Source of the DNA: Rhodobacter calidifons | GTDB lineage: Bacteria > Pseudomonadota > Alphaproteobacteria > Rhodobacterales > Rhodobacteraceae | Assembly: GCF_011174775.1 (NCBI RefSeq) | Contig: NZ_JAANHS010000006.1 | Span: 186,001 to 250,000 of the forward strand | DNA length: 64,000 nt | Reading direction: 5' to 3' | In this document: in pieces, positions 1-64,000 of the stretch | How the letters are laid out: the number at the start of each line of letters is the position of its first letter | Position numbering within the stretch: position 1 is the stretch's first letter | Position numbers and translations under genes: made by a program | The notes under the pieces: generated by a model | Database searches by the model: none | Told to the model about the DNA's origin: nothing | Seen by the model: the letters and a program-made list of their open reading frames with translations, nothing else

Positions 1-1
1 G

Positions 2-661
2 CTGCCCCTGGTCGAGGAAGCGCGGGGGGGCACGCTGTGCCTGGAGGACATCGAGGCGATGCCGTCCGCGTTGCAGGCGCGGCTGCTGACCTTCATCAAC
101 GATCAGGGCACGCCGCCGGAAACCCGGATCATCGCGATCTGCAACAGCCATGCCCCGGACACCACGCTGGAGCAGTCGCTGCGGCCGGACCTCTATTACC
201 GTCTGGGGGCGATGACGATCCTGCTGCCCCCGCTTCGGACGCGGGGCGAGGATATCCTGCAACTGTTCAACCGCCTGTCGGAGCAGTTCGCCGAGGAATA
301 CGGCTGCGAGGCTCCGCAGGTGACGGCGCAGGAGGCCGCGCAGCTGTTGCAGGCGCCCTGGCCGGGGAATGTGCGGCAGCTGGTCAACATCGCGGAACGG
401 GCGGTGTTGCAGAACCGGCGGGGGTCGGGGTCGATTGCCAGTCTCCTCATGGCCGAGAACGAGGCTTCGGGGCCGGCGCTGACAACGGAAGGCAAGCCGT
501 TGAAAGACTATGTCGAGGCCTTCGAGCGGATGCTGATCGACAACACGATGCGGCGGCACAAGGGGTCGATCGTGGCGGTGATGGAGGAGCTGTGCCTGCC
601 GCGCCGGACGCTGAACGAGAAGATGGCCAAGTACGGGCTGAGCCGGAGCGACTATGTCTGA
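2..661 (+). CDS. Sigma-54-dependent response regulator, C-terminal part (DctD type), cut by the window start
   Basis: The visible 219 residues are the second half of the AAA+ sigma-54 activation domain and a Fis-type DNA-binding domain. The motif RPDLYYRL lies near residue 61 and WPGNVRQL near residue 120, both hallmarks of sigma-54 activators. The C-terminal 50 residues (RRHKGSIVAVMEELCLPRRT) form the Fis-like helix-turn-helix. Such proteins use ATP to remodel RNA polymerase bound by sigma-54. The sequence resembles C4-dicarboxylate regulators (DctD), but the receiver domain that would show which sensor it answers to lies outside the window. The frame is open from base 2. Family call is firm; the DctD assignment is an inference. 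Confidence 0.85.
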   Translation: MPLVEEARGGTLCLEDIEAMPSALQARLLTFINDQGTPPETRIIAICNSHAPDTTLEQSLRPDLYYRLGAMTILLPPLRTRGEDILQLFNRLSEQFAEEYGCEAPQVTAQEAAQLLQAPWPGNVRQLVNIAERAVLQNRRGSGSIASLLMAENEASGPALTTEGKPLKDYVEAFERMLIDNTMRRHKGSIVAVMEELCLPRRTLNEKMAKYGLSRSDYV

Positions 662-865
662 CCCCGTAGCTTCCCACGCGTGGGTAGGTCTTCGCGGCCA
701 GTGAAAACAAGGGCTTGGCTGTGGGCATCAGGGTTGCGTCAGGATTTGCCCGCGCCTGAGGGGTGGCTCTGCGTGGCCCCTTCCGGCCCTTGAACGGCGA
801 AGCCGGACTTGCCTCAGGCCCGCGTTGCATGGCTTTCTCGGCGGAGGACTCGCAGGGGTGGCAAG

Positions 866-1166
866 GTGCGGAACCGGTGGATCGGGGCAGGGCTGGTGCT
901 GACTCTGGGCGTGCCGCTTGCCTTGCAGGGCGGGCTGGCCTGGAAACTGCACGCGGTCGAGGCGGGCTTGCGCGCGAATCCCCGGCTGCACGACATGGGA
1001 CCGGGCGCTTGCCATCCCGCTGGCCCCGCGCAACACGACCCGGGCCGACGATGGTGCCGTCGGGACCGAGGCGGCGATGCGGGCGATCTGCCCGACGGAA
1101 CCGGGCGAGCCGGAGTCGGTCTGCCGGTGGCGTCAGGGTCATCGAGTGCCCGAAACACGCCTGTGA
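866..1166 (+). pseudogene. Possible frame-disrupted small exported protein
   Basis: From a GTG at 866 one frame encodes RNRWIGAGLVLTLGVPLALQ, which looks like a signal anchor, and continues to about residue 45 (NPRLHDM). At about 990-1005 the protein-like sequence jumps to the +1 frame, which reads ALAIPLAPRNTTRADDGAVG and stops at 1166. Both halves show the strong GC third-position bias of the neighbouring genes, while the other frames at each place do not. I infer one small secreted or lipoprotein-like gene interrupted by a one-base change. No family is recognised. A sequencing error, or two unrelated spurious frames, are alternatives. Confidence 0.35.
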
Positions 1167-1553
1167 CAGGGCCGTGAAATTCGCCATTGCCCTTCCTGCG
1201 GCTTGCCCATAGGGTCGGCCAGAGGCAGTCCGCTGCCCGAAGAATTCTCTCCCTTGGGGCCCGGGCGCGTGAAATTCGTGTCCCCTCAGAGGAGCCGGAT
1301 CGGTCGCAAGGCCGTGCACTTTGCCCGCAAGTCTTTGGATTTGTTGGCTGAATTAGGTGAATGGCCCGAAAGGCCTTTCAGTTGCAACCGCGATGAGGCG
1401 TGTGAGTATCTTGCGCAACGGATCAGACGACCCCACGGGTCGCAGACCGCTGCATGTGCCCGCTGCCCGCGCCCAGACAAGCCGCCCCGCCCGTATCGAC
1501 CTTCCGTCCGGCCCGCCGGACGACCCGTTGCGCCCGGGGCGCAGTGGACCAAC
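1167..1553 (+). other. Long non-coding leader of RNase E gene
   Basis: There is no convincing gene in these 387 bases. The RNase E frame stays open upstream to 1203, but that part has no RNase E-like sequence and none of the RNase E codon character, so I treat it as 5' leader. A short AT-richer patch at about 1330-1365 could hold the promoter. Small hairpins are possible, for example around 1428-1441 (GACCCCACGGGTC). In other bacteria rne mRNA is autoregulated through a long leader; that this applies here is inference. Confidence 0.4.
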
Positions 1554-4310
1554 ATGTCAAAGAAAATGCTTATCGATGCCACCCATCCCGAGGAAACCCG
1601 GGTGGTCGTGGTTGACGGAAACAAGGTCGAAGAGTTCGACTTCGAGACCGTGAACAAGCGCCAGCTGGCCGGGAACATCTACCTGGCCAAGGTGACGCGG
1701 GTCGAACCCTCGCTGCAGGCGGCCTTCGTGGAATATGGCGGCAATCGCCACGGGTTCCTGGCCTTTGCCGAAATCCACCCCGATTACTATCAGATCCCGG
1801 TGGCCGACCGGAAAGCCCTGCTTGAGGAAGAGCGGGCGATGGCGCGGGCCGAGGAGGAAGAGGACAACCGTCGTTCGCGCCGGCGCCCGCCGCGGCCTGC
1901 GGCCAGGGCCGAGCAGGTGAAGTCGGACGATATGGTGACCGAGGGCCCGTCCGGGATGGATGTGGTCGATCTGGGCGAGGACGAGGTTGCCGACGGGCCG
2001 CTGGTGCAGGCTGCCGAAGCGGGGCAGATGGATGCCCCCGAAGATCAGGACCATGACCACCACGATCACGACCACCACAACGAGTCGGTCGAAAACGGTT
2101 CTGACGGGCATTACCGTGCGGTGGACCATGCCAGTGACACCGACGACGAGATCGAATCGATCGCCGAGGAGGATCTGGCCGAGGAGATTGCCGCTCCGCG
2201 CCGTCCGCGTGCCCGGCGCTACAAGATCCAGGAAGTCATCAAGGTCCGGCAGATCATGCTGGTCCAGGTGGTCAAGGAGGAACGCGGCAACAAGGGCGCG
2301 GCGCTGACCACCTATCTGAGCCTTGCGGGCCGCTATTGCGTGCTGATGCCGAACACGGCGCGGGGCGGCGGGATTTCCCGCAAGATCACCAATGCGGTGG
2401 ACCGCAAGAAGCTGAAGGAGATCGCGAACGAGCTGGAGGTGCCGGAAGGCGCGGGCCTGATCGTGCGCACGGCGGGGGCCAAGCGCACCAAGCCCGAGAT
2501 CAAGCGCGACTACGAATATCTGATGCGGCTGTGGGAGCAGATCCGCGAGCTGACGCTGAAGTCGATCGCTCCGGCCAAGATCTACGAGGAAGGCGATCTC
2601 ATCAAGCGGTCGATCCGGGATCTTTACAGCCGCGAGATCGACGAGGTGCTGGTCGAGGGCGAGGCAGGCTATCGCACCGCCAAGGACTTCATGCGGATGA
2701 TCATGCCGAGCCATGCAAAGCAGGTCGTCCGCTATCAGGACCCGGTGCCGCTGTTCGCGAGATACGGGGTCGAGGGCTATCTGGCCAGCATGTTCAACCC
2801 GGTCGTGCAGCTGAAATCCGGTGGCTACATCGTGATCGGCGTGACCGAGGCGCTGGTGGCGATCGACGTGAACTCGGGCCGCGCCACCAAGGAAGGGTCC
2901 ATCGAGGAGACGGCGCTGAAGACGAACCTGGAAGCCGCCGAGGAGATCGCGCGCCAGCTGCGCCTGCGCGACCTGGCGGGGCTGATCGTCATCGACTTCA
3001 TCGACATGGAAGAGCGCAAGAACAATGCCGCGGTCGAGAAGCGTCTGAAGGACAAGCTGAAGACGGACCGCGCGCGCATCCAGGTGGGGCGGATCTCGGG
3101 CTTCGGCCTTCTGGAGATGAGCCGGCAGCGCCTGCGCCCGGGGATGCTGGAATCGACGACCCAGCCCTGCCCGCATTGCCATGGCACGGGGTTGATCCGG
3201 TCGGACGATTCGATGGCGTTGCAGGTTCTGCGCGCGCTGGAGGAGGAAGGGACGCGGAAGCGGTCGAAGGAGGTGCTCTTGAAGGCGCCGGTGGGGATCG
3301 TGAACTACCTCTTCAACGCCAAGCGGGAGCATGTGGCGCTGATCGAGGCGCGCTATGGCATGGCGGTGCGGATCGAGGCGGACCCGATGATGGTGTCGCC
3401 CGATTATTCCATCGAGAAGTTCAAGACCGCGATCCGGGCGGTGCCGGAGGGTCCGGTCGTGTCGGGCCATGCCGGGCTGATGGGCGCTCCGGTGGAGGAA
3501 GAGGACGACGCGGATATCGTCGAGGATCTGGTCGAGGAGGAGGCCGAGGAGGCGGAAGCCGCGACCGGAGCGCAGCCGCCCGCGGCGACGGGAGAGGGCG
3601 ACGGCCAGCCGGGACGCAAGAAGCGCCGGCGGCGCCGGCGCCGGCGCGGCGGCCAGCGCGAGGCCGGCGCGGCGATGACCGAAGGCGGCGAGGCTGGCGA
3701 CGAGGCTGGCGACGAGGAGGGGGTCGAGAAGGGGGTCGACGCGATCCCGGACGCTTCGCCCGAGGCCACCGCGGAGGGCGCCGCCGTGGAAGCCGGGTCC
3801 GAACCGGCCCCGGCCCTCGAGGCGAGCCCAGCGGCCAAGCCGAAGCGGACCCGCAAGCCGCGCGGGACGAAGGCCGAGGCGGTGGCAGTGGAAACGGCGC
3901 CAGACGCCGGATCCCCTGCGGAGCCCGTGGCCGGATCCATGACAGAGCCGGCAGCCGAGCCCGAGGTGACGGCAGTGGCGGCCGCGCCCGAGGCGACGCC
4001 TGCGCCGAAGAAGCGGACCAGTCGGGCCAAGGCGGCCAGCCCGGCCGAAGCGCAGGCTGCGCCGGCCGAGGAAGCGGTGAAGCCCAAGGCGCGGGCACGC
4101 ACGAAGGCGGCAGCGGAGCCCGCGACTGAGCCCGCTCCTGCGCCCCAGGCGGCCGCGCCCGCGGCAGCCCCGGCGCTGGCCCCCGATCCCGGTCTGGTGG
4201 CGGTGGCCGAGACGGTGATCCCGGATCCGGCCGAAGCCGAGACCCCGGCCCCGGAAGCGGAGGAACCCGCCAGGCCCAAGCGCAAGGGCTGGTGGTCGCT
4301 GGGGCGCTGA
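1554..4310 (+). CDS. rne: Ribonuclease E
   Basis: This is the endoribonuclease of mRNA turnover and rRNA/tRNA processing and the usual degradosome scaffold. The 918-residue protein starts MSKKMLIDATHPEETRVVVV, the normal N-terminus, which is why I chose ATG 1554 over the longer open frame. An S1-type RNA-binding region is split by an acidic insert (about residues 85-225) with a His/Asp-rich run. Catalytic-site sequences VAIDVNSG (D near residue 437) and IVIDFIDMEE (D near 480) are present, as is the zinc-link CPHCHGTG near 537. After about residue 640 the protein becomes acidic, then strongly basic (RRRRRRR), then Ala/Pro-rich, ending KRKGWWSLGR. This matches alphaproteobacterial RNase E rather than RNase G. 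Confidence in identity is very high. Confidence 0.97.
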   Translation: MSKKMLIDATHPEETRVVVVDGNKVEEFDFETVNKRQLAGNIYLAKVTRVEPSLQAAFVEYGGNRHGFLAFAEIHPDYYQIPVADRKALLEEERAMARAEEEEDNRRSRRRPPRPAARAEQVKSDDMVTEGPSGMDVVDLGEDEVADGPLVQAAEAGQMDAPEDQDHDHHDHDHHNESVENGSDGHYRAVDHASDTDDEIESIAEEDLAEEIAAPRRPRARRYKIQEVIKVRQIMLVQVVKEERGNKGAALTTYLSLAGRYCVLMPNTARGGGISRKITNAVDRKKLKEIANELEVPEGAGLIVRTAGAKRTKPEIKRDYEYLMRLWEQIRELTLKSIAPAKIYEEGDLIKRSIRDLYSREIDEVLVEGEAGYRTAKDFMRMIMPSHAKQVVRYQDPVPLFARYGVEGYLASMFNPVVQLKSGGYIVIGVTEALVAIDVNSGRATKEGSIEETALKTNLEAAEEIARQLRLRDLAGLIVIDFIDMEERKNNAAVEKRLKDKLKTDRARIQVGRISGFGLLEMSRQRLRPGMLESTTQPCPHCHGTGLIRSDDSMALQVLRALEEEGTRKRSKEVLLKAPVGIVNYLFNAKREHVALIEARYGMAVRIEADPMMVSPDYSIEKFKTAIRAVPEGPVVSGHAGLMGAPVEEEDDADIVEDLVEEEAEEAEAATGAQPPAATGEGDGQPGRKKRRRRRRRRGGQREAGAAMTEGGEAGDEAGDEEGVEKGVDAIPDASPEATAEGAAVEAGSEPAPALEASPAAKPKRTRKPRGTKAEAVAVETAPDAGSPAEPVAGSMTEPAAEPEVTAVAAAPEATPAPKKRTSRAKAASPAEAQAAPAEEAVKPKARARTKAAAEPATEPAPAPQAAAPAAAPALAPDPGLVAVAETVIPDPAEAETPAPEAEEPARPKRKGWWSLGR

Positions 4311-4353
4311 GGACAGCGCCTCGTCCGACTTCGTCTCCGCGTCGTGGGTGCGA

Positions 4354-4366
4354 CCCCGCGTCGGGG
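4354..4366. terminator. Short GC hairpin between convergent rne and tusA-like genes
   Basis: CCCCG-CGT-CGGGG forms a 5-bp stem between two genes that point at each other. It has no U-tract, so it may only weakly terminate. Just upstream (4322-4342) is a CTTCGTCTC-containing block that resembles the inverted repeats found at other gene ends in this window. Confidence 0.35.
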
Positions 4367-4382
4367 AGGCATCCGCGCCCGG

Positions 4383-4613
4383 TCAGCCCTTGCGGATCAG
4401 GTGCAGGGTGACCGCGCCTTCGGCCCGGCTGCCGAGATAGCTGTGACCGGCCTCGGCGCAGAAATGCGGCAGGTCGACCGCGGCCATCGCATCGGTCGCG
4501 CGGACGCAGAGCACGCGACCGGCGGCCAGCGCTATCAGCCGCTTGCGCGCCCGCAGCACGGGCAGGGGGCAAAGCAGCCCCTCGCAATCCACCATCTCGT
4601 CCCAGTCCGGCAT
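4383..4613 (-). CDS. TusA/SirA-family sulfur carrier protein
   Basis: The 76-residue protein carries the family signature CPLPVLRARK with the sulfur-accepting Cys at residue 15, preceded by VDCEGLLCP. Length and fold pattern are those of single-domain TusA-like proteins. These relay persulfide sulfur in tRNA 2-thiouridine synthesis, molybdenum cofactor metabolism or sulfur oxidation; which partner is used here cannot be read from sequence. It lies convergent to rne and divergent from ccdA. The ccdA neighbour also handles thiol redox chemistry, but shared regulation is not shown. Confidence 0.88.
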   Translation of the reverse strand: MPDWDEMVDCEGLLCPLPVLRARKRLIALAAGRVLCVRATDAMAAVDLPHFCAEAGHSYLGSRAEGAVTLHLIRKG

Positions 4614-4725
4614 GCGGGCGGTGTAGCCGGCGCGGGGCGGCGAGGCAAGGTTACAGACCAGCCACGCGCATGTGACGGGCTGACCCGGTGACGGGGGCGG
4701 CGAAAGCGGCTATCCCGGGCGGGAC

Positions 4726-5481
4726 ATGTTCGGAATCGAGATCATTGACGCTGCCCTTCTGCCCGCGATGCTGGTCGCGCTGGCGGCGGGCGTCCTGTCC
4801 TTCCTGTCGCCTTGCGTCCTGCCCATCGTGCCGCCCTATCTGGCTTATATGGGGGGCATCTCGGTCGGCGACATGCGCGACGGGGTGGACCGGCACCGGG
4901 TGATCCTGCCGGCGCTGTTCTTCGTCATGGGGCTTTCGACGATCTTCCTGCTGCTGGGGTTCACCGCCTCGGCCTTCGGCAGTTTCGTGTTGCAGAACCA
5001 GCAGCTTCTGGCGCGCATCTCGGGCGTGATGATCATCATCTTCGGGCTGCACTTCCTGGGCCTGTTCCGCATCCCGATCCTGGACCGCGAGATGCGGATG
5101 GATGCGGGCGACCGCGGCGGGTCGGCCTTTGGCGCCTATGTGCTGGGCCTTGCCTTCGCCTTCGGCTGGACGCCCTGCATCGGGCCGCAACTGGGGGCGA
5201 TCCTGTCGCTGGCGGCGCAGGAAGGCAGCATGCCGCGCGGGACGCTTCTACTGGGCGTCTATGCCCTGGGGCTGGGGCTGCCCTTCCTGTTGGCGGCCGC
5301 TTTCATCGAGAAATCAATGGCCCTGATGGCAAGGCTGAAGCGCCACATGAAGCTGATCGAGCGGTTGATGGGCGGGCTTCTCGTCGTTGTCGGGCTGGCG
5401 CTGCTGACCGGCGCCTTCACCGATTTCAGCTACTGGATGCTGGAGACCTACGAGGTCCTTGGACTGCCCCTGCCGGGCTGA
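4726..5481 (+). CDS. ccdA: Cytochrome c biogenesis protein CcdA (DsbD-like transmembrane thiol transporter)
   Basis: This inner-membrane protein moves reducing equivalents from cytoplasmic thioredoxin to periplasmic thiols, keeping apocytochrome c cysteines reduced for haem attachment. The 251 residues contain six hydrophobic segments, the normal number. The two redox cysteines sit in the conserved contexts LSPCVLPIVP (near residue 30) and GWTPCIGP (near residue 150). The gene is followed after 64 bases by the hydrolase/P450 pair on the same strand, but no functional tie is evident. Identity is firm. Confidence 0.95.
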   Translation: MFGIEIIDAALLPAMLVALAAGVLSFLSPCVLPIVPPYLAYMGGISVGDMRDGVDRHRVILPALFFVMGLSTIFLLLGFTASAFGSFVLQNQQLLARISGVMIIIFGLHFLGLFRIPILDREMRMDAGDRGGSAFGAYVLGLAFAFGWTPCIGPQLGAILSLAAQEGSMPRGTLLLGVYALGLGLPFLLAAAFIEKSMALMARLKRHMKLIERLMGGLLVVVGLALLTGAFTDFSYWMLETYEVLGLPLPG

Positions 5482-5545
5482 TCGCCGGATCGGAGCCTTT
5501 CCTCTGGCTTGCCAGCCGTTAAGGTAGGCCGGGCAGACTGGCGGG

Positions 5546-6781
5546 ATGGGCGTGGCAGCAGCGGGCAACAGGGCGGGCGACGGGGCGGGCGGGACCGGGA
5601 CGGGCGTCTTCCGGCGTCGGGTGCTGTACATTCCCGGCTACGACCCCTTCCCGCCGCGCCGCTATCGCGAGCTGTACCGGACCGAGGGCGCCGCGCAGGC
5701 GGTGATCTCGGGCCATGAGCTGTCGGTCGCTCCGGGCCAGGGCGAGGGTTACGGCTGGCAGGTGCACGCGCGGATCGACGGGCGCGAGGTCGAGGCGGCG
5801 GTCGAGGTGCTGGTCTGGTCCGATCTGGTCAGGGCCTCGATGGGCCGGGGCATCGCCGGGACCTATGCGCAGCTGGTCCGGACGGCCTGGCTTTACCTGC
5901 GTTCGGGCGCGCTGTTCCGGCTGATCCGGCTGCGCAAGGGGCCGATGATCGCCGCGCTTTATCCGGCGGTGCTGCTGGTCTTGCAGGGGCTGGTGGCGCT
6001 GGCCCTGGGCGCGCTGCTGCTGCGGGCGACCTCCGGCCTGCCGTGGGGCCTGGGCTGGCTGCTTGCGGCGGGGGCGGTCTGGGCGGTTCTGGCGGGCTTT
6101 CGCCGGCTGGATCGGCGGCTTTTCGTCTATTACCTGATGCATGACTATGCCTATACCACCATCGCGGACGGCGCCTATCCGCCGGCACTGGAGGCGCGGC
6201 TGGCGCAGTTCCGCGGCCGGGTGCGGGCGGCCTTGGCCTCGGGCGTGGACGAGGTGCTGGTGGTCGGCCATTCCTCGGGCGTGCATCTGGGGGTTTCGGT
6301 GCTGGCCGATCTGATTCGCGAGGGCGTTGCGGACCGGCCGGCGCTGGGCTTCCTGAGCCTGGGCCATGCGGTGCCGATGGTGTCCTTCCTGCCGGGCGCC
6401 GCGCGGCTGCGGGGGGACCTGGCCTATCTGTCCACGCGCGAGGAGGTGACCTGGGTGGACGTCTCGGCCCCCGGCGACGGGTGCAGCTTTGCGCTGTGCG
6501 ACCCGGTGGCGGTCAGCGGGGTCGCTCCGCCGGGCCAGCGCTGGCCGCTGATCCTGTCGGCGGCCTTCACGCAGACGCTGAGCCCGGAACGCTGGCGGGC
6601 GCTGCGGCGGCGGTATTTCCGGCTGCATTTCCAGTATCTCTGCGCCTTCGACCGGCCCGGGGACTACGACTATTTCCGCATCACGGCGGGGCCCTTGACG
6701 CTGGCCGAGCGGTTCCGGGGCCGGAAGCCCTCGGCCAGCCGGATCGCCACGCCGCTGTCGCCGTTCCGGGACGTTGCATGA
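5546..6781 (+). CDS. Membrane-embedded alpha/beta-hydrolase-like protein of unknown function
   Basis: The 411-residue protein begins with a Gly/Ala-rich stretch followed by RRRVLYIPGYDPFPPRRYRE, reminiscent of a hydrolase oxyanion-hole strand. Two adjacent hydrophobic helices lie near residues 130-195. A nucleophile-elbow-like motif VVGHSSGVHLG (GHSSG) is near residue 238, and a possible catalytic Asp lies near 300 (SAPGDG). I infer a membrane-anchored esterase or lipase, but substrate and even activity are unproven. Its stop overlaps the start of the cytochrome P450 gene (ATGA), so the two are almost certainly cotranslated. The start at 5546 is the best available ATG but gives a low-complexity N-terminus. 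Confidence 0.7.
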   Translation: MGVAAAGNRAGDGAGGTGTGVFRRRVLYIPGYDPFPPRRYRELYRTEGAAQAVISGHELSVAPGQGEGYGWQVHARIDGREVEAAVEVLVWSDLVRASMGRGIAGTYAQLVRTAWLYLRSGALFRLIRLRKGPMIAALYPAVLLVLQGLVALALGALLLRATSGLPWGLGWLLAAGAVWAVLAGFRRLDRRLFVYYLMHDYAYTTIADGAYPPALEARLAQFRGRVRAALASGVDEVLVVGHSSGVHLGVSVLADLIREGVADRPALGFLSLGHAVPMVSFLPGAARLRGDLAYLSTREEVTWVDVSAPGDGCSFALCDPVAVSGVAPPGQRWPLILSAAFTQTLSPERWRALRRRYFRLHFQYLCAFDRPGDYDYFRITAGPLTLAERFRGRKPSASRIATPLSPFRDVA

Positions 6782-8103
6782 CCCCGCCCAAGCCGGAACC
6801 GCGGGCGGAGAGGGTGTCGCTCTGGGGGCATCTGCGGGCCTTCCGGCGCGACATCCTGTCGGCACAGCCCGCACGGCTCTACCGCGCCTGGATGGCCGAG
6901 TTCCGGACGCCCTTCTTCGAGAGCTATCTGTGCAACGATCCCGCGCTGGTGCGGCGGGTGCTGGACGAGCGGCCGCAGGATTTTCCGAAATCGGACCGGG
7001 TGACAGAGGGGTTGCGCCCGCTGCTGGGCCGGTCGGTCTTTGTCACCAACGGCGAGGAGTGGCTGCGCCAGCGGCGGATCATCGACCCGGCCTTCGAGGG
7101 CGGGCGGCTGCGCGAGGCCTTCCCGGCGATCCGGGCTGCGGCCGAGGCGGCGGTTGCGCGGATGGGGACGGGTGAGGTGGAGGTCGAGCTGGCCGCCAGC
7201 CATGCCGCGGCGGATGTGATCTTCCGCACGCTGTTTTCCATTCCGATCGAGGATCGGGTGGCGCAGGCGGTATTCCACGAGTTCCGGGCCTATCAGCGGT
7301 CGGCCCCGATCCTGAACCTCGGGGCCTTCCTGCGGCTGCCGCCCTGGGTGCCGCGGCTGCACCGGGGGGCGACGCGGCGGTCGGCCCGGGTGATCCGGAG
7401 GCTGATCGAGGGCCTGACGGCCGAGCGGGCGGCGGCGATTGCGGCAGGGCGCGCCCCGCAGGACCTGGCGACCAAGATCATGACGACGCCGGACCCGGTG
7501 ACGGGGGCGCCGTTCGGGACCGGGGAAATGGTCGATCAGGTGGCGATCTTCTTCCTGGCCGGGCACGAGACCAGCGCCTCGGCCCTGGCCTGGGCGCTGT
7601 ATCTGCTGGCGACGCATCCCGAGGTGCAGGAGCGGGTCGCGGCAGAGGCGCAGGGCTTGCGGCCGGAGTTCGGGGTGGTGGGGTCGCTGCGCCTGACCCG
7701 CGATGTGTTCCGCGAGGCGCTGCGGCTGTATCCTCCGGTGCCGATGCTGGTGCGCGAGACGGCAGGCGAGGAGGAGTTCCGCGGACGGCAGGTGAAGCGG
7801 GGCGCGCAGGTGGTCATCAGCCCCTGGCATCTGCACCGGCATGAAAGGTTGTGGGAAAGGCCGGATGCCTTCGACCCCGACCGCTGGTCGGGCGCAGTGC
7901 CGCAGGGGGGCTATCTGCCCTTCTCGCGCGGGCCGAGGGTGTGCCCGGGGGCGGGGTTCGCGATGCTGGAGGGCACGCTGATGCTGGCGCATCTGGTCCG
8001 CGCCTTCCGCTTCGAGGCGCTGCCCGACCGCGTGCCGGTGCCGGTGGCGCATCTGACGGTGCGGGCGCGGGACGGGATCTGGCTGCGGGTGTCGCGGCGG
8101 TAG
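6778..8103 (+). CDS. Cytochrome P450
   Basis: The 441-residue haem monooxygenase shows all P450 landmarks: the I-helix oxygen-activation motif AGHETSAS at about residue 260, the ExxR pair E313/R316 (EALRLYPPVP), and the haem loop FSRGPRVCPG with the thiolate Cys389. The start is the ATG in the ATGA overlap with the upstream hydrolase-like gene. The sequence has no N-terminal membrane anchor, so it is probably soluble and needs a ferredoxin system, none of which is nearby. The substrate is unknown; coupling to a lipase-like membrane protein hints at a lipid or fatty-acyl substrate, which is inference only. Confidence 0.93.
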   Translation: MTPPKPEPRAERVSLWGHLRAFRRDILSAQPARLYRAWMAEFRTPFFESYLCNDPALVRRVLDERPQDFPKSDRVTEGLRPLLGRSVFVTNGEEWLRQRRIIDPAFEGGRLREAFPAIRAAAEAAVARMGTGEVEVELAASHAAADVIFRTLFSIPIEDRVAQAVFHEFRAYQRSAPILNLGAFLRLPPWVPRLHRGATRRSARVIRRLIEGLTAERAAAIAAGRAPQDLATKIMTTPDPVTGAPFGTGEMVDQVAIFFLAGHETSASALAWALYLLATHPEVQERVAAEAQGLRPEFGVVGSLRLTRDVFREALRLYPPVPMLVRETAGEEEFRGRQVKRGAQVVISPWHLHRHERLWERPDAFDPDRWSGAVPQGGYLPFSRGPRVCPGAGFAMLEGTLMLAHLVRAFRFEALPDRVPVPVAHLTVRARDGIWLRVSRR

Positions 8104-8118
8104 GCGGGCAGGGTGGCC

Positions 8119-8159
8119 GGTCTGCGCCAGACCGTCGTCGGGCGGGCGCCGTGCCCGCC
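8119..8159. terminator. Two hairpins between convergent P450 and purS genes
   Basis: GGTCTG-CGC-CAGACC (8119-8133) is followed by GGCGGGC-GCCGT-GCCCGCC (8141-8159). They sit in the 65-base gap between genes on opposite strands and could end transcripts from both sides, though neither has a U-tract. Confidence 0.45.
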
Positions 8160-8168
8160 GGACCGGCG

Positions 8169-8408
8169 TCAGACGAGTTCGACGCGGTAGCTTTCGATGA
8201 CGGTGTTGGCCAGAAGCCTTTCGCACATCGCCCGGACGGCGGTCTCGGCCTGCGCCGGGTCGGTCTCGGCCAGGTCCAGCTCGATCACCTTGCCCTGCCG
8301 CACGCCGGTCACGCCGGCAAAGCCGAGCGATCCGAGCGCGTGGCGGATCGCCTCGCCCTGCGGATCCAGGACGCCGGACTTGAGCATGACGGTGACACGG
8401 GCTTTCAT
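8169..8408 (-). CDS. purS: Phosphoribosylformylglycinamidine synthase subunit PurS
   Basis: The 79-residue protein (MKARVTVMLKSGVLDPQGEA) is a full-length PurS, the small bridging subunit of the three-part FGAM synthase (PurL-PurQ-PurS) in purine synthesis. The family pattern VTVMLKxGVLDPQG and the Gly/Val-rich GVTGVRQGKVIELDL segment are clear. It lies 113 bases downstream of purC on the same strand. The usual third member, purQ, does not follow; the next gene is P450 on the opposite strand, so purQ must be elsewhere. The start is ATG 8408. Confidence 0.95.
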   Translation of the reverse strand: MKARVTVMLKSGVLDPQGEAIRHALGSLGFAGVTGVRQGKVIELDLAETDPAQAETAVRAMCERLLANTVIESYRVELV

Positions 8409-8521
8409 CGGGGCCTCCGGTGTTGCGATGCAGCGGTCCTTAGCGAAGGCGCGGGCAGGGGGCAAGGCGGGCCGGAGGCAGGGCGGGCAGAATCCCCGGC
8501 GCCGGGCACCGGCCTGCGGGA

Positions 8522-9274
8522 TCAGTTGATCAGCGTGGGCTTCATCGTGTGGGTGATGTTCGTCGGCAGGACGCCCAGACGCCGGGCAAGCTCGGTATAG
8601 ACATCGCCCATCGGCTGGGGATCGGGGATCGTGCCGTCGGGCCGTTCCGGCTGGCGCATGTCCCACAGTCGGCAGGAATCCGGGCTGATCTCGTCGGCGA
8701 CGATCAGGCGCATGAAATCGCCTTCCCAGATCCGGCCGACCTCGATCCGGAAATCGGCCAGCCGGATGCCGACCCCCATCATCACGCCGGACAGGAAGTC
8801 GTTCACCCGCAGCGCCAGGGCCACGATGTCGTCCAGATCCTGCTGGTTGGCCCAGCCGAAGGCGACGATGTGTTCCTCGGCGACGAGCGGCAGGTTCAGC
8901 TTCTCGTCCTTGAAGTAGTATTCCACGATCGGGCGCGGCAGCTGCGTGCCCTCGGGGATGCCGAGGCGCGCGGACAGCGGCCCCGCGGCGAAGTTGCGCA
9001 CCACGATTTCCAGCGGGATGATCTCGGCCATGCGGACCAGCTGTTCGCGCATGTTCAGCCGGCGGATGAAATGGGTGGGCACGCCGATCTGGTTCAGCCC
9101 GGACATGAAGAATTCGGACAGCCGGTTGTTCAGCACGCCCTTGCCCTCCAGCGTCGAGGGCACCGCCACCGATGAGCTGCTGTCGTCCTTGAAATACTGG
9201 ACCAGGGTTCCCGGCTCGGGGCCCTCATACAGGATCTTGGCCTTGCCTTCGTAGACCTTCTTGCGCCGTGCCAT
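8522..9274 (-). CDS. purC: Phosphoribosylaminoimidazole-succinocarboxamide synthase (SAICAR synthetase)
   Basis: This enzyme joins aspartate to carboxyaminoimidazole ribotide using ATP in purine synthesis. The 250-residue protein starts [20 protein letters not shown], the normal PurC N-terminus, and contains ECM-like conserved blocks ([40 protein letters not shown]). Length is typical. It is the first gene of a purC-purS unit and is divergent from the ATP synthase zeta-subunit gene, an arrangement I recall as usual in Rhodobacterales. Confidence 0.97.
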
Positions 9275-9466
9275 GGTTCACTCGTTCAGGGGGGTGCGGC
9301 AGACGGACATCCTTCGTCCCGCCGCTTTTCTTGGCCTATAGTCCAAGGGGGCCATACCCGCAAGGCGCGAGCCGCCGGACAAGGTGGCCGACGGGTCCGA
9401 AGGGGCTTGCGGCGACGGGGGCGGATGGGCATATGGGAAGAAGCAGCAGACCTGTTGGGGGAGCCC

Positions 9467-9781
9467 ATGACCACGTTCGACGATCGCGAAACCGCCTTCG
9501 AGGCCAAGTTCGCCCATGACAGCGAAATGCAGTTCCGGGCCGAGGCGCGGCGGAACAAGCTTCTGGGGCTGTGGGCGGCCGGTCTGATGGGCCTGTCGGA
9601 AGACGAGGCGGCGGCCTACGCCACTTCGGTCGTCGAAGCCGATTTCGAGGAAGCCGGCGCCGAGGATGTGGTGCGCAAGGTCGTGGCCGATCTGGCCGGC
9701 AAGGCCAGCGCCGACGAGGTGCGCGCCAAGTTGCAGGAGCTGCTGGCCGTCGCCAAGGCCCAGATCATGAACGAGTTCTGA
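9467..9781 (+). CDS. F1Fo-ATPase inhibitory zeta subunit (DUF1476)
   Basis: The 104-residue all-helical protein (MTTFDDRETAFEAKFAHDSE) matches the DUF1476 family, identified in Paracoccus as the zeta subunit that blocks ATP hydrolysis by F1. The start is ATG 9467, which has GGGGGAG six bases upstream; a longer frame opening at 9407 is not needed. The N-terminal inhibitory region and the C-terminal helices (DEVRAKLQELLAVAKAQIMN) are intact. It is divergent from purC and followed by a terminator hairpin, so it is probably monocistronic. Confidence 0.92.
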   Translation: MTTFDDRETAFEAKFAHDSEMQFRAEARRNKLLGLWAAGLMGLSEDEAAAYATSVVEADFEEAGAEDVVRKVVADLAGKASADEVRAKLQELLAVAKAQIMNEF

Positions 9782-9824
9782 TCCGGCCGCTGCCGGTTGC
9801 GGCACGGACGGGGGCTTTCGCAGG

Positions 9825-9852
9825 GGCGCGGTCCGCGGGGCCGCGCCTTTCT
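9825..9852 (+). terminator. Rho-independent terminator after zeta-subunit gene
   Basis: GGCGCGG and CCGCGCC form a 7-bp stem around a 9-base loop, followed by TTTCT, 44 bases after the stop codon. Confidence 0.7.
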
Positions 9853-10012
9853 GCTGGCAGCCGTCCGGCCCTGCCAGGGCCTGCCTGTCGCGGCCCGGGC
9901 CGGAGTTGAGCCCGACCCCATGATGTCATGCGGAATATGAAATTGCCTCGGCCCGCGACCCGTGGCAGAGGTGACGGGACTGTCCCTGTCCGATCACCTG
10001 AAGGAAGCTGCG

Positions 10013-11026
10013 ATGACCGATCCCCTGACCCGGATACTTGCCACCCGCGACTGGCTGATGGCCGACGGGGCGACGGGGACGAACCTGTTCAACATGGGTC
10101 TGTCGTCGGGCGAACCGCCGGAGCTGTGGAACATCGAGAAGCCCGAGAACATCCGCAAGCTTTACGGCGATGCGGTGGCGGCGGGGTCGGATCTGTTTCT
10201 GACCAACACCTTCGGCGGCAATGCGTCGCGGCTGAAGCTGCACAATGCGCAAGGTCGGGTGCGCGAGCTGAACCGGGTCGGCGCCGCGCTGGGCCGCGAG
10301 ATCGCCGACAGGGCCGGGCGCACGGTGATCGTCGCGGGTTCGATGGGCCCCACGGGCGAGATCTTCGAGCCGATGGGCACGCTGACGCACGAGCTTGCGG
10401 TCGAGATGTTCCACGAACAGGCCGAGGCGCTGAAGGAAGGCGGCGCGGATGTGCTGTGGGTCGAGACGATCTCGGCGCCCGAGGAGTATCGTGCGGCGGC
10501 CGATGCGGCGCTGCGCGCCGACATGCCCTGGTGCGGCACGATGAGCTTTGACACGGCAGGGCGGACGATGATGGGCGTGACCTCGGCCGCGATGGCCGAG
10601 ATGGTCGAACGCCTGATCAACCCGCCGATCGCCTTCGGCGCGAATTGCGGGGTGGGGGCCTCCGACCTGCTGCGCACGGTGCTGGGCTTTGTCGCCACCG
10701 GGACGGAGCGGCCGATCATCGCCAAGGGCAATGCGGGGATCCCGAAGTATCACGACGGCCATATCCATTACGACGGGACGCCGGAACTGATGGCGGAATA
10801 TGCGGTGATGGCGCGGGATGCGGGCGTGCGGATCATCGGCGGCTGCTGCGGCACGATGCCGGAACATCTGCGGGCGATGCGGGTGGCGCTGGAGAGCCGG
10901 CCGCGGGGCAACCGCCCGACGCTGGATGCGATCCAGGCCAGGCTGGGCGCGTTCTCTTCGGCCTCGGACGGGACGGGGGAGGACGCGGGCGCCGGCCGGC
11001 GGGAACGGCGCGGGCGTCGGGGCTGA
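10013..11026 (+). CDS. bmt: Homocysteine S-methyltransferase module (annotated elsewhere as betaine-homocysteine methyltransferase)
   Basis: The 337-residue protein is a single homocysteine-methyltransferase barrel. The zinc ligands are visible as NCGVG (C212) and GGCCGT (C278, C279). The start is ATG 10013, with AAGGA seven bases upstream. By homology it transfers a methyl group to homocysteine. There is no folate- or cobalamin-binding domain on the chain, but a corrinoid protein is encoded 1.3 kb downstream, so I infer it is the homocysteine half of a split cobalamin-dependent methionine synthase rather than a betaine-using enzyme. The last 35 residues are Arg/Gly-rich and not part of the fold. 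Confidence 0.88.
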   Translation: MTDPLTRILATRDWLMADGATGTNLFNMGLSSGEPPELWNIEKPENIRKLYGDAVAAGSDLFLTNTFGGNASRLKLHNAQGRVRELNRVGAALGREIADRAGRTVIVAGSMGPTGEIFEPMGTLTHELAVEMFHEQAEALKEGGADVLWVETISAPEEYRAAADAALRADMPWCGTMSFDTAGRTMMGVTSAAMAEMVERLINPPIAFGANCGVGASDLLRTVLGFVATGTERPIIAKGNAGIPKYHDGHIHYDGTPELMAEYAVMARDAGVRIIGGCCGTMPEHLRAMRVALESRPRGNRPTLDAIQARLGAFSSASDGTGEDAGAGRRERRGRRG

Positions 11027-11055
11027 ACGGTCGGGGCTGAACGGTCGGGGCGGGC

Positions 11056-11102
11056 GCAAGATCCTTCGAAGGATCTTGCCGGAACCTTTCGAAAAGTTTC
11101 GG
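11056..11102. repeat. Paired palindrome element, copy 1
   Basis: A perfect 24-base palindrome centred on TTCGAA (11056-11079, arms GCAAGATCC) abuts a second near-palindrome (11079-11102) with core TTTCGAAAA. It sits between convergent bmt and the radical SAM gene. Related pairs with different arms are at 18913, 22955 and 35861. Position suggests bidirectional termination. Confidence 0.75.
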
Positions 11103-11118
11103 CCCTGGACGGGTTGTC

Positions 11119-12204
11119 TCAGAACAGCGTCAACTGGTCGCCTCGCCTTGGCGGGGGTGTGAAGAGGTCGCAGCGCAGGGCGGGCAGGCCTTCGCCAAGT
11201 CCCAGCCGCCTGCGCGCCAGATCGGCGCGGCGGTGGATCAGCTCGGCCCAGAGGCCCTGGCCGCGCATCCGGGTGCCGAATTCCGGGTCGTAGTCGCGCC
11301 CGCCGTGCAACTCGCGCACCCGGCCCATGACCCGGGCGGCGCGGTCGGGAAAGGTGGTTTCCAGCCAGCGGCGGAACAGATCGGCCACTTCGCGCGGCAG
11401 GCGCAGGGGGATGGTGTTGGCCGCCCGCGCCCCGGCATCGCGGCCCGCCTGCATCACCGCCTCAAGCTCGTGGTCGGTCAGCGCCGGGATCAGCGGCGAG
11501 ATCTGGATGCGCACCGGAATGCCCGCCCGTGCCAGCCGTTCGATGATCTGCAACCGGCGGCGCGGGGCGGGCGCGCGCGGTTCCATCCTGCGGGCAAGGC
11601 CCTCGTCCAGGGTGGTGACGCTGATCGAGACCGAGGCCAGCCCTTCTGCGGCCATGGGCGCGATCAGGTCGATGTCGCGTTCGATGGTGGTGCCGCGCGT
11701 GGTGATCCAGACCGGATGGCGGAAGGCCGCAAGCACGGCAAGCACTTCGCGCATCAGGCCGTGGTCGCGTTCCACCGGTTGATAGGGGTCGGTATTGGTG
11801 CCGATGGCGATGGGGGCGACCTTGTAGGATGGACGGCGCAGCTCTCCCTCCAGCACCGCGGCGATGCCGGGGCGGGCGATGAGGCGGGTCTCGAAGTCGA
11901 GCCCGGGCGAGAGGTTGAGGTAGGCGTGGCTGGGCCGGGCATAGCAGTAGATGCAGCCGTGCTCGCAGCCCCGGTAGGGGTTGACCGATCGGTCGAAGGG
12001 CAGGTCGGGCGAGCGGTTGAAGCTGAGTGCCGAGCGGGGGCGTTCCAGCCGCACCTCGGTTGCGACCAGGCGTTCGTCCTCGGGCAGGTCCCAGCCGTCG
12101 TCGAAGGCGACGCGGTCCGTCGCCTCGTACCGGCCGGCGCGGTTGGTATCGGCCCCGCGCGCCCGCAGGCGCTGGCCGGGAAGCAGGCTGTCGGGTCGGC
12201 TCAT
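11119..12204 (-). CDS. PA0069-family radical SAM protein (SPL-like)
   Basis: The 361-residue protein has the radical SAM cluster motif in NPYRGCEHGCIYCYARPSH (CxxxCxxC, near residues 80-90) and a SplB-like architecture with the conserved GTNTDPYQPVER segment. These enzymes cleave S-adenosylmethionine to make a radical; the substrate of this family is unknown. The 50-residue N-terminal region before the cluster and the C-terminal HGGRDYDPEFGTRMRGQG segment are typical of PA0069-like proteins, so the gene looks complete. It interrupts, on the opposite strand, the methyltransferase/corrinoid gene pair. Confidence 0.87.
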   Translation of the reverse strand: MSRPDSLLPGQRLRARGADTNRAGRYEATDRVAFDDGWDLPEDERLVATEVRLERPRSALSFNRSPDLPFDRSVNPYRGCEHGCIYCYARPSHAYLNLSPGLDFETRLIARPGIAAVLEGELRRPSYKVAPIAIGTNTDPYQPVERDHGLMREVLAVLAAFRHPVWITTRGTTIERDIDLIAPMAAEGLASVSISVTTLDEGLARRMEPRAPAPRRRLQIIERLARAGIPVRIQISPLIPALTDHELEAVMQAGRDAGARAANTIPLRLPREVADLFRRWLETTFPDRAARVMGRVRELHGGRDYDPEFGTRMRGQGLWAELIHRRADLARRRLGLGEGLPALRCDLFTPPPRRGDQLTLF

Positions 12205-12229
12205 GCCGCAAGTCTAGAACCAAACGGGA

Positions 12230-12323
12230 ACATACACCAGAACTTTCCCGCCCGCGACGGCTTTCTGTCGGCTTTCATCCGGTGTATGTCGCTTGGCGAA
12301 TAGTGGGTGCGTCGCTTTGCGAC
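12230..12323 (+). promoter_or_regulatory. Inverted repeats in leader of the corrinoid-protein gene
   Basis: ACATACACC (12230-12238) can pair with GGTGTATGT (12281-12289), enclosing a smaller CGAC/GTCG hairpin (12255-12270). A second hairpin GTCGC-TTT-GCGAC (12311-12323) lies 38 bases before the corrinoid gene start. The 156-base gap is shared with the divergent radical SAM gene. No known riboswitch class fits; a regulatory RNA or operator is possible. Confidence 0.35.
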
Positions 12324-12360
12324 CATCACCATGCAAACCCTTCCGCTTGGAGCGCGCCCC

Positions 12361-13059
12361 ATGGCCGATGACGAAGAGATCATCCTGTCCGAACTTTCGG
12401 ATGACGAGCTTGTGTTGCAGATGCACGACGACCTCTACGACGGTCTCAAGGAAGAAATCGAAGAGGGTGTGCGCATCCTGATCGAGCGCGGCTGGACCCC
12501 CTATGACGTGCTGACCAAGGCGCTGGTGGCGGGCATGACCATCGTCGGCGCCGACTTCCGCGACGGCATCCTGTTCGTGCCCGAGGTGCTGCTGGCCGCC
12601 AATGCGATGAAGGCGGGGATGGCGATCCTGAAGCCCCTGCTGGTGGAAACCGGCGCGCCGCGCATGGGCAAGATGGTGATCGGCACCGTGAAGGGCGACA
12701 TTCACGACATCGGCAAGAACCTTGTGGCGATGATGATGGAAGGCGCGGGTTTCGAGGTGAAGGACCTGGGGATCAACAACTCGGTCGAGAAATACATCGA
12801 GGCGCTGGAAGCGGAAAAGCCCGACATCCTGGGCATGTCGGCGCTGTTGACCACCACCATGCCCTACATGAAGGTCGTGATCGACACGATGAAGGAAAAG
12901 GGCCTGCGCGACGATTACATCGTGCTGGTGGGTGGCGCGCCCCTGAACGAGGAATTCGGCAAGGCCATCGGTGCCGACGCCTATTGCCGCGATGCCGCCG
13001 TGGCGGTGGAAACCGCCAAGCAGTTCGTGGCGCGCAAGCACAACCAGCTGAGCGGCTGA
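12361..13059 (+). CDS. Corrinoid (B12-binding) methyltransferase protein, MtbC/MetH-cobalamin-module type
   Basis: The 232-residue protein has a helical cap domain (residues about 10-95) and a Rossmann-like cobalamin domain (about 100-228). The cobalt-ligating motif GDIHDIGKN is intact with His115 as the lower ligand, and the downstream SALLTT and VGGAP motifs fit. ATG 12361 is preceded by GGAG with an 8-base gap; the longer frame from 12307 is not needed. It carries the methyl group between a donor enzyme and an acceptor enzyme. With bmt nearby I infer it is the cobalamin subunit of a split methionine synthase; a dedicated methylamine or other methyl-transfer system is the alternative. Confidence 0.9.
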   Translation: MADDEEIILSELSDDELVLQMHDDLYDGLKEEIEEGVRILIERGWTPYDVLTKALVAGMTIVGADFRDGILFVPEVLLAANAMKAGMAILKPLLVETGAPRMGKMVIGTVKGDIHDIGKNLVAMMMEGAGFEVKDLGINNSVEKYIEALEAEKPDILGMSALLTTTMPYMKVVIDTMKEKGLRDDYIVLVGGAPLNEEFGKAIGADAYCRDAAVAVETAKQFVARKHNQLSG

Positions 13060-13068
13060 TCCGGGCGC

Positions 13069-13096
13069 CACAGGCCCGTGCCGACACGGGCCTGTG
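13069..13096 (+). terminator. Perfect 12-bp hairpin after the corrinoid gene
   Basis: CACAGGCCCGTG and CACGGGCCTGTG pair perfectly around CCGA, ten bases after the stop codon. There is no U-tract. It could partly terminate or protect the 3' end, reducing expression of the small membrane protein and DUF1638 genes that follow on the same strand. Confidence 0.6.
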
Positions 13097-13158
13097 ACCG
13101 GCGAAGGGCTTGCATGCCGGTCGAAGCGGGCGCAGATTGACGGTCAGGGAGACCGACC

Positions 13159-13317
13159 ATGCCCTTGACGCATTTCCTTGCACTGATCGCGCTGGTGATC
13201 CTTGCCGCCGGGCTGACGCTGTGGCTGGCGGTCTGGTCGGGGATCCCGCTGGCGGCGCTGCTGTTCGCCACGCTGTCGGCCAGCCTGATCCTGACCTGGA
13301 CAAGGGTCGGGCGCTAG
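13159..13317 (+). CDS. Small membrane protein (52 aa) between corrinoid and DUF1638 genes
   Basis: ATG 13159 opens a 52-residue frame beginning MPLTHFLALIALVILAAGLT and ending TWTRVGR. It contains two hydrophobic helices separated by a short WSGIP turn. A GGGAG sequence precedes the start by about nine bases, and the third codon positions are GC-rich as in the neighbours. It ends eight bases before the DUF1638 start, so the two are probably cotranslated. I do not recognise a family. It may anchor or regulate a membrane partner, but there is no evidence for this beyond position. Confidence 0.7.
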   Translation: MPLTHFLALIALVILAAGLTLWLAVWSGIPLAALLFATLSASLILTWTRVGR

Positions 13318-13325
13318 GCGCCGGG

Positions 13326-13973
13326 ATGGACGACCTTTCCCTTTCGGACTCCGGCCTTGCCCCCGCACGGGAGGGCAGCGTCCTGCTGATCGCCTGCGGG
13401 GCGCTGGCGCATGAGATCCTGGCGCTGAAGGCGACGAACGGCTGGTCGCACCTGGACCTGCAATGCCTGCCGGCCAAGCTGCATCTCTGGCCCGACCGGA
13501 TCATCCCGGCGGTCGAGGCGGCGGTCGAGAAGGCGCGGGGACAGTATGAGACGATCTTCGTGGTCTATGCCGATTGCGGCACCGGGGGGCTGCTGAAGGC
13601 GGCCTGCGACCGGCTGGGGGTCGAGATGGTGGAAGGCCCGCATTGCTATGCCTTCTTCGAGGGCAACGCCGCCTTCGCCGCCCGGGCCGAGACCGAATTC
13701 GACGCCTTCTACCTGACCGATTTCCTGGTGCGGCAGTTCGATGCCTTCGTCTGGAAGCCGATGGGCCTGGACCGCCACCCCGAGCTGCGGGACATGTATT
13801 TCGGCAATTACCGCAAGCTGGTCTATCTGGCGCAGCTGGACGATCCGGCGCTGGACGCGAAGGCGGCCGATTGTGCCCGGCGGCTGGGGCTGGACTATGA
13901 GCGGCGCCTTACCGGATATGGCGACCTTTCCACCACGCTGGAGCGGGTGGCGGGGGAACGGGCGGCGGGCTAA
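13326..13973 (+). CDS. DUF1638 protein
   Basis: The 215-residue protein fits DUF1638, a family of unknown biochemical role often found beside corrinoid methyltransferase genes. Conserved-looking cysteines and acids include LIACGALAHEI, YADCGTGGL and EGPHCYAFFEG, suggesting a metal or cofactor site. It has no signal peptide or membrane helix. It sits downstream of the corrinoid protein and the 52-residue membrane protein, so I infer a role in corrinoid-dependent methyl transfer or its reactivation. The start is ATG 13326. Family call is from recognition of the sequence pattern; function is unproven. Confidence 0.8.
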   Translation: MDDLSLSDSGLAPAREGSVLLIACGALAHEILALKATNGWSHLDLQCLPAKLHLWPDRIIPAVEAAVEKARGQYETIFVVYADCGTGGLLKAACDRLGVEMVEGPHCYAFFEGNAAFAARAETEFDAFYLTDFLVRQFDAFVWKPMGLDRHPELRDMYFGNYRKLVYLAQLDDPALDAKAADCARRLGLDYERRLTGYGDLSTTLERVAGERAAG

Positions 13974-14356
13974 AGCTCGATCTCGCCGTTCGGGCCGGGC
14001 TGGGGGTCAGGCGGCAGCGGCCGCGGCTTCAGCGGCACGTTGCGGCGGATCAGGATGTCGCCGTTCGGCAGCATCACCGGTGCGTCGTAGTTGCCGATGT
14101 CGTCGATCAGCGCGATCAGCTGGCGCAGCTTCGGCCCCAGTTCGGCGCCCAGACCCTGAAGCGCCGGGCCGGCCTCTTCCAGCGCCTTGCCCATTTCGTC
14201 CAGCGCGGGCTGCATTTCGGACATCATGCCGCGCAGCACCAGTTTCATGCCCTCTTCCATCAGGCTGAACCCCTCGTCCGTCGCCCGGGGGGCAACGGGA
14301 GGCTCTTCGGCGAAGGCCGGCGCCGCGACAAGGCAGAGGGCAAGGGCGAGTCTCAT
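13970..14356 (-). CDS. Conserved exported protein of unknown function
   Basis: The 128-residue protein starts MRLALALCLVAAPAFAEEPP, a clear signal peptide with an AFA cleavage site. The mature part is helical and Met/Leu/Glu-rich (EGMKLVLRGMMSEMQPALDE), then Pro-rich at the C-terminus (PLKPRPLPPDPQPGPNGEIE). I recognise it as the sort of AAA-free small periplasmic protein common in Rhodobacterales but cannot name a function. Its stop overlaps the stop of the convergent DUF1638 gene by four bases. Confidence 0.75.
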   Translation of the reverse strand: MRLALALCLVAAPAFAEEPPVAPRATDEGFSLMEEGMKLVLRGMMSEMQPALDEMGKALEEAGPALQGLGAELGPKLRQLIALIDDIGNYDAPVMLPNGDILIRRNVPLKPRPLPPDPQPGPNGEIEL

Positions 14357-14392
14357 GGCCCGAGTATGGGGATCGGGTGTCCGGAATTCAAA

Positions 14393-15442
14393 TCACAACT
14401 GGGGAAAGTCGATCGTCACCGGAAAATGGTCGGAGGCTTGCAGAAGCGCCTCGCGCAGGTCGGGGATGTCGGTGATGCCGGGATCGTTGAACGGATGCCA
14501 GATGCGCCATTCCGGGCCTTTCGCGGCCAGGTCGGGCGAGACCATGATGAAGTCGAGCAACGCCTCGAAATAGCGCTTCTGCGGGGCGAGGTAGAAGCGC
14601 GCGGTGGTGGGGGCCAGGCTGACCTTCGATTGCAGCGCCATGGTGGCGTGCGGGTCGGTCAGGGTCAGCGCCGGGTCGGGCGTGGTGCCCAGCACGATCT
14701 CGACGCCCGAATGGCCGAAGAGCTTTTCGAACGCGTCGATGCCGGGGCCATCGTTGAAATCGCCCATCACCAGCAGGCTGTCGCCGGCGGCCAGGTGCTG
14801 ATCGACCCGTTGCCGCAGCCAGAGGCATTGCGCCAGCTGCTTGCGGCGGTTCTCGATCGACAGCCGCAGCTGCGCCTCGCGTCCGACCGCGCCGTGGGGG
14901 TTCTTCGACTTGGCATGGACGCCGATCAGCCGCAGCTGCGTCCCGCCCGAAGTGGTCACGGCCAGTTCCAGCGGCGGCTTGGATAAGCGGATCGCCTCGG
15001 TCACGTTGTCGGTGTCCAGATCGTGGCGGAAGGTGGTGTCGAAGCGCGGCGCATCCGGCGAGCCGTAGGTGGTGGAGGGTTCGCCCCGGGGATCGTGCCG
15101 GGCGGTCAGGCGGTCGGGGTCGTAGAGGAAGGCGATTTCCTGTTCGGTGTCCGAGGGAAAGCCGATCAGGGCCTTGCGCGCGCGCAGTCCGGCGGCCCGG
15201 GCGAAAGTCTCCAGCGCCCTGACGGTCGAGCGGCGGCCGTTGGTGTCGGGGGCCTCGATGATGACGATCCCGTCGGCGTCAAGCGCAGTGAACACCACCC
15301 CCAGCGCGCCCAGCTGTTCGCCGCGCGTGACCTGGTAGCGGGTCGAGGGCTCGCCGTCCTCCAGCATCCGGCCGGCGTCGTCGAACAGCGCGTTGAACCA
15401 TTCGACGTTGTAGGTCGCCAGGCGCAGCGGGCCGGGGGTCAT
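14393..15442 (-). CDS. Endonuclease/exonuclease/phosphatase-family protein
   Basis: The 349-residue protein has the metal-dependent DNase-I-like fold signature: RLATYNVEWFN at the N-terminus, GVHAKSKN near residue 185, VMGDFNDGPG (metal-binding Asp/Asn) near 235, and the C-terminal SDHFPV with the catalytic Asp/His. Substrates of this superfamily range from DNA to sugar phosphates and lipids, so the reaction is open. I chose ATG 15442 because it overlaps the stop of the upstream TerB/DnaJ gene (ATGA), giving a coupled pair; an upstream extension to 15580 lies inside that gene. No signal peptide is seen. Confidence 0.85.
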   Translation of the reverse strand: MTPGPLRLATYNVEWFNALFDDAGRMLEDGEPSTRYQVTRGEQLGALGVVFTALDADGIVIIEAPDTNGRRSTVRALETFARAAGLRARKALIGFPSDTEQEIAFLYDPDRLTARHDPRGEPSTTYGSPDAPRFDTTFRHDLDTDNVTEAIRLSKPPLELAVTTSGGTQLRLIGVHAKSKNPHGAVGREAQLRLSIENRRKQLAQCLWLRQRVDQHLAAGDSLLVMGDFNDGPGIDAFEKLFGHSGVEIVLGTTPDPALTLTDPHATMALQSKVSLAPTTARFYLAPQKRYFEALLDFIMVSPDLAAKGPEWRIWHPFNDPGITDIPDLREALLQASDHFPVTIDFPQL

Positions 15443-16152
15443 GCGGCCTCTTTCGCCGAAATCTCGCGCCAGGCCTCGTTGATGATCTGCAAGCGGCGTT
15501 CCGCCAGTTTCATCGCCTCGGGCGGGACGCCGCGCGCTTGCAAGACATCCGGGTGGGTGTCGCGGACAAGCTCGCGCCAAGCCTTGCGCGCCTGTTCCTT
15601 GTTCGCGCCCTGCGGCAGGCCGAGGACATCGTAGGGATCGCGCGGCGCACCTTCCACAAGGCGCGAGCGGACGATGGTGAAGCAGCGGTCGTCCAGGCCG
15701 AATTCCTGGGCGACATGGGTCAGGAAGGCGTCCTCGCCCGGATGATAGCTGCCGTCGGCAAGCGCGATCTGGAACAGGGCTTCCAGGATATCGACCAGCA
15801 CGTGATGGTCGTCGGCGCAGATCCGGCGGCCCTCGGGGTTGAAGAGCCGCGCGATCTTTCGGGCATAGGCGTCGAAGCCCGCCACGTCCTGCCGCGCCAG
15901 GTTGAAGACGCGGGCGGCGTGTTCTTCCTCGCCCTCGGGGAAGGTGAAGATGCGGCGGAAGGCGGTGACCTCGTCGCGGGTGACGGTGCCGTCGGCCTTG
16001 GCCATCTTGGCGCCAAGGGCGAGGACCGCGATGGTGAAGCCGACCGAACGTTCCGGCGCGGGCGCGGCGCGCAGCAGGTCGAAGACGACCGAAAGCGGTT
16101 CGCCCTTGGCGAGAGCGGCAAGCGCCTCGGTGATGCGGGTCCAGATCGACAT
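15439..16152 (-). CDS. TerB- and DnaJ-domain protein (DjlA-like)
   Basis: The 237-residue protein has an N-terminal TerB-like helical domain (about residues 20-155) and a C-terminal J-domain (about 172-237) with DPYDVLGLPQGA and the essential HPD tripeptide (RDTHPDV). The order matches DjlA without its membrane anchor, so it is likely a soluble co-chaperone stimulating DnaK. The gene starts at ATG 16152 and overlaps the downstream nuclease-like gene by four bases. No regulator is evident. Confidence 0.88.
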   Translation of the reverse strand: MSIWTRITEALAALAKGEPLSVVFDLLRAAPAPERSVGFTIAVLALGAKMAKADGTVTRDEVTAFRRIFTFPEGEEEHAARVFNLARQDVAGFDAYARKIARLFNPEGRRICADDHHVLVDILEALFQIALADGSYHPGEDAFLTHVAQEFGLDDRCFTIVRSRLVEGAPRDPYDVLGLPQGANKEQARKAWRELVRDTHPDVLQARGVPPEAMKLAERRLQIINEAWREISAKEAA

Positions 16153-16183
16153 GGGGGCAGGATAGCGGGGTCGGTGCCGGATG

Positions 16184-16659
16184 TCAGAGGAATTTCTGCA
16201 TGAGCACAAGGTCCATGTAGCGGCCGAACTTGCAGCCCGCCCGGGGGACCGTGGCGATATGGCGATAGCCCATGCGGGCGTGGAAGGCCTGGCCATCCGG
16301 GTTTTCGCCCGAGATGCCGGCGATCATCTGATGCGCCCCGCCGGTGCGGGCGTGATCCTCGATGGCGGTCAGGAGCGCCCGGCCCGTGCCGCGGCGTGGC
16401 GCGTCTGGCACCAGCGAGATTGAATGTTCCATGCAGGTCCCCCGGCCCGGAAATGGCCATAGCTGGCCTGGCCGATGACGCGGCCCGCCTCCTCGGCGAC
16501 CAGGAAGGCATGGCCCGCCGCCGCCTTTTCGGCGATCATCGCCAGGATGTCGGCCTCGGTCCTGGGAACCGGGTTGAAGGTGACGGCGCTGTGGAGGATC
16601 CAGTGGTTCAACAGCGCCGCAAGCGCGGGGGCGTCCTCGGCCCGGGCGGGGCGGATCAT
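16184..16659 (-). pseudogene. GNAT N-acetyltransferase, frameshifted
   Basis: The frame from ATG 16659 encodes the N-terminal half of a phosphinothricin-acetyltransferase-like GNAT protein (MIRPARAEDAPALAALLNHW to GQASYGHFRAG). The acetyl-CoA-binding half (MEHSISLVPDAPRRGTGRAL to the C-terminal DLVLMQKFL) is in another frame ending at 16184. The break is at about 16430-16445, next to a run of five G on the coding strand. A few residues normally between FRAG and MEHS are also missing, so a small deletion rather than a single-base error is likely. The start overlaps the upstream VOC stop (ATGA). Without the second half the protein should be inactive. Confidence 0.7.
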
Positions 16660-17267
16660 GTCAGGACACGCGGGCCGTTCGGGGTGGAGAAGGTCGCGCG
16701 AAGGGCGTGGCAGGGGCCGCGTTCCACGACGACGCGCGGGTCGGACAGCCGCGACAGCGCGGCCCGCAGCGCGTCGGCCTGTGGATGGGTGATCTCCAGC
16801 CCGGTCAGGCGGATGCCATGGTCGCGCAGCGCGCGCGCCGGGTGCAGCGTGCCCTGCCACTGGATGAAGGCGGGGTGGCAGTCGTCGAAGGGCAGGCGTC
16901 CGCTGGCGGGCACGGCAAAGCGCCAGCGGTAATCGCCGCGCGACAGGTCGGTCGCGGTGCCGGTGCCGGGCGGGGCGGCGGCAAGGGCGGCGTCGAGGTC
17001 GTCGGTGCGGCAGATCCAGTTCGTCAGGCGCGGGGCGCCGCGAAAGCGGTCGAGGTCGAACCAGCGGGGATGCGCGGGGGGCGGGGCCGCGGGGTCGATG
17101 GCGATGACTTCAAGGTAGAGATCGCCCAGCGACAGCAGCCGGTTGTGCGTGCCCATCTGCGGATGCCTGCCGCCGCCCGCAAGCGGCGCCCCGAGGGCCA
17201 TTTCGACCCAGGCCGCGCCCGCCTCCAGCGTTTCGGCCGAGACGGCCAGATGGTCCAGCGCCAGCAT
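16656..17267 (-). CDS. VOC-superfamily protein (glyoxalase-like domain)
   Basis: The 203-residue protein begins MLALDHLAVSAETLEAGAAW and has the paired beta-alpha-beta-beta-beta modules of the glyoxalase-like (Glyoxalase_3) family. Metal-site candidates include His6 and Glu53 (YLEVIAID). Such proteins isomerise or hydrolyse small molecules, but the substrate cannot be predicted. Its start overlaps the stop of the exopolyphosphatase gene and its stop overlaps the GNAT start, so three genes form one coupled unit. Confidence 0.8.
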   Translation of the reverse strand: MLALDHLAVSAETLEAGAAWVEMALGAPLAGGGRHPQMGTHNRLLSLGDLYLEVIAIDPAAPPPAHPRWFDLDRFRGAPRLTNWICRTDDLDAALAAAPPGTGTATDLSRGDYRWRFAVPASGRLPFDDCHPAFIQWQGTLHPARALRDHGIRLTGLEITHPQADALRAALSRLSDPRVVVERGPCHALRATFSTPNGPRVLT

Positions 17268-18838
17268 CAGCCCTCGGCCTTCGCTTCGACCCTGGTCTGC
17301 GCCTTCAGCGCCAGGGCAAGGGCTGCGAACCTCGCCTTCGCGACTTCGCCGAACAGCCCGACCCCGTCTTCGGTCAGCGCCAGGGTCAGAAGGCGTTTCT
17401 TGGGGTTCCAGCGGAGTTCGCCCGCCTTGGAGGGATCGCCGATCGAGAACATGGCGCCGAAGCGCATGGCCTTGCCCAGGGCCTCGGCTTCCTGGATGTC
17501 CTGTTCGGAAAGCAGTCGGAACAGGGGTTCCATCCGGCTGCCCGCGCGGTTGTTCTTGTAGCGGTGCAGAAGGGCGAGGCCAAGGAACACCCTGCCGGGA
17601 TGGTCGAGCCCGCCGAGATTGGCGCGGGTCGCGTTGTCGAAACAGGCCTCGGCCCGGTAATCGGGGTGGGCGCGCCAGGTGGTGTCGTGCAGCAGGCAGG
17701 CGGCCTTGATCAGGCGCAGCCGCTCTTCCGTGGCGCCCTTGAACAGGGGTTCGAGGAAGGCGAACAGCTTCTTGCCGAAGCCGGGGATGCGGGCCTGGGT
17801 CAGTTCGGTCATCCGCGCCGCCTCGATCAGCGGATCGCGGGCGCGCAGTTTTTCCGGCATCTGTTCGTAGAGCAGGCCCTCGCGGATGCCATAGGCCGAG
17901 ACGTCGATTTCCGAGGGTTTCAGGATGCGGATGATCTCGCGCAGGACTTCGCAGGCCAGGGGCACCAGTTCCATCCGTTCGGCCGAGGTGCCGGTGCGGC
18001 CGCGCAGCGCCGGAAGGTCGGTGGTGCGCAGCCAGTCAAGCGTGGCCATCAGGTTGTCGGGCGTCATGCGGTATTCGTGCAGGACGGTCAGGGGGTAGTT
18101 GCGCCGCTCCATGTCCAGCCGGGCGATGACCCGCCAGCTGCCGCCGACCAGGTAGATGCGGTCGTTGTCGGGCCGGATCTCCCGTGCGGCGGCTTCGAGA
18201 ATGGCATCGATGTGCGCCTTGCGCTTCTTCGGGTCGGCAGAGACCTGTTGCAGGCGGAAAGGGCCAAGCGGCGTCGAGACGCGCCGGCCCACCTTTCCGT
18301 CACCGATCCGCGCCAGTTCCATCGAGTTGCCGCCGATGTCGCAGACGATGCCCTTGGCGCCGGGCCAGCCGAGCAGGACGCCCTGGGCCGAAAGCCGCGC
18401 CTCCTCGGCGCCGTCGATGACGTGAAGCCGCAGGCCGGTCTCGCGCAGGACCTGGGCCTGGAATTCGGGGCCGTCCGCGGCCTCGCGGGTGGCGGCGGTG
18501 GCGACGACGGTGAAGGGCGAGATGTCCATCCCGCGCGCCAGCAGCGAGAAGCGTTTCAGCGCGGCAAGGGCGCGGACCTTGCCTTCGGGGTTCAGCCGGC
18601 CGGTCTGGGCCAGGCCCTTGCCCAGGCCGCACATGATCTTTTCGTTGTAGAAATAGGCGGGGCTGCGGGCGGCGCCGTCAAAGACCACCATCCGGACCGA
18701 ATTCGAGCCGACATCGACCACGCCGACGCGGGACAGGGCACGGGCGGACGGGTCGTCGAACAGCGGCTTGCCGAAGGGCCCCCAATCGCCTGCGTCGTCG
18801 TCGTCATCGGACTGGGGGGCAGGTCCGTCTGCGGCCAT
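17267..18838 (-). CDS. ppx: Exopolyphosphatase / guanosine pentaphosphatase (Ppx/GppA family)
   Basis: The 523-residue protein has the actin-like ATPase fold of the Ppx/GppA family: VGVVDVGSNSVRMVVFD near residue 38, TAATREAADG near 115, and the second phosphate loop CDIGGNSMEL near 165. A C-terminal HD-like helical region follows (about 320-520). It should remove terminal phosphates from polyphosphate or pppGpp, linking it to phosphate storage and the stringent response. The first 35 residues are acidic and variable (SDDDDDAGD). It is the promoter-proximal member of a coupled ppx-VOC-GNAT unit. Confidence 0.92.
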   Translation of the reverse strand: MAADGPAPQSDDDDDAGDWGPFGKPLFDDPSARALSRVGVVDVGSNSVRMVVFDGAARSPAYFYNEKIMCGLGKGLAQTGRLNPEGKVRALAALKRFSLLARGMDISPFTVVATAATREAADGPEFQAQVLRETGLRLHVIDGAEEARLSAQGVLLGWPGAKGIVCDIGGNSMELARIGDGKVGRRVSTPLGPFRLQQVSADPKKRKAHIDAILEAAAREIRPDNDRIYLVGGSWRVIARLDMERRNYPLTVLHEYRMTPDNLMATLDWLRTTDLPALRGRTGTSAERMELVPLACEVLREIIRILKPSEIDVSAYGIREGLLYEQMPEKLRARDPLIEAARMTELTQARIPGFGKKLFAFLEPLFKGATEERLRLIKAACLLHDTTWRAHPDYRAEACFDNATRANLGGLDHPGRVFLGLALLHRYKNNRAGSRMEPLFRLLSEQDIQEAEALGKAMRFGAMFSIGDPSKAGELRWNPKKRLLTLALTEDGVGLFGEVAKARFAALALALKAQTRVEAKAEG

Positions 18839-18912
18839 GGAAGAATCCTCCGGGGTCGTGCGGCGGTATGGTGGCGGGGCGGCGGGAAGGGGTCAACCGG
18901 CCGGGGGGCCAA

Positions 18913-18951
18913 AACTCTTCGAAGAGTTCTGCAAATTCCTTCGAAGGAATT
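18913..18951. repeat. Paired palindrome element, copy 2
   Basis: AACTCTTCGAAGAGTT (18913-18928) is followed by AATTCCTTCGAAGGAATT (18934-18951), both perfect palindromes centred on TTCGAA. It lies just downstream of the small acidic-protein gene and upstream of ppx, both on the minus strand, so it probably ends the former transcript. Confidence 0.75.
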
Positions 18952-18963
18952 CGGCCCCTTGGC

Positions 18964-19179
18964 CTAGCGTTTCTTCGGCTTGCTGCCGCCCGCGCCCATG
19001 GCGCGCGCGGCTTCGGCTGCGGCGCGCAGTTCCTCGGCGATCTCCTCGGCTTCCTCGGGGTCGAAGTCCAGCGGCAGGTCGATCCCGCCATCGGCCTCGA
19101 TGTAGATGCGCACCATGCCGGCATCGGTGGGGCCGATCTGAAGGTTGGCGGCGATGTCACTGGGGGAGTTGATGCCCAT
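18964..19179 (-). CDS. Small acidic conserved protein (DUF6324-like)
   Basis: The 71-residue protein starts MGINSPSDIAANLQIGPTDA and has an acidic helical middle (DFDPEEAEEIAEELRAAAEA) and a basic tail (SKPKKR). I recognise it as a short protein conserved across Rhodobacterales, probably DUF6324, of unknown function. It has its own start with GGGGGAG upstream and is followed by a palindrome pair, so it looks monocistronic. The next feature upstream is the tRNA-His gene on the other strand. Confidence 0.75.
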   Translation of the reverse strand: MGINSPSDIAANLQIGPTDAGMVRIYIEADGGIDLPLDFDPEEAEEIAEELRAAAEAARAMGAGGSKPKKR

Positions 19180-19288
19180 GGGTATGCTCCGGCTTTGCCG
19201 TTCGGGTAACGGGCGGCGCGGCGGGGCGCAAGGAAAAACGTCGCGTCAGAGCGGAGGCGGCCGCCGTCGCGGCCGCATGTATTGGCGC

Positions 19289-19317
19289 TTGCATTCGGTG
19301 GGGAGCGGGGCTAAATC
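19289..19317 (+). promoter_or_regulatory. Promoter of tRNA-His
   Basis: TTGCAT (19289-19294) and TAAATC (19312-19317) are separated by 17 bases. The -10 box ends 11 bases before the mature tRNA start, giving a very short 5' leader. Confidence 0.6.
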
Positions 19318-19328
19318 GCGGCCCGAGT

Positions 19329-19405
19329 GCCGCCTTAGCTCAGTTGGTTAGAGCACCAGATTGTGGATCTGGGGGTCCCCCGTTCGAGCCGGGGAGGCGG
19401 TACCA
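19329..19405 (+). tRNA. tRNA-His (anticodon GTG)
   Basis: The 77-base gene folds into a standard cloverleaf: acceptor GCCGCCT with AGGCGGT, D-arm GCTCAGTTGGTTAGAGC, anticodon arm CCAGA-TTGTGGA-TCTGG and T-arm CCCCG-TTCGAGC-CGGGG. The anticodon GTG reads histidine codons. CCA is encoded. The base before the acceptor is T rather than the G-1 typical of tRNA-His, which agrees with the known lack of encoded G-1 in many alphaproteobacteria. Confidence 0.97.
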
Positions 19406-19412
19406 TCTTCCG

Positions 19413-19442
19413 GAAGGCCCGGGCCGCAAGGTCCGGGCCTTC
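19413..19442 (+). terminator. Terminator hairpin after tRNA-His
   Basis: GAAGGCCCGG and CCGGGCCTTC form a perfect 10-bp stem with a 10-base loop eight bases after the tRNA. No long U-tract follows. Confidence 0.65.
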
Positions 19443-19557
19443 TGCATCCGGCCCGCGCAAGTGCCCGAGCGAGTGCCCGCGCAAGCGATTGACAGCCGAC
19501 CCGGGTCGGCCCAGAAGCGGGCCCTGTCGCATCTTTCCCTTCCGGAGGCTGCCGCGC

Positions 19558-20577
19558 GTGACCTGCACCCGTCTGGACCCGCCGCCTGGCCAGGCACCCG
19601 TCATCATCCCGCGCGGGGTGGCGCATGTCCGGCTGGAGGGGCCGGTCGTCACGCGGGAGTTCGCCTTTCTGGTGCTGCCGCGGTTCACGCTTCTGGCCTT
19701 CAGTTCGGCCATCGAACCGTTGCGCATCGCCAACCAGCTGACGCAGCAGCCGCTGTATCGCTATCGTCTGGTCAGCATGGATGGCCAGCCGGTCGAAAGT
19801 TCCTCGGGCGTGCGGGTCGAGGTCGATCATGGGCTGGAGCCCCTGAGCCGGGAGACGACGGCGATCGTCTGTTCGGGCACCGATGCCAGCCAGGCGGCGG
19901 ACAAGCGGGTGCTTGCCTGGCTGCGCGACCATGCCCGGCGGGGCGGCGGGCTGGGGGCGGTCTGCACCGGGGCCTATACACTGGCCCGCGCGGGGCTTCT
20001 GGGCGACGACACTCCGGCCGTCCACTGGGAGAACCGTCCGGCCTTCCGCGAACTGTTCGATGTCGAGCCGCTGGAGCAGATCTATGTCATCGGGCGCAAG
20101 CATTTCTCTTGCGCGGGGGGCGAGGCCGGGGTGGACCTGATGCTGGCGCTGATCGCCCGCGACCATGGGCAGAAGCTGGCCGATGCGGTGGCCGAGATGT
20201 GCCTGCACTCGCGCCGGCGCGAGGCGAGTGCGACGCAGAAGAAGGTCTATCCCGCGCCGATGCTGGCCCGGCATCCGGCGGTGGCACGGGTGATCGCGGC
20301 GATGCAGGCGAACATTGCGACGCCGCTGGACCGCGAGGCGCTGGCCCGCGTCTTTGGCCGGTCGCCCCGGCATCTGGAGCGGATCTTCCGGGCCGTCGTG
20401 CAGGAGACGCCGAAAAGCTATTATCTGGGCCTGCGGTTGCAGGAGGCGCGCGACCTCTTGTCGGACACCACGCTGTCGATCCTGGAAGTGGCGATGGCGA
20501 CGGGGTTCAATTCGCGGTCCAGTTTTTCAAAGGCCTATCGGAAGCGGTTCGGCCAGAGCCCGTCCCGGACGCGCTGA
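19558..20577 (+). CDS. GlxA/CdhR-type AraC-family transcriptional regulator
   Basis: The 339-residue protein has an N-terminal DJ-1/PfpI-like (class I amidotransferase fold) domain, about residues 30-200, with the elbow CTGAYTLARAGLL. A C-terminal AraC-type pair of helix-turn-helix motifs (about 240-335) contains RSPRHLERIFR and EVAMATGFNSRSSFSKAYRK. This architecture is typical of regulators of choline, carnitine or betaine catabolism, but no such genes are adjacent. I chose GTG 19558 because GGAGG stands ten bases upstream and homologous sequence begins there; the frame extends back through the tRNA gene, which is certainly non-coding. Confidence 0.88.
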   Translation: MTCTRLDPPPGQAPVIIPRGVAHVRLEGPVVTREFAFLVLPRFTLLAFSSAIEPLRIANQLTQQPLYRYRLVSMDGQPVESSSGVRVEVDHGLEPLSRETTAIVCSGTDASQAADKRVLAWLRDHARRGGGLGAVCTGAYTLARAGLLGDDTPAVHWENRPAFRELFDVEPLEQIYVIGRKHFSCAGGEAGVDLMLALIARDHGQKLADAVAEMCLHSRRREASATQKKVYPAPMLARHPAVARVIAAMQANIATPLDREALARVFGRSPRHLERIFRAVVQETPKSYYLGLRLQEARDLLSDTTLSILEVAMATGFNSRSSFSKAYRKRFGQSPSRTR

Positions 20578-20652
20578 CCTCGGCGCGGTGCCGGGCTTCA
20601 CCCTGCCGGGAGGCGGGGCTAAGCTGCCCGCCCCTGACCGACGAGGATTCGC

Positions 20653-22950
20653 ATGAGCCCGACCCGCATCCCCAGCCTGATCGCCGCCGAGATCGGCGCC
20701 ACGCCCCAGCAGGTCAGCGCGGCGGTGGCGCTTCTGGACGGGGGGGCCACGGTGCCCTTCATCGCGCGCTATCGCAAGGAGGTGACGGGGGGGCTGGACG
20801 ACAGCCAGCTGCGCCGGCTGGAGGAGCGGCTGGGCTATCTGCGCGAGCTGGAGGCGCGGCGGGCGGCGATTGCCGAAGCGATCACGTCGCAGGGCAAGAT
20901 GACGGAAGACCTCGCGCGGGCGATTGCCGGGGCGGCGACGAAGGCCGAGCTTGAGGACATCTATCTGCCCTACAAGCCCAAGCGCCGGACCAGGGCGATG
21001 ATCGCGCGCGAGGCGGGGTTGCAGGGGCTGCTGGATGCGATCCTGGCCGACCGTTCGGCGGACCCTCTGCTGCTGGCGGGCGGGTTCGTCTCGGAGGGGT
21101 TCCCGGATGCGAAGGCTGCGCTGGAGGGCGCACGGGACATCCTGGCCGAGGGGCTGAGCGAGGATGCCTCGCTGCTGGGGCGCCTGCGCGACCACATGCG
21201 CAAGGTGGGCCGGCTGGTGGCGAAGGTGGTGCCGGGGAAAGAGGCGGCGGGGGCGAAGTTCGCGGATTACTTCGCGCATGCCGAGGAGTTCTCGCGCGTG
21301 CCGAGCCACCGGGCGCTGGCGATGTTCCGGGGGCGGAACGAGGAGGTGCTGACCCTGGACCTGGAGGTCGATGCCGAGGCGCCGCGCGGGGAAAGCCCGG
21401 CGGAACGCGCCTGCGGGGCGGCGGTCGGTGCAGGGGGCTCTGGTCCGGGCGACAAATGGCTGCGCGAGGCGGCGGCCTGGGCCTGGCGGGTGAAGATCCG
21501 CACCAGCCTGACGCTGGACCTGATGGCGGAGCTGCGCGAGGCGGCCGAGGCCGAGGCGATCCGGGTTTTCGCGCGGAACCTCAAGGACTTGCTTCTGGCC
21601 GCGCCTGCCGGGGGGAAGGCCACGATGGGGCTTGACCCCGGCATCCGCACGGGCGTGAAGGTCGCGGTGGTGGATGCGACGGGGAAGGTCGTGGCGACGG
21701 ATACGGTCTATCCGTTCCAGCCGAAGATGGATGTGAAGGGCGCTCAGGTGGCGCTGGCCCGGCTGATCGGCCAGCATGGGGTGAAGCTGATCGCCATCGG
21801 CAACGGCACCGCCAGCCGCGAGACGGAAAAGCTGGTGGCCGATCTGCTGTCGGTGCTGCCGGGGCCGGAGAAGCCGGTGAAGGTGGTGGTCTCGGAGGCC
21901 GGGGCAAGCGTCTATTCGGCCTCGGAACTGGCGGCGAAGGAGTTTCCCGATCTGGACGTGTCGTTGCGTGGGGCGGTGTCGATCGCGCGGCGCTTGCAGG
22001 ACCCGCTCGCGGAACTGGTGAAGATCGAGCCGAAGGCGATCGGCGTGGGGCAGTATCAGCATGACGTGGACCAGCACCGGCTGGCGAAATCGCTGGACGC
22101 GGTGGTGGAGGATGCGGTGAACGCGGTGGGGGTGGACCTGAACACTGCCTCGGCGCCCCTGCTGGCGCGGGTCTCGGGCCTGGGGCCGGGGCTGGCCGAG
22201 GCCATTGTGGCGCATCGCGATCAGAACGGTCCTTTTGCGACGCGGAAGGATTTGCTGAAGGTCGCGCGGCTGGGGCCGAAGGCCTTCGAGCAGGCGGCGG
22301 GGTTCCTGCGGATCACCGGGGGGAAGGAGCCGCTGGATGCCTCGTCGGTGCACCCGGAAGCCTATGACGTGGCGCGGAAGATCGTCGCGGCCTGCGGGCG
22401 GGACATCCGCAGCCTGATGGGCGACGGGGCGATGCTGAAGCGGCTGAACCCGGCCGATTTCGTGGATGACCGGTTCGGGTTGCCGACGGTGAAGGACATC
22501 CTGGCGGAACTGGAGAAGCCCGGGCGCGACCCGCGGCCGAGTTTCAGGACGGCGACGTTCACCGACGGAGTGAACGAGATCACCGACCTGAAGCCCGGAA
22601 TGGTGCTGGAGGGCACGGTGACGAATGTCGCGGCCTTCGGCGCCTTCGTGGACATCGGCGTGCATCAGGACGGGCTGGTGCATGTGAGCCAGCTGTCCGA
22701 CAGTTTCGTGAAGGACCCGCATGCGGTGGTGAAGGCAGGGGATGTGGTCAAGGTCCGGGTGGTCGAGGTCGATGTGCCGCGCAAGCGGATCGGGCTGTCG
22801 ATGAAGTCGGACGGCGGGGCATCGGCGCGCGATCAGGCGCGGGAACGGGGGCCAGCGGCGCAGAAGGCCGCGCGGGGGCCGATGCAGGCGGGGCCGCAGG
22901 GCGGGGGGAACGCGTTCGCGGAGGCCCTGAAGGGCAAGTTCGGGCGGTAG
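20653..22950 (+). CDS. tex: Tex-family RNA-binding transcription accessory protein
   Basis: The 765-residue protein shows the full Tex layout: N-terminal Tex domain ([20 protein letters not shown]-like start), YqgF-like nuclease fold (about 325-450, [16 protein letters not shown]), two helix-hairpin-helix segments (about 490-560, [15 protein letters not shown]) and a C-terminal S1 domain (about 645-715, [20 protein letters not shown]). Tex binds nucleic acid and affects transcription and stress survival. A tail of about 45 Gly/Ala/Arg-rich residues follows S1. An insert near residue 255 ([13 protein letters not shown]) is unusually Gly-rich. Identity is firm. Confidence 0.95.
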
Positions 22951-22954
22951 GGGC

Positions 22955-22999
22955 CAAAATCCTTCGAAGGATTTTGCAAGACTTTTCGAAAAGTCTTGC
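22955..22999. repeat. Paired palindrome element, copy 3
   Basis: Two perfect palindromes touch: 22955-22976 (arms CAAAATCC, centre TTCGAA) and 22976-22999 (arms GCAAGACT, centre TTTTCGAAAA). It fills most of the 57-base gap between convergent tex and tldD, where it can act as a terminator on either strand. Confidence 0.8.
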
Positions 23000-23007
23000 G
23001 CGCCCGG

Positions 23008-24429
23008 TCAGGCTGCCGCGCCGCCCACGGTCAGGCCCTGGATCAGGAGCGTCGGCTGACCCACGCCCACCGGCACCCATTGCCCCGCCTTGCCGCAATT
23101 GCCGATGCCGGGGTCGAGCGACAGGTCGTTGCCGATGGCGCGGATGCCCTTCAGCGCGGTCGCGCCGTCGCCGATCAGGGTGGCACCCTTCACCGCCTCG
23201 CCCACCACGCCATTGCGCACGCGGTAGGCCTCGGTGCAACTGAACACGAACTTGCCGGAGGTGATGTCCACCTGCCCGCCGCCGAAACCCACGGCATAGA
23301 GGCCGTCCCTGAGGCTGGCCACGATGCCCGCCGGGTCGTCGTTTCCGGCCAGCATGTAGGTGTTGGTCATCCGCGGCATCGGGATATGCGCGAAACTCTC
23401 GCGCCGGCCGTTGCCGGTGGGCGCCACACCCATCAGGCGGGCGTTCTGCCGGTCCTGCATGTAGCCGACCAGGATCCCGTCCTCGATCAGCACGTTCCTG
23501 CCCGAAGGCGTGCCTTCGTCGTCAATGGAGATGCTGCCGCGCCGGTCGGGGATTGTGCCGTCATCAAGGACAGTCACGCCCTTGGAGGCGATCTGTTTCC
23601 CCATCAGGCCAGCGAAGGCCGAGGTTTCCTTGCGGTTGAAGTCGCCCTCCAGCCCATGGCCGATCGCCTCGTGCAACAGGATGCCGGGCCAGCCGGGGCC
23701 AAGGACCACGTCCATCACGCCGGCAGGGGCCTCGACGGCGCCGAGGTTGACGCGGGCGATGCGCAGCGCCTCGGCCAGCATCGGTTTCCAGGTCTCGGGC
23801 GCCATCAGCTGCGCCAGCCCGTGCCGACCGCCCCGGCCCGTGCCGCCGGTCTCGCGGCGGCCGTTCTCCTCGATGATGACGCTGACGTTCAGCCGCGCCA
23901 TGGGGCGGATGTCGGCAAGCCGCGTGCCTTCGGGGCGCAGGATCTCCACCTCTTGCAGGGAAGCCGAGAGCGTGGCCGAGACCTGCACCACGCGGGGGTC
24001 AAGCGCCCGGGCATGGGCGTCGATCTCGCGCAGGGTGTCGATCTTCACCGGGAATGTCGCCTCGGCCATCGGGTCGAGGGCTGCGTAGAGCCGGGTATTG
24101 GTCCCGCGCGGCGGCGCGGCAAGCGTCCCGCCCCCGGCCCCCACGGCAAGACGCGCGGTTTCGGCGGCGCGGGTGAGCGCGGTTTCGCTGATCTCGGTCG
24201 AATGGGCATAACCCGCGACCTCGCCGCGCACCGCGCGCAGGCCGAAGCCCTGCGAGGCGTCGTAGGTCGCCTGGCGGATGCGGCCGTCGTCCAGCACGAT
24301 GGTCTCGGCCCGGCGGCGTTCCAGGAACAGCTCGCCATCATCCGCGCCCGCGGTGGCCGCGCGCAGGGTCGCAAGCGCCTGGGCCGCGTCCAGATGGGTC
24401 TCGAAGGGGCGGAAGGGGGCGTCGGTCAT
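23008..24429 (-). CDS. tldD: Metalloprotease TldD
   Basis: The 473-residue protein carries the zinc site HEAIGHGLEGD near residue 250 (HExxxH) and other TldD landmarks (DDGTIPDRRGS, NTYMLAGNDDP, FVFSCTEAYRV). With TldE/PmbA it degrades unfolded peptides and matures microcins and similar ribosomally made peptides. The partner gene is not in the window. Length is typical and the ATG start at 24429 is unambiguous. Confidence 0.95.
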   Translation of the reverse strand: MTDAPFRPFETHLDAAQALATLRAATAGADDGELFLERRRAETIVLDDGRIRQATYDASQGFGLRAVRGEVAGYAHSTEISETALTRAAETARLAVGAGGGTLAAPPRGTNTRLYAALDPMAEATFPVKIDTLREIDAHARALDPRVVQVSATLSASLQEVEILRPEGTRLADIRPMARLNVSVIIEENGRRETGGTGRGGRHGLAQLMAPETWKPMLAEALRIARVNLGAVEAPAGVMDVVLGPGWPGILLHEAIGHGLEGDFNRKETSAFAGLMGKQIASKGVTVLDDGTIPDRRGSISIDDEGTPSGRNVLIEDGILVGYMQDRQNARLMGVAPTGNGRRESFAHIPMPRMTNTYMLAGNDDPAGIVASLRDGLYAVGFGGGQVDITSGKFVFSCTEAYRVRNGVVGEAVKGATLIGDGATALKGIRAIGNDLSLDPGIGNCGKAGQWVPVGVGQPTLLIQGLTVGGAAA

Positions 24430-24480
24430 GGGGGCCTCGTCAGGTCAGATTTCCAGACATGGGCCGGGGCGCGGCCAGGG

Positions 24481-25299
24481 TCAAGGACCGATGCTGCGGG
24501 CGATGAAATCGGCTTCGATGGCCCAGGTGGCGGGGGAGAAGAGGGCGTCGTGGCCGACGGGGCCAAGCGATCGGAAGGTTTTCGGCTGCGGCGCGAGGTC
24601 ATACAGGCGGCGGCCGTGACCGGCGGGGATGACCTTGTCGGCCTCGCCATGCAGGATCAGCAGCGGCGCGCCGATGCCGGCGATGTGGTCGCGGGTGCGG
24701 AACTGGTCCTTCATCAGCAGGCCCACGGGTGCCCAGGGATAGGCGCTGCGGGCGATGTCGACGGCAGCGGAATAGGGGGCCTCGAGGATCATCGCCCCGA
24801 CCGGGTTCTTCGCGGCCAGCATGACCGCAGGGCCGGTGCCGAGCGATTCCCCCACCACCGCGATGCGCCCGGGGGCGATCCCCAGGTCGCGCAGGTGGTC
24901 GTAGGCGGTCTGCGCGTCCAGCAGCAGCCCCGCCTCGGAGGGCCGCCCGCCCGACCCGCCATAGCCGCGCCAGGAGAGAAAGGCCACGCCGAAGCCCCGG
25001 TCGCGGTAGAAGGCCAGGCGGTCGGCGCGGTCGGCGATCTCGCCGGCATTGCCGTGCAGGAACAGGATGACGGGCGCCCGGGGGTGTTCGGGCCGGGAGA
25101 GCCAGAGGACCAGCCGGGTGCCGTCCGGGGCGGTCAGCGCGACCCGGTCCACGCCCTGAAGGCCGAGGGCCTGGGGCGCGGGGTCGCGGCGGGTCGGGAA
25201 ATACTGGAGGTCGCGCTGAAAGGCGTAGATGCCGGTCAGGGCCGCGCCGTAAAGCAGGCCGAAGGTCACCAGCGTCAGCTTGACGAAACCCAGCATCAT
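24481..25299 (-). CDS. Membrane-anchored alpha/beta hydrolase
   Basis: The 272-residue protein begins with one hydrophobic helix (LVTFGLLYGAALTGIYAF) and then an alpha/beta-hydrolase domain. The oxyanion motif is LFLHGNAGE near residue 80, the nucleophile elbow VGESLGTG (Ser near 146), Asp in LILHGEADKVIP near 220, and a final His in GPVGHDALF near 248. It resembles BEM46/ABHD13-like serine hydrolases, which face the periplasm or membrane surface; the substrate is unknown. The start ATG 25299 was chosen over the longer frame because it directly precedes the membrane helix. Confidence 0.87.
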   Translation of the reverse strand: MMLGFVKLTLVTFGLLYGAALTGIYAFQRDLQYFPTRRDPAPQALGLQGVDRVALTAPDGTRLVLWLSRPEHPRAPVILFLHGNAGEIADRADRLAFYRDRGFGVAFLSWRGYGGSGGRPSEAGLLLDAQTAYDHLRDLGIAPGRIAVVGESLGTGPAVMLAAKNPVGAMILEAPYSAAVDIARSAYPWAPVGLLMKDQFRTRDHIAGIGAPLLILHGEADKVIPAGHGRRLYDLAPQPKTFRSLGPVGHDALFSPATWAIEADFIARSIGP

Positions 25300-25363
25300 G
25301 GCGTCCTGTCCTCTGTGGTGGCGGGTGTTGCGCCGAGGGGGGCGCAGATTTGTCGCAGCGGTT

Positions 25364-25391
25364 TTGCTTGTCGCGGGCAAGCTAATATGGT
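25364..25391 (+). promoter_or_regulatory. Candidate promoter of the cytochrome c oxidase cluster
   Basis: TTGCTT (25364-25369) and TATGGT (25386-25391), spaced 16 bases, lie about 90 bases before the ctaC start. The match to a sigma-70 promoter is fair. Confidence 0.4.
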
Positions 25392-25482
25392 TTGAGGGCC
25401 GTAGGGAACCAACGGGATTCTGGCCTTGACGCCGGGGTCCGGAAAAGCGGCAGCAAGCCGCAACGTGAACGGGAAAAGCGAC

Positions 25483-26394
25483 ATGCGTCTTTCGACTGTG
25501 ATGAACGGGATTTCCGCCGCTGCCATCGCCTCGCTGGCGGCCGGCTCGGCCCTGGCGCAGCAGGCCCTGGAGATCATCGGCCAGCCCGAGCCGGGGGGAA
25601 TGGGCTTCCAGCCCTCAGTGACCGAGTTGAAGCACGACATCGTCTGGCTGGACACGACGATCAACTACATCATCGGCGCCATCGTGATCTTGGTGACGGC
25701 GCTTCTGGTCTACACCATCGTCCGCTTCAACCGGCGCGCCAATCCGACGCCGGCGCGGTTCACGCACAACACCCCGCTGGAAGTGGCATGGACGCTGGTC
25801 CCGATCATGATTCTGGTGTTCATCGGTGCCTTCTCGCTGCCGATCCTGTTCAAGCAGCAGGAAATCCCGGTGGGCGAGGTGACGATCAAGGCCACCGGCA
25901 ACCAGTGGTACTGGTCCTATGAATATGTCGATGAAGGCATCGCCTTCGACAGCTACATGATCGGCTCGCCCGCGACGGGCGGCACCAACATGCTGACCCC
26001 GGAGGTCGAGGCGCAGCTGGCCGAGGCCGGCTACGGGAAAGAGCAGTTCCTGCTGGCGACCGACACCGCGGTCGTGGTGCCGGTGAACAAGGTCGTGGTG
26101 GTGCAGGTCACGGCTTCCGACGTCATCCATTCCTGGAAGATCCCGGCCTTCGGCGTGATGCAGGACGCCGTCCCGGGTCGGACCGCCGCGCTGTGGTTCA
26201 AGGCCGAGAAGGAAGGCGTCTACTTCGGCCAGTGCTCGGAGATCTGCGGGCAGATGCATGCCTACATGCCGATCACGGTCAAGGTCGTGTCCGAGGCCGC
26301 CTATGCCGCCTGGCTGGAGAAGGCCAAGGCCGGTGATGTGCAGCTGTCCTCGGCCCCCGCGCCGGCGCCGGTGCAGGTCGCCCTGAACGACTGA
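25483..26394 (+). CDS. ctaC: Cytochrome c oxidase subunit II
   Basis: The 303-residue subunit takes electrons from cytochrome c in the aa3 oxidase. It starts with a signal peptide (ending ALAQQALE), followed by two membrane helices (about residues 65-90 and 105-130). The CuA site is complete: His216 in SDVIHSW, then C251, E253, C255, H259 and M262 in [20 protein letters not shown], the aromatic electron-entry segment, is near residue 145. ATG 25483 gives the expected signal peptide. It leads the cluster ctaC-ctaB-orf-ctaG-ctaE-surf1; subunit I is not here. Confidence 0.97.
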
Positions 26395-26468
26395 ACGGGC
26401 AGGTGCTGCCAGCGAATGACGGGGCCTGGCCGGCGGTCGGGTCCCGGTCTGCCAGAACAGGACTTCAG

Positions 26469-27413
26469 ATGAGCGACACCACAGCATATCACGGCGCGAC
26501 CGCCACCCCGCACGAGCCGGGGTTCGGCGACTATGTGCAGCTTCTGAAGCCGCGCGTGATGTCGCTGGTGGTGTTCACCGCGCTGGTGGGGCTTCTGGTC
26601 GCGCCGGTCGCGCTGCACCCGGTCGAGGCCTTTGCCGCGATCCTGTTCGTGGCGCTGGGGGCAGGGGCCTCGGGTGCGCTGAACATGTGGTGGGACGCGG
26701 ATATCGACGCGGTGATGCAGCGCACCGCGCGGCGCCCCGTGCCCGCGGGCAAGGTGCAGGCGGGCGAGGCGCTGGCGGTCGGGCTGGCGCTGTCGGGGAT
26801 CAGCGTGGTGATGCTGGGGCTGGCCACGAACCTCATGGCGGCGGCGCTTCTGGCCTTCACCATCTTCTTCTATGCCGTGGTCTATTCGATGTGGCTGAAG
26901 CGGACGACGCCGCAGAACATCGTGATCGGGGGGGCAGCCGGGGCCTTCCCGCCGATGATCGGCTGGGTCTGCGCGACCGGCAGCGTCTCGGTCGAGGCTT
27001 GTCTGATGTTCGGCCTGATCTTCATGTGGACCCCGCCGCATTTCTGGGCGCTGGCGCTGTTCATGAAGGAGGACTACCACAAGGCCGGCGTGCCGATGCT
27101 GACCGTGACCCACGGCCGCCAGGCCACGCGGCTGCATATCCTGGTCTACACGCTGCTGCTGGTGCCGGTGGCGCTGGGGGCGGCGCTGACCTCGATCGGC
27201 GGGCCGCTGACGCTGGCCGTGGCGGTCGCGTTGAATGTCTGGTTCGTGATCGGAGCCTGGCGCATCTGGACGCGGGACGAGACGGTGGCCGAGGCGGACA
27301 GATACGCGGCCGAGAAGGCGTTCTTCCGATTCTCGCTGCTGTATCTTTTCCTGCACTTCGCGGCCTTCCTGGTGGAAGCGGCGCTGAAGTCGGCCGGGAT
27401 CGGGGGCTGGTAG
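26469..27413 (+). CDS. ctaB: Protohaem IX farnesyltransferase (haem O synthase)
   Basis: This polytopic UbiA-family enzyme adds a farnesyl group to haem b, the first step to the haem a of the oxidase encoded here. The 314-residue protein has about nine hydrophobic helices and the prenyl-diphosphate motif NMWWDADIDAVMQRT near residue 78, plus the second Asp/His region around TPPHFWALALF and KEDYHKAGVPM. The start at 26469 lies 74 bases after ctaC. Confidence 0.96.
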   Translation: MSDTTAYHGATATPHEPGFGDYVQLLKPRVMSLVVFTALVGLLVAPVALHPVEAFAAILFVALGAGASGALNMWWDADIDAVMQRTARRPVPAGKVQAGEALAVGLALSGISVVMLGLATNLMAAALLAFTIFFYAVVYSMWLKRTTPQNIVIGGAAGAFPPMIGWVCATGSVSVEACLMFGLIFMWTPPHFWALALFMKEDYHKAGVPMLTVTHGRQATRLHILVYTLLLVPVALGAALTSIGGPLTLAVAVALNVWFVIGAWRIWTRDETVAEADRYAAEKAFFRFSLLYLFLHFAAFLVEAALKSAGIGGW

Positions 27414-27414
27414 G

Positions 27415-27609
27415 ATGACCTTCCGCCCGGAACACGACCTGCACAAGCGCCGGTTCAGCCGCAACCTGGGCCTGGGCCTGACGCTGGCGGCCTTCGTGGC
27501 GCTGGTCTTTGCGCTGACCGTGGTGAAGGTGCAGCGCGGCGAACCCATGCAGGGCTTTGACCATACCTATTCCCCTGCCATGCTGCCGAAGGAGGAGAAG
27601 ACGCCATGA
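27415..27609 (+). CDS. Small single-helix protein of the oxidase cluster
   Basis: The 64-residue protein has a basic N-terminus (HDLHKRRFSRN), one membrane helix (LGLGLTLAAFVALVFALTVV) and a short tail (FDHTYSPAMLPKEEK). Its start is one base after the ctaB stop and its end overlaps ctaG by four bases. Equivalent small genes lie at this place in other Rhodobacterales oxidase operons and are annotated as assembly or oxidase-associated proteins; the precise role is not established. Confidence 0.8.
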   Translation: MTFRPEHDLHKRRFSRNLGLGLTLAAFVALVFALTVVKVQRGEPMQGFDHTYSPAMLPKEEKTP

Positions 27610-28202
27610 CCTCCCATCGACTTAGGGGCAACAACCGGACGCTGGCGCTGCTGGCCTCGCTGGTCCTTGGCCTGACCTTCACCACGATCTTCCTGATCCC
27701 GCCCTTCTACGACTGGTTCTGCCGGGTGACGGGTTATGGTGGCACGCCCGCCGTGGCCTCGGCCGCGCCGGAGGTGATCCTTGACCAGACGGTGCGGATC
27801 CGTTTTGACGCCAGCGTCGAGGCCGGGATGCCCTGGAAGTTCAAGCCGGTCGTGCGCAGCATGGACATCCGCATCGGCGAGACCGGCCTGGCCTTCTACG
27901 AGGCGCACAATCCGACCGACCGGCCCGTCGCAGGCACCGCAAGCTTCAACGTCTTTCCCGACACCACCGGCGGCTATTTCACCAAGATCGCCTGCTTCTG
28001 CTTCACCGAACAGGTGCTGCAACCGGGCGAGACCGTGCAGATGCCGGTCAGCTTCTTCGTCGATCCGGCGATGATCGACGACCCGGATGCAAGGTTGGTG
28101 CGCGAGATCACGCTCAGCTATACCTTCCACGAAACTCCGCTGCCCGCAGATCAGGCAGCCCTGCAAGAACCCGCTGCGGCCGACGCATCCGCAGTGAACT
28201 GA
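27606..28202 (+). CDS. ctaG: Cytochrome c oxidase assembly protein CtaG (Cox11)
   Basis: This copper chaperone delivers Cu to the CuB site of subunit I. The 198-residue protein has one N-terminal membrane helix (about residues 13-33) and a periplasmic immunoglobulin-like domain with the copper-binding pair C130/C132 in [10 protein letters not shown]. The conserved FKPV, FNVFPD and PVSFFVDP segments are present. It overlaps the preceding small gene (ATGA). Confidence 0.96.
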
Positions 28203-28222
28203 GAACGAGAGGGAACCCGGCC

Positions 28223-29026
28223 ATGGCCCATGCCAAGAACCACGATTACCACGTCCTGCCACCGTCGATCTGGCCGTTCCTCGGCGCCGTCGCGGGTTTC
28301 GTGATGCTGTTCGGCGCCGTGCTGTGGATGCACGGCTCGGGTCCCTGGATGGGCCTGATCGGTCTCGCCGGCGTGCTTTACGTGATGTATGCCTGGTGGT
28401 CCGACGTGGTGCACGAAAGCCAGGTCGGCGACCATACTCCGGTCGTGCGGATCGGGCTGCGCTACGGGTTCATCCTGTTCATCATGTCCGAGGTCATGTT
28501 CTTCGCGGCCTGGTTCTGGACCTTCTTCAAGCATCGCCTCTACCCGATGGGGCCGGACAGCCCGGCGGTGGATGGCGTCTGGCCGCCCCCGGGGATCGAG
28601 ACCTTCGACCCGTGGCACCTTCCGTTCATCAACACGCTGATCCTGCTGCTGTCGGGCTGTGCCGCGACCTGGGCGCACCATGCGCTGGTGCACGAGAACA
28701 ACCGCAAGGATCTGGTGAACGGTCTCATCATCGCTATCGTCCTGGGCGTGATCTTCACCGGCATGCAGGCCTATGAATACAGCCACGCCGCCTTCGGCTT
28801 CGCCGGCAACATCTACGGCGCCTCGTTCTTCATGGCGACCGGCTTCCACGGCTTCCATGTCATCATCGGGACGATCTTCCTGACCGTCTGCCTGATCCGC
28901 GCGCTGAAAGGCCATTTCACCCCGGAAAAGCATGTCGGCTTCGAGGCCGCCGCCTGGTACTGGCACTTCGTCGATGTGGTCTGGCTGTTCCTGTTCGCCG
29001 CCGTCTACGTCTGGGGCCAGGGCTGA
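28223..29026 (+). CDS. ctaE: Cytochrome c oxidase subunit III
   Basis: The 267-residue integral membrane subunit has seven hydrophobic helices. Landmark segments include the N-terminal [29 protein letters not shown], and the C-terminal [20 protein letters not shown]. It stabilises the active site and contributes to the proton-uptake side of subunit I. It follows ctaG by 20 bases with GAGAGGGAA upstream as ribosome-binding site. Confidence 0.97.
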
Positions 29027-29049
29027 CCTTTCGCCTTTGACAGCCGATC

Positions 29050-29080
29050 AGCGCGGGCCTTCGGGCCTGCGCTTGTATTT
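29050..29080 (+). terminator. Hairpin between ctaE and surf1
   Basis: A 10-bp stem with one G-T pair and a TTCG tetraloop (29050-29073) is followed by TGTATTT. It probably causes partial termination, lowering surf1 relative to the structural subunits. Confidence 0.6.
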
Positions 29081-29092
29081 CCGGGGTCTTCC

Positions 29093-29761
29093 ATGCGCCG
29101 TTACGCCTTTCCCGTCCTGATGGGCATCGTCGGGGTCGCGGTCCTGATGAGCCTCGGCGTCTGGCAGTTGCGCCGGATGGAGGAGAAGCGGGTCTATCTG
29201 GACGAGATCGAGGCGCGGATCGGCAATGCCCCCATCCCGCTGCCTGCCGCGCCGGAGGAGGGCCGCGACAAGTTCCAGGCGGTGGTGGCCGAGGGGCGGT
29301 TCACGGGCGAATATCTGGAGGTGCTGGCGGGCCAGAAGGGCGCAAGTCCCGGGGTGCTGGTGATCGAGGCCTTCGATCTGGGCGGGGGTCGGCGGATCAT
29401 GGTGCAGCGCGGGTTCATCGAGGATGACTTGCGGTCGGTTCCGCGCGCGCCGCACGAGGCGCGGGTCGAGGGCAACCTGCACTGGCCGCAGGACACCAAC
29501 AGCTTCACTCCGCCGCCCGACGAAAGGGCCGGCCTCTGGTTCGCCCGCGACGTGCCGGCGATGGCCAGGAAGCTGGGAACGGAACCGACACTGATTGTCG
29601 CGCGTGAGCCGACCGGTGACGGGATCGCGCCGGTTCCGGTGGACACTTCGGGTATACCCAACGACCATTGGGGCTATGCGATCCAGTGGTTCCTCTTGGC
29701 GGCGACCTGGGCGGGGATGACAGGGTTCCTGCTGTGGCGTATCAGGACGCGGAACGTTTGA
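29093..29761 (+). CDS. SURF1 family cytochrome oxidase biogenesis protein
   Basis: The 222-residue protein has the SURF1 pattern: one helix at each end (about residues 5-25 and 195-215) and a periplasmic domain between. The N-terminal LGVWQLRRMEEK and C-terminal NDHWGYAIQWFLLAATW segments are diagnostic. SURF1 helps deliver haem a to subunit I. It is the last gene of the oxidase cluster and is followed closely by thrC, so thrC may share its transcript. Confidence 0.94.
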   Translation: MRRYAFPVLMGIVGVAVLMSLGVWQLRRMEEKRVYLDEIEARIGNAPIPLPAAPEEGRDKFQAVVAEGRFTGEYLEVLAGQKGASPGVLVIEAFDLGGGRRIMVQRGFIEDDLRSVPRAPHEARVEGNLHWPQDTNSFTPPPDERAGLWFARDVPAMARKLGTEPTLIVAREPTGDGIAPVPVDTSGIPNDHWGYAIQWFLLAATWAGMTGFLLWRIRTRNV

Positions 29762-29772
29762 AGGCGATGACG

Positions 29773-31161
29773 ATGCACTACATCTCCACCCGCGGCGCGG
29801 CCCCGGTTCTGGGTTTCGGCGAGGCGATGATGACAGGCCTTGCCCGCGACGGCGGGCTTTATGTGCCCGAAACGGTGCCGGTGCTGTCGAAAGCCGAGAT
29901 CGCCGCGCTGGCGGGGGCGCCTTATGAAGAGGTCGCATTCAAGGTGATGCGGCCCTATCTGGGCGGCTTCTTCGGGGACGATGAGTTCCGCGGCCTGATC
30001 GCCCGCGCCTATCAGGGCTTTCACCACGCCGCCCGCGCGCCGATGGTGCAGCTGGGGTCGAACCATTTCCTGCTGGAGCTGTTCCACGGGCCGACGCTGG
30101 CCTTCAAGGACTTTGCCATGCAGCTGATCGGCCAGATGATGCAGGCGGCGCTGGCGCGGACGGGCGAGCGGATCACCATCGTCGGCGCGACCTCGGGCGA
30201 CACGGGCTCGGCGGCGATGGAGGCGTTCCGGGGGCTGGCCAACGTCGATGTGTTCATCCTCTTCCCGCATGGGCGCGTGAGCGAGGTGCAGCGGCGGCAG
30301 ATGACGACTCCGTCCGAGGCGAATGTGCATGCGCTGGCGCTGGACGGGGACTTCGACGACTGCCAGGCCCGCGTGAAGGACATGTTCAACGACTTCGCCT
30401 TCCGCGACGGCGTGCGGCTGGCGGGGGTGAACAGCATCAACTGGGCACGGGTGCTGGCACAGGTGGTCTATTATTTCTACGCCGGGTGCGCGCTGGGTGC
30501 GCCGCACCGCGCGGTCAGCTTCACCGTGCCCACGGGGAACTTCGGCGACATCTTCGCGGGCTACATCGCCAGGCAGATGGGTCTGCCCATCGACAGGCTG
30601 GTGATCGCCACGAACCAGAACGACATCCTGGACCGGGCCTTGCGGTCGGGGGAGTATAGGACGAACGGGGTCAAGCCCTCGATCAGCCCGTCGATGGACA
30701 TCCAGGTGTCCTCGAACTTCGAACGCGCGCTGTTCGACGCCTATGGCCGCGACGGGGCGGCGGTGGCGGCGCTGATGGGCGAGTTGAAGGCGGGCGGCTT
30801 CCGGATCAGCCAGGGGGCGATCGAGGCCCTGCGGGCGACCTTCGCTTCGGGCCGCTGCGACGAGGACGAGACGCTGGCGGTGATCGCAAGGGCCTGGAAG
30901 ACGACGGGTGAGCTGCTCTGCCCGCATTCCGCCGTGGGGGTGAAGGTGGCCGAAGAGCATCTGGGCGGGGCCCCGATGATTACCCTGGCAACCGCGCATC
31001 CGGCGAAGTTCCCCGATGCGGTGGAACGCGCCACGGGCATCCGGCCCCGCCTGCCGCCGCATATGGCGGACCTCTTCGACAAGCCGGAACGGATGACGCG
31101 GGTGCCGAACGACCTGGGCGCCTTGCAGGCGCTGGTGCGCGAACGGACCGCTCGTCGGTGA
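29773..31161 (+). CDS. thrC: Threonine synthase
   Basis: The enzyme converts O-phosphohomoserine to threonine with pyridoxal phosphate. The 462-residue protein begins MHYISTRGAAPVLGFGEAMM; the PLP lysine is K112 in TLAFKDFAMQ, and the phosphate-binding loop is near residue 140 (TSGDTGSAAM). I chose ATG 29773 because AAGG stands eight bases upstream; the ATG at 29767 is too close to it. Length matches the long (yeast-type) ThrC. It is 11 bases after surf1, an adjacency seen in related genomes. Confidence 0.96.
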   Translation: MHYISTRGAAPVLGFGEAMMTGLARDGGLYVPETVPVLSKAEIAALAGAPYEEVAFKVMRPYLGGFFGDDEFRGLIARAYQGFHHAARAPMVQLGSNHFLLELFHGPTLAFKDFAMQLIGQMMQAALARTGERITIVGATSGDTGSAAMEAFRGLANVDVFILFPHGRVSEVQRRQMTTPSEANVHALALDGDFDDCQARVKDMFNDFAFRDGVRLAGVNSINWARVLAQVVYYFYAGCALGAPHRAVSFTVPTGNFGDIFAGYIARQMGLPIDRLVIATNQNDILDRALRSGEYRTNGVKPSISPSMDIQVSSNFERALFDAYGRDGAAVAALMGELKAGGFRISQGAIEALRATFASGRCDEDETLAVIARAWKTTGELLCPHSAVGVKVAEEHLGGAPMITLATAHPAKFPDAVERATGIRPRLPPHMADLFDKPERMTRVPNDLGALQALVRERTARR

Positions 31162-31220
31162 CTTCGTTCCTCCTCGCTGCGTCGCGCCGTCCGACGAGAC
31201 GCCGAAGGCGCACGAGGAGG
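31151..31220. repeat. Interleaved inverted repeats after thrC
   Basis: CTCGTCGG (31151-31158) matches CCGACGAG (31191-31198), and CCTCCTCG (31169-31176) matches CGAGGAGG (31213-31220). The arms alternate rather than nest. The building blocks recur at 37507 and 55221. Confidence 0.5.
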
Positions 31221-31296
31221 CGTCCCCTGCGCCCCTTTTCCTGCCCGCGTCGGGGTTGTATCACCTGCCAAACCGACCGAACTTCTGGATCCAATC

Positions 31297-32556
31297 TTGA
31301 CCCAACGCCTGCACACCCTGCCCAACGGATTCCGCATCGTCACCGAGGCGATGCCGGGCCTGCAATCCGCCTCCGTGGGCCTTTGGGTCGAGGCCGGGGG
31401 GCGGCACGAGCGGCCCGAACAGAACGGCATCGCGCATTTCCTGGAGCATATGGCCTTCAAGGGCACCCGCCGCCGGTCGGCGCTGCGGATCGCCGAGGAG
31501 ATCGAGGATGTGGGCGGCTACATCAACGCCTACACCAGCCGCGAGATGACGGCCTATTACGCCCGCGTCCTGTCGGGCGATGTGGTGATGGCGCTGGACG
31601 TGATCGCGGACATCGTCCTCAACCCCCTGTTCCGCAAGGCCGACATCGAGACCGAACGCCATGTGATCCTGCAAGAGATCGGCCAGGCGCTGGACACGCC
31701 CGACGACATCATCTTCGACTGGCTGCACGAAGTCAGCTATCCCGATCAGCCCTTCGGACGCACGATCCTGGGGCCGGAGGAACGGGTGGCCAGCTTCCGC
31801 AAGGCGGATTTCGAGAGCTTCACGGGCGCGCATTACGGCCCCGACCAGATGATCCTGTCGGCGGCGGGGGGCGTGGACCACGATGCCATCGTCGCGGCGG
31901 CAGAGCGGATCTTCGGCGGGCTGAAGCCCGTGGGCCGGTCGAAGGTCGAACCCGCGCGGTTTGTCGGGGGCGAGCGGCGCGAGGTGAAGGACCTGGAGCA
32001 GGTGCATTTCGCCCTGTCCTTCGAGGCTCCGGGTTACCGCGACGACCGGGTCTACACCGCACAGGTCTATGCGACCGCGATGGGCGGCGGCATGTCCAGC
32101 CGCCTGTTCCAGAAGATCCGCGAGGACCGGGGCCTGTGCTACACGATCCATGCCCAGTCGGCGGCCTATGACGATACCGGGCAGATCACGATCTATGCCG
32201 GCACCTCCGAAGACGAGATCGGGGAATTGACCCGCCTGACGGTGGACGAGCTGAAGCGCGCCGCCGAGGACATGAGCGAGGCCGAGGTCGCGCGGGCGCG
32301 GGCGCAGTTGAAGGCGGGGATGCTGATGGGGCTGGAAAGCCCCTCCAGCCGCGCGGAACGCAACGCCCGGCTTCTGTCGATCTGGGGCCGGGTGCCAGAG
32401 GTGGCCGAGGCGGTGGCCAAGATCGACGCGGTCGATACGGCGGCGGTGCGGTCCTATGCGGCCGATCTGACGGTGGCCCGGTCGGCGCTGGCGATCTATG
32501 GCCCGGTCTCGCGCGCGCCGGGGATCGACGAGCTGCGCCGGGGTCTGAACGGCTGA
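31297..32556 (+). CDS. M16-family zinc peptidase (processing-peptidase-like)
   Basis: The 419-residue protein starts TQRLHTLPNGFRIVTEAMPG and has the inverted zinc motif HFLEH (H47, E50, H51) with the downstream Glu in the INAYTSREMTAYYA region. The C-terminal half has the Arg/Tyr segment characteristic of mitochondrial processing peptidase relatives (GGGMSSRLFQKIREDRGLCY). The first codon appears to be TTG at 31297, since no ATG lies in frame before the conserved N-terminus. Substrates are unknown. It overlaps the following acetyltransferase gene by one base. Confidence 0.9.
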   Translation: MTQRLHTLPNGFRIVTEAMPGLQSASVGLWVEAGGRHERPEQNGIAHFLEHMAFKGTRRRSALRIAEEIEDVGGYINAYTSREMTAYYARVLSGDVVMALDVIADIVLNPLFRKADIETERHVILQEIGQALDTPDDIIFDWLHEVSYPDQPFGRTILGPEERVASFRKADFESFTGAHYGPDQMILSAAGGVDHDAIVAAAERIFGGLKPVGRSKVEPARFVGGERREVKDLEQVHFALSFEAPGYRDDRVYTAQVYATAMGGGMSSRLFQKIREDRGLCYTIHAQSAAYDDTGQITIYAGTSEDEIGELTRLTVDELKRAAEDMSEAEVARARAQLKAGMLMGLESPSSRAERNARLLSIWGRVPEVAEAVAKIDAVDTAAVRSYAADLTVARSALAIYGPVSRAPGIDELRRGLNG

Positions 32557-33140
32557 TGCTGGGGCTGAAGCGCCGCGTCCGGGTCGAGACCGAGCGGATG
32601 ACGCTGCGGCTGCCCGAACATGGCGACTGGCGGCAATGGTCGGAACTGCGCGAGGCTTCGGCCGAGTTTCTGGTGAAATGGGAGCCGGTCTGGTCGAACG
32701 ACCACCTGACGCGGCGGGCCTTCACCAATCGCGTCTATTGGGCGCAGCGGGCCGAGGCGCAGGGCACCGCGCTGCCCCTGCTGCTGATCCGGCGCGCGGA
32801 CCAGCAGCTTCTGGGGGCGCTGACGCTGGACAACATCCGCCGGGGGCCGTCGCAGACCGGCACTTTGGGCTACTGGATCGGCGCTCCCTTCGCCCGGCAG
32901 GGCTACATGCGCGAGGCGATCCTGGCGCTGATCCACCATGCGTTCACCCGGCTGGACCTGTCGCGGCTGGAGGCGGCCTGTCTGCCGGAGAACACCGCCT
33001 CGCGCGGGGTGCTGGAAAGCTGCGGCTTCAAGTATGAGGGGGTGGCGCAGAGCTACCTTCAGATCAACGGGCGCTGGCGCAACCATGTGCTGTACGCCAA
33101 CCTGCGCGGCGACCGGCGCGGACGGACCGACGTCGGCTGA
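32556..33140 (+). CDS. RimJ/RimL-type GNAT N-acetyltransferase
   Basis: The 194-residue protein (ERMTLRLPEHGDWRQWSELR) has the GNAT fold with the acetyl-CoA loop in YWIGAPFARQGYMREAI near residue 108 and the C-terminal LEAACLPENTASRGVLESCG segment of ribosomal-protein alanine acetyltransferases. It probably acetylates a protein N-terminus, perhaps a ribosomal protein. The start overlaps the M16 peptidase stop (TGATG), so the two are cotranslated. Confidence 0.9.
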   Translation: MLGLKRRVRVETERMTLRLPEHGDWRQWSELREASAEFLVKWEPVWSNDHLTRRAFTNRVYWAQRAEAQGTALPLLLIRRADQQLLGALTLDNIRRGPSQTGTLGYWIGAPFARQGYMREAILALIHHAFTRLDLSRLEAACLPENTASRGVLESCGFKYEGVAQSYLQINGRWRNHVLYANLRGDRRGRTDVG

Positions 33141-33385
33141 GGGCGGCGGCGCGGGCGCTTGCCCTGCCGGGGAATGCCTGACACATCGGGCCGCGCCTGC
33201 ATATGCCCGGGGGGCATGGGCGCCCGAACCTTGCGGAGCGGCTGCCAGGGCATCTGCCGCCGCTGATGACTGCGCGGACCCTGCTCAGGCTGGACACCGT
33301 GACGATGCTCGCGCATCCGTGATCCGGGTGTTGCGTGACCCGGGCGCAATCCGGGTTACCCTCTGAAGCAGACCGGAGGTGACCG

Positions 33386-34186
33386 ATGCGTCTGCTTGCC
33401 GCCCTTGCCCTGCTTGCCGCCCCGGCCTGGGGGCAGGACCGGATCCCGTCGCATTGCTTCGCGGTGGCGGAAGCGACGCCTGCGGTGGTTCCGGTGGCGC
33501 TTCAGGACGGGCTGGAGCCGAACGAGGTTCTGGTGCGCTACATCCACCATGCAAGCTTTGCCATCGTCACGGCGGACGGCACGGTCGCGGTGACGGATTA
33601 CACGGGCTATCTTGGCACGGCGGACCTGGTGCCGGACGTGGTGACGATGAACAACGCCCATTCCACGCACTGGACCGCCACACCCGACCCGCGCATCCCC
33701 CATGTGCTGAAAGGCTGGCCCGAAGCCGGACGCCCGGCCGAGCATCGGCTGGACCTCGGGTCCATGCTGGTCCGCAACGTCACCACCGACACGCGCGGGC
33801 CGTTCGGCGAAGGCGCGCGGCGGGACGGCAATTCCATCTTCATCTTCGAGGCGGGGGGCCTGTGCATCGGCCATCTGGGCCATCTGCACCAGATCCCCTC
33901 GGACGCGCAATATGCGGCCATCGGGCGGCTGGATGTGGTGATCGTGCCGGTGGACGGCGGTTACACCATGCGGCTTCAGGACATGGCGGGGGTGGTGCAG
34001 CGCTTGCGCTCGTCGGTGGTGATCCCGATGCACTGGTTCAGCCGTGCCTCTCTGGACGCCTTCCTGGCCGAAATGCAGGGCCAGTTCGCCGTGGTCGAGA
34101 CCGGCGGCGCGCAGATCGCCCTGTCTTTACGCGATCTGCCCTCGGCGCCCACGGTGATGGTGCTGGAACCCGCCTTCATCGACTAG
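33386..34186 (+). CDS. Exported metallo-beta-lactamase-fold protein
   Basis: The 266-residue protein has a signal peptide (MRLLAALALLAAPAWGQ) and a UlaG-like MBL fold. Recognisable pieces are RYIHHASFAI, VTDYTGYLG, TMNNAHSTHWT (in place of the usual HxHxDH), GHLGHLHQIP and VIPMHWF. The metal motif is therefore altered from the canonical one, so hydrolase activity is uncertain. It has its own GGAGGTG ribosome-binding site and is preceded by 245 bases without a gene, so it is likely its own unit. Confidence 0.83.
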   Translation: MRLLAALALLAAPAWGQDRIPSHCFAVAEATPAVVPVALQDGLEPNEVLVRYIHHASFAIVTADGTVAVTDYTGYLGTADLVPDVVTMNNAHSTHWTATPDPRIPHVLKGWPEAGRPAEHRLDLGSMLVRNVTTDTRGPFGEGARRDGNSIFIFEAGGLCIGHLGHLHQIPSDAQYAAIGRLDVVIVPVDGGYTMRLQDMAGVVQRLRSSVVIPMHWFSRASLDAFLAEMQGQFAVVETGGAQIALSLRDLPSAPTVMVLEPAFID

Positions 34187-34230
34187 TCTCGGCGGCCGGC
34201 CTTGCTATGTAGGGGCAGAAGGAGATGCCG

Positions 34231-35640
34231 ATGCTGAACCCCTGCGATGCCGCCTTTGCCGCAAGGCTGTCCCGCCTGGTGCCGGAGGGCACGCTGTCGG
34301 CCCCCGAGCCGCGACATCTGGAGGAGCCCCGGGCGCGATGGACCGGCAAGGCCGGGATCCTGGCACGGCCGCGGACGACGGCAGAGGTGGCGGCGCTGGT
34401 GCGGGCCTGCGCGGCGGATCGGGTCGGCGTGGTGCCGGTCAGCGGGGGGACGGGTCTGGTCGGCGGGCAGATCATGCCATCGTGTCCGGCGCCGCTTCTG
34501 CTGTCGCTGGAGCGGATGGCGGCCCTGCGCGGGGTCTGGCCGGAGGAGAACGCGATGGTCGTCGAGGCGGGCATGATCCTGGCCGATGTTCAGGCCGCGG
34601 CGGCGAAGGTCGGGCGGCTGTTTCCGCTGTCGCTGGCCTCCGAGGGCAGCTGCCGGATCGGGGGCAACCTCGCTGCCAATGCCGGGGGGACGGCCGTCCT
34701 GCGCTATGGCAATGCGCGCGATCTGTGCCTGGGGCTGGAGGCGGTGCTGCCGGACGGCAGCATCTTCAACGGCTTGACCCGGCTGCGGAAGGACAATGCC
34801 GGTTATGATCTGCGGCATTTGCTGATCGGGTCCGAAGGGACGCTGGGGGTGATCACCGCCGCCAGTCTGAAGCTGTTCCCGCAACCCGCCGCGCGGGTGG
34901 TGGCAATGCTGGCGGTGCCCTCGCCTGCGGCGGCGCTGGACCTTCTGGCGCTGAGCGGCGACCGGGCGGCGGGGCTGGTCTCGGCCTTCGAACTGATCCA
35001 CCGGATGGGCTTCGACTTTCTGGCCGAAGCCGGTTTTGGCCTGCGCCCGCCTTTCGATCCGGTGCCGGACTGGCTGGTCCTGCTGGAACTGGAACTGCCC
35101 GCCGGGATGGAGCCAGAGGCGACGATGGCGGGGCTGTATGCGGCGGCCTCGGAGGCCGGGCTGGTGACGGACGGGGTGATTGCCACGTCGGAGGCGCAGG
35201 CGGCCGAACTCTGGGCGCTGCGCGAGACCATTCCGCTGGCCAACCGCAAGGTGGGGGCGGTGTCGAGCCACGACATCTCGCTGCCCCTGTCGGCGATCCC
35301 GGGCTTCATCGAGGCCGCGCCGCGCGCGATTGCGGGGCTGGGGGCGTTCCGGGTGAACTGTTTCGGGCATCTGGGCGACGGCAACCTGCACTGGAACGTG
35401 TTTCCCGAACGCGGGCACGGGAAGGCAGAACACGACGGGGTGCGCGATCAAGTGAAGCGGGTGGTGCATGACCTGGTGCATGGCCTCGGCGGGTCGGTCT
35501 CGGCAGAGCACGGGGTCGGGCGGCTGAAGGTTGCGGACCTGGCGCGCTATGGCGATCCGGGCAAGCTGGCGGCGATGCGCGCGATCAAGGCGGCGCTGGA
35601 CCCTGCGGGGATCATGAACCCGGGGGCGGTGCTGGGCTGA
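34231..35640 (+). CDS. FAD-linked D-2-hydroxyacid dehydrogenase (GlcD/D-lactate dehydrogenase type)
   Basis: The 469-residue flavoprotein has a PCMH-type FAD domain (about residues 40-215: VPVSGGTGLVGG, SEGSCRIGGNLAANAGGT, YDLRHLLIGSEGTLGVIT) and a C-terminal substrate domain with NCFGHLGDGNLHWNV and SAEHGVGRLK. It should oxidise a D-2-hydroxyacid such as D-lactate, glycolate or D-2-hydroxyglutarate; the partner GlcE/GlcF genes are absent, favouring a single-chain enzyme. ATG 34231 has AAGGAG six bases upstream, better than the ATG at 34225. Confidence 0.9.
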   Translation: MLNPCDAAFAARLSRLVPEGTLSAPEPRHLEEPRARWTGKAGILARPRTTAEVAALVRACAADRVGVVPVSGGTGLVGGQIMPSCPAPLLLSLERMAALRGVWPEENAMVVEAGMILADVQAAAAKVGRLFPLSLASEGSCRIGGNLAANAGGTAVLRYGNARDLCLGLEAVLPDGSIFNGLTRLRKDNAGYDLRHLLIGSEGTLGVITAASLKLFPQPAARVVAMLAVPSPAAALDLLALSGDRAAGLVSAFELIHRMGFDFLAEAGFGLRPPFDPVPDWLVLLELELPAGMEPEATMAGLYAAASEAGLVTDGVIATSEAQAAELWALRETIPLANRKVGAVSSHDISLPLSAIPGFIEAAPRAIAGLGAFRVNCFGHLGDGNLHWNVFPERGHGKAEHDGVRDQVKRVVHDLVHGLGGSVSAEHGVGRLKVADLARYGDPGKLAAMRAIKAALDPAGIMNPGAVLG

Positions 35641-35704
35641 GGGGACGCTCGTCGTCGGCTGCGCCGCGCCTCGCCTGGGCAGGTCGGCCGGGGACGAAAG
35701 ACAT

Positions 35705-35731
35705 CCCCGCCGCAGGAAACCTGCGACGGGG
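35705..35731 (+). terminator. Stem-loop after the FAD oxidase gene
   Basis: CCCCGCCGCAGG and CCTGCGACGGGG pair over 12 positions with one mismatch and an AAA loop. It lies 65 bases after the stop codon. The rest of the 284-base gap up to apt holds the palindrome pair below and no gene. Confidence 0.65.
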
Positions 35732-35860
35732 TGCTTGGGGGGTGTGTGGATCACGCTGTGGGTAGCAGCGCGGCCAGGGTGGGTGGCCCTGACAAAGCCT
35801 GTTCTAGGGTGATTCTCTTTCGGCAAGGTTAACGCGGTCCGGCCTGCCCACCGCGCGCCG

Positions 35861-35905
35861 CCGATTTCTTGGAAGAAATCGGTCCGGAGTTTTCGAAAAC
35901 TCCGG
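35861..35905. repeat. Paired palindrome element, copy 4
   Basis: CCGATTTCTT-GG-AAGAAATCGG (35861-35882) is followed after one base by the perfect palindrome at 35884-35905 (arms CCGGAGT, centre TTTTCGAAAA). It lies between the convergent FAD oxidase and apt genes. The first hairpin has TTGGAA instead of TTCGAA at its centre. Confidence 0.75.
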
Positions 35906-35924
35906 TGCCCCCGGTTTTTCCGCC

Positions 35925-36464
35925 TCAGAGCCCTTCGAACGCGCAGAGGGCGTGGACATCCATGCCCATCGCCTCCAGCTTCCTGCGGCCGCCAAGGTCG
36001 GGCAGATCGACGACGAAGGCACAGCCCACGACCTCGGCGCCCAGGCGCTCGATCAGGCGGATCCCCGCTTCGGCGGTGCCGCCGGTGGCGAGGAGATCGT
36101 CGACCAGCAGCACCTTCTCGCCGGGCTGCATCGCGTCGTCATGCACCTCGACCACGGCCTCGCCGTATTCCAGCTTGTAGGCCTGGGATATGGTCTGGCC
36201 CGGCAGCTTGCCCTTCTTGCGGATCGGCACGAAGCCGGTGGAGAGCTGGTGAGCGACGGCCCCGCCAAGGATGAAGCCCCGGGCTTCCAGGCCCGCGACC
36301 TTGTCGATCCGCTGGCCGGCATAGGGGGCCAGAAGCTGATCCACGCACATGCGGAAGCCGCGCGGATCGGCGAAAAGCGTGGTCACGTCGCGGAAGAGGA
36401 TGCCCTCGTGCGGGAAGTCGACGATGGTGCGGATGTAGTCCTTGACGGTCTTTTTCGGGGTCAT
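35925..36464 (-). CDS. apt: Adenine phosphoribosyltransferase
   Basis: The enzyme makes AMP from adenine and PRPP. The 179-residue protein has the PRPP motif [14 protein letters not shown] near residue 120 and the conserved [12 protein letters not shown] near 58. Length is standard. It starts ten bases after the mtnP stop on the same strand, so adenine released by MtnP can be salvaged by the product of the same operon. Confidence 0.96.
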
Positions 36465-36474
36465 CTGGGGTCTC

Positions 36475-37341
36475 TCAAAGGACGCGCCCGGCGACGGCGT
36501 CGAGTTTGGCGATGAGGTCGGGGTCGCGTTTGTCGGGGGCGGTCATGATGGCACGGGTCAGCGCACGGTCGCAGCCATGGGGGCAGGGCTGGCGGTCGGG
36601 GTCCATCAGGGCGGGCAGGCGGGCGACAAGGCCGCGGGCGGCGGCGGCGTTGGCCTGGACGACGGCGATCACCTGCGCCACGTCCACCGCGCCGTGGCTG
36701 TCGTGCCAGCAGTCGTAGTCGGTGACCATGGCGAGCGAGGCGTAGCAGAGCTCGGCCTCGCGGGCGAGGCGGGCCTCGGAAAAGCCGGTCATCCCGATCA
36801 CGTCGGCGCCCCAGGTCCGGTACATCCGGCTTTCGGCGCGGGTAGAGAACTGGGGGCCTTCCATCGAGAGGTAGGTCGCGCCGGTGTGGACGGTCAGGCC
36901 CTCGGCCCGGGCGGCCTGGGCGGCCAGCGCGCCGAGGCGCGGGCAGGTCGGGTCGGCGAGGCTGACATGGGCGACGCAGCCGGGGCCGAAGAAGCTGGGG
37001 GCCCGCTGGGTGGTGCGGTCGATGAATTGGTCTACCAGGACGAAGTGACCGGGTTCGTAGTCCTCCCGCAGGCTGCCGACGGCCGAGACGGCGAGGATGT
37101 CGGTGCAGCCCAGCCGCTTCAGGGCGTCGATGTTGGCGTGGTAGGGGACGGAGGTGGGGGAGTGGACGTGGCCCCTTCCATGCCGGGGCAGGAAGGCGAC
37201 GGGGAGGCCGTTCAGGCGGCCCACCAGCACCTCGTCCGAGGGCTTGCCCCAGGGGGTCTTGACCTTCACCCAGCTGGCCCCTTCAAGGCCGTCGATCTGG
37301 TAGACCCCCGATCCTCCGATCACGCCGAGCATGCACTGCAT
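36475..37341 (-). CDS. mtnP: S-methyl-5'-thioadenosine phosphorylase
   Basis: The 288-residue protein splits methylthioadenosine with phosphate into adenine and methylthioribose-1-phosphate. It starts [20 protein letters not shown] and has the purine-nucleoside-phosphorylase family features [41 protein letters not shown]-type purine-binding segment and [14 protein letters not shown]. It leads an mtnP-apt operon. The ATG at 37341 has a GGGGGG run upstream; the next ATG at 37332 is an alternative. Confidence 0.95.
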
Positions 37342-37506
37342 GGGGGCCCCCCTCTGGTTGGCCGGGCGGGAGGATAGCGGGGCGGGGCGGGTGTGGGAAG
37401 GGGGTGCGCCGCGCGCGGCGCGTTTTGGAAGGTAAGGGATTTCAGGGAGTTGGCCGTGGGCGTTAGGGAATTGTTAGGAATTGCGCGCCGGCCGGCTCGT
37501 CGTGCG

Positions 37507-37552
37507 CTTCGCTTCTCCTCGCGGGGCCGACCCATGCGACGAGGAGACGAAG
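37507..37552. repeat. Inverted repeat between mtnP and benE
   Basis: CTTCGCTTCTCCTCG (37507-37521) pairs imperfectly with CGAGGAGACGAAG (37540-37552). The same CTTCG/CTCCTCG blocks occur at 31151 and in the 215-bp element at 55191. Confidence 0.5.
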
Positions 37553-37567
37553 TCGAAGGCGGAGCGG

Positions 37568-38716
37568 TCAGGCCTGGCGTGGCTTCAGGTGGTCAAGGCC
37601 CCAGACCAGAAGCCCCACGACCAGCCCCCAGAAGGCCGCCCCGATGCCCAAGGCGGCCAGGCCCGAGGCGGTGACGACCACGGTCAGCGCGGCGGGCAGG
37701 CGCTGGTCGGGCTGGGCGAAAGCGCCGGTCAGCGCCCCGGTCAGGGGCGACAGAAGCGCGAGGGCGACGAGGGCGGCCACCACCTCGGCGGGAAGGGCGG
37801 CGATCAGGTCGAGGACCGTCGGGCTGAGCAGGCCGAGGAGCGTCCAGGCGGCGGCGTAGAAGAGGCCCACCAGCCAGCGGCGGTCGCGGTCTGGGTGGAC
37901 ATCGGGGCCAAGGCAGATCGCGGCGGTGATCGCGGCCATCGAGACAGTGTGCGCGCCGAAGAAGGCGGTGACGGTGGAGATCACCCCGGTCGTGGTCAGG
38001 GCGGCGCTGACGGGCGGCTCGTAGCCCGCCGCGCGCAGGGTGGCGAAGCCGGGCAGGTTCTGCGAGGCCATGGTCACAAGGTAGAGCGGCAGGCCAAGGC
38101 CGAGGATCACAGACAGGCGGAAGGCGGGGGCCACGGGTTCCAGTCGGGGCCCGGCAAGGTGGACGGCGGAGAGGTCCGATCCGGTGGCAAGCGCCAGCAC
38201 GATCCCGGCGGCGAAGGCAGCGAGGACGGCGAAAGCCGGGTTCCAGAGCCGGACGATCAGGAAGACCGCGACCATCGGCAGGACGAGGGCGGGGGCGCCT
38301 TGCGCGGCGGTGGCGCCTTTCAGGCAGAAGGGCAGGAGGACCCCGCCCAGCATGGCGGCGGCGATGCCGTCGGGGATGCGGGCGACAAGGGCGCCAAGCG
38401 GGCGGATCAGGCCGGTCGCGGCGATCAGAAGACCTGCTGTGACGAAGGCCCCGACGCCCTCGGCGAAACTGATGCCGGAGGTTGCGGCGATCAGGGCCGC
38501 GCCGGGGGTGGACCAGGCGAGGACGACCGGGACCTTCGATCTGAACGACAGGAGCGCGGAGCCGATGGCCTTGCCGAGGCTGATCGCCAAGAGCCAGCTT
38601 GCAGTCTGCGCCGGGGTCGCGCCAAGCGCCGTGGCGGCGGTCAGCAGGATGGCGACCGAGGAGGCATAGCCCACCAGGGCTGCCACGGTCGCGGCCGAGA
38701 TCATGGAAAGGCGCAT
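37568..38716 (-). CDS. BenE-family benzoate/proton symporter-like transporter
   Basis: The 382-residue membrane protein has about twelve hydrophobic segments and the BenE pattern (LSMISAATVAALVGYASSVA start; STPGAALIAATSG; LVTMASQNLPGFATLRAAGY). Relatives import benzoate with protons, but no aromatic-catabolism genes are nearby, so the substrate is uncertain. The start at 38716 fits the family N-terminus; the open frame continues upstream into the small-RNA array, which is not coding. The gene is downstream of the RNA array on the same strand. Confidence 0.88.
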   Translation of the reverse strand: MRLSMISAATVAALVGYASSVAILLTAATALGATPAQTASWLLAISLGKAIGSALLSFRSKVPVVLAWSTPGAALIAATSGISFAEGVGAFVTAGLLIAATGLIRPLGALVARIPDGIAAAMLGGVLLPFCLKGATAAQGAPALVLPMVAVFLIVRLWNPAFAVLAAFAAGIVLALATGSDLSAVHLAGPRLEPVAPAFRLSVILGLGLPLYLVTMASQNLPGFATLRAAGYEPPVSAALTTTGVISTVTAFFGAHTVSMAAITAAICLGPDVHPDRDRRWLVGLFYAAAWTLLGLLSPTVLDLIAALPAEVVAALVALALLSPLTGALTGAFAQPDQRLPAALTVVVTASGLAALGIGAAFWGLVVGLLVWGLDHLKPRQA

Positions 38717-38762
38717 CCTGTCCCCTGGGCGTGCCGGATGATCCGGTCGGCGGACTATTCCG

Positions 38763-38865
38763 CGCCGGCTTTCGGGCCGCAAGGGGGGGAAAGGGCGGCG
38801 GCTCCCAGGGAGGAGGAGGGGGAGCCGCCGCAAAGTCGGTCATCCCGGGAGGAGGATGGGACGCC
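38763..38865 (-). ncRNA. CcsR-type small RNA, unit 5
   Basis: Last unit of the array. Hairpin A (38837-38863) exposes CCTCCTCCC; hairpin B (38795-38831) has a perfect 12-bp stem GCGGCGGCTCCC with loop CCTCCTCCTCCCT; a GCGGC/GCCGGC hairpin follows (38764-38780). It is the most divergent in its outer stems, which remain complementary. Confidence 0.8.
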
Positions 38866-38875
38866 CGATACCGGT

Positions 38876-38975
38876 CGGGCCTCTTGCGGCCCGGAATTCA
38901 GCGCGGCGGTGCCCAGGGAGGAGGGCGGGCACCGCCGCATGTACCAGGCAACCCGGGAGGAGGGTGGGCGCCCGA
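38876..38975 (-). ncRNA. CcsR-type small RNA, unit 4
   Basis: Hairpin A (38947-38973) carries ACCCTCCTCCCG in its loop; hairpin B (38903-38938) has stem GCGGCGGTGCCC with loop GCCCTCCTCCCT; the third hairpin CGGGCC/GGCCCG is at 38876-38893. Confidence 0.82.
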
Positions 38976-38981
38976 TCACTT

Positions 38982-39080
38982 GGGCCCTTCGGCCCGGAAT
39001 GGGTGCGGCGATGCCCAGGGAGGAGGAGGGGGCATCGCCGCGGGATCACAGGACCCTAGGGAGGAGGAGAGGGCCAAGGA
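38982..39080 (-). ncRNA. CcsR-type small RNA, unit 3
   Basis: Hairpin A (39052-39075) has stem GGCCCT/AGGGTC and loop CTCCTCCTCCCT; hairpin B (39005-39041) has stem GCGGCGATGCCC; a GGGCC-GAAG-GGCCC hairpin closes the unit at 38982-38995. Confidence 0.83.
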
Positions 39081-39087
39081 TCAAGAT

Positions 39088-39180
39088 CGGACCTTGCGGC
39101 CCGGAGATTTGCGCGGCGGTGCCAGGGAGGAGGAGAGGCACCGCCGCTGTTATCAGAGGACCCGGGAGGAGGTGGGTCAT
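39088..39180 (-). ncRNA. CcsR-type small RNA, unit 2
   Basis: Hairpin A (39159-39178) has stem GACCC/GGGTC and loop ACCTCCTCCC; hairpin B (39113-39147) has stem GCGGCGGTGCC with loop TCTCCTCCTCCCT; the third hairpin CGGGCC-GCAA-GGTCCG is at 39088-39103. Confidence 0.83.
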
Positions 39181-39191
39181 CCGATGCTTGT

Positions 39192-39290
39192 GGGGCTGTC
39201 TAGCCCCGGATGGGAGCGGCGATGCCCAGGGAGGAGGAGGGGCATCGCCGCGTATCGCTTCGGTCCCAGGGAGGAGGAGGGGACCTCACG
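39192..39290 (-). ncRNA. CcsR-type small RNA, unit 1
   Basis: First unit, ten bases after the ccaF1-type stop codon, so cotranscription is likely. Hairpin A (39262-39285) has stem GGTCCC/GGGACC and loop CTCCTCCTCCCT; hairpin B (39216-39251) has the perfect 12-bp stem GCGGCGATGCCC; GGGGCT-AGAC-AGCCCC follows at 39192-39207. CcsR RNAs of R. sphaeroides are stress-induced and act through their CCUCCUCCC loops, which resemble the anti-Shine-Dalgarno sequence. Confidence 0.85.
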
Positions 39291-39295
39291 AATTC

Positions 39296-39511
39296 TTACT
39301 TGCCGTAGGCGGCCTCGCGGGCGATTTCGGCGATCCGCAGCCGCGAGATGCCGAGGTCGGCCAGTTCGCGGTCGGTCAGGGCGTTCAGCTCGGCCACGGT
39401 CCGGGCATAGACGCGGCGCTGGGCGATTGCGGTCAGGACGGCGTCCTTCAGATCGGCCAGGCGGTCGGCGATACCCTTGCGGGCGATGGAAGTGGTGTTT
39501 GCATAAGCCAT
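39296..39511 (-). CDS. ccaF1: DUF1127 small protein upstream of CcsR array
   Basis: The 71-residue protein begins MAYANTTSIARKGIADRLAD and ends with the DUF1127 core ELNALTDRELADLGISRLRI. The ATG at 39511 follows GAGG by ten bases; a TTG at 39520 in the same frame is less likely. In R. sphaeroides the DUF1127 protein CcaF1 is encoded immediately before the CcsR RNAs, has this length, and has been described as an RNA-binding factor affecting the maturation of those RNAs. Order, strand and spacing here are the same, so I use that name. Transcription is probably from a stress (RpoH-type) promoter; I cannot pick one out with confidence in the 249-base gap to mrp. Confidence 0.9.
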   Translation of the reverse strand: MAYANTTSIARKGIADRLADLKDAVLTAIAQRRVYARTVAELNALTDRELADLGISRLRIAEIAREAAYGK

Positions 39512-39760
39512 GTCACTCAAGCCTCTTCGGTTCGGTCAGCAACGTTCTGTCGCGCTGTTAGGGGTAACATGAGGCTTATGCTGCGGATGCACAATAGCGG
39601 CTCTCGGCAATGCTGCCATGCAGCATGCGCATGGCTGAGGTCACGGAAATGTCATGATTTACCAAGGTCTTCGCCGAATTTTTGAGCATCTGGTCAACGG
39701 ACCTTGCCCTTGCGCCGAAACGCTACGACCTTAGTGCAAATCTTCAGCGGAGTTGAAACG

Positions 39761-40828
39761 ATGGCGGTGGATCGGGACCAGGTGATGGGCGTCTTGGCGG
39801 GGGTCGGGCACCCCGGCGGCGGCGATCTCGTCAGCCGCGATCTGATTCGGGCGCTGAGCGTCGAGGGGGGCGTTGTGCGCTTTGTGATCGAGGCGGCGAC
39901 GCCCGATGAGGCGCGCGCCCTGGGTCCGGCGCAGGCCGAGGCGGAGGCGAAGCTACGGGCCTTGCCGGGGGTCACTTCGGTGCAGGTGGTGATGACGGCG
40001 CATGGGCCGGCGGCGAAGGCTCCGACGCTGAAGATCGGGCAGCATCCGACGCCGCAGCAGGGCGGGCCGCAGCGGATTTCGGGGATCGACCGGATCATCG
40101 CGGTGGCCAGCGGCAAGGGGGGCGTGGGGAAATCGACGGTGGCGTCGAACCTGGCGGTGGCTTTGGCGCGGCGGGGGCGGAAGGTCGGGCTTCTGGACGC
40201 AGACATCTACGGTCCGAGCCAGCCGAAGATGATGGGGGTGTCGCAGCGGCCCTCCAGCCCCGACGGCAAGACCATCGAACCTCTGGTCGCGCATGGGGTG
40301 ACGATGATGTCGATCGGGCTGATGCTGAAGGAGGACGAGGCCGTGGTCTGGCGGGGCCCGATGCTGATGGGGGCCTTGCAGCAGCTTCTGGGGCAGGTGG
40401 CCTGGGGGAAGCTGGATGTGCTGATCGTCGACCTGCCGCCGGGGACTGGGGATGTGCAGCTGACGCTGTGCCAGCGGACACAGTTGACGGGGGCCATCGT
40501 GGTCTCCACCCCGCAGGACGTGGCGCTGCTGGACGCGCGCAAGGCGCTGGACATGTTCGGCAAGCTGAAGACCCCGGTGCTGGGGCTGGTGGAGAACATG
40601 TCCACCTATATCTGCCCGAACTGCGGGCACGAGGCGCATATCTTCGGCCATGGCGGGGTGGCGGCCGAGGCGGCGAGGCTGGACCTGCCGTTCCTGGGGG
40701 AACTGCCGCTGGCGCTGGATGTGCGGTTGGCGGGGGACAGCGGCACGCCGATTGCCGCGACGGACCGGCCGCTGGCCGCGCCCTATCTGGCGCTGGCCGA
40801 CCGGCTGATCGCGGGCGGGATGGGCTGA
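39761..40828 (+). CDS. mrp: Mrp/ApbC-family iron-sulfur cluster carrier ATPase
   Basis: The 355-residue protein has an N-terminal MIP18-like (DUF59) domain (about residues 1-85), a P-loop ATPase core with the deviant Walker [10 protein letters not shown] (K119 region), and the cluster-binding pair C285/C288 in YICPNCGHE. It transfers Fe-S clusters to apoproteins. ATG 39761 follows GGAG and begins [15 protein letters not shown], the family N-terminus; the longer frame to 39704 is not needed. It is divergent from ccaF1. An ATGCTG/CAGCAT inverted repeat (39610-39626) lies between them. Confidence 0.95.
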
Positions 40829-40850
40829 GGGCCGCAGATCAGGCTTGATT

Positions 40851-40868
40851 GCATACCGATTGGTATGT
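40851..40868 (+). promoter_or_regulatory. Candidate TetR-type operator
   Basis: GCATACCGATTGGTATGT is an 18-base near-perfect palindrome (half-site ATACC). It lies 29 bases before the first VOC gene of an operon that ends with a TetR-family gene, as expected for autoregulation. TTGATT just upstream may be part of the promoter. Confidence 0.6.
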
Positions 40869-40896
40869 AAGGTTCCTTCAGCATTGTGAGGAGCCA

Positions 40897-41376
40897 ATGA
40901 CCCACAGCATCCGCACGTGTCTCTGGTTCGCGGATGGCCGCGGCCCGGAGGCCGCTGCCTTCTATTGCAGCCTGATCCCCGGCAGCCGGGTGGAACGCAG
41001 TTTCGCCTTCGACAACGGGCAGGGCGGGAAGAACTCGGTCACCGACTTCTCGCTGGGGGGCGTGCCGTATCAGATCCTCGACGCCGGGCCGTATTTCAAG
41101 CTGACCGAGGCGGTGTCGATCAGCGTCGAAACCGAGGATCAGACGGAGAGCGACCGGCTTTGGGATGCGCTGACGGCGGATGGCGGCGCGGAAAGCATGT
41201 GCGGCTGGCTGAAGGACCGATATGGCGTGTCCTGGCAGGTGTTCCCGAAGCGGCTGACCGAGTTGACGCTGCACGAAGACGCCAAGGTCGCGGGGGCGGC
41301 GATGGCGGCGATGATGCAGCAGAAGCGGATCGACATCGCCGCGATCGAGGCGGCCGTGGCGGCGGTCTCAGGCTGA
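40897..41376 (+). CDS. VOC-family protein (PhnB/3-demethylubiquinone-methyltransferase-like)
   Basis: The 159-residue protein starts THSIRTCLWFADGRGPEAAA and has two VOC half-modules; CGWLKDRYGVSWQVFPKRL near residue 105 is typical of PhnB-like proteins. Function of the family is mostly unknown; some confer resistance or act on small toxic compounds. The ATG follows GAGGAGCCA. It is the first gene of a three-gene unit VOC-VOC-tetR. Confidence 0.85.
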   Translation: MTHSIRTCLWFADGRGPEAAAFYCSLIPGSRVERSFAFDNGQGGKNSVTDFSLGGVPYQILDAGPYFKLTEAVSISVETEDQTESDRLWDALTADGGAESMCGWLKDRYGVSWQVFPKRLTELTLHEDAKVAGAAMAAMMQQKRIDIAAIEAAVAAVSG

Positions 41377-41410
41377 ACCGGCGCGCGCGCCCTTGCAACA
41401 GGGGAACCGG

Positions 41411-41869
41411 ATGAGCGATCCCAATGCAGACCAGCGCTATCGGCCCGAGGACCGGGTCATGCAGGGGGTCATCCCCTATCTCGCCCTGCCCGGCCAGGCG
41501 GGGGCGGCGGCGGAATTCTACATGAAGGCCTTCGGTGCCAGGGACATCGGGCGGATGCCCTTCGAGGGACGGCCCGGCCAGTTCATGCATGTCCAGGTCG
41601 AGATCAACGGCGGGGCGCTGATGCTGACCGACAACGACATGATGTCGAGCGCGGTGGGCGGCACCGAGCCGATCCCGCGCGGGCATCTGCAACTGGTGGT
41701 GCCCGATGGCCAGACCTGGTGGGACCGGGCGGTGGCGGCGGGCTGCGCGGTGGTCGCCCCGTTCGAGCGCCAGTTCTGGGGCGACAGCTGGGGGCTTCTG
41801 GCCGACCCCTTCGGTCTGAAATGGGCGATCTTGACACCCGATCCCGCGCTCATCGACAAGGGAGCATGA
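41411..41869 (+). CDS. VOC-family protein (PhnB-like), second copy
   Basis: The 152-residue protein (MQGVIPYLALPGQAGAAAEF) is another PhnB-like VOC protein with WWDRAVAAGCAVVAPFERQF and DPFGLKWAIL. ATG 41411 has AGGGGAA upstream; a short in-frame extension to 41393 lacks support. It is distinct in sequence from the first VOC protein, so the two may form a heterodimer or act on different substrates; this is inference. Confidence 0.87.
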   Translation: MSDPNADQRYRPEDRVMQGVIPYLALPGQAGAAAEFYMKAFGARDIGRMPFEGRPGQFMHVQVEINGGALMLTDNDMMSSAVGGTEPIPRGHLQLVVPDGQTWWDRAVAAGCAVVAPFERQFWGDSWGLLADPFGLKWAILTPDPALIDKGA

Positions 41870-41885
41870 TGTCCGGGGTCCCAGT

Positions 41886-42509
41886 TTGACCACAGCTACC
41901 CGCGTCCCGAGGGGAGAGGCGCGCGCGCGGCTGATCGCGGCCGCGCGCGATCTTGTGCGCCGCAAGGGCTTTGCCGCGACCAGCGTTGATGATCTCTGCG
42001 CGGCGGCGGGGGTGACGAAGGGGGCCTTCTTCCACCACTTCGCCAGCAAGGAGGCGCTGGGCGTGGCGCTGGTGGACGACTGGACCGAGATGACCGGGGC
42101 GATGTTCGCCGCCCACCCCTACAACGCCAAGGAGGACCCGCTGGACCGGGTCTTCGCCTATCTGGACCTGCGCCGGGAATTTCTGGGACGGCCCTTGCCC
42201 GAGTTTTCCTGTGTCGCGGGGACCACGGTGCAGGAAAGCTACGAGACCTCGCCCGCGATCCGCGCAGCGGCCGAGCGCAGCATCCGGTCGGGCTTCGACC
42301 ATGTGCTTCCGCATCTGGCCGAGGCGCTGGCCGCGCATCCGGTGCCGGGGGTGACGGCGGAAAGTCTGGCGCAGCAGTTCCAGGTCGCCACCCAGGGCGG
42401 GATCATCCTGGCCAAGGCGCTGAACGACCCCGCCCCCGCCCGCGCGGCCTTCGACCATCTGGAGCGCTATCTGCGGCTGCTGTTCGACCGGCCCGCGGCC
42501 ACAGGCTGA
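41886..42509 (+). CDS. TetR/AcrR-family transcriptional regulator
   Basis: The 207-residue protein has an N-terminal helix-turn-helix (LIAAARDLVRRKGFAATSVD to TKGAFFHHFASKEAL, about residues 15-60) and a variable ligand-binding domain. The C-terminal region with a Cys near residue 107 (PEFSCVAGTTVQE) resembles TetR proteins with the TetR_C tail. The likely start is TTG 41886, because no ATG precedes the conserved helix in frame. It probably represses the upstream VOC pair and itself through the palindrome at 40851. Confidence 0.88.
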   Translation: MTTATRVPRGEARARLIAAARDLVRRKGFAATSVDDLCAAAGVTKGAFFHHFASKEALGVALVDDWTEMTGAMFAAHPYNAKEDPLDRVFAYLDLRREFLGRPLPEFSCVAGTTVQESYETSPAIRAAAERSIRSGFDHVLPHLAEALAAHPVPGVTAESLAQQFQVATQGGIILAKALNDPAPARAAFDHLERYLRLLFDRPAATG

Positions 42510-42834
42510 GCCGGCCCCGCACCGGGCACAGGGCGCAGATCCGTCCGGTCTGAGTCTTTCGAATCACAGGTTCTGGGAAAATCTGGGAGACCGCCTCCCG
42601 CCGCTGGTCCGGCGGGCTGCGCGGATGCATTCTGACCGGGAAATCGCGGAGATCCGGGCCGAGGCAGCCCGATCCGGCACTGCACGGCCGATCACGGGAC
42701 TGTCATCACCTGTGAGGTCGGCACAACATGTGGGGGCTGAACTGCCGAGATTGGCTAGAAATGGGGCAGGTCGCTGATTTTACAGCACAAGATGCTGCTA
42801 TCGCCGGGGCTGCAATACAAGATCGAGTGGCCAT
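42510..42834. other. Gene-free stretch upstream of the dcw cluster
   Basis: These 325 bases hold no convincing gene. The G+C content falls towards 42800. The only structure I can support is a pair of TGGGA repeats with 10-base period (42572-42591), described separately. Confidence 0.5.
42572..42591 (+). promoter_or_regulatory. Distal MraZ-type box pair
   Basis: TCTGGGAAAA and TCTGGGAGAC are direct repeats with an exact 10-base period, matching the TGGGN-N5 spacing known for MraZ operators. They lie about 570 bases before mraZ, in the orientation opposite to the proximal set. Confidence 0.45.
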
Positions 42835-42864
42835 TTCCCAACTTTTCCCTTGATTTCCCAATTC
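42835..42864 (-). promoter_or_regulatory. Proximal MraZ box cluster (three repeats)
   Basis: TTCCCAACTT, TTCCCTTGAT and TTCCCAATTC are three direct repeats of exactly 10 bases. On the minus strand they read TGGGA/AGGGA/TGGGA, the known MraZ recognition pattern. They overlap the candidate -35 box of the UpsM/dcw promoter, so MraZ binding would block it. Confidence 0.7.
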
Positions 42865-42880
42865 AGCCCAGTCATACATA
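42850..42880 (+). promoter_or_regulatory. Candidate promoter of UpsM and the dcw operon
   Basis: TTGATT (42850-42855) is followed after 19 bases by TACATA (42875-42880); CATACA two bases earlier would give 17-base spacing. A start near 42887 would make the terminated leader about 205-210 nt long, close to the UpsM length I recall from R. sphaeroides. Confidence 0.5.
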
Positions 42881-42885
42881 TCACA

Positions 42886-43096
42886 TCGGTGAGACGGGCA
42901 GTGAAAGTCAGGGGCGGACCAAAGACCCCGAACAAGGCGTAAGGCAGCTTCATACAGGCAGCCCCTTTCATCGGTGACAGAGATCCGGCGCGCGAGCGAG
43001 CAGCATCTCCCCCAGGTGGCGCGCGTAGCTGGACGCCCAGCGATGGGACAGCGGCGGATCGGGTAGTGGCAGCGACCCGATCCGCCTTTTTCTTTT
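42886..43096 (+). ncRNA. UpsM-like small RNA from the mraZ leader
   Basis: The mraZ leader is long and ends its first part at a strong intrinsic terminator. In R. sphaeroides the same place produces UpsM, an abundant sRNA made by partial termination in the 5' leader of the dcw operon and later cleaved by RNase E. Position, predicted length and terminator agree here. The 5' end is inferred from the promoter candidate, and sequence conservation was not tested. Confidence 0.65.
43053..43096 (+). terminator. Intrinsic terminator in the mraZ leader
   Basis: GGCGGATCGGGT (43053-43064) pairs perfectly with ACCCGATCCGCC (43075-43086) and is followed by TTTTTCTTTTC. It lies 43 bases before the mraZ start and must be read through for dcw expression. 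Confidence 0.9.
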
Positions 43097-43138
43097 CATC
43101 GCATGGGTTTGCAGGTTTTGGTGAGGTCGCGAGACGCG

Positions 43139-43654
43139 ATGGCAGAGCGGTTCCTCGGCGAGATCTACCTGAAGGTAGATGCCAAGGCTCGGGTGCTGAT
43201 CCCGGCCGACTTCCGCGCCATCCTGAAGGACGACGATCCTTCGTCCCCCGATCCTGCCCGCCCCCGGATGCACATGGTCTATGGCGGCCCGATGCGGGCC
43301 TTCGTGGAATGCTACAGCAAGCGCGCCTTCGAACAGCTTGCCGCCGACATCGAGTCGATGGACGAAGGCGACGAGCGCGACGATGCCGAGCTGAACCTTC
43401 TGACCCGGTCGGTCAAGGTCGAGGTCGAGCCGGACGGCCGCATCGTCCTGCCCCCGCGGGTGCGCGAGAAGCTGGGGCTTCTGGGCGACGAGACCGGGGA
43501 GAAGGCCGAGGTGGTCTTTGCCGGCAAGTCCGACCGGTTCCACATCTATCGCCGCGACATCTATGAGGCCCGGTTCGGCAACATCGCCCAGGTTGACAAG
43601 CCCGACGCGCCCGATCCGCGCAAGCTGGTCTCGATGTTCAAGCGCAGGGGCTAG
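43139..43654 (+). CDS. mraZ: Transcriptional regulator MraZ
   Basis: The 171-residue protein has two AbrB-like SpoVT modules: AERFLGEIYLKVDAKARVLI at the N-terminus and VKVEVEPDGRIVLPPRVREK near residue 90. MraZ represses its own dcw operon by binding TGGGN direct repeats as a ring-shaped oligomer. The ATG at 43139 starts the conserved MAERFLG sequence; the frame also opens at 43103, which I consider leader. It is three bases from rsmH and heads the division/cell-wall operon. Confidence 0.93.
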   Translation: MAERFLGEIYLKVDAKARVLIPADFRAILKDDDPSSPDPARPRMHMVYGGPMRAFVECYSKRAFEQLAADIESMDEGDERDDAELNLLTRSVKVEVEPDGRIVLPPRVREKLGLLGDETGEKAEVVFAGKSDRFHIYRRDIYEARFGNIAQVDKPDAPDPRKLVSMFKRRG

Positions 43655-43657
43655 GCC

Positions 43658-44659
43658 ATGTCGGGTCCGCTGCCAGGCCAGCCCGCCGATCCCCATGTCC
43701 CCGTGCTGATCGATGCGATCCTGCGGGAATGCGCGCCCGTGGCCGGCCTCTGGTTGGACGGGACGCTGGGGGCGGGGGGCTACACGCGGGCGCTGCTGGC
43801 TGCGGGGGCAGAGCGGGTGATCGGGCTGGACCGCGATCCGCTGGCCTTGCGGATGGCTGCGGACTGGGCGGCGCCTTATGGCGACCGGGTGCGGCTGGTG
43901 GCGGGCAGGTTCTCGGAGCTGGATGATCTGGCGGGCGAGGCGCTGGACGGGGTGGTGCTGGACCTCGGCGTCAGCTCGATGCAGCTGGATCAGGCGGAGC
44001 GGGGGTTTTCCTTCATGAAGGACGGCCCGCTGGACATGCGGATGAGCCAGTCGGGCGAGAGTGCGGCGGATCTGGTGAACACCGCCGACGAGGGCGTGCT
44101 GGCGGACATCCTGTATCACTACGGCGAGGAGCGCGCCGCGCGCCGGATCGCCCGTGCCATGGTGGCCGCGCGGGCGGTGGCGCCGATCACCACCACGGCG
44201 CGGCTGGCCGAGATCGTGGCGAAATGCCTGCCACGCCCGAAGCCGGGGCAGAGCCACCCGGCGACGCGCAGCTTTCAGGCGATCCGCATCGCGGTGAACG
44301 CGGAGTTCCAGGAACTGGCCGAGGGGCTGAACGCCGCCGAACGCGCGCTGAAACCCGGCGGCCTCCTGGCGGTGGTGACGTTCCACAGCCTGGAGGACCG
44401 GATCGTGAAGCGGTTCTTCCAGCTGGCGTCGGGCCATGAGGCCAATGCCAACCGCTATGCGCCCGCCCGCACCGACAGCGCCGCGCGCTTCGCGATGGTC
44501 ACGAAGAAGGCCGTGGCGCCGGATGCGGCCGAGGTGGCGCGCAACCCCCGCGCGCGGTCGGCCAAGCTGCGTGTCGGGCGGCGGACCGAGGCCCCGGCGC
44601 AGCGGCTCGGCCCGGCCGAGCTTGGCCTGCCCGACATGCAGAAGAAAGGACGCCGATAG
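43658..44659 (+). CDS. rsmH: 16S rRNA (cytosine1402-N4)-methyltransferase
   Basis: The 333-residue SAM-dependent enzyme methylates C1402 in the decoding centre of 16S rRNA. It has the motifs [14 protein letters not shown] near residue 32, [12 protein letters not shown] near 105, [14 protein letters not shown] near 122, and the C-terminal [14 protein letters not shown] near 245. It is three bases after mraZ and its stop overlaps the ftsL start by sharing a base, in the usual dcw order. Confidence 0.97.
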
Positions 44660-45016
44660 ATGCGCCCGGTGCTTTATGTCCTGTCCTTCCTTGCGCTGAT
44701 CGCGCTGGGCTTCTGGGCCTACCGCGAGAATTACGCGACCCAGGCCGCGCTGAAGGAGGTCCAGGCGCTGCAACGCGAGATCGTCGGCCTGCGCGAGGCC
44801 CTGTCGGTGCAGCGGGCGGAATGGGCCTATCTCAACCGCCCCGACCGGCTGCGCCAGCTGGCGACCGCCAATTTCGACCGGCTGGGCCTTCTGCCGATGG
44901 AGCCCGGCCAGTTCGGCACCGCGGCCCAGATCGCCTATCCCCGCCCGAAGCTGCCCGAGATCAGCTTTTCCACCGACATCCAGGGCACGCTGGCCCTGCC
45001 GGACGAGGGGCTGTAA
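44660..45016 (+). CDS. ftsL: Cell division protein FtsL
   Basis: The 118-residue bitopic protein has a hydrophobic helix at residues 3-20 (VLYVLSFLALIALGFWAY), then a leucine/glutamine coiled coil (LKEVQALQREIVGLREALSV) and a conserved ERPDRLRQLA-like segment (YLNRPDRLRQLATANF). FtsL with FtsB and FtsQ activates septal peptidoglycan synthesis by FtsW/FtsI. Position between rsmH and ftsI is decisive for this poorly conserved protein. Confidence 0.9.
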   Translation: MRPVLYVLSFLALIALGFWAYRENYATQAALKEVQALQREIVGLREALSVQRAEWAYLNRPDRLRQLATANFDRLGLLPMEPGQFGTAAQIAYPRPKLPEISFSTDIQGTLALPDEGL

Positions 45017-45019
45017 CCC

Positions 45020-46810
45020 ATGCGCACACCGCTTCGCCCGCTGGCCCGCATCCTTCAGGCCCGTCAGGAGGGGTTGAACCCCGACAGTATCGAGAAGGAA
45101 AACCTGCGCATCCGGCACGAGGCGCTGCGCGAAAAGGCGCGCGCCCGGGCGCAGTTCCGCCTGGTGGTGCTGTGCGCAAGCTTCGTGATGGCCTTCGGGG
45201 CCATCGGCGCGCGCATGGGGCTGATGGCCGCGACCGAGCCGGTCGAGCCGCGATCGCGCGCGCCGGGGGCCGAGATCATCGCGCAGCGGGCCGACATCAC
45301 CGACCGCAACGGCCGGGTGCTGGCCACCAACATGACCACGCATGCGCTTTACGCCCATCCCAGGGTGATGGTCGATCCGAAGGGCTCGGCCGAGAAACTG
45401 GCGGCGATCTTCCCCGACCTTGACGCCAAGGCGCTGGAGCGGCGCTTTACCGACGGGCGCAGCTTTGTCTGGATCCGCAAGATCCTGAGCCCCGAACAGA
45501 TGCAGCGCGTCCACGAGATCGGCGATCCCGGCCTGCTGTTCGGGCCGCGGGAAAAGCGGCTTTATCCCAACGGCTCGCTGGCCGCGCATATCCTGGGCGG
45601 CACCTCCTTCGGGGCCGAGGGCGTGCATTCGGCCGAGGTGGTGGGGGTGGCGGGGATCGAGAAGGCGCTGGATGCGCGCCTGCGCGACCCCGCGCAGGGC
45701 ACGAAGCCCGTGGCGCTGTCGATCGACCTGTCGCTTCAGGCCACGGTCGAAGAGGTGCTGGCGGCCGGCATGTCGATGCTGAACGCCAAGGGCGCGGCGG
45801 CGATCCTGATGGATGTGCGCACCGGCGAGGTTCTGGCGCTGGCCTCGCTGCCGACCTTCGATCCGAACAACCGCCCCAACCCGCTGGTGGACAAGGACGC
45901 CGAACCCGGCGACAGCCCGCTGTTCAACCGCGCGGTGCAGGGGGTCTACGAGCTGGGCTCGACCTTCAAGATCTTCGCCGCGGCCCAGGCGCTGGAGCTG
46001 GGCCTGGTGAAACCCGACACGATGGTCGATGCCAACGCGCCCATGATCTGGGGCAAGCACAAGATCAAGGAGTTCGAGAACAAGAACTACGGCCCGCTGC
46101 TTTCGGTGTCGGACGTGATCGCGAAATCCTCGAACGTCGGCACGGCGCATATCGCGCTGATGATCGGGCCCTTGCGCCAGCAGGCCTTCCTGAAGTCGCT
46201 GGGCTTTTTCGAGCCGACGCCGCTGGAACTGATCGAGGCCCCCGGCGCCAAGCCGCTGATCCCGAAGAAATGGCCCGAGATCGTCACCATCACCACCTCT
46301 TACGGCCACGGCCTGTCGGCAAGTCCGATGCACCTTGCCGCCGCCTATGCCGCGATCGCCAATGGCGGGGTGATGATCAAGCCCACGCTGCTGAAGCGCG
46401 AGGGGCCGACGACCGGCGTCCGGGTGATGAGCGAAAAGGCCGCGCGGGAATCGGTCGCCATGCTGCGCCGGGTGGTGACGGAGGGCACGGCCTCTTTGGG
46501 CGAGGTGCCGGGCTACGAGGTCGCGGGCAAGACCGGGACGGCGGACAAGCCGAAGAAGTCCGGCGGATACTACAAGGACAAGGTGATCAACACCTTCGCC
46601 TCGGTCTTTCCGGCCTCGAACCCGCAGTATGTGCTGATCGTGACTCTGGACGAGCCGATGGATACCGCCCTGAGCGAGACGCGGCGCACCGCCGGCTGGA
46701 CCGCCGTGCCGGTCGCGGCCGAGATCATCCGGCGCGTTGCGCCGCTGATGGGACTGCGGCCGAAGCTTGAACCCGTCGCGCCGGATGCGGTAACTGCCGC
46801 GAGCAACTGA
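45020..46810 (+). CDS. ftsI: Septal peptidoglycan transpeptidase FtsI (PBP3)
   Basis: The 596-residue class B penicillin-binding protein cross-links septal peptidoglycan. It has one N-terminal membrane helix (about residues 50-72), a pedestal beginning RADITDRNGRVLATNM, and a transpeptidase domain with the active Ser314 in GSTFKIF, SSN near residue 371 (AKSSNVGTAH) and K504TGT (AGKTGTADK). The order after ftsL is the normal dcw order. Confidence 0.97.
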   Translation: MRTPLRPLARILQARQEGLNPDSIEKENLRIRHEALREKARARAQFRLVVLCASFVMAFGAIGARMGLMAATEPVEPRSRAPGAEIIAQRADITDRNGRVLATNMTTHALYAHPRVMVDPKGSAEKLAAIFPDLDAKALERRFTDGRSFVWIRKILSPEQMQRVHEIGDPGLLFGPREKRLYPNGSLAAHILGGTSFGAEGVHSAEVVGVAGIEKALDARLRDPAQGTKPVALSIDLSLQATVEEVLAAGMSMLNAKGAAAILMDVRTGEVLALASLPTFDPNNRPNPLVDKDAEPGDSPLFNRAVQGVYELGSTFKIFAAAQALELGLVKPDTMVDANAPMIWGKHKIKEFENKNYGPLLSVSDVIAKSSNVGTAHIALMIGPLRQQAFLKSLGFFEPTPLELIEAPGAKPLIPKKWPEIVTITTSYGHGLSASPMHLAAAYAAIANGGVMIKPTLLKREGPTTGVRVMSEKAARESVAMLRRVVTEGTASLGEVPGYEVAGKTGTADKPKKSGGYYKDKVINTFASVFPASNPQYVLIVTLDEPMDTALSETRRTAGWTAVPVAAEIIRRVAPLMGLRPKLEPVAPDAVTAASN

Positions 46811-46822
46811 CAGGAGCGGGAC

Positions 46823-48304
46823 ATGACGGCGCGCGCGACACGGCTATCGGACCTGGGACTGACGGCCCGGGCCGGGCGCGATCCGGCGCTGTCGGGGGTG
46901 ACGGCGGACAGCCGGCAGGTGCGGCCGGGGATGCTGTTTGCCGCGCTGCCGGGCACGGCCACGCATGGGGCGAGATTCATCCCGCAGGTGCTGGAACAGG
47001 GCGCGGCGGCGGTTCTGACCGACGCCGATGGGGCCCGGATGGCGGGTGATGTGCTGGCCGATTCGGACGTGGCGCTGGTGGTGGCCGAGGATCCGCGCGC
47101 GGCTCTGGCCTGCGCGGCGGCCCTGTGGTTCGGCGCTCAGCCCGAGGTCATGGTGGCGGTGACGGGGACGAACGGCAAGACCTCGGTCGCGACCTTCACC
47201 CGCCAGATCTGGGCGGCGCTGGGCCGCGAGGCGATCAACATCGGCACCACCGGGATCGAGGGCGCCTGGACCGCGCCTTCGGGGCACACGACGCCGGATC
47301 CCGTCACCTTGCAGAAGCTTCTTGCAGCGGCGGCGCAGGGCGGCGTGACCCATGCGGCGATGGAGGCCTCGTCCCACGGCATCGACCAGCGGCGGCTGGA
47401 CGGGGTGCGGCTGAAGGCGGCCGGCTTCACCAACCTGACGCAGGATCACCTGGATTATCACGGCACGATGGAGGCCTATTTCGCCGCCAAGGCGCAGCTG
47501 TTCACCCGGCTTCTGCCCGAGGATGGCGTGGCGGTCATCAACCTGGACGGCGCGCGCGGATCGGACATGGCGGAACTGGCGCTGAACCGGGGGCTCAGGG
47601 TGCTGACCGTGGGCAAGGGTCAGGGGGCGGATCTGCGGATCGCCGCGACGCGCCCGGATGCCACCGGGCAGGAGGTGCGCTATCTGTGGCAGGGCCGCGC
47701 CTTCCAGACCCGTCTGGCGCTGATCGGCGCCTTCCAGGCCGAGAATGTGGCCGTGGCCGCAGGCCTTGCGATCGCGGCCGGCGAGGCGCCCGAGGCGGTG
47801 CTGGCGGTTCTGCCGCGTCTGACGGGGGTCAGGGGCCGGATGCAGCTGGCCGCCACACGGCGGAACGGGGCGGCGGTCTATGTCGATTACGCCCACACCC
47901 CCGATGCGCTGGAAACCGCGCTGAAGGCACTGCGCCCGCATGTGATGGGGCGGATCATCGTCGTCTTCGGCGCGGGCGGCGACCGCGACCGGACCAAGCG
48001 GCCCTTGATGGGTGCGGCGGCGAAGGCCCATGCCGATGTGCTGTACGTCACCGACGACAACCCCCGCACCGAGGATCCCGCCGCGATCCGCGCCGCGATC
48101 CTTGCCGCCTGCCCCGAGGCGAACGAGGTCGGCGACCGGGCCGAGGCGATCCTGCGGGCGGTGGATTCGGCGCAGCCGGGCGATGCGGTCCTGATCGCGG
48201 GCAAGGGCCATGAAAGCGGGCAGGTGATCGGGACCGATGTCTATCCCTTCGACGATGTGGAACAGGCCAGCGTTGCGGTGGCGGCTCTGGACGGGGTGAT
48301 CTGA
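46823..48304 (+). CDS. murE: UDP-MurNAc-tripeptide (meso-diaminopimelate) ligase
   Basis: The 493-residue Mur ligase adds the third stem-peptide residue. The ATP loop is TGTNGKTSVATF near residue 113, and the DNPR motif near residue 411 (DDNPRTEDP) marks specificity for meso-diaminopimelate. Other landmarks are MEASSHGIDQRRLDGV and VDYAHTPDALE. Its stop overlaps the murF start (TGATG), so translation is coupled. Confidence 0.97.
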   Translation: MTARATRLSDLGLTARAGRDPALSGVTADSRQVRPGMLFAALPGTATHGARFIPQVLEQGAAAVLTDADGARMAGDVLADSDVALVVAEDPRAALACAAALWFGAQPEVMVAVTGTNGKTSVATFTRQIWAALGREAINIGTTGIEGAWTAPSGHTTPDPVTLQKLLAAAAQGGVTHAAMEASSHGIDQRRLDGVRLKAAGFTNLTQDHLDYHGTMEAYFAAKAQLFTRLLPEDGVAVINLDGARGSDMAELALNRGLRVLTVGKGQGADLRIAATRPDATGQEVRYLWQGRAFQTRLALIGAFQAENVAVAAGLAIAAGEAPEAVLAVLPRLTGVRGRMQLAATRRNGAAVYVDYAHTPDALETALKALRPHVMGRIIVVFGAGGDRDRTKRPLMGAAAKAHADVLYVTDDNPRTEDPAAIRAAILAACPEANEVGDRAEAILRAVDSAQPGDAVLIAGKGHESGQVIGTDVYPFDDVEQASVAVAALDGVI

Positions 48305-49740
48305 TGCTGTGGACGTCAGCGGATGCCGCACAGGCGACGGGCGGGCGGGTGACGAGGCCGTGGGAGGCCTCGGGCGTTTCCATCGACACGCGGACCCTGC
48401 AACCGGGCGACCTGTTCGTGGCGCTGAAGGACGTGCGCGACGGGCATGATTTCGTGGCGCAGGCGCTGGAGAAGGGGGCCTCGGCGGCTCTGGTCAGCCG
48501 GGTGCCCGAGGCCGTGGCCCCGGATGCGCCGCTTCTGGTCGTGCCCGATGTGCTGAAGGCGCTTGCGGCGCTGGGTGCCGCGGCCCGGGCGCGGACCGGG
48601 GCGAAGGTGGTGGGGATCACCGGCTCGGTCGGCAAGACCTCGACCAAGGAGATGCTGCGGCAGGTCCTGTCCGGGCAGGGGCGCACCCATGCCGCCGAGG
48701 CGAGCTACAACAACCACTGGGGCGTGCCGCTGACCCTGGCGCGGATGCCGGCGGACACGGAATTCGCGGTGATCGAGATCGGGATGAACCATCCCGGCGA
48801 GATCGCGCCTCTGGCCCGACTGGCCCGGCTGGACGTGGCCATGGTGACGACCGTCGCCCCGGCGCATCTGGAAGCCTTCGACAGCATCGAGGGCATCGCG
48901 CATGAGAAGGCCTCGATCTTCGACGGGCTGCGGCCGGGCGGCGTCGCGCTGTACAACACCGACATCGCCACGGCGGCGATCCTGCGCGACAGGGCGCAGG
49001 CGGTCGGGGCGCGGGCGGTGAGCTTCGGCGAAAGCGCGGGGGCGGACTGGCGGCTGATCGAGGCGCGGCTTTGCGACGAGGCGACGGTCTGCCGCGCCAG
49101 CCGGAACGGAGCGCCGCTGCTGTTCAAGGTGTCCTCGCCGGGTCGGCATTTCGCGCTGAACGCGCTGGCGGCGCTGGCCGCGGCCGAGGCGCTGGGGGCC
49201 GACCCTATGATCGCGGCCCATGATCTGGGCCGCTGGGCGCCGCCCTCGGGCCGCGGCCAGCGTGAGAGGATCGTGCTGGATGTGGTCGAGGAGACCTACT
49301 TCGACCTGATCGACGATGCCTTCAACGCCAATCCGGCCTCGATGGCGGCGGCGCTGGACGTGCTGATCGCGGCCAGGCCCGTGGACGGGATCGGCCGTGT
49401 CGGCGGCGGCCGCCGGATCGCCGTGCTGGGCGACATGCTGGAACTTGGCCCGACCGAGGCCGAACTGCATGCCGCCATCGCCCGGCACCCGGGACTGGCG
49501 GCGATCAGCGTCATCCATTGCGTCGGCCCCCGGATGCGGGCGCTTTACGACGCCCTGCCGCGCGGACAGCGCGGGGAATGGACCGAGACCGCGGCCGAAC
49601 TGGCGGCCCGCGCCCGCAGCCTGATCGACGCAGGCGACATCCTTCTGGTCAAGGGCTCGAAAGGATCGAAAGTCAGTCTGGTCGTTGACGCCCTGCGAAA
49701 AATGGGGCAGGCGGCAAGCCCGAAGGAAGGGACCCTCTGA
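48304..49740 (+). CDS. murF: UDP-MurNAc-tripeptide-D-alanyl-D-alanine ligase
   Basis: The 478-residue Mur ligase adds D-Ala-D-Ala to complete the pentapeptide. The ATP loop is TGSVGKTSTKEML near residue 105; EIGMNHPGEIAPLARLA near 158 and DDAFNANPASMAAALDVL near 338 are diagnostic for MurF. It overlaps murE and touches mraY (the mraY ATG immediately follows the stop), continuing the operon. Confidence 0.97.
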   Translation: MLWTSADAAQATGGRVTRPWEASGVSIDTRTLQPGDLFVALKDVRDGHDFVAQALEKGASAALVSRVPEAVAPDAPLLVVPDVLKALAALGAAARARTGAKVVGITGSVGKTSTKEMLRQVLSGQGRTHAAEASYNNHWGVPLTLARMPADTEFAVIEIGMNHPGEIAPLARLARLDVAMVTTVAPAHLEAFDSIEGIAHEKASIFDGLRPGGVALYNTDIATAAILRDRAQAVGARAVSFGESAGADWRLIEARLCDEATVCRASRNGAPLLFKVSSPGRHFALNALAALAAAEALGADPMIAAHDLGRWAPPSGRGQRERIVLDVVEETYFDLIDDAFNANPASMAAALDVLIAARPVDGIGRVGGGRRIAVLGDMLELGPTEAELHAAIARHPGLAAISVIHCVGPRMRALYDALPRGQRGEWTETAAELAARARSLIDAGDILLVKGSKGSKVSLVVDALRKMGQAASPKEGTL

Positions 49741-50823
49741 ATGTTCTACTGGCTTGCCGAGTTTTCCGATGGGGGCGGGGTGTTCAACCTGTTCCGCTAT
49801 ATCACCGTGCGCGCCGGCGGCGCCTTTGTCACGGCGCTCTTGTTCGGGTTCCTGTTCGGGCGCCCGCTGATCGACCTGTTGCGGCGCAAGCAGGGCAAGG
49901 GCCAGCCGATCCGCGACGACGGGCCGCAGAGCCATTTCTCCAAGGCGGGCACGCCCACGATGGGGGGCCTGCTGATCCTGTCGGCGCTGATGGTCTCGAC
50001 CGTGCTCTGGGCCAGGCTGGACAATCCCTTCGTCTGGATCGTGATCCTGGTGACGCTGGGCTTTGGCCTGATCGGCTTTGCCGACGACTATGCCAAGGTG
50101 ACCAAGCAGAACGCCAGGGGCGTGTCGGGCCGGGTGCGGATGGGTCTTGGCCTGCTGATCGCGGCGCTGGCGGCCTATGCGGCGGCGATGTTCCACCCCG
50201 CAGAGCTGACCGACCAGCTGGCCTTTCCCTTCTTCAAGAACGCGCTCGTGGACCTGGGGCTCTTCTTCGTGCCCTTCGGCATGATCGTGATCGTCGGCGC
50301 GGCGAATGCGGTCAACCTGACCGACGGGCTGGACGGGCTGGCGATCATGCCGGTGATGATCGCGGCCGGAACGCTGGGCATCATCGCCTATGCGGTCGGG
50401 CGGGTGGACTTCACCCAGTATCTGGACGTGCACTATGTGCCCGGCACCTCGGAGCTGCTGATCTTCACCGCCGCGCTGTGCGGCGGGGGCCTGGGCTTCC
50501 TGTGGTACAACGCCCCGCCGGCGGCGGTGTTCATGGGCGACACCGGGTCGCTGGCCCTGGGCGGCGCGCTGGGGGCGATCGCGGTCTGCACCAAGCACGA
50601 GATCGTGCTGGCCATCGTCGGCGGCCTGTTCGTGGTCGAGGCGCTGTCGGTCATCATCCAGGTGCTGTATTACAAGCGCACGAAGAAGCGCATCTTCCTG
50701 ATGGCGCCGATCCACCACCATTTCGAGAAGAAGGGCTGGGCCGAGCCGCAGATCGTGATCCGGTTCTGGATCATCAGCCTGATCCTGGCGCTGATCGGCC
50801 TGGCGACGCTGAAGGTGCGGTAG
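49741..50823 (+). CDS. mraY: Phospho-MurNAc-pentapeptide translocase
   Basis: The 360-residue membrane enzyme transfers phospho-MurNAc-pentapeptide to undecaprenyl phosphate, making lipid I. It has ten hydrophobic helices and the family signatures [23 protein letters not shown] (catalytic Asp pair), [13 protein letters not shown] and the His-rich loop [13 protein letters not shown]. Length is standard. In this window it is followed not by murD but by two non-cell-wall genes. Confidence 0.97.
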
Positions 50824-50906
50824 GGGCTTTCGCCGGCGGCTTTCGGGGGCGATTTCCGGCGCGTTTCGTGCTATGGTCGCGGCATTGAAACCCGAAGGAT
50901 TTCGCC

Positions 50907-51971
50907 ATGAAACTTCGTGCGCTGGATATTGCCACCTTCAACCTTCTGAACCTGAACGAATCCGGCCTGCCACTGTACCGCGATGACGACGGCTGGTCGC
51001 AGGCGGCCTATGACCTGAAGATCGACTGGACGGCCCGTGTCATGACCCGGCTGAAGCCGCATGTGATGGGGTTTCAGGAGCTGTGGCACCGCGCCTCGCT
51101 GGAGCGGGCGGTGGCGGCGGCGGGGCTGGCGGCGGAATACGACCTGCTGATCCCGCCGGATGCCGATGGCACCCGCATCCTCTGCGCGGCGATGGTGGCG
51201 AAGGGGCTTCTGGTGGGCAGGCCCGAGTGGATCAGCGACTTCCCCGAGGCCTTCGTGCTGGAAAGCCGGGGCGACGATCCGCAGACCGCCGCGATCAGCG
51301 TGAAGCTGCGCGGCTTTTCCCGGCCCGTTCTGCATTTCACCATCCGCCCGCGCGACGACCAGCCGCTGGTCCATGTCTTCGTCTGTCATTTCAAGTCCAA
51401 GGACCCGACCAGGGTCTTCCGCGAACGCTGGTTCAACGCCGACCGCGAGGGCTACAAGCCGCACCAGACCAACCTGGGTTCCGCGCTGTCCACCATCCGG
51501 CGCACGGCCGAGGCCTCGGCGCTGCGCTTCCTGCTGACCGGGCTGATGCGCGGCACCGATGCGCCGGTGATCGTGCTGGGCGACATCAACGACGGCCAGA
51601 TGTCGAACACCGCGAACATCCTGACCGAGCAGCCGCGCTATCTGGTCGGCGACAGCATCGGCGGTGGCGACCTGGCGCTTTACACGGCCCAGACCTTGCA
51701 GGAATACCGCAACACGCGGGACGTCTATTACACCCATATCCATCAGGACATGATGGAAAGCCTGGACCACATCCTGGTCAGCCAGGAGTTCTACGACAAC
51801 AGCCGCAAGCGGATCTGGCTGTTCGCTGGCATGGTGGTGATGAACGACCACCTGAACTGGGACGACCACAAGGACAGCGGCACCAACGACCACGGCATCG
51901 TCTCGGCCCGCTTCCGCTATCGCCCGATGAAGGCCGAGGCGCGGGCCCTGATGGCCGGCCCGGCGGGCTGA
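50907..51971 (+). CDS. Endonuclease/exonuclease/phosphatase-family protein inside the dcw cluster
   Basis: The 354-residue protein has a DNase-I-like fold: LDIATFNLLNLNESGLPLYR near the start, MGFQELWHRASLERAV near residue 55, FVCHFKSKDP near 155, VLGDINDGQMS near 222 and TNDHGIVSARF near 330. It has AAGGA before its ATG. No signal peptide is visible. It lies between mraY and the TPR gene on the same strand, 83 bases after mraY. Substrate unknown; position suggests coexpression with cell-wall genes but not a cell-wall role. Confidence 0.85.
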   Translation: MKLRALDIATFNLLNLNESGLPLYRDDDGWSQAAYDLKIDWTARVMTRLKPHVMGFQELWHRASLERAVAAAGLAAEYDLLIPPDADGTRILCAAMVAKGLLVGRPEWISDFPEAFVLESRGDDPQTAAISVKLRGFSRPVLHFTIRPRDDQPLVHVFVCHFKSKDPTRVFRERWFNADREGYKPHQTNLGSALSTIRRTAEASALRFLLTGLMRGTDAPVIVLGDINDGQMSNTANILTEQPRYLVGDSIGGGDLALYTAQTLQEYRNTRDVYYTHIHQDMMESLDHILVSQEFYDNSRKRIWLFAGMVVMNDHLNWDDHKDSGTNDHGIVSARFRYRPMKAEARALMAGPAG

Positions 51972-52099
51972 GCCCGCAGCGGCCCTGCACGGGTGGCGGC
52001 GGTGTTGCACCGCGTCGTCACCTGCCCGGCCGCTGGTGCCCGAAGCCTCCGCAACTCTTGCGAGAGATCGGGGCCTCGCCTAAACCGGAAGCGATCGTC

Positions 52100-53698
52100 A
52101 TGCGGGGACGGTTGCCGTCGTGCGGGCAGGACGTGGCGCAGCAGACCGGGAGGGCAGCTTCAGCGATGCAGGATGCGTCCCCCGGACCGGGCGGGACGGA
52201 CCTCGGCACATCCGGGGCGGGCTTGCGGTCCCTGGCGGAAGAGCTGCGGTCCGACTGCGAGGCGCTTTTCCTGCAACTGCGCGCGGCGACCGAGGAGGAA
52301 GCCCTGCCGTTGCGGCGTGAACTGGCCCGGGCCCATGCCGCGCTGGATGTGACGCTGGAGCGCATGGCGGCGCTGCCCTGGGACGGTGATCCGTGGCGCA
52401 GCGGGCTGGACGAGGCGGAGCGGTGTCTTGCCGAAATGACCCGGGCGGGCATCGTGGAGCTTGGACCCCTGACCGAGGCGCGGGCGGCGCTTGCGGCCGG
52501 GGATGCAGAGCGGGCAGAGGCGGTTCTGGCCGGGATTGCCGCGGCGACCTCGGGCCCCGCCGGGTTTGCGGCAAAGCTGGCCCATGCCCGTGGTCTTCTG
52601 GCCGAACTGGCGCTGCTCTGGCCCCTGGCGGCCGAGCAATATGCCCTGGCCGCGCGGCTGGACCCCGACCTGCGCCACCTGGGAAAGGCGCGGGCGGCCG
52701 CCTGCCGCACGGGCGACCTGACCGCAGCCTTCCGCTTCGGCAAGGGGATGCTGGTCCTGGCCGAGACCGAGGGCTCGGCGGCGGACCAGGCCCTGGCGAT
52801 GGCCGACCACGCCCTGACGCTGGAGGCGCAGGACCGCCTGGCCGAGGCCGAGGGCTTCCTGCGCAAGGCCGTGGTGGGCGGGCGTCGGGCCGAGGGCGTG
52901 CGAGGCGCCGACCACGCCCGCCATCTGGCGCAACTGGCGCGCGTGCTGGAGGCCCAGGACCGGCTGCCCGAGGCCGAGGCGGCCCTGCGCAAGGCGCTGG
53001 AGGTCACCCGGACCGCACCGGGCGAGGCGCATCCGGACTATTGCGCGCGGCTGAACGCGCTGGCCGGCCTGTTGCGGGCGCAGGATCGCGACTCCGAGGC
53101 CGAGCCGCTGCATCTGCGGGCGCTGGACCTTGCGCAGCGTCTGCCGGGCGGAAGGCATCCTGTCGCCATCGCCTGCCTCACCGGGCTGGCCGAATTGCGT
53201 GAGGGGCAGGGCCGGCTGGACGAGGCCGAGGCGCTGTATCGCCGCGCGCTGCATCTGGATCAGGATCTGGCCGGCCGGACGCATCCCGACTTCGCCGGCC
53301 GGATCTGCGCCCTGGCCGAGGTGGTGCGTGCCGCGCGGCGTCTGCCCGAGGCGGAAAGGCTGTTCCGCCTGGCGCTGGAGGTCGACCGCGCCACCATCGG
53401 AGCGACGCATCGCGACTATGGCGTGGGGCTGAACAACCTGGCCGGCGTGGTCGAGGCGCAGGGCCGCCCGGAGGAAGCCGAGACGCTTTATGCCCAGGCG
53501 CTGGCCATCCTGCGCGAGACGCTGGGCGACCTGCACCCGGCGACGCAGAAGGTGGTGCGCAACTTCCGCGCCCTGATCCTTTCGGCTCTGCCCGGCTCGG
53601 TCCATCGGCCAGGGCTCGAGTCGCTGTGGGCAACGGCCCAGGCGACGGCCCCCGGACTGTCCCTGCGCCAGGGATTGGAGCCGAGACGCGTCGATTGA
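52100..53698 (+). CDS. Tetratricopeptide (kinesin-light-chain type) repeat protein
   Basis: The 532-residue protein has an N-terminal helical region without repeats (about residues 35-180) and then at least seven TPR-type units of about 42 residues (about 240-500), each like LARVLEAQDRLPEAEAALRK. TPR arrays bind other proteins; no enzyme domain is seen. It has no signal peptide or helix long enough to be a membrane anchor, so it is probably cytoplasmic. ATG 52100 has GGAAG eight bases upstream; ATG 52166 with GGGAGG upstream is a good alternative start. It lies between the nuclease-like gene and murD, and its function is unknown. Confidence 0.78.
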   Translation: MRGRLPSCGQDVAQQTGRAASAMQDASPGPGGTDLGTSGAGLRSLAEELRSDCEALFLQLRAATEEEALPLRRELARAHAALDVTLERMAALPWDGDPWRSGLDEAERCLAEMTRAGIVELGPLTEARAALAAGDAERAEAVLAGIAAATSGPAGFAAKLAHARGLLAELALLWPLAAEQYALAARLDPDLRHLGKARAAACRTGDLTAAFRFGKGMLVLAETEGSAADQALAMADHALTLEAQDRLAEAEGFLRKAVVGGRRAEGVRGADHARHLAQLARVLEAQDRLPEAEAALRKALEVTRTAPGEAHPDYCARLNALAGLLRAQDRDSEAEPLHLRALDLAQRLPGGRHPVAIACLTGLAELREGQGRLDEAEALYRRALHLDQDLAGRTHPDFAGRICALAEVVRAARRLPEAERLFRLALEVDRATIGATHRDYGVGLNNLAGVVEAQGRPEEAETLYAQALAILRETLGDLHPATQKVVRNFRALILSALPGSVHRPGLESLWATAQATAPGLSLRQGLEPRRVD

Positions 53699-53764
53699 CG
53701 CGCGGCCCCCCTTTCCCTTGCGCCTGCCCTGACCTATCCCTGTGGCAGCGCAAGGGGGGAAAGC

Positions 53765-55165
53765 ATGATCCCGGTCAAGGGTTACAAGGGCGAGCGGGTG
53801 GCGGTGCTGGGTCTGGGCCGGTCGGGGCTGGCGACGGCCGCCGCGCTGCGGGCCGGGGGGGCGGAGCCGCTGCTCTGGGACGACAGCCCCGAGGCGCGCG
53901 CGAAGGCCGAGGCGGAGGGCTTCACCCTGACCGACCTGACCCGCCACGCGAGCCTGGAGGGGGTGGCCTGTCTGGTGACCTCTCCGGGCATCCCGCATCT
54001 TTATCCCGCGGCCCATCCGATCATCGCCCGCGCGCTGGAACTTGGCGTGCCGGTTGACAACGACATCGGGCTGTTCTTCCAGAGTGCCGCCGGAACCGAG
54101 TGGGACGAGATGGAGACCCCGCCGAAGATCGTGGCGGTCACGGGATCGAACGGCAAATCCACGACGACGGCGCTGATCCACCATATCCTCCGTGCGGCCG
54201 GAAAGCCCGTGCAGATGGCCGGGAACATCGGCAAGGGGGTCCTGTCGATCGACCCGCCCGGCGAGGGCGAGGTGGTGGTGCTGGAACTGTCCTCCTACCA
54301 GACCGAACTTGCGCGTGCGCTGACGCCGGATGTGGCGGTGTTCACCAACCTGTCGCCGGATCACCTGGACCGGCACGGGGGCATGGGCGGTTATTTCGCC
54401 GCCAAGGCGCGGCTGTTCACCATGGGCGGGCCGGACCGGGCGGTGATCGGCGTGGATGAGGTCGAGGGGCGGTATCTGGCGGGCGCTCTGGCGCAGGGGG
54501 CGCAGGACGACCGGGTGATCCGGGTCTCGTCAGGGACGAAGCTGGAGGGCTTCGGCTGGTCTGTCTTTGCGCGCAAGGGGTTTCTGGCCGAGTGGCGCAA
54601 GGGGCGGCAGGTGGCGTCGATCGACCTGCGCGAGGTGAAGGGCCTGCCGGGCGCGCACAACCACCAGAACGCCTGTGCGGCCTATGCGGCCTGCCGGGCG
54701 CTGGGCCTGGCGCCGAAGCTGATCGAGGGGGCGCTGCATTCCTTCGCGGGCCTGCCGCATCGCAGCCAGCTGGTGGGTGAGCGGGCCGGGGTGCGCTTCG
54801 TGAACGACAGCAAGGCGACGAATGTGGATTCGGCGGCCAAGGCCTTGCAGGCCTTTCCGCGCATCCGCTGGATCGCCGGGGGCCATGGGAAAGAGGGCGG
54901 GATCGCCAGTCTGAAGCCGCTTCTGGGCTCGGTGGTGAAAGCCTATTTCATCGGCCATTCAGCGCGGGATTTCGCCTTGCAGGTGGGCGAGACGCCGCAT
55001 GAGATCTGCGAGACGATGGAGCGCGCCGTGGCGCGTGCGGCCGAGGAAGCCCAGGCGGGCGAGGTCGTGCTGCTGGCCCCGGCCGCGGCGAGTTTCGACC
55101 AATATCCGAATTTCGAGAAGCGCGGCGAGGATTTCACTGCGCGGGTGAAGGCGCTGATCGGCTGA
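53765..55165 (+). CDS. murD: UDP-MurNAc-L-alanine:D-glutamate ligase
   Basis: The 466-residue Mur ligase adds D-glutamate to UDP-MurNAc-L-Ala. It begins with a Rossmann motif [20 protein letters not shown], has the ATP loop [16 protein letters not shown] near residue 125, and SSYQTELA and [15 protein letters not shown] segments typical of MurD. It is the last cell-wall gene in the window; ftsW, murG and murC, which commonly follow murD, are not here. Confidence 0.97.
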
Positions 55166-55190
55166 CAGCTGCGCGGGTTCGGGCGGTTTT

Positions 55191-55405
55191 CAAATCGAGC
55201 GCTGACGCGCAAGGCTTTTGTCTCGTCGTCGGGACTTCGCCCTCCTCCTCGGGGGCGCTCCGCGCGGGAGTATTTTTGACATGGGCAAATGCGCTTGCTC
55301 ACGTCACAAATACTCTGGGGGTTTGGGGGTGAAACCCCCATCGCCGAGGAGGAGGCGAAGGCCGACGACGAGAGGAGAGGTCTTCGCGCGTCAGCGCTCA
55401 ATCTG
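55191..55405. repeat. 215-bp nested inverted-repeat element between murD and thuB
   Basis: Outer arms of about 60 bases (55191-55252 and 55344-55405) are complementary with a few mismatches; the ends GAGCGCTGACGCGC (55197-55210) and GCGCGTCAGCGCTC (55386-55399) match perfectly, and TCTCGTCGTCGG recurs inside. Between them lie a 20-bp imperfect hairpin (AGTATTTTTGACATGGGCAA at 55270-55289) and a GGGGGTTT/AAACCCCC hairpin. It lies between convergent genes and holds no gene. Confidence 0.8.
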
Positions 55406-55426
55406 CCTCCCGGCGTCGGGGTCCGG

Positions 55427-56485
55427 TCACACGGCCTGCAGTTTGCCGCCTTCCACCGCCGAGGCTTCGGCCTTGTCCAGCAGCACCTGCAGCGCCGCAC
55501 CGCGGGCGAAATCGGGGTCTTGCGGACCCTCGCCCCGGATTGCGGCGATGAAGCGCTGATAGACGGTGGGCACGGGCGGGCAGTCGATGTCGTGCCAGAG
55601 ACCTACCTTCATTGCTTCGGCCCCGAGGCAGGCGCGCAGATGGCTTTCGGCCTTCTCGAACCGCACCTCCAGCCCGCCGGTCAGACCGTAAAGCCGCAGC
55701 CGCAGGTCGTTCAGGTGGCCGCTGGCGAACCGGGTCGCGGCGACGGTGCCAAGCGCGCCATTGGCCAGCCGCAGTTGCATCGTTGCGCTGTCGTTGGCGT
55801 CAAGGACATATTCGCCGATCTGCCCGCCCGGCGCCTTGTCGAAGGTTTGCAAGAGGCAGGAAATCTGCGTGGCGTCCATGCCCGCGATGAAGGTCGCGAA
55901 GTCGAGGATGTGGATGCCCACATCGCCCAGGACGCCTTTTGATCCGTGCCTGGTGGACAGCCGCCAGAGCCATTGCGGCTCCTTGTCCCAATGGCCCCAG
56001 GCGGGCTGGGTGAGCCAGCTTTGCAGGTAGGAGGCCTCGAAATGCCGGATCTCGCCGATGGCGCCCTCGCGCACCATCCTTGCCGCCTGTTGCAGGGCGG
56101 GGACGTTGCGGTAGGTGAGGTTGACCATGTTCACCACGCCCGCCTTCGCCGCGGCTTCGGCCATTTCCTGCGCATCGGCGGCGTTGGTCGCCAGCGGCTT
56201 TTCGCACAGCACATGTTTCCCCGCCGCAAGGAAGGGCAGGGTGGTCGCGTGATGCGCCGCATCGGGGGTGACGTTGGTCACCGCGTCGAACTCACCCCAG
56301 GCGATGGCGTCCTGGACGGAGGCGAAACCGTGCGGGATGTGGTGGGTTTGCTGGAAGGCGGCCAGTTGTTCAGGACGCGTGTCGATCCCGGCGACAAGGG
56401 TGACGCCGGGGATCGCGGCGAATTGTTCGGCATGGTTCTTTGCCATGCCGCCGGTGCCGAGGATCAGGAGGCGGACGGGTTGCAT
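55427..56485 (-). CDS. thuB: Gfo/Idh/MocA-family oxidoreductase, ThuB type
   Basis: The 352-residue NAD(P)-dependent protein starts with the dinucleotide fold RLLILGTGGMAKNHAEQFAA and has the family EKP motif in VLCEKPLATN near residue 95, with a C-terminal substrate domain. In Sinorhizobium thuA and thuB are cotranscribed with a trehalose-type ABC transporter and help convert trehalose through 3-keto derivatives. Gene order here is the same. The start overlaps the thuA stop by one base, so they are coupled. Confidence 0.85.
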   Translation of the reverse strand: MQPVRLLILGTGGMAKNHAEQFAAIPGVTLVAGIDTRPEQLAAFQQTHHIPHGFASVQDAIAWGEFDAVTNVTPDAAHHATTLPFLAAGKHVLCEKPLATNAADAQEMAEAAAKAGVVNMVNLTYRNVPALQQAARMVREGAIGEIRHFEASYLQSWLTQPAWGHWDKEPQWLWRLSTRHGSKGVLGDVGIHILDFATFIAGMDATQISCLLQTFDKAPGGQIGEYVLDANDSATMQLRLANGALGTVAATRFASGHLNDLRLRLYGLTGGLEVRFEKAESHLRACLGAEAMKVGLWHDIDCPPVPTVYQRFIAAIRGEGPQDPDFARGAALQVLLDKAEASAVEGGKLQAV

Positions 56486-57270
56486 CAGCGATACCCCGCC
56501 TCGCCGTCATGGTGCAGCCGCGGGCCGCGTTCTTCCAGAGGCTCCAGCGTCTTGCCGATGGGCCGGTTCGGGGCGTCGGTGGGGTTGGCCAGCCGTCCTT
56601 CCGGGTTGTAGGCCCAACGGACGCCGTTCGCGATCACCTTCTGCACCATCGGCTGGTGATAGGTCGGATAGGTTTCGTGCCCCGGGCGGAAGTAGAAGAT
56701 GTTGCCCGCCCCGCGCCGGTAGGTCAGGCCCGAACGGAACACCTCACCGCCCTGGAACCAGCTGACGAACACCGTCTCCAGCGGTTCGGGTACGCCGAAG
56801 GGTTCGCCATACATTTCCTCGTATTCGATCTCGAAATGGTCGGGGATCCCCCGGGCGATGGGGTGCTGGCGACTGGTGACCCAGAGGCGTTCGCGTTCGC
56901 CGGCCTCGCGCCAGGACAGGTTGCACGGTGCGCCCATAAGCCGCTTGAAGGGCTTGGAGAAATGCGCGGAATGCAGGAAGATCATGCCCATGCCGGACCA
57001 GACGGCCTCGGCCACGCGTTCGACCACTTCGTCCTTGACCTCGCCGTGGGCGGCATGGCCCCACCAGATCAGCACGTCGGTTTCGGCAAGTTTCGCGGCG
57101 GTCAGGCCATGCTCGGGGTCCTGCAAGGTGACGGTCGTGGCGGCGATCCCGTCTTCCCTGTTCAGGAATTCGGCGATCGTGCCGTGCATGGTCCTGGGAT
57201 AGACCTCGGCCACCACCTTGTTCTTCTGTTCATGGACGTTCTCGCCCCACACGGTGACGCGGATGGTCAT
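56485..57270 (-). CDS. thuA: ThuA-domain trehalose utilisation protein
   Basis: The 261-residue protein begins [20 protein letters not shown] and has the ThuA family segments [35 protein letters not shown] and [19 protein letters not shown], with a glutamine-amidotransferase-like flavodoxin fold. It acts with ThuB on the imported disaccharide; the exact reaction is unresolved. A strong AAGGAGA precedes the ATG, 59 bases after thuK. Confidence 0.9.
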
Positions 57271-57329
57271 GGGTAGTCTCCTTGGAATGGATGCGCGCCC
57301 GGAAGGGGCCGGGGCGCGCAGGGTATGGG

Positions 57330-58331
57330 TCAGCGGACGGGCCTGCCGTCGGCGTCGAAGCGGTAGAGGTGATCGGCACGCGGGGCGATGGAGACCCTGG
57401 AGCCGACCGCGATGTCGGCCTTGCCGGGGCGGCGGACGATGATGGGCTCGTCGCTGCCGATCTCGACAAAGAGGAAGTGGTCGGAGCCAAGGTCCTCGAC
57501 ATGCAGCACCTCGCCCGACCAGGGGCCGTTCGGCACAACGTCGATATGTTCGGACCGGACGCCCAGTGTGGTGCAGCCCTCGGCCTCGGCGAATTTCCCG
57601 GTCAGGAAGTTCATCTTCGGGCTGCCGATGAAGCCCGCGACGAAGAGCGAGTTCGGGTTTTCGTACAGCTCTGCCGGGGTGCCTGCCTGTTCCAGCCGCC
57701 CGTCGCGCAGGACGGCGATGCGGTCGGCCAAGGTCATCGCCTCGACCTGGTCGTGGGTCACATAGATCATCGTGACGTTGGACATGGAGTGGTGGAGTTT
57801 CGCGATTTCCAGCCGGGTCTGCACCCGCAGGGCGGCGTCGAGGTTCGACAGCGGCTCGTCGAACAGGAACACCCTCGGGTCGCGGACGATGGCCCGGCCG
57901 ATGGCCACGCGCTGGCGCTGGCCACCGGACAGCTGCTTTGGTAGGCGGTCGAGGAGGTGGTCGATCTGGAGGAGCTTGGCGGCGCTTTCGACCCGCTTCC
58001 TGATCTCGGCGTCGCTCGTCCTGTCCAGCTTCATCCCGAAGGCCATGTTGTCATAGACCTTCATGTGCGGATAAAGCGCGTAGCTTTGGAACACCATGGC
58101 GATCCCGCGTTTCGACGGGATCAGGTTGTTCACCCTTTCGCCGTCGAACAGCATGTCGCCGGTGGTGATCTCCTCCAGCCCCGAGATCAGACGCAGCAGC
58201 GTGGACTTGCCGCAGCCCGAAGGCCCGACGAAGACCATGAATTCGCCCTTCTCGATGGTCAGGTCGATGCCCTTGATGACCTGGACGGCGCCATAGGACT
58301 TGGTGACGTTCTTCAGTTCGATCTTTGCCAT
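57330..58331 (-). CDS. thuK: ABC transporter ATPase of a carbohydrate importer (ThuK/UgpC/MsmK type)
   Basis: The 333-residue ATPase has Walker [15 protein letters not shown] near residue 35, signature [14 protein letters not shown] near 135, Walker [14 protein letters not shown] near 155 and a C-terminal regulatory domain of the MalK type (about 240-333). It powers sugar import by the two permeases encoded upstream. MalK-like ATPases are often shared among transporters, but the tight operon points to this one. Confidence 0.93.
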
Positions 58332-58335
58332 GATG

Positions 58336-59165
<830 letters not shown>

Positions 59166-59169
<4 letters not shown>

Positions 59170-60116
59170 CTCTGGCCCTCCCCGGAAAGATCGACCTTGC
59201 CCAGCCAGATGTAGAGGCTGACGAAGACGGCGATGATGGCGAAGAGCAGCGTCGATTGCGCCGCGCCATAGGCGAACTTGTCGAAGTCGATCATGTTCTC
59301 GCGGCTGATGACCGACATGGTCTTGGTGGCGGCCGAATTGGGCGTCAGCACATAGACCAGGTCGAAGATGCGCAGGGCGTCGAGCATCCGGAAGATGATC
59401 GCAACGGCCAGCGCGGGGCGGATCAGCGGCAGGGTGATCCTGAAGAACACCTTGACCGGGTTGATGCCGTCCAGTTTCGCGGCCTCGTAGATGTCGCGCG
59501 GCACCATCTGGAGACCGGCAAGGATCAGCAGCGCCATGAAGGGCGTGGTCTTCCAGATGTCGACCATCAGCACGGCATACATCGCGGTGTCGGTCGAGGC
59601 GGTCCATGCGATCTTCTGGCTGATGAGCCCGAGGTTCAGCAGGATGTCATTGATGATCCCGAACTGGTCATTCAGCATCCAGGCCCACATCTTGGCCGAC
59701 ACGATGGTCGGGATCGCCCAGGGGATCAGGATGGCGGCGCGCACCAGGCCGCGGCCCTTGAACTCGGCGTTCAGGACCAGGGCGACGATGAGGCCCAGCA
59801 CGGTTTCAAAGAACACCGAGACGACAGCAAAGCGCACCGTGTTCCAGACCGCATTCCACCAGGCCGGATCGACCAGCGTCCCGCGGTAGATGACGCGCCC
59901 CGACTCCAGCACGCGGATCGACAGGTAGTTGTCGAAGCCGATGAACTCGCCGCCGTAAAGGTCGGACAGAAGCGTGTTGGTCAGCGAAAACCAGATCGTG
60001 CGCAACAGCGGCCAGGCGGCCACGAAGAACAGCGCAGCCAGCATGGGCGCCAGGAACCAGAAGGCCGCGCGTTGCCGTTGCTGCGAGAGGCTGAGCCCCC
60101 CGTCATTGCTTGCCAT
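59166..60116 (-). CDS. thuF: Carbohydrate ABC permease, first subunit (ThuF type)
   Basis: The 316-residue protein has about six helices and the MalF-like coupling motif YEAAKLDGINPVKVFFRITL near residue 212. It begins MASNDGGLSLSQQRQRAAFW. It follows thuE after 107 bases that contain a GC hairpin, and overlaps thuG by four bases. Confidence 0.92.
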
Positions 60117-60164
60117 GATACCCTCCCCTTGTCCGGGTCCCCCCTCGGGCCCGGTTGGATGTGA

Positions 60165-60195
60165 CGGGCGGCCCCTGTCTGCCAGAAGCCGCCCG
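60165..60195 (-). terminator. Hairpin between thuE and thuF
   Basis: CGGGCGGC (60165-60172) pairs with GCCGCCCG (60188-60195) over 8 bp. A stem in this place after a binding-protein gene typically stabilises the upstream mRNA and lowers expression of the permease genes. Confidence 0.5.
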
Positions 60196-60223
60196 CCATG
60201 GGGTCAGTCAGGTCCGGGAGGAC

Positions 60224-61501
<1,278 letters not shown>

Positions 61502-61563
61502 TGGTTTTCCTCCCTGGAGCCGCCGAGATGGCCGGCCTTCTTCGCTGCAAAACGCCCGGCAAC

Positions 61564-61610
61564 TTCCGAAACGTTTCGGAAAACATAGTGTCCAAAGCGC
61601 TTTCAGTCAA
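61564..61610 (-). promoter_or_regulatory. Promoter and double LacI-type operator of the thu operon
   Basis: On the minus strand TTGACT (61605-61610) and TATGTT (61582-61587) are separated by exactly 17 bases. The palindrome AAAGCGCTTT (61594-61603) sits in the spacer, and the perfect 18-base palindrome TTCCGAAACGTTTCGGAA (61564-61581) starts right after the -10 box, over the transcription start. Both fit LacI-family operators, so ThuR can block polymerase directly. Confidence 0.8.
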
Positions 61611-61635
61611 CGATTCGCTGTGCTCTGGAAGGGTG

Positions 61636-62658
61636 CTATGCTGGGGCCACGGAATTGCGCTCGATGAAACTGTAGCTGCCGATGCGTTGCAGGCTGGCGA
61701 GCGGCTTGCCGGCGATGGCGCCGGCAAGGCAATCGGCCAGGGGCTCCCAGCTGTCGCGCAGAGGGGCCCTGGTCACGGTCAGGGCCGGAAAGAAGGCCGA
61801 GGCGCGCAGGGCCGGCAGTTCATCGTCATGCGCCACGACCGAGACATCGCCGGGCACCGAAAGCCCAAGCGCGGCGAGCGCCTGATAGGCGCCGCGGGCA
61901 AGGCGCACATTGCCGCAGACGATGGCCGTGGGGCGCGGCGCGGCGCCCGTGAACAGCCGGATGGTGCCGGTCAGGCCCTGCGCCTCGTCCATGTCGCCGT
62001 TGAGGTGCAACTCGGGGATGTGGGGCACCCCGGCGGTCCTGAGCGCGCGGACGAAACCCGCCTCGCGCCGGGTGACGTAGCTGCGCCCGGCGACCCCGTT
62101 CAGGAAAGCGATCCGCCGATGGCCGCGCGCCAGAAGATATGCGGCTAGATCATGGGCAAGCTGTTCATTTTCAATGTCGAAATAGGGGTAATCGATGGTT
62201 TCTCCGCTGCGTCCATGCACCACGAAGGCAACGCCGGCACGGCGCAGGAAGTCGATCCTGGGGTCGCGGTCCAGCGGGTCGATCAGGACGAAGCCGTCCA
62301 GCAGGGCGGTGCCGATCAGCTTCTGGTAGACCGGCAGCGGGGATTCCTGTTCCGCCATGATGTGCAGCACGAACTGCATGCCCCTGCCGGAGAACTGCGC
62401 CGACAGGCCCGCGACCACCTCGATGAAGATGCCGTCCTGACCGATGTTGCGGTGCTGCGGCACCACGAGGCCGACAATGCCCGACCGGCCCGAGACCAGT
62501 TTGCGGGCCGAGACATTCGGGTGGTAATTCATCGCCCGCGCCGTCGCCTTGACGCGCAGGCGCGTCTCCTCGCTGACGTCGGAATGGTCATTCAGCGCCC
62601 GGCTGACCTGGGTGATCGACAGATCCAGGCTGCGGGCAATGTCCTTCAGCGTTGCCAT
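61636..62658 (-). CDS. thuR: LacI-family repressor of the thu operon (ThuR type)
   Basis: The 340-residue protein begins with a helix-turn-helix MATLKDIARSLDLSITQVSR and the hinge NYHPNVSARKLVSGRSGIVG, followed by a periplasmic-binding-protein-like effector domain. Position directly upstream of thuE matches thuR in Sinorhizobium. ATG 62658 is the natural start; an extension to 62679 is not needed. A copy of the CCGAAA...TTTCGG operator at 62696 suggests it represses itself as well as thuE. Confidence 0.93.
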   Translation of the reverse strand: MATLKDIARSLDLSITQVSRALNDHSDVSEETRLRVKATARAMNYHPNVSARKLVSGRSGIVGLVVPQHRNIGQDGIFIEVVAGLSAQFSGRGMQFVLHIMAEQESPLPVYQKLIGTALLDGFVLIDPLDRDPRIDFLRRAGVAFVVHGRSGETIDYPYFDIENEQLAHDLAAYLLARGHRRIAFLNGVAGRSYVTRREAGFVRALRTAGVPHIPELHLNGDMDEAQGLTGTIRLFTGAAPRPTAIVCGNVRLARGAYQALAALGLSVPGDVSVVAHDDELPALRASAFFPALTVTRAPLRDSWEPLADCLAGAIAGKPLASLQRIGSYSFIERNSVAPA

Positions 62659-62695
62659 GGTCCGTGCCTTGTTCCTCAAACCCCTTTGGCTGTCA

Positions 62696-62711
62696 TCCGA
62701 AACATTTCGGA
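62696..62711 (-). promoter_or_regulatory. LacI-type operator in front of thuR
   Basis: TCCGAAACATTTCGGA has the same half-sites (TCCGAAA/TTTCGGA) as the thuE operator at 61564, differing only at the two central bases. It lies 38 bases before the thuR start. Confidence 0.7.
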
Positions 62712-63065
62712 AGCGAAATGCAACGGTTTTCGTGCGGTGCGACGGCCTACGGTGCCGCGGCGAAGGCGGCGGGACGCAGGATGGAGCCGGTCAGCCGGGG
62801 CGTCCTTGCACGGCGGAGCTGACGTCGGTGCTGCCGGAAGAAGCAGAGGCTCCGGCAGCGATCCTCTCCCGGTTGAGCGGGTGCAAAGCGCCGTTGACAG
62901 CCCCACCCGAAGCGGGAGTAAGCTTCCGCTGCCCGGGCCGCTGCCTGCTTCTGTCAAGGTCCTGTTACATGGGCATTGCAAGGAGAGGTCAGCGCGCCCG
63001 CGTGAACGATAAAGATCCGGGGACAGACCGCGCCTTTGGACCATAGCAACCTGGGAGACCCAACC
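62712..63065 (+). other. Divergent gene-free region with candidate promoter
   Basis: This 354-base region separates thuR from the binding-protein gene on the other strand and holds no gene that I can support. TTGACA (62894-62899) with TAAGCT (62919-62924) may be a sigma-70 promoter, although the 19-base spacing is long. Confidence 0.35.
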
Positions 63066-64000
63066 GTGACACCTGCAAATTCCACCCTCAACCGTCGTCG
63101 CTTCCTGAAGGGCTCTGCCGCCGGGGCGGGCATCCTTGCCGCGCCGGCCATCATCTCGTCGAAGGCGCTGGCCTCGTCGGGCGAAGTCAACTTCGTGGGC
63201 TGGGCGGGCTATCCCGTCCTGTCCGAGAAGGTGTTCCCCGCCTTCACCGCCGCGACCGGCATCAAGGTCAACTTCAAGGAAATGCCCGACCAGGACACGA
63301 TGTTCGCCGAGGCCAAGGTCGCGCTTCAGGCGGGGGGCATCGACGTGATCGAGCCGACCATCGACCGTTGGGGCGGCTGGAACGCGAACGGGCTGCTGCA
63401 ACCCTTCGACGAATCGAAGCTGGCGATGGACAACTACCTGCCGGGACTGGCCGACGGTTCGGCGGGCGAGCGGTCGCGCAAGGACGGCCAGCTGTTCTAT
63501 GTCCCGTCCAACTGGGGCACCGAGGCGCTGGTGGTGAACACGGCCACGGCCAAGCTGTCCAGCCCGCCGTCGCTGGGCGACCTGTTCAACCCGGAAAACC
63601 CCGCGGTGCTGCGCCCGCATTCCACGCTGGCCGCCATGGGCCGCTGGCTGGAAGCGCAGGGCAAGCTGCCGCGTCCGTGGATGGACGGCTACACCGACAT
63701 GGCCGCAATGGCCGAGCTGTGGGACATCGCGCTGGCCGAAGCCATCAAGGCGAAGGGCAATGTCGTGCAGTGGTGGTCGGGCGAGAACGAGGCCAATGCC
63801 GGCTTCACCGCCAACGGCGCCGCGATCGGCCTGTGCTGGGATTCGACCGGCTTCAACCTGCGCAACGACGGCTATGCCTACATCGCGCCGGTGGAAGGCG
63901 CCTTCGCCTGGCACCAGGGCTTCGTGCTGATGAAGAACGCGGTCAACGTGGAACAGGCGCATGAGTTCGTGAAGTTCGTCTCCACGCCCGAAGGCTCGGC
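63066..64000 (+). CDS. Tat-exported extracellular solute-binding protein (PotD-like), cut by the window end
   Basis: From GTG 63066, with GGGAG about ten bases upstream, the frame stays open to the last base, giving 311 residues with no stop in the window. The N-terminus has a twin-arginine signal (NRRRFLKGSAAGAGILAAPA). The mature part (SGEVNFVGWAGYPVLSEKVF, FYVPSNWGTEALVVNT, GLCWDSTGFN) fits family-1 binding proteins of the spermidine/putrescine PotD type. Transport genes probably follow outside the window. The ligand cannot be settled; polyamine or a related small cation is the likeliest. Confidence 0.88.
   Translation, partial: MTPANSTLNRRRFLKGSAAGAGILAAPAIISSKALASSGEVNFVGWAGYPVLSEKVFPAFTAATGIKVNFKEMPDQDTMFAEAKVALQAGGIDVIEPTIDRWGGWNANGLLQPFDESKLAMDNYLPGLADGSAGERSRKDGQLFYVPSNWGTEALVVNTATAKLSSPPSLGDLFNPENPAVLRPHSTLAAMGRWLEAQGKLPRPWMDGYTDMAAMAELWDIALAEAIKAKGNVVQWWSGENEANAGFTANGAAIGLCWDSTGFNLRNDGYAYIAPVEGAFAWHQGFVLMKNAVNVEQAHEFVKFVSTPEGS

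What the first reader, a model, noticed from the sequence alone, without database searches (positions are those of the whole stretch)
38763..39511. Five-unit CcsR sRNA array behind a ccaF1-type gene
A DUF1127 gene is followed by five tandem units of about 104-113 nt. Each has two hairpins that display CCUCCUCCC in the loop and a third GC hairpin that could be a processing or termination stem. The arms differ from unit to unit (GCGGCGATGCCC, GCGGCGGTGCC, GCGGCGGCTCCC) but stay complementary, which is covariation evidence for structure. From memory the R. sphaeroides locus has four RNAs (CcsR1-4), so five units would be an expansion. Ten anti-Shine-Dalgarno-like loops in one transcript could titrate GGAGG sites widely.
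Basis: partly seen in the sequence, partly recalled or inferred. Interest (0 to 1): 0.9.

Follow-up and report, generated by a model that had tools for sequence, protein, structure and literature searches.

The report
Stress sRNA array with shared switch
This is a five-copy version of a known family of small bacterial RNAs that can stick to the ribosome-binding sites of messages; five copies is ordinary, but its promoter carries a conserved two-part DNA element that, in its own genus, also sits beside a redox-type regulator gene and another small RNA.

Summary
The array is real: on the minus strand a DUF1127 gene (39511-39296) is followed by ten CCTCCTCCC loops in five two-hairpin units, period 104-108 nt. 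The hairpins covary. All five units match Rfam CcsR1, below its gathering score. It is a CcsR-like (cuckoo) RNA locus, a known kind.

The claimed expansion is not supported: over 395 family genomes the pair count runs from 0 to 25; 38 have five and 69 more.

New here is the promoter. A bipartite element, TGCTGC-ATG-GCAGCA-TT, about 12 nt, TATTGTGCAnnYGCAGCA, lies upstream of these arrays: 23 of 29 loci, shuffle control 1 of 1450. In the window's genus the palindrome recurs between a LysR regulator and a SorX/SorY-like sRNA. The regulator's best solved relative, 9HH1, is Agrobacterium LsrB. I propose that an LsrB/VtlR-type regulator drives the array. Outside the genus the second site is mostly not an exact copy, so this is a testable inference.

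The parts
39609..39625 (-). Box 1, palindrome TGCTGC-ATG-GCAGCA-TT (TGC-N9-GCA, LysR-type layout), about 54-68 nt upstream of the inferred transcription start
   Evidence: Near-exact second copy at G000:C55:147492; 31 sites listed in 16 of 16 genus genomes searched, backwards control 0; <=3 mismatches in 23 of 29 array loci, control 1 of 1450
39579..39596 (-). Box 2, TATTGTGCAnnYGCAGCA; its TTGTGC is a -35-like hexamer
   Evidence: Alignment of upstream regions; 11-12 nt after box 1 in all but one (L055) of the 23 loci with box 1; coordinates
39565..39571 (-). -10-like CATGTTA, 17 nt after TTGTGC
   Evidence: Recurs as yATnTT in many relatives (by eye); coordinates; start site inferred, not mapped
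39296..39511 (-). ccaF1-type gene, 71-aa DUF1127 protein
   Evidence: Pfam PF06568; 94% identical in Tabrizicola thermarum
39216..39285 (-). Unit 1: hairpin 1 (39262-39285) and hairpin 2 (39216-39251)
   Evidence: RF02791 47.7 bits
39113..39178 (-). Unit 2: hairpin 1 (39159-39178) and hairpin 2 (39113-39147)
   Evidence: RF02791 63.9 bits
39005..39075 (-). Unit 3: hairpin 1 (39052-39075) and hairpin 2 (39005-39041)
   Evidence: RF02791 36.6 bits
38902..38970 (-). Unit 4: weak or ambiguous hairpin 1 (limits by eye) and hairpin 2 (38902-38939)
   Evidence: RF02791 39.4 bits
38795..38868 (-). Unit 5: hairpin 1 (38836-38868) and hairpin 2 (38795-38831)
   Evidence: RF02791 49.0 bits
39193..39206 (-). 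Spacer hairpin after unit 1
   Evidence: z -1.07
39088..39103 (-). Spacer hairpin after unit 2
   Evidence: z -2.29
38982..38995 (-). Spacer hairpin after unit 3
   Evidence: z -2.29
38876..38893 (-). Spacer hairpin after unit 4
   Evidence: z -2.11
38754..38782 (-). Promoter-like TTGCGG-N17-AATAGT in front of benE (read by eye)
   Evidence: AATAGT or GATAGT recurs in 8 of 11 named relatives' tails (by eye)
37568..38716 (-). benE-type transporter gene directly behind the array
   Evidence: Pfam BenE 3.8e-105

Best explanation
The locus makes one transcript from a promoter at about 39560: a short leader, the small DUF1127 protein, and five tandem CcsR-like RNAs. By analogy with R. sphaeroides, RNase E cuts the transcript, with the DUF1127 protein involved, into CcsR-like sRNAs, here about 100 nt each. 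Each shows two CCUCCUCCC loops that pair with GGAGG Shine-Dalgarno sites and lower translation or stability of target mRNAs under stress. Repetition adds dose and spare loops: the loop is invariant while the stems drift with compensating changes. The promoter is activated through a bipartite LysR-type element; the most likely activator is the genome's LsrB/VtlR-like regulator, whose own gene neighbours a SorX/SorY-like anti-SD sRNA behind the same palindrome. Shown here: sequence, predicted structure, covariation, family match, unit-number spread, the conserved element, the shared palindrome in the genus. Inferred: transcription, processing, targeting, the regulator's identity. The confidence of 0.8 is for the CcsR-like operon with a conserved cis element; for the LsrB-type regulator as its activator it is 0.4.
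For: Motif and array statistics; covariation; CcsR1 matches for all five units at E 4e-15 to 5e-7; DUF1127; published R. sphaeroides mechanism (passages); element conservation. For the regulator: of 30 genus loci with the palindrome, 15 precede ccaF1 and an array and 12 lie between the LTTR and a SorX/SorY-like sRNA; regulator closest to LsrB 9HH1, E 1.5e-73, next 3.4e-31; in S. meliloti LsrB drives the neighbouring AbcR1 from an upstream LTTR box (PMC8844928, passages). By eye, the plus strand at 39629-39641 (GCATGGCTGAGGT) fits the rhizobial consensus GCAT-N3-TG-N3-T, but it has only seven fixed letters and is not kept in all relatives.
Against: No unit reaches the Rfam gathering score. R. 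sphaeroides papers assign the ccaF1-CcsR promoter to RpoHI/RpoHII, and the passages that I saw mention no LTTR. The palindrome next to the LTTR is mainly a feature of the window's genus: of 30 family loci, own included, 5 have a site within 3 mismatches in the 250 nt behind the LTTR (control 16 of 1500); of 28 class loci outside the family, 3 do (L187, L191, L203; no control made). Box 1 itself does not fit the rhizobial consensus (by eye). 3 of 30 genus sites are unexplained. L052 has a CcaF1-type gene and an array but no element. No expression data.
Confidence: 0.8

Rival explanations
1. The array is a plain RpoHI/RpoHII stress operon as in R. sphaeroides, and the bipartite element belongs to another activator or to the sigma-factor promoter itself, with no LsrB-type control. 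(This rivals only the regulator step of the best explanation.)
For: Papers name an RpoHI/RpoHII promoter (passage); the palindrome next to the LTTR is mostly not conserved outside the genus; S. meliloti AbcR2 needs RpoH1, not LsrB (passages).
Against: Box 1 lies upstream of the -35-like hexamer and is palindromic; in the genus its copies are nearly confined to ccaF1 (15) and LTTR-sRNA (12) sites, 27 of 30 loci.
Confidence: 0.45
2. The repeats act as part of the ccaF1 mRNA itself (3' UTR stabiliser or Rho/RNase buffer) more than as released trans-acting sRNAs.
For: Array directly behind the ORF; a sigma-70 scan found no promoter in it; stable GC hairpins.
Against: Invariant anti-SD loops over drifting stems and the published CcsR target flhR (passage) favour base pairing in trans.
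Confidence: 0.12
3. A lineage-specific expansion for titrating many messages.
For: Ten loops in one array.
Against: Five units is common: 107 of 395 genomes have five or more pairs, up to 25.
Confidence: 0.05

Closest known systems
CcsR1-4 / ccaF1 operon of Rhodobacter sphaeroides (Rfam RF02791)
   Same: DUF1127 gene then tandem two-hairpin RNAs with CCUCCUCCC loops; all five units match RF02791
   Different: Five units, below gathering score; sigma factor and processing untested here; R. sphaeroides DNA itself was not identified among the genomes searched
Cuckoo RNA family / CIN1 locus (Reinkensmeier and Giegerich 2015, not held; described in passages of PMC10253847 and PMC4504443)
   Same: Hairpins with a conserved loop and unconserved stems, with a short DUF1127 gene
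   Different: Nothing found that departs from it, apart from the promoter element, whose treatment in that paper I could not check
alpha-r14 / NfeR1 sRNA (RF02344)
   Same: Same anti-SD loop motif; weak matches, best 51, 37.5 and 31.3 bits against a gathering score of 58.8
   Different: Three-hairpin sRNA (passage), no array behind ccaF1 described there
lsrB/vtlR-abcR1 module of rhizobia (PMC8844928, passages)
   Same: LysR gene next to an anti-SD sRNA with an upstream LTTR box; regulator similar to LsrB 9HH1
   Different: In the window's genus the sRNA matches SorX/SorY; no ar15 match above gathering in 20 loci of LTTR relatives; the box is shared with the CcsR array

Membership tests
CcsR-like/cuckoo RNA (CIN1) locus | Hairpins with CCUCCUCCC in the loop and variable stems | tested here: met
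   hairpin 1 of unit 4 uncertain
CcsR-like/cuckoo RNA (CIN1) locus | Directly downstream of a short DUF1127 gene | tested here: met
Rfam RF02791 CcsR1 | Score at or above gathering (65.3 bits) | tested here: not met
   Best 63.9 bits; only 2 of 41 genomes searched exceed it, so the threshold is strict; this bars filing under RF02791 as curated, not the likeness
CcsR of R. sphaeroides | Co-transcription with ccaF1 and RNase E maturation | not testable with these tools
   needs RNA data
CcsR of R. sphaeroides | RpoHI/RpoHII promoter | tested here: inconclusive
   TTGTGC-N17-CATGTT recurs in relatives; no RpoH model was used; sigma-70 scan empty
LsrB/VtlR regulator (for the LTTR at G000:C55) | Closest to LsrB among solved LysR proteins, beside an anti-SD sRNA | tested here: met
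   orthology by tree not tested
LsrB/VtlR regulator (for the LTTR at G000:C55) | Binds the ccaF1 promoter | not testable with these tools
   needs EMSA or footprint

The most novel reading that the evidence does not exclude
CcsR arrays of Rhodobacteraceae are a branch of an LsrB/VtlR redox regulon: one LysR regulator, present in all 41 family genomes searched, switches on both its neighbouring SorX/SorY-like (AbcR-like) sRNA and the distant ccaF1-CcsR array, giving a coordinated anti-Shine-Dalgarno response from what is, in the window's genus, nearly a two-site regulon.
Probability: 0.4. Interest if true: 0.65.

Novelty: new member of a known kind. Interest (0 to 1): 0.42.

Why it matters
The array itself adds one more member to a known sRNA family and shows that unit number varies widely. 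If the promoter reading holds, it joins sRNA systems that the papers seen here treat apart (CcsR and SorX/SorY in Rhodobacter, AbcR and LsrB/VtlR in rhizobia) under one regulator, and gives a DNA element conserved over much of the family for testing how redox state reaches CcsR.

Tried and rejected
Rejected: five units as an expansion. Rejected: third hairpin as terminator. Considered: a second CcsR locus in this genome; the exact pair pattern finds only these five, and a sixth weak RF02791 match at C33 (E 0.025) is treated as chance, because the same search also rings in 6 of 14 control genomes. Rfam scan for ar15 beside LTTR relatives (19 class loci and one family locus) gave no match above gathering in 20 loci. 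NCBIfam: none of the best 25 of 56 matches of the LTTR reaches its cut-off. Genome-wide targets: GGGAGGAGG-N3-12-ATG occurs 10 times (backwards control 2), once inside the array's own antisense. Of the nine others, six with longer frames went to Pfam: a short-chain dehydrogenase, a lytic transglycosylase, a DsbD/cytochrome c biogenesis protein, a DUF2147 protein and a PD-(D/E)XK protein, and one without a match. This is a candidate list only; SD strength is not controlled for. My note says 16 ccaF1-type genus loci and gives both 11 and 12 for the LTTR type; one search gives 15 and 12, which I use.

Papers: only passages or search listings were seen. Billenkamp 2015, Reinkensmeier and Giegerich 2015 and Gruetzner 2021 are not held, so I cannot say that the promoter element is absent from them. 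Searches for a CcaF1-LysR or an LsrB-Rhodobacter-sRNA link: 2 papers; 6 papers. Of these I read passages of PMC12501420, PMC7486931 and PMC11975290 and saw no such link; the others I saw as listings only.

Full report
What is there. On the minus strand a 71-aa DUF1127 gene (39511-39296) is followed by ten exact CCTCCTCCC loops, all ten of the window's copies. They form five units, each with a short hairpin 1 (5-6 bp; uncertain in unit 4) and a long hairpin 2 (11-14 bp); first loops start 105, 105, 104 and 108 nt apart. Weak GC hairpins lie behind units 1-4; the region behind unit 5 folds no better than chance. The array folds far better than shuffles (z -10.4). Across 38 units (5 of the window, 33 of the 39 listed, from 12 named loci) both loops are invariant, while five pairs of hairpin 1 and five of hairpin 2 show changes on both sides, and the covariation score exceeds all 500 shuffles and all six slid structures. 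Relatedness inflates the shuffle control, as that tool warns; the slid control is the fairer one.

What kind it is. Rfam CcsR1 matches the units at 63.9, 49.0, 47.7, 39.4 and 36.6 bits (E 4e-15 to 5e-7 in a 1.1-kb search), under the gathering score of 65.3. Of 41 genomes searched with this model, 35 have a match at E up to 1 but only 2 exceed the gathering score; weak matches also occur in 6 of 14 control genomes. With the DUF1127 gene in front, the locus has the layout described for CcsR/cuckoo loci (PMC10253847 passages). The genome is close to Tabrizicola: the best named match of its CcaF1 is T. thermarum, 94%.

Unit number. Two loops 20-45 nt apart were counted in 395 family genomes (counts copied by hand into). 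304 have at least one pair. On the richer strand: 91 have none, 62 one, 48 two, 46 three, 41 four, 38 five and 69 more, up to 25. The count uses exact motifs and the whole genome, so it includes some chance pairs and misses altered loops; where loops are evenly spaced, neighbouring loops count as extra pairs. In 22 same-genus arrays with CcaF1 found (of 23 loci), 4-14 loops follow, some perhaps cut by contig ends. Five units is therefore ordinary. The largest count, G186, has 26 loops in a repeat of about 140 nt behind a DUF1127-type ORF.

The promoter. In an alignment of the 200 nt upstream of ccaF1 from the window and 42 relatives (several of them the same species under two ids), one block stays conserved beyond the genus: TGCTGCATGGCAGCATTG, about 11 nt, TATTGTGCAnnYGCAGCA, then a CATGTTA-like stretch; L085 lacks it and L083 and L084 depart in part. 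Box 1 is a palindrome of the TGC-N9-GCA form; TTGTGC-N17-CATGTT is a plausible -35/-10 pair (coordinates). Of the 30 loci that fetched for CcsR pairs alone, one had too little upstream DNA; of 29, 23 carry box 1 within 3 mismatches (1 of 1450 shuffled regions), 18 of these with box 2 within one mismatch, at 11-12 nt in all of the 23 but L055. Of the six misses, three (L046, L050, L062) have no CcaF1 match, L059 has CcaF1 on the far side of its loops, L065 has box 2 and a box 1 at 4 mismatches, and L052 lacks both. Box 1 at up to one mismatch is in 58 of 120 family genomes, backwards control 0. A looser bipartite pattern is in 72 of 120, backwards control 0: in 67 of 91 genomes with a CcsR pair and 5 of 29 without (Fisher 1e-7); cut at two pairs, 53 of 72 against 19 of 48 (3e-4). 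That last test is per genome; it does not show that element and array are neighbours.

The second site. In the window's genome the only other near-exact copy of box 1 lies directly behind the stop codon of a LysR-type regulator, and about 80 nt further an sRNA matches SorX (48.5 bits, gathering 46.6) and SorY (47.6, gathering 111). Of 25 genomes searched at up to one mismatch, the 16 of the genus all have a site and the 9 of other families none; backwards control 0; 31 sites are listed. Of 30 fetched, 15 precede ccaF1 and a CcsR array, 12 sit behind that LysR gene (91-100% identical), and 3 are neither. All 12 match SorX or SorY: 7 above SorX gathering, 5 below it with E at most about 1e-6; of the other loci scanned (L127, L146 and seven of the wider family) none gave a match above gathering. 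That sRNA has its own CTTGTT-N17-CTATT-like promoter, an ACCTCCCT stretch and a hairpin with a T run.

Who the regulator is. Its best solved match is 9HH1, E 1.5e-73 over 287 residues; the next is 3.4e-31. PMC11975290 states that 9HH1 is LsrB (passage). The same paper says that LsrB is confined to Rhizobiales (passages); yet one relative at E below 1e-90 is in each of 41 of 41 family genomes, and at E below 1e-50 in 46 of 77 class genomes, two of them of the family. Whether these are LsrB orthologs was not tested by a tree. Behind it, 29 of 30 family loci fetched have a CCTCCCTGTTGGACT-type stretch, hairpin and T run; Rfam SorX or SorY matches at E up to 0.01 in 15 of 16 of them scanned. This resembles the rhizobial lsrB-abcR1 layout, where LsrB activates the neighbouring sRNA from an upstream box (PMC8844928 passages).

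Against it. Outside the genus the palindrome is usually not found behind the regulator: within 3 mismatches in 5 of 30 family loci, own included (control 16 of 1500), and in 3 of 28 class loci within 250 nt (no control). Box 1 itself does not fit the rhizobial consensus. Of 30 wider-family loci fetched with a box-1 match, 15 precede CcsR loops, one (L179) sits by the LTTR, and the other 14 are DUF1127-like, partial or unexplained. So the link from this regulator to the array is an inference at about 0.4, while the conserved element itself is firm.

Mechanism. Shown: sequence, predicted structure, covariation, family resemblance, promoter conservation. From published work on R. sphaeroides, seen as passages: co-transcription, RNase E and CcaF1 in maturation, interaction with Hfq, target flhR, role under oxidative stress. 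Inferred: that all this holds here, and that repeated loops act by dose. The array ends without a T run; a C/T-rich tract and a promoter-like TTGCGG-N17-AATAGT lead into benE (by eye).

Noticed in passing
L049 (G186:C1:334949-336119): Array of 26 CCTCCTCCC loops behind a DUF1127-type ORF, built largely from a near-identical three-loop repeat of about 140 nt; other high counts in G306, G046, G085, G138, G355, G362.
   Followed up: partly
G000:C55:147512-148414 (L118, L185): LysR regulator most like LsrB (9HH1), found in 41 of 41 family genomes although a paper calls LsrB unique to Rhizobiales; followed by a SorX/SorY-like sRNA in 29 of 30 family loci.
   Followed up: yes
L158, L166, L167, L170, L178: A variant palindrome, TGCTGCATCGCAGCATT, recurs in other family genomes with no CcsR loops or LTTR match beside it; neighbouring genes not identified.
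   Followed up: no
L174, L160: DUF1127-type genes with box 1 in front but no CcsR loops behind (L160 by a crude motif only), perhaps the same regulator acting on the protein gene alone.
   Followed up: no
window 38782-38716: A benE-type transporter gene starts just behind the array with a promoter-like sequence; similar starts follow the array in most of 11 named relatives (by eye, not translated).
   Followed up: partly
L083, L109: Public records named Exiguobacterium profundum and Mesoflavibacter encode CcaF1-like proteins, L083 with 8 loops behind it; the organism names look wrong.
   Followed up: no
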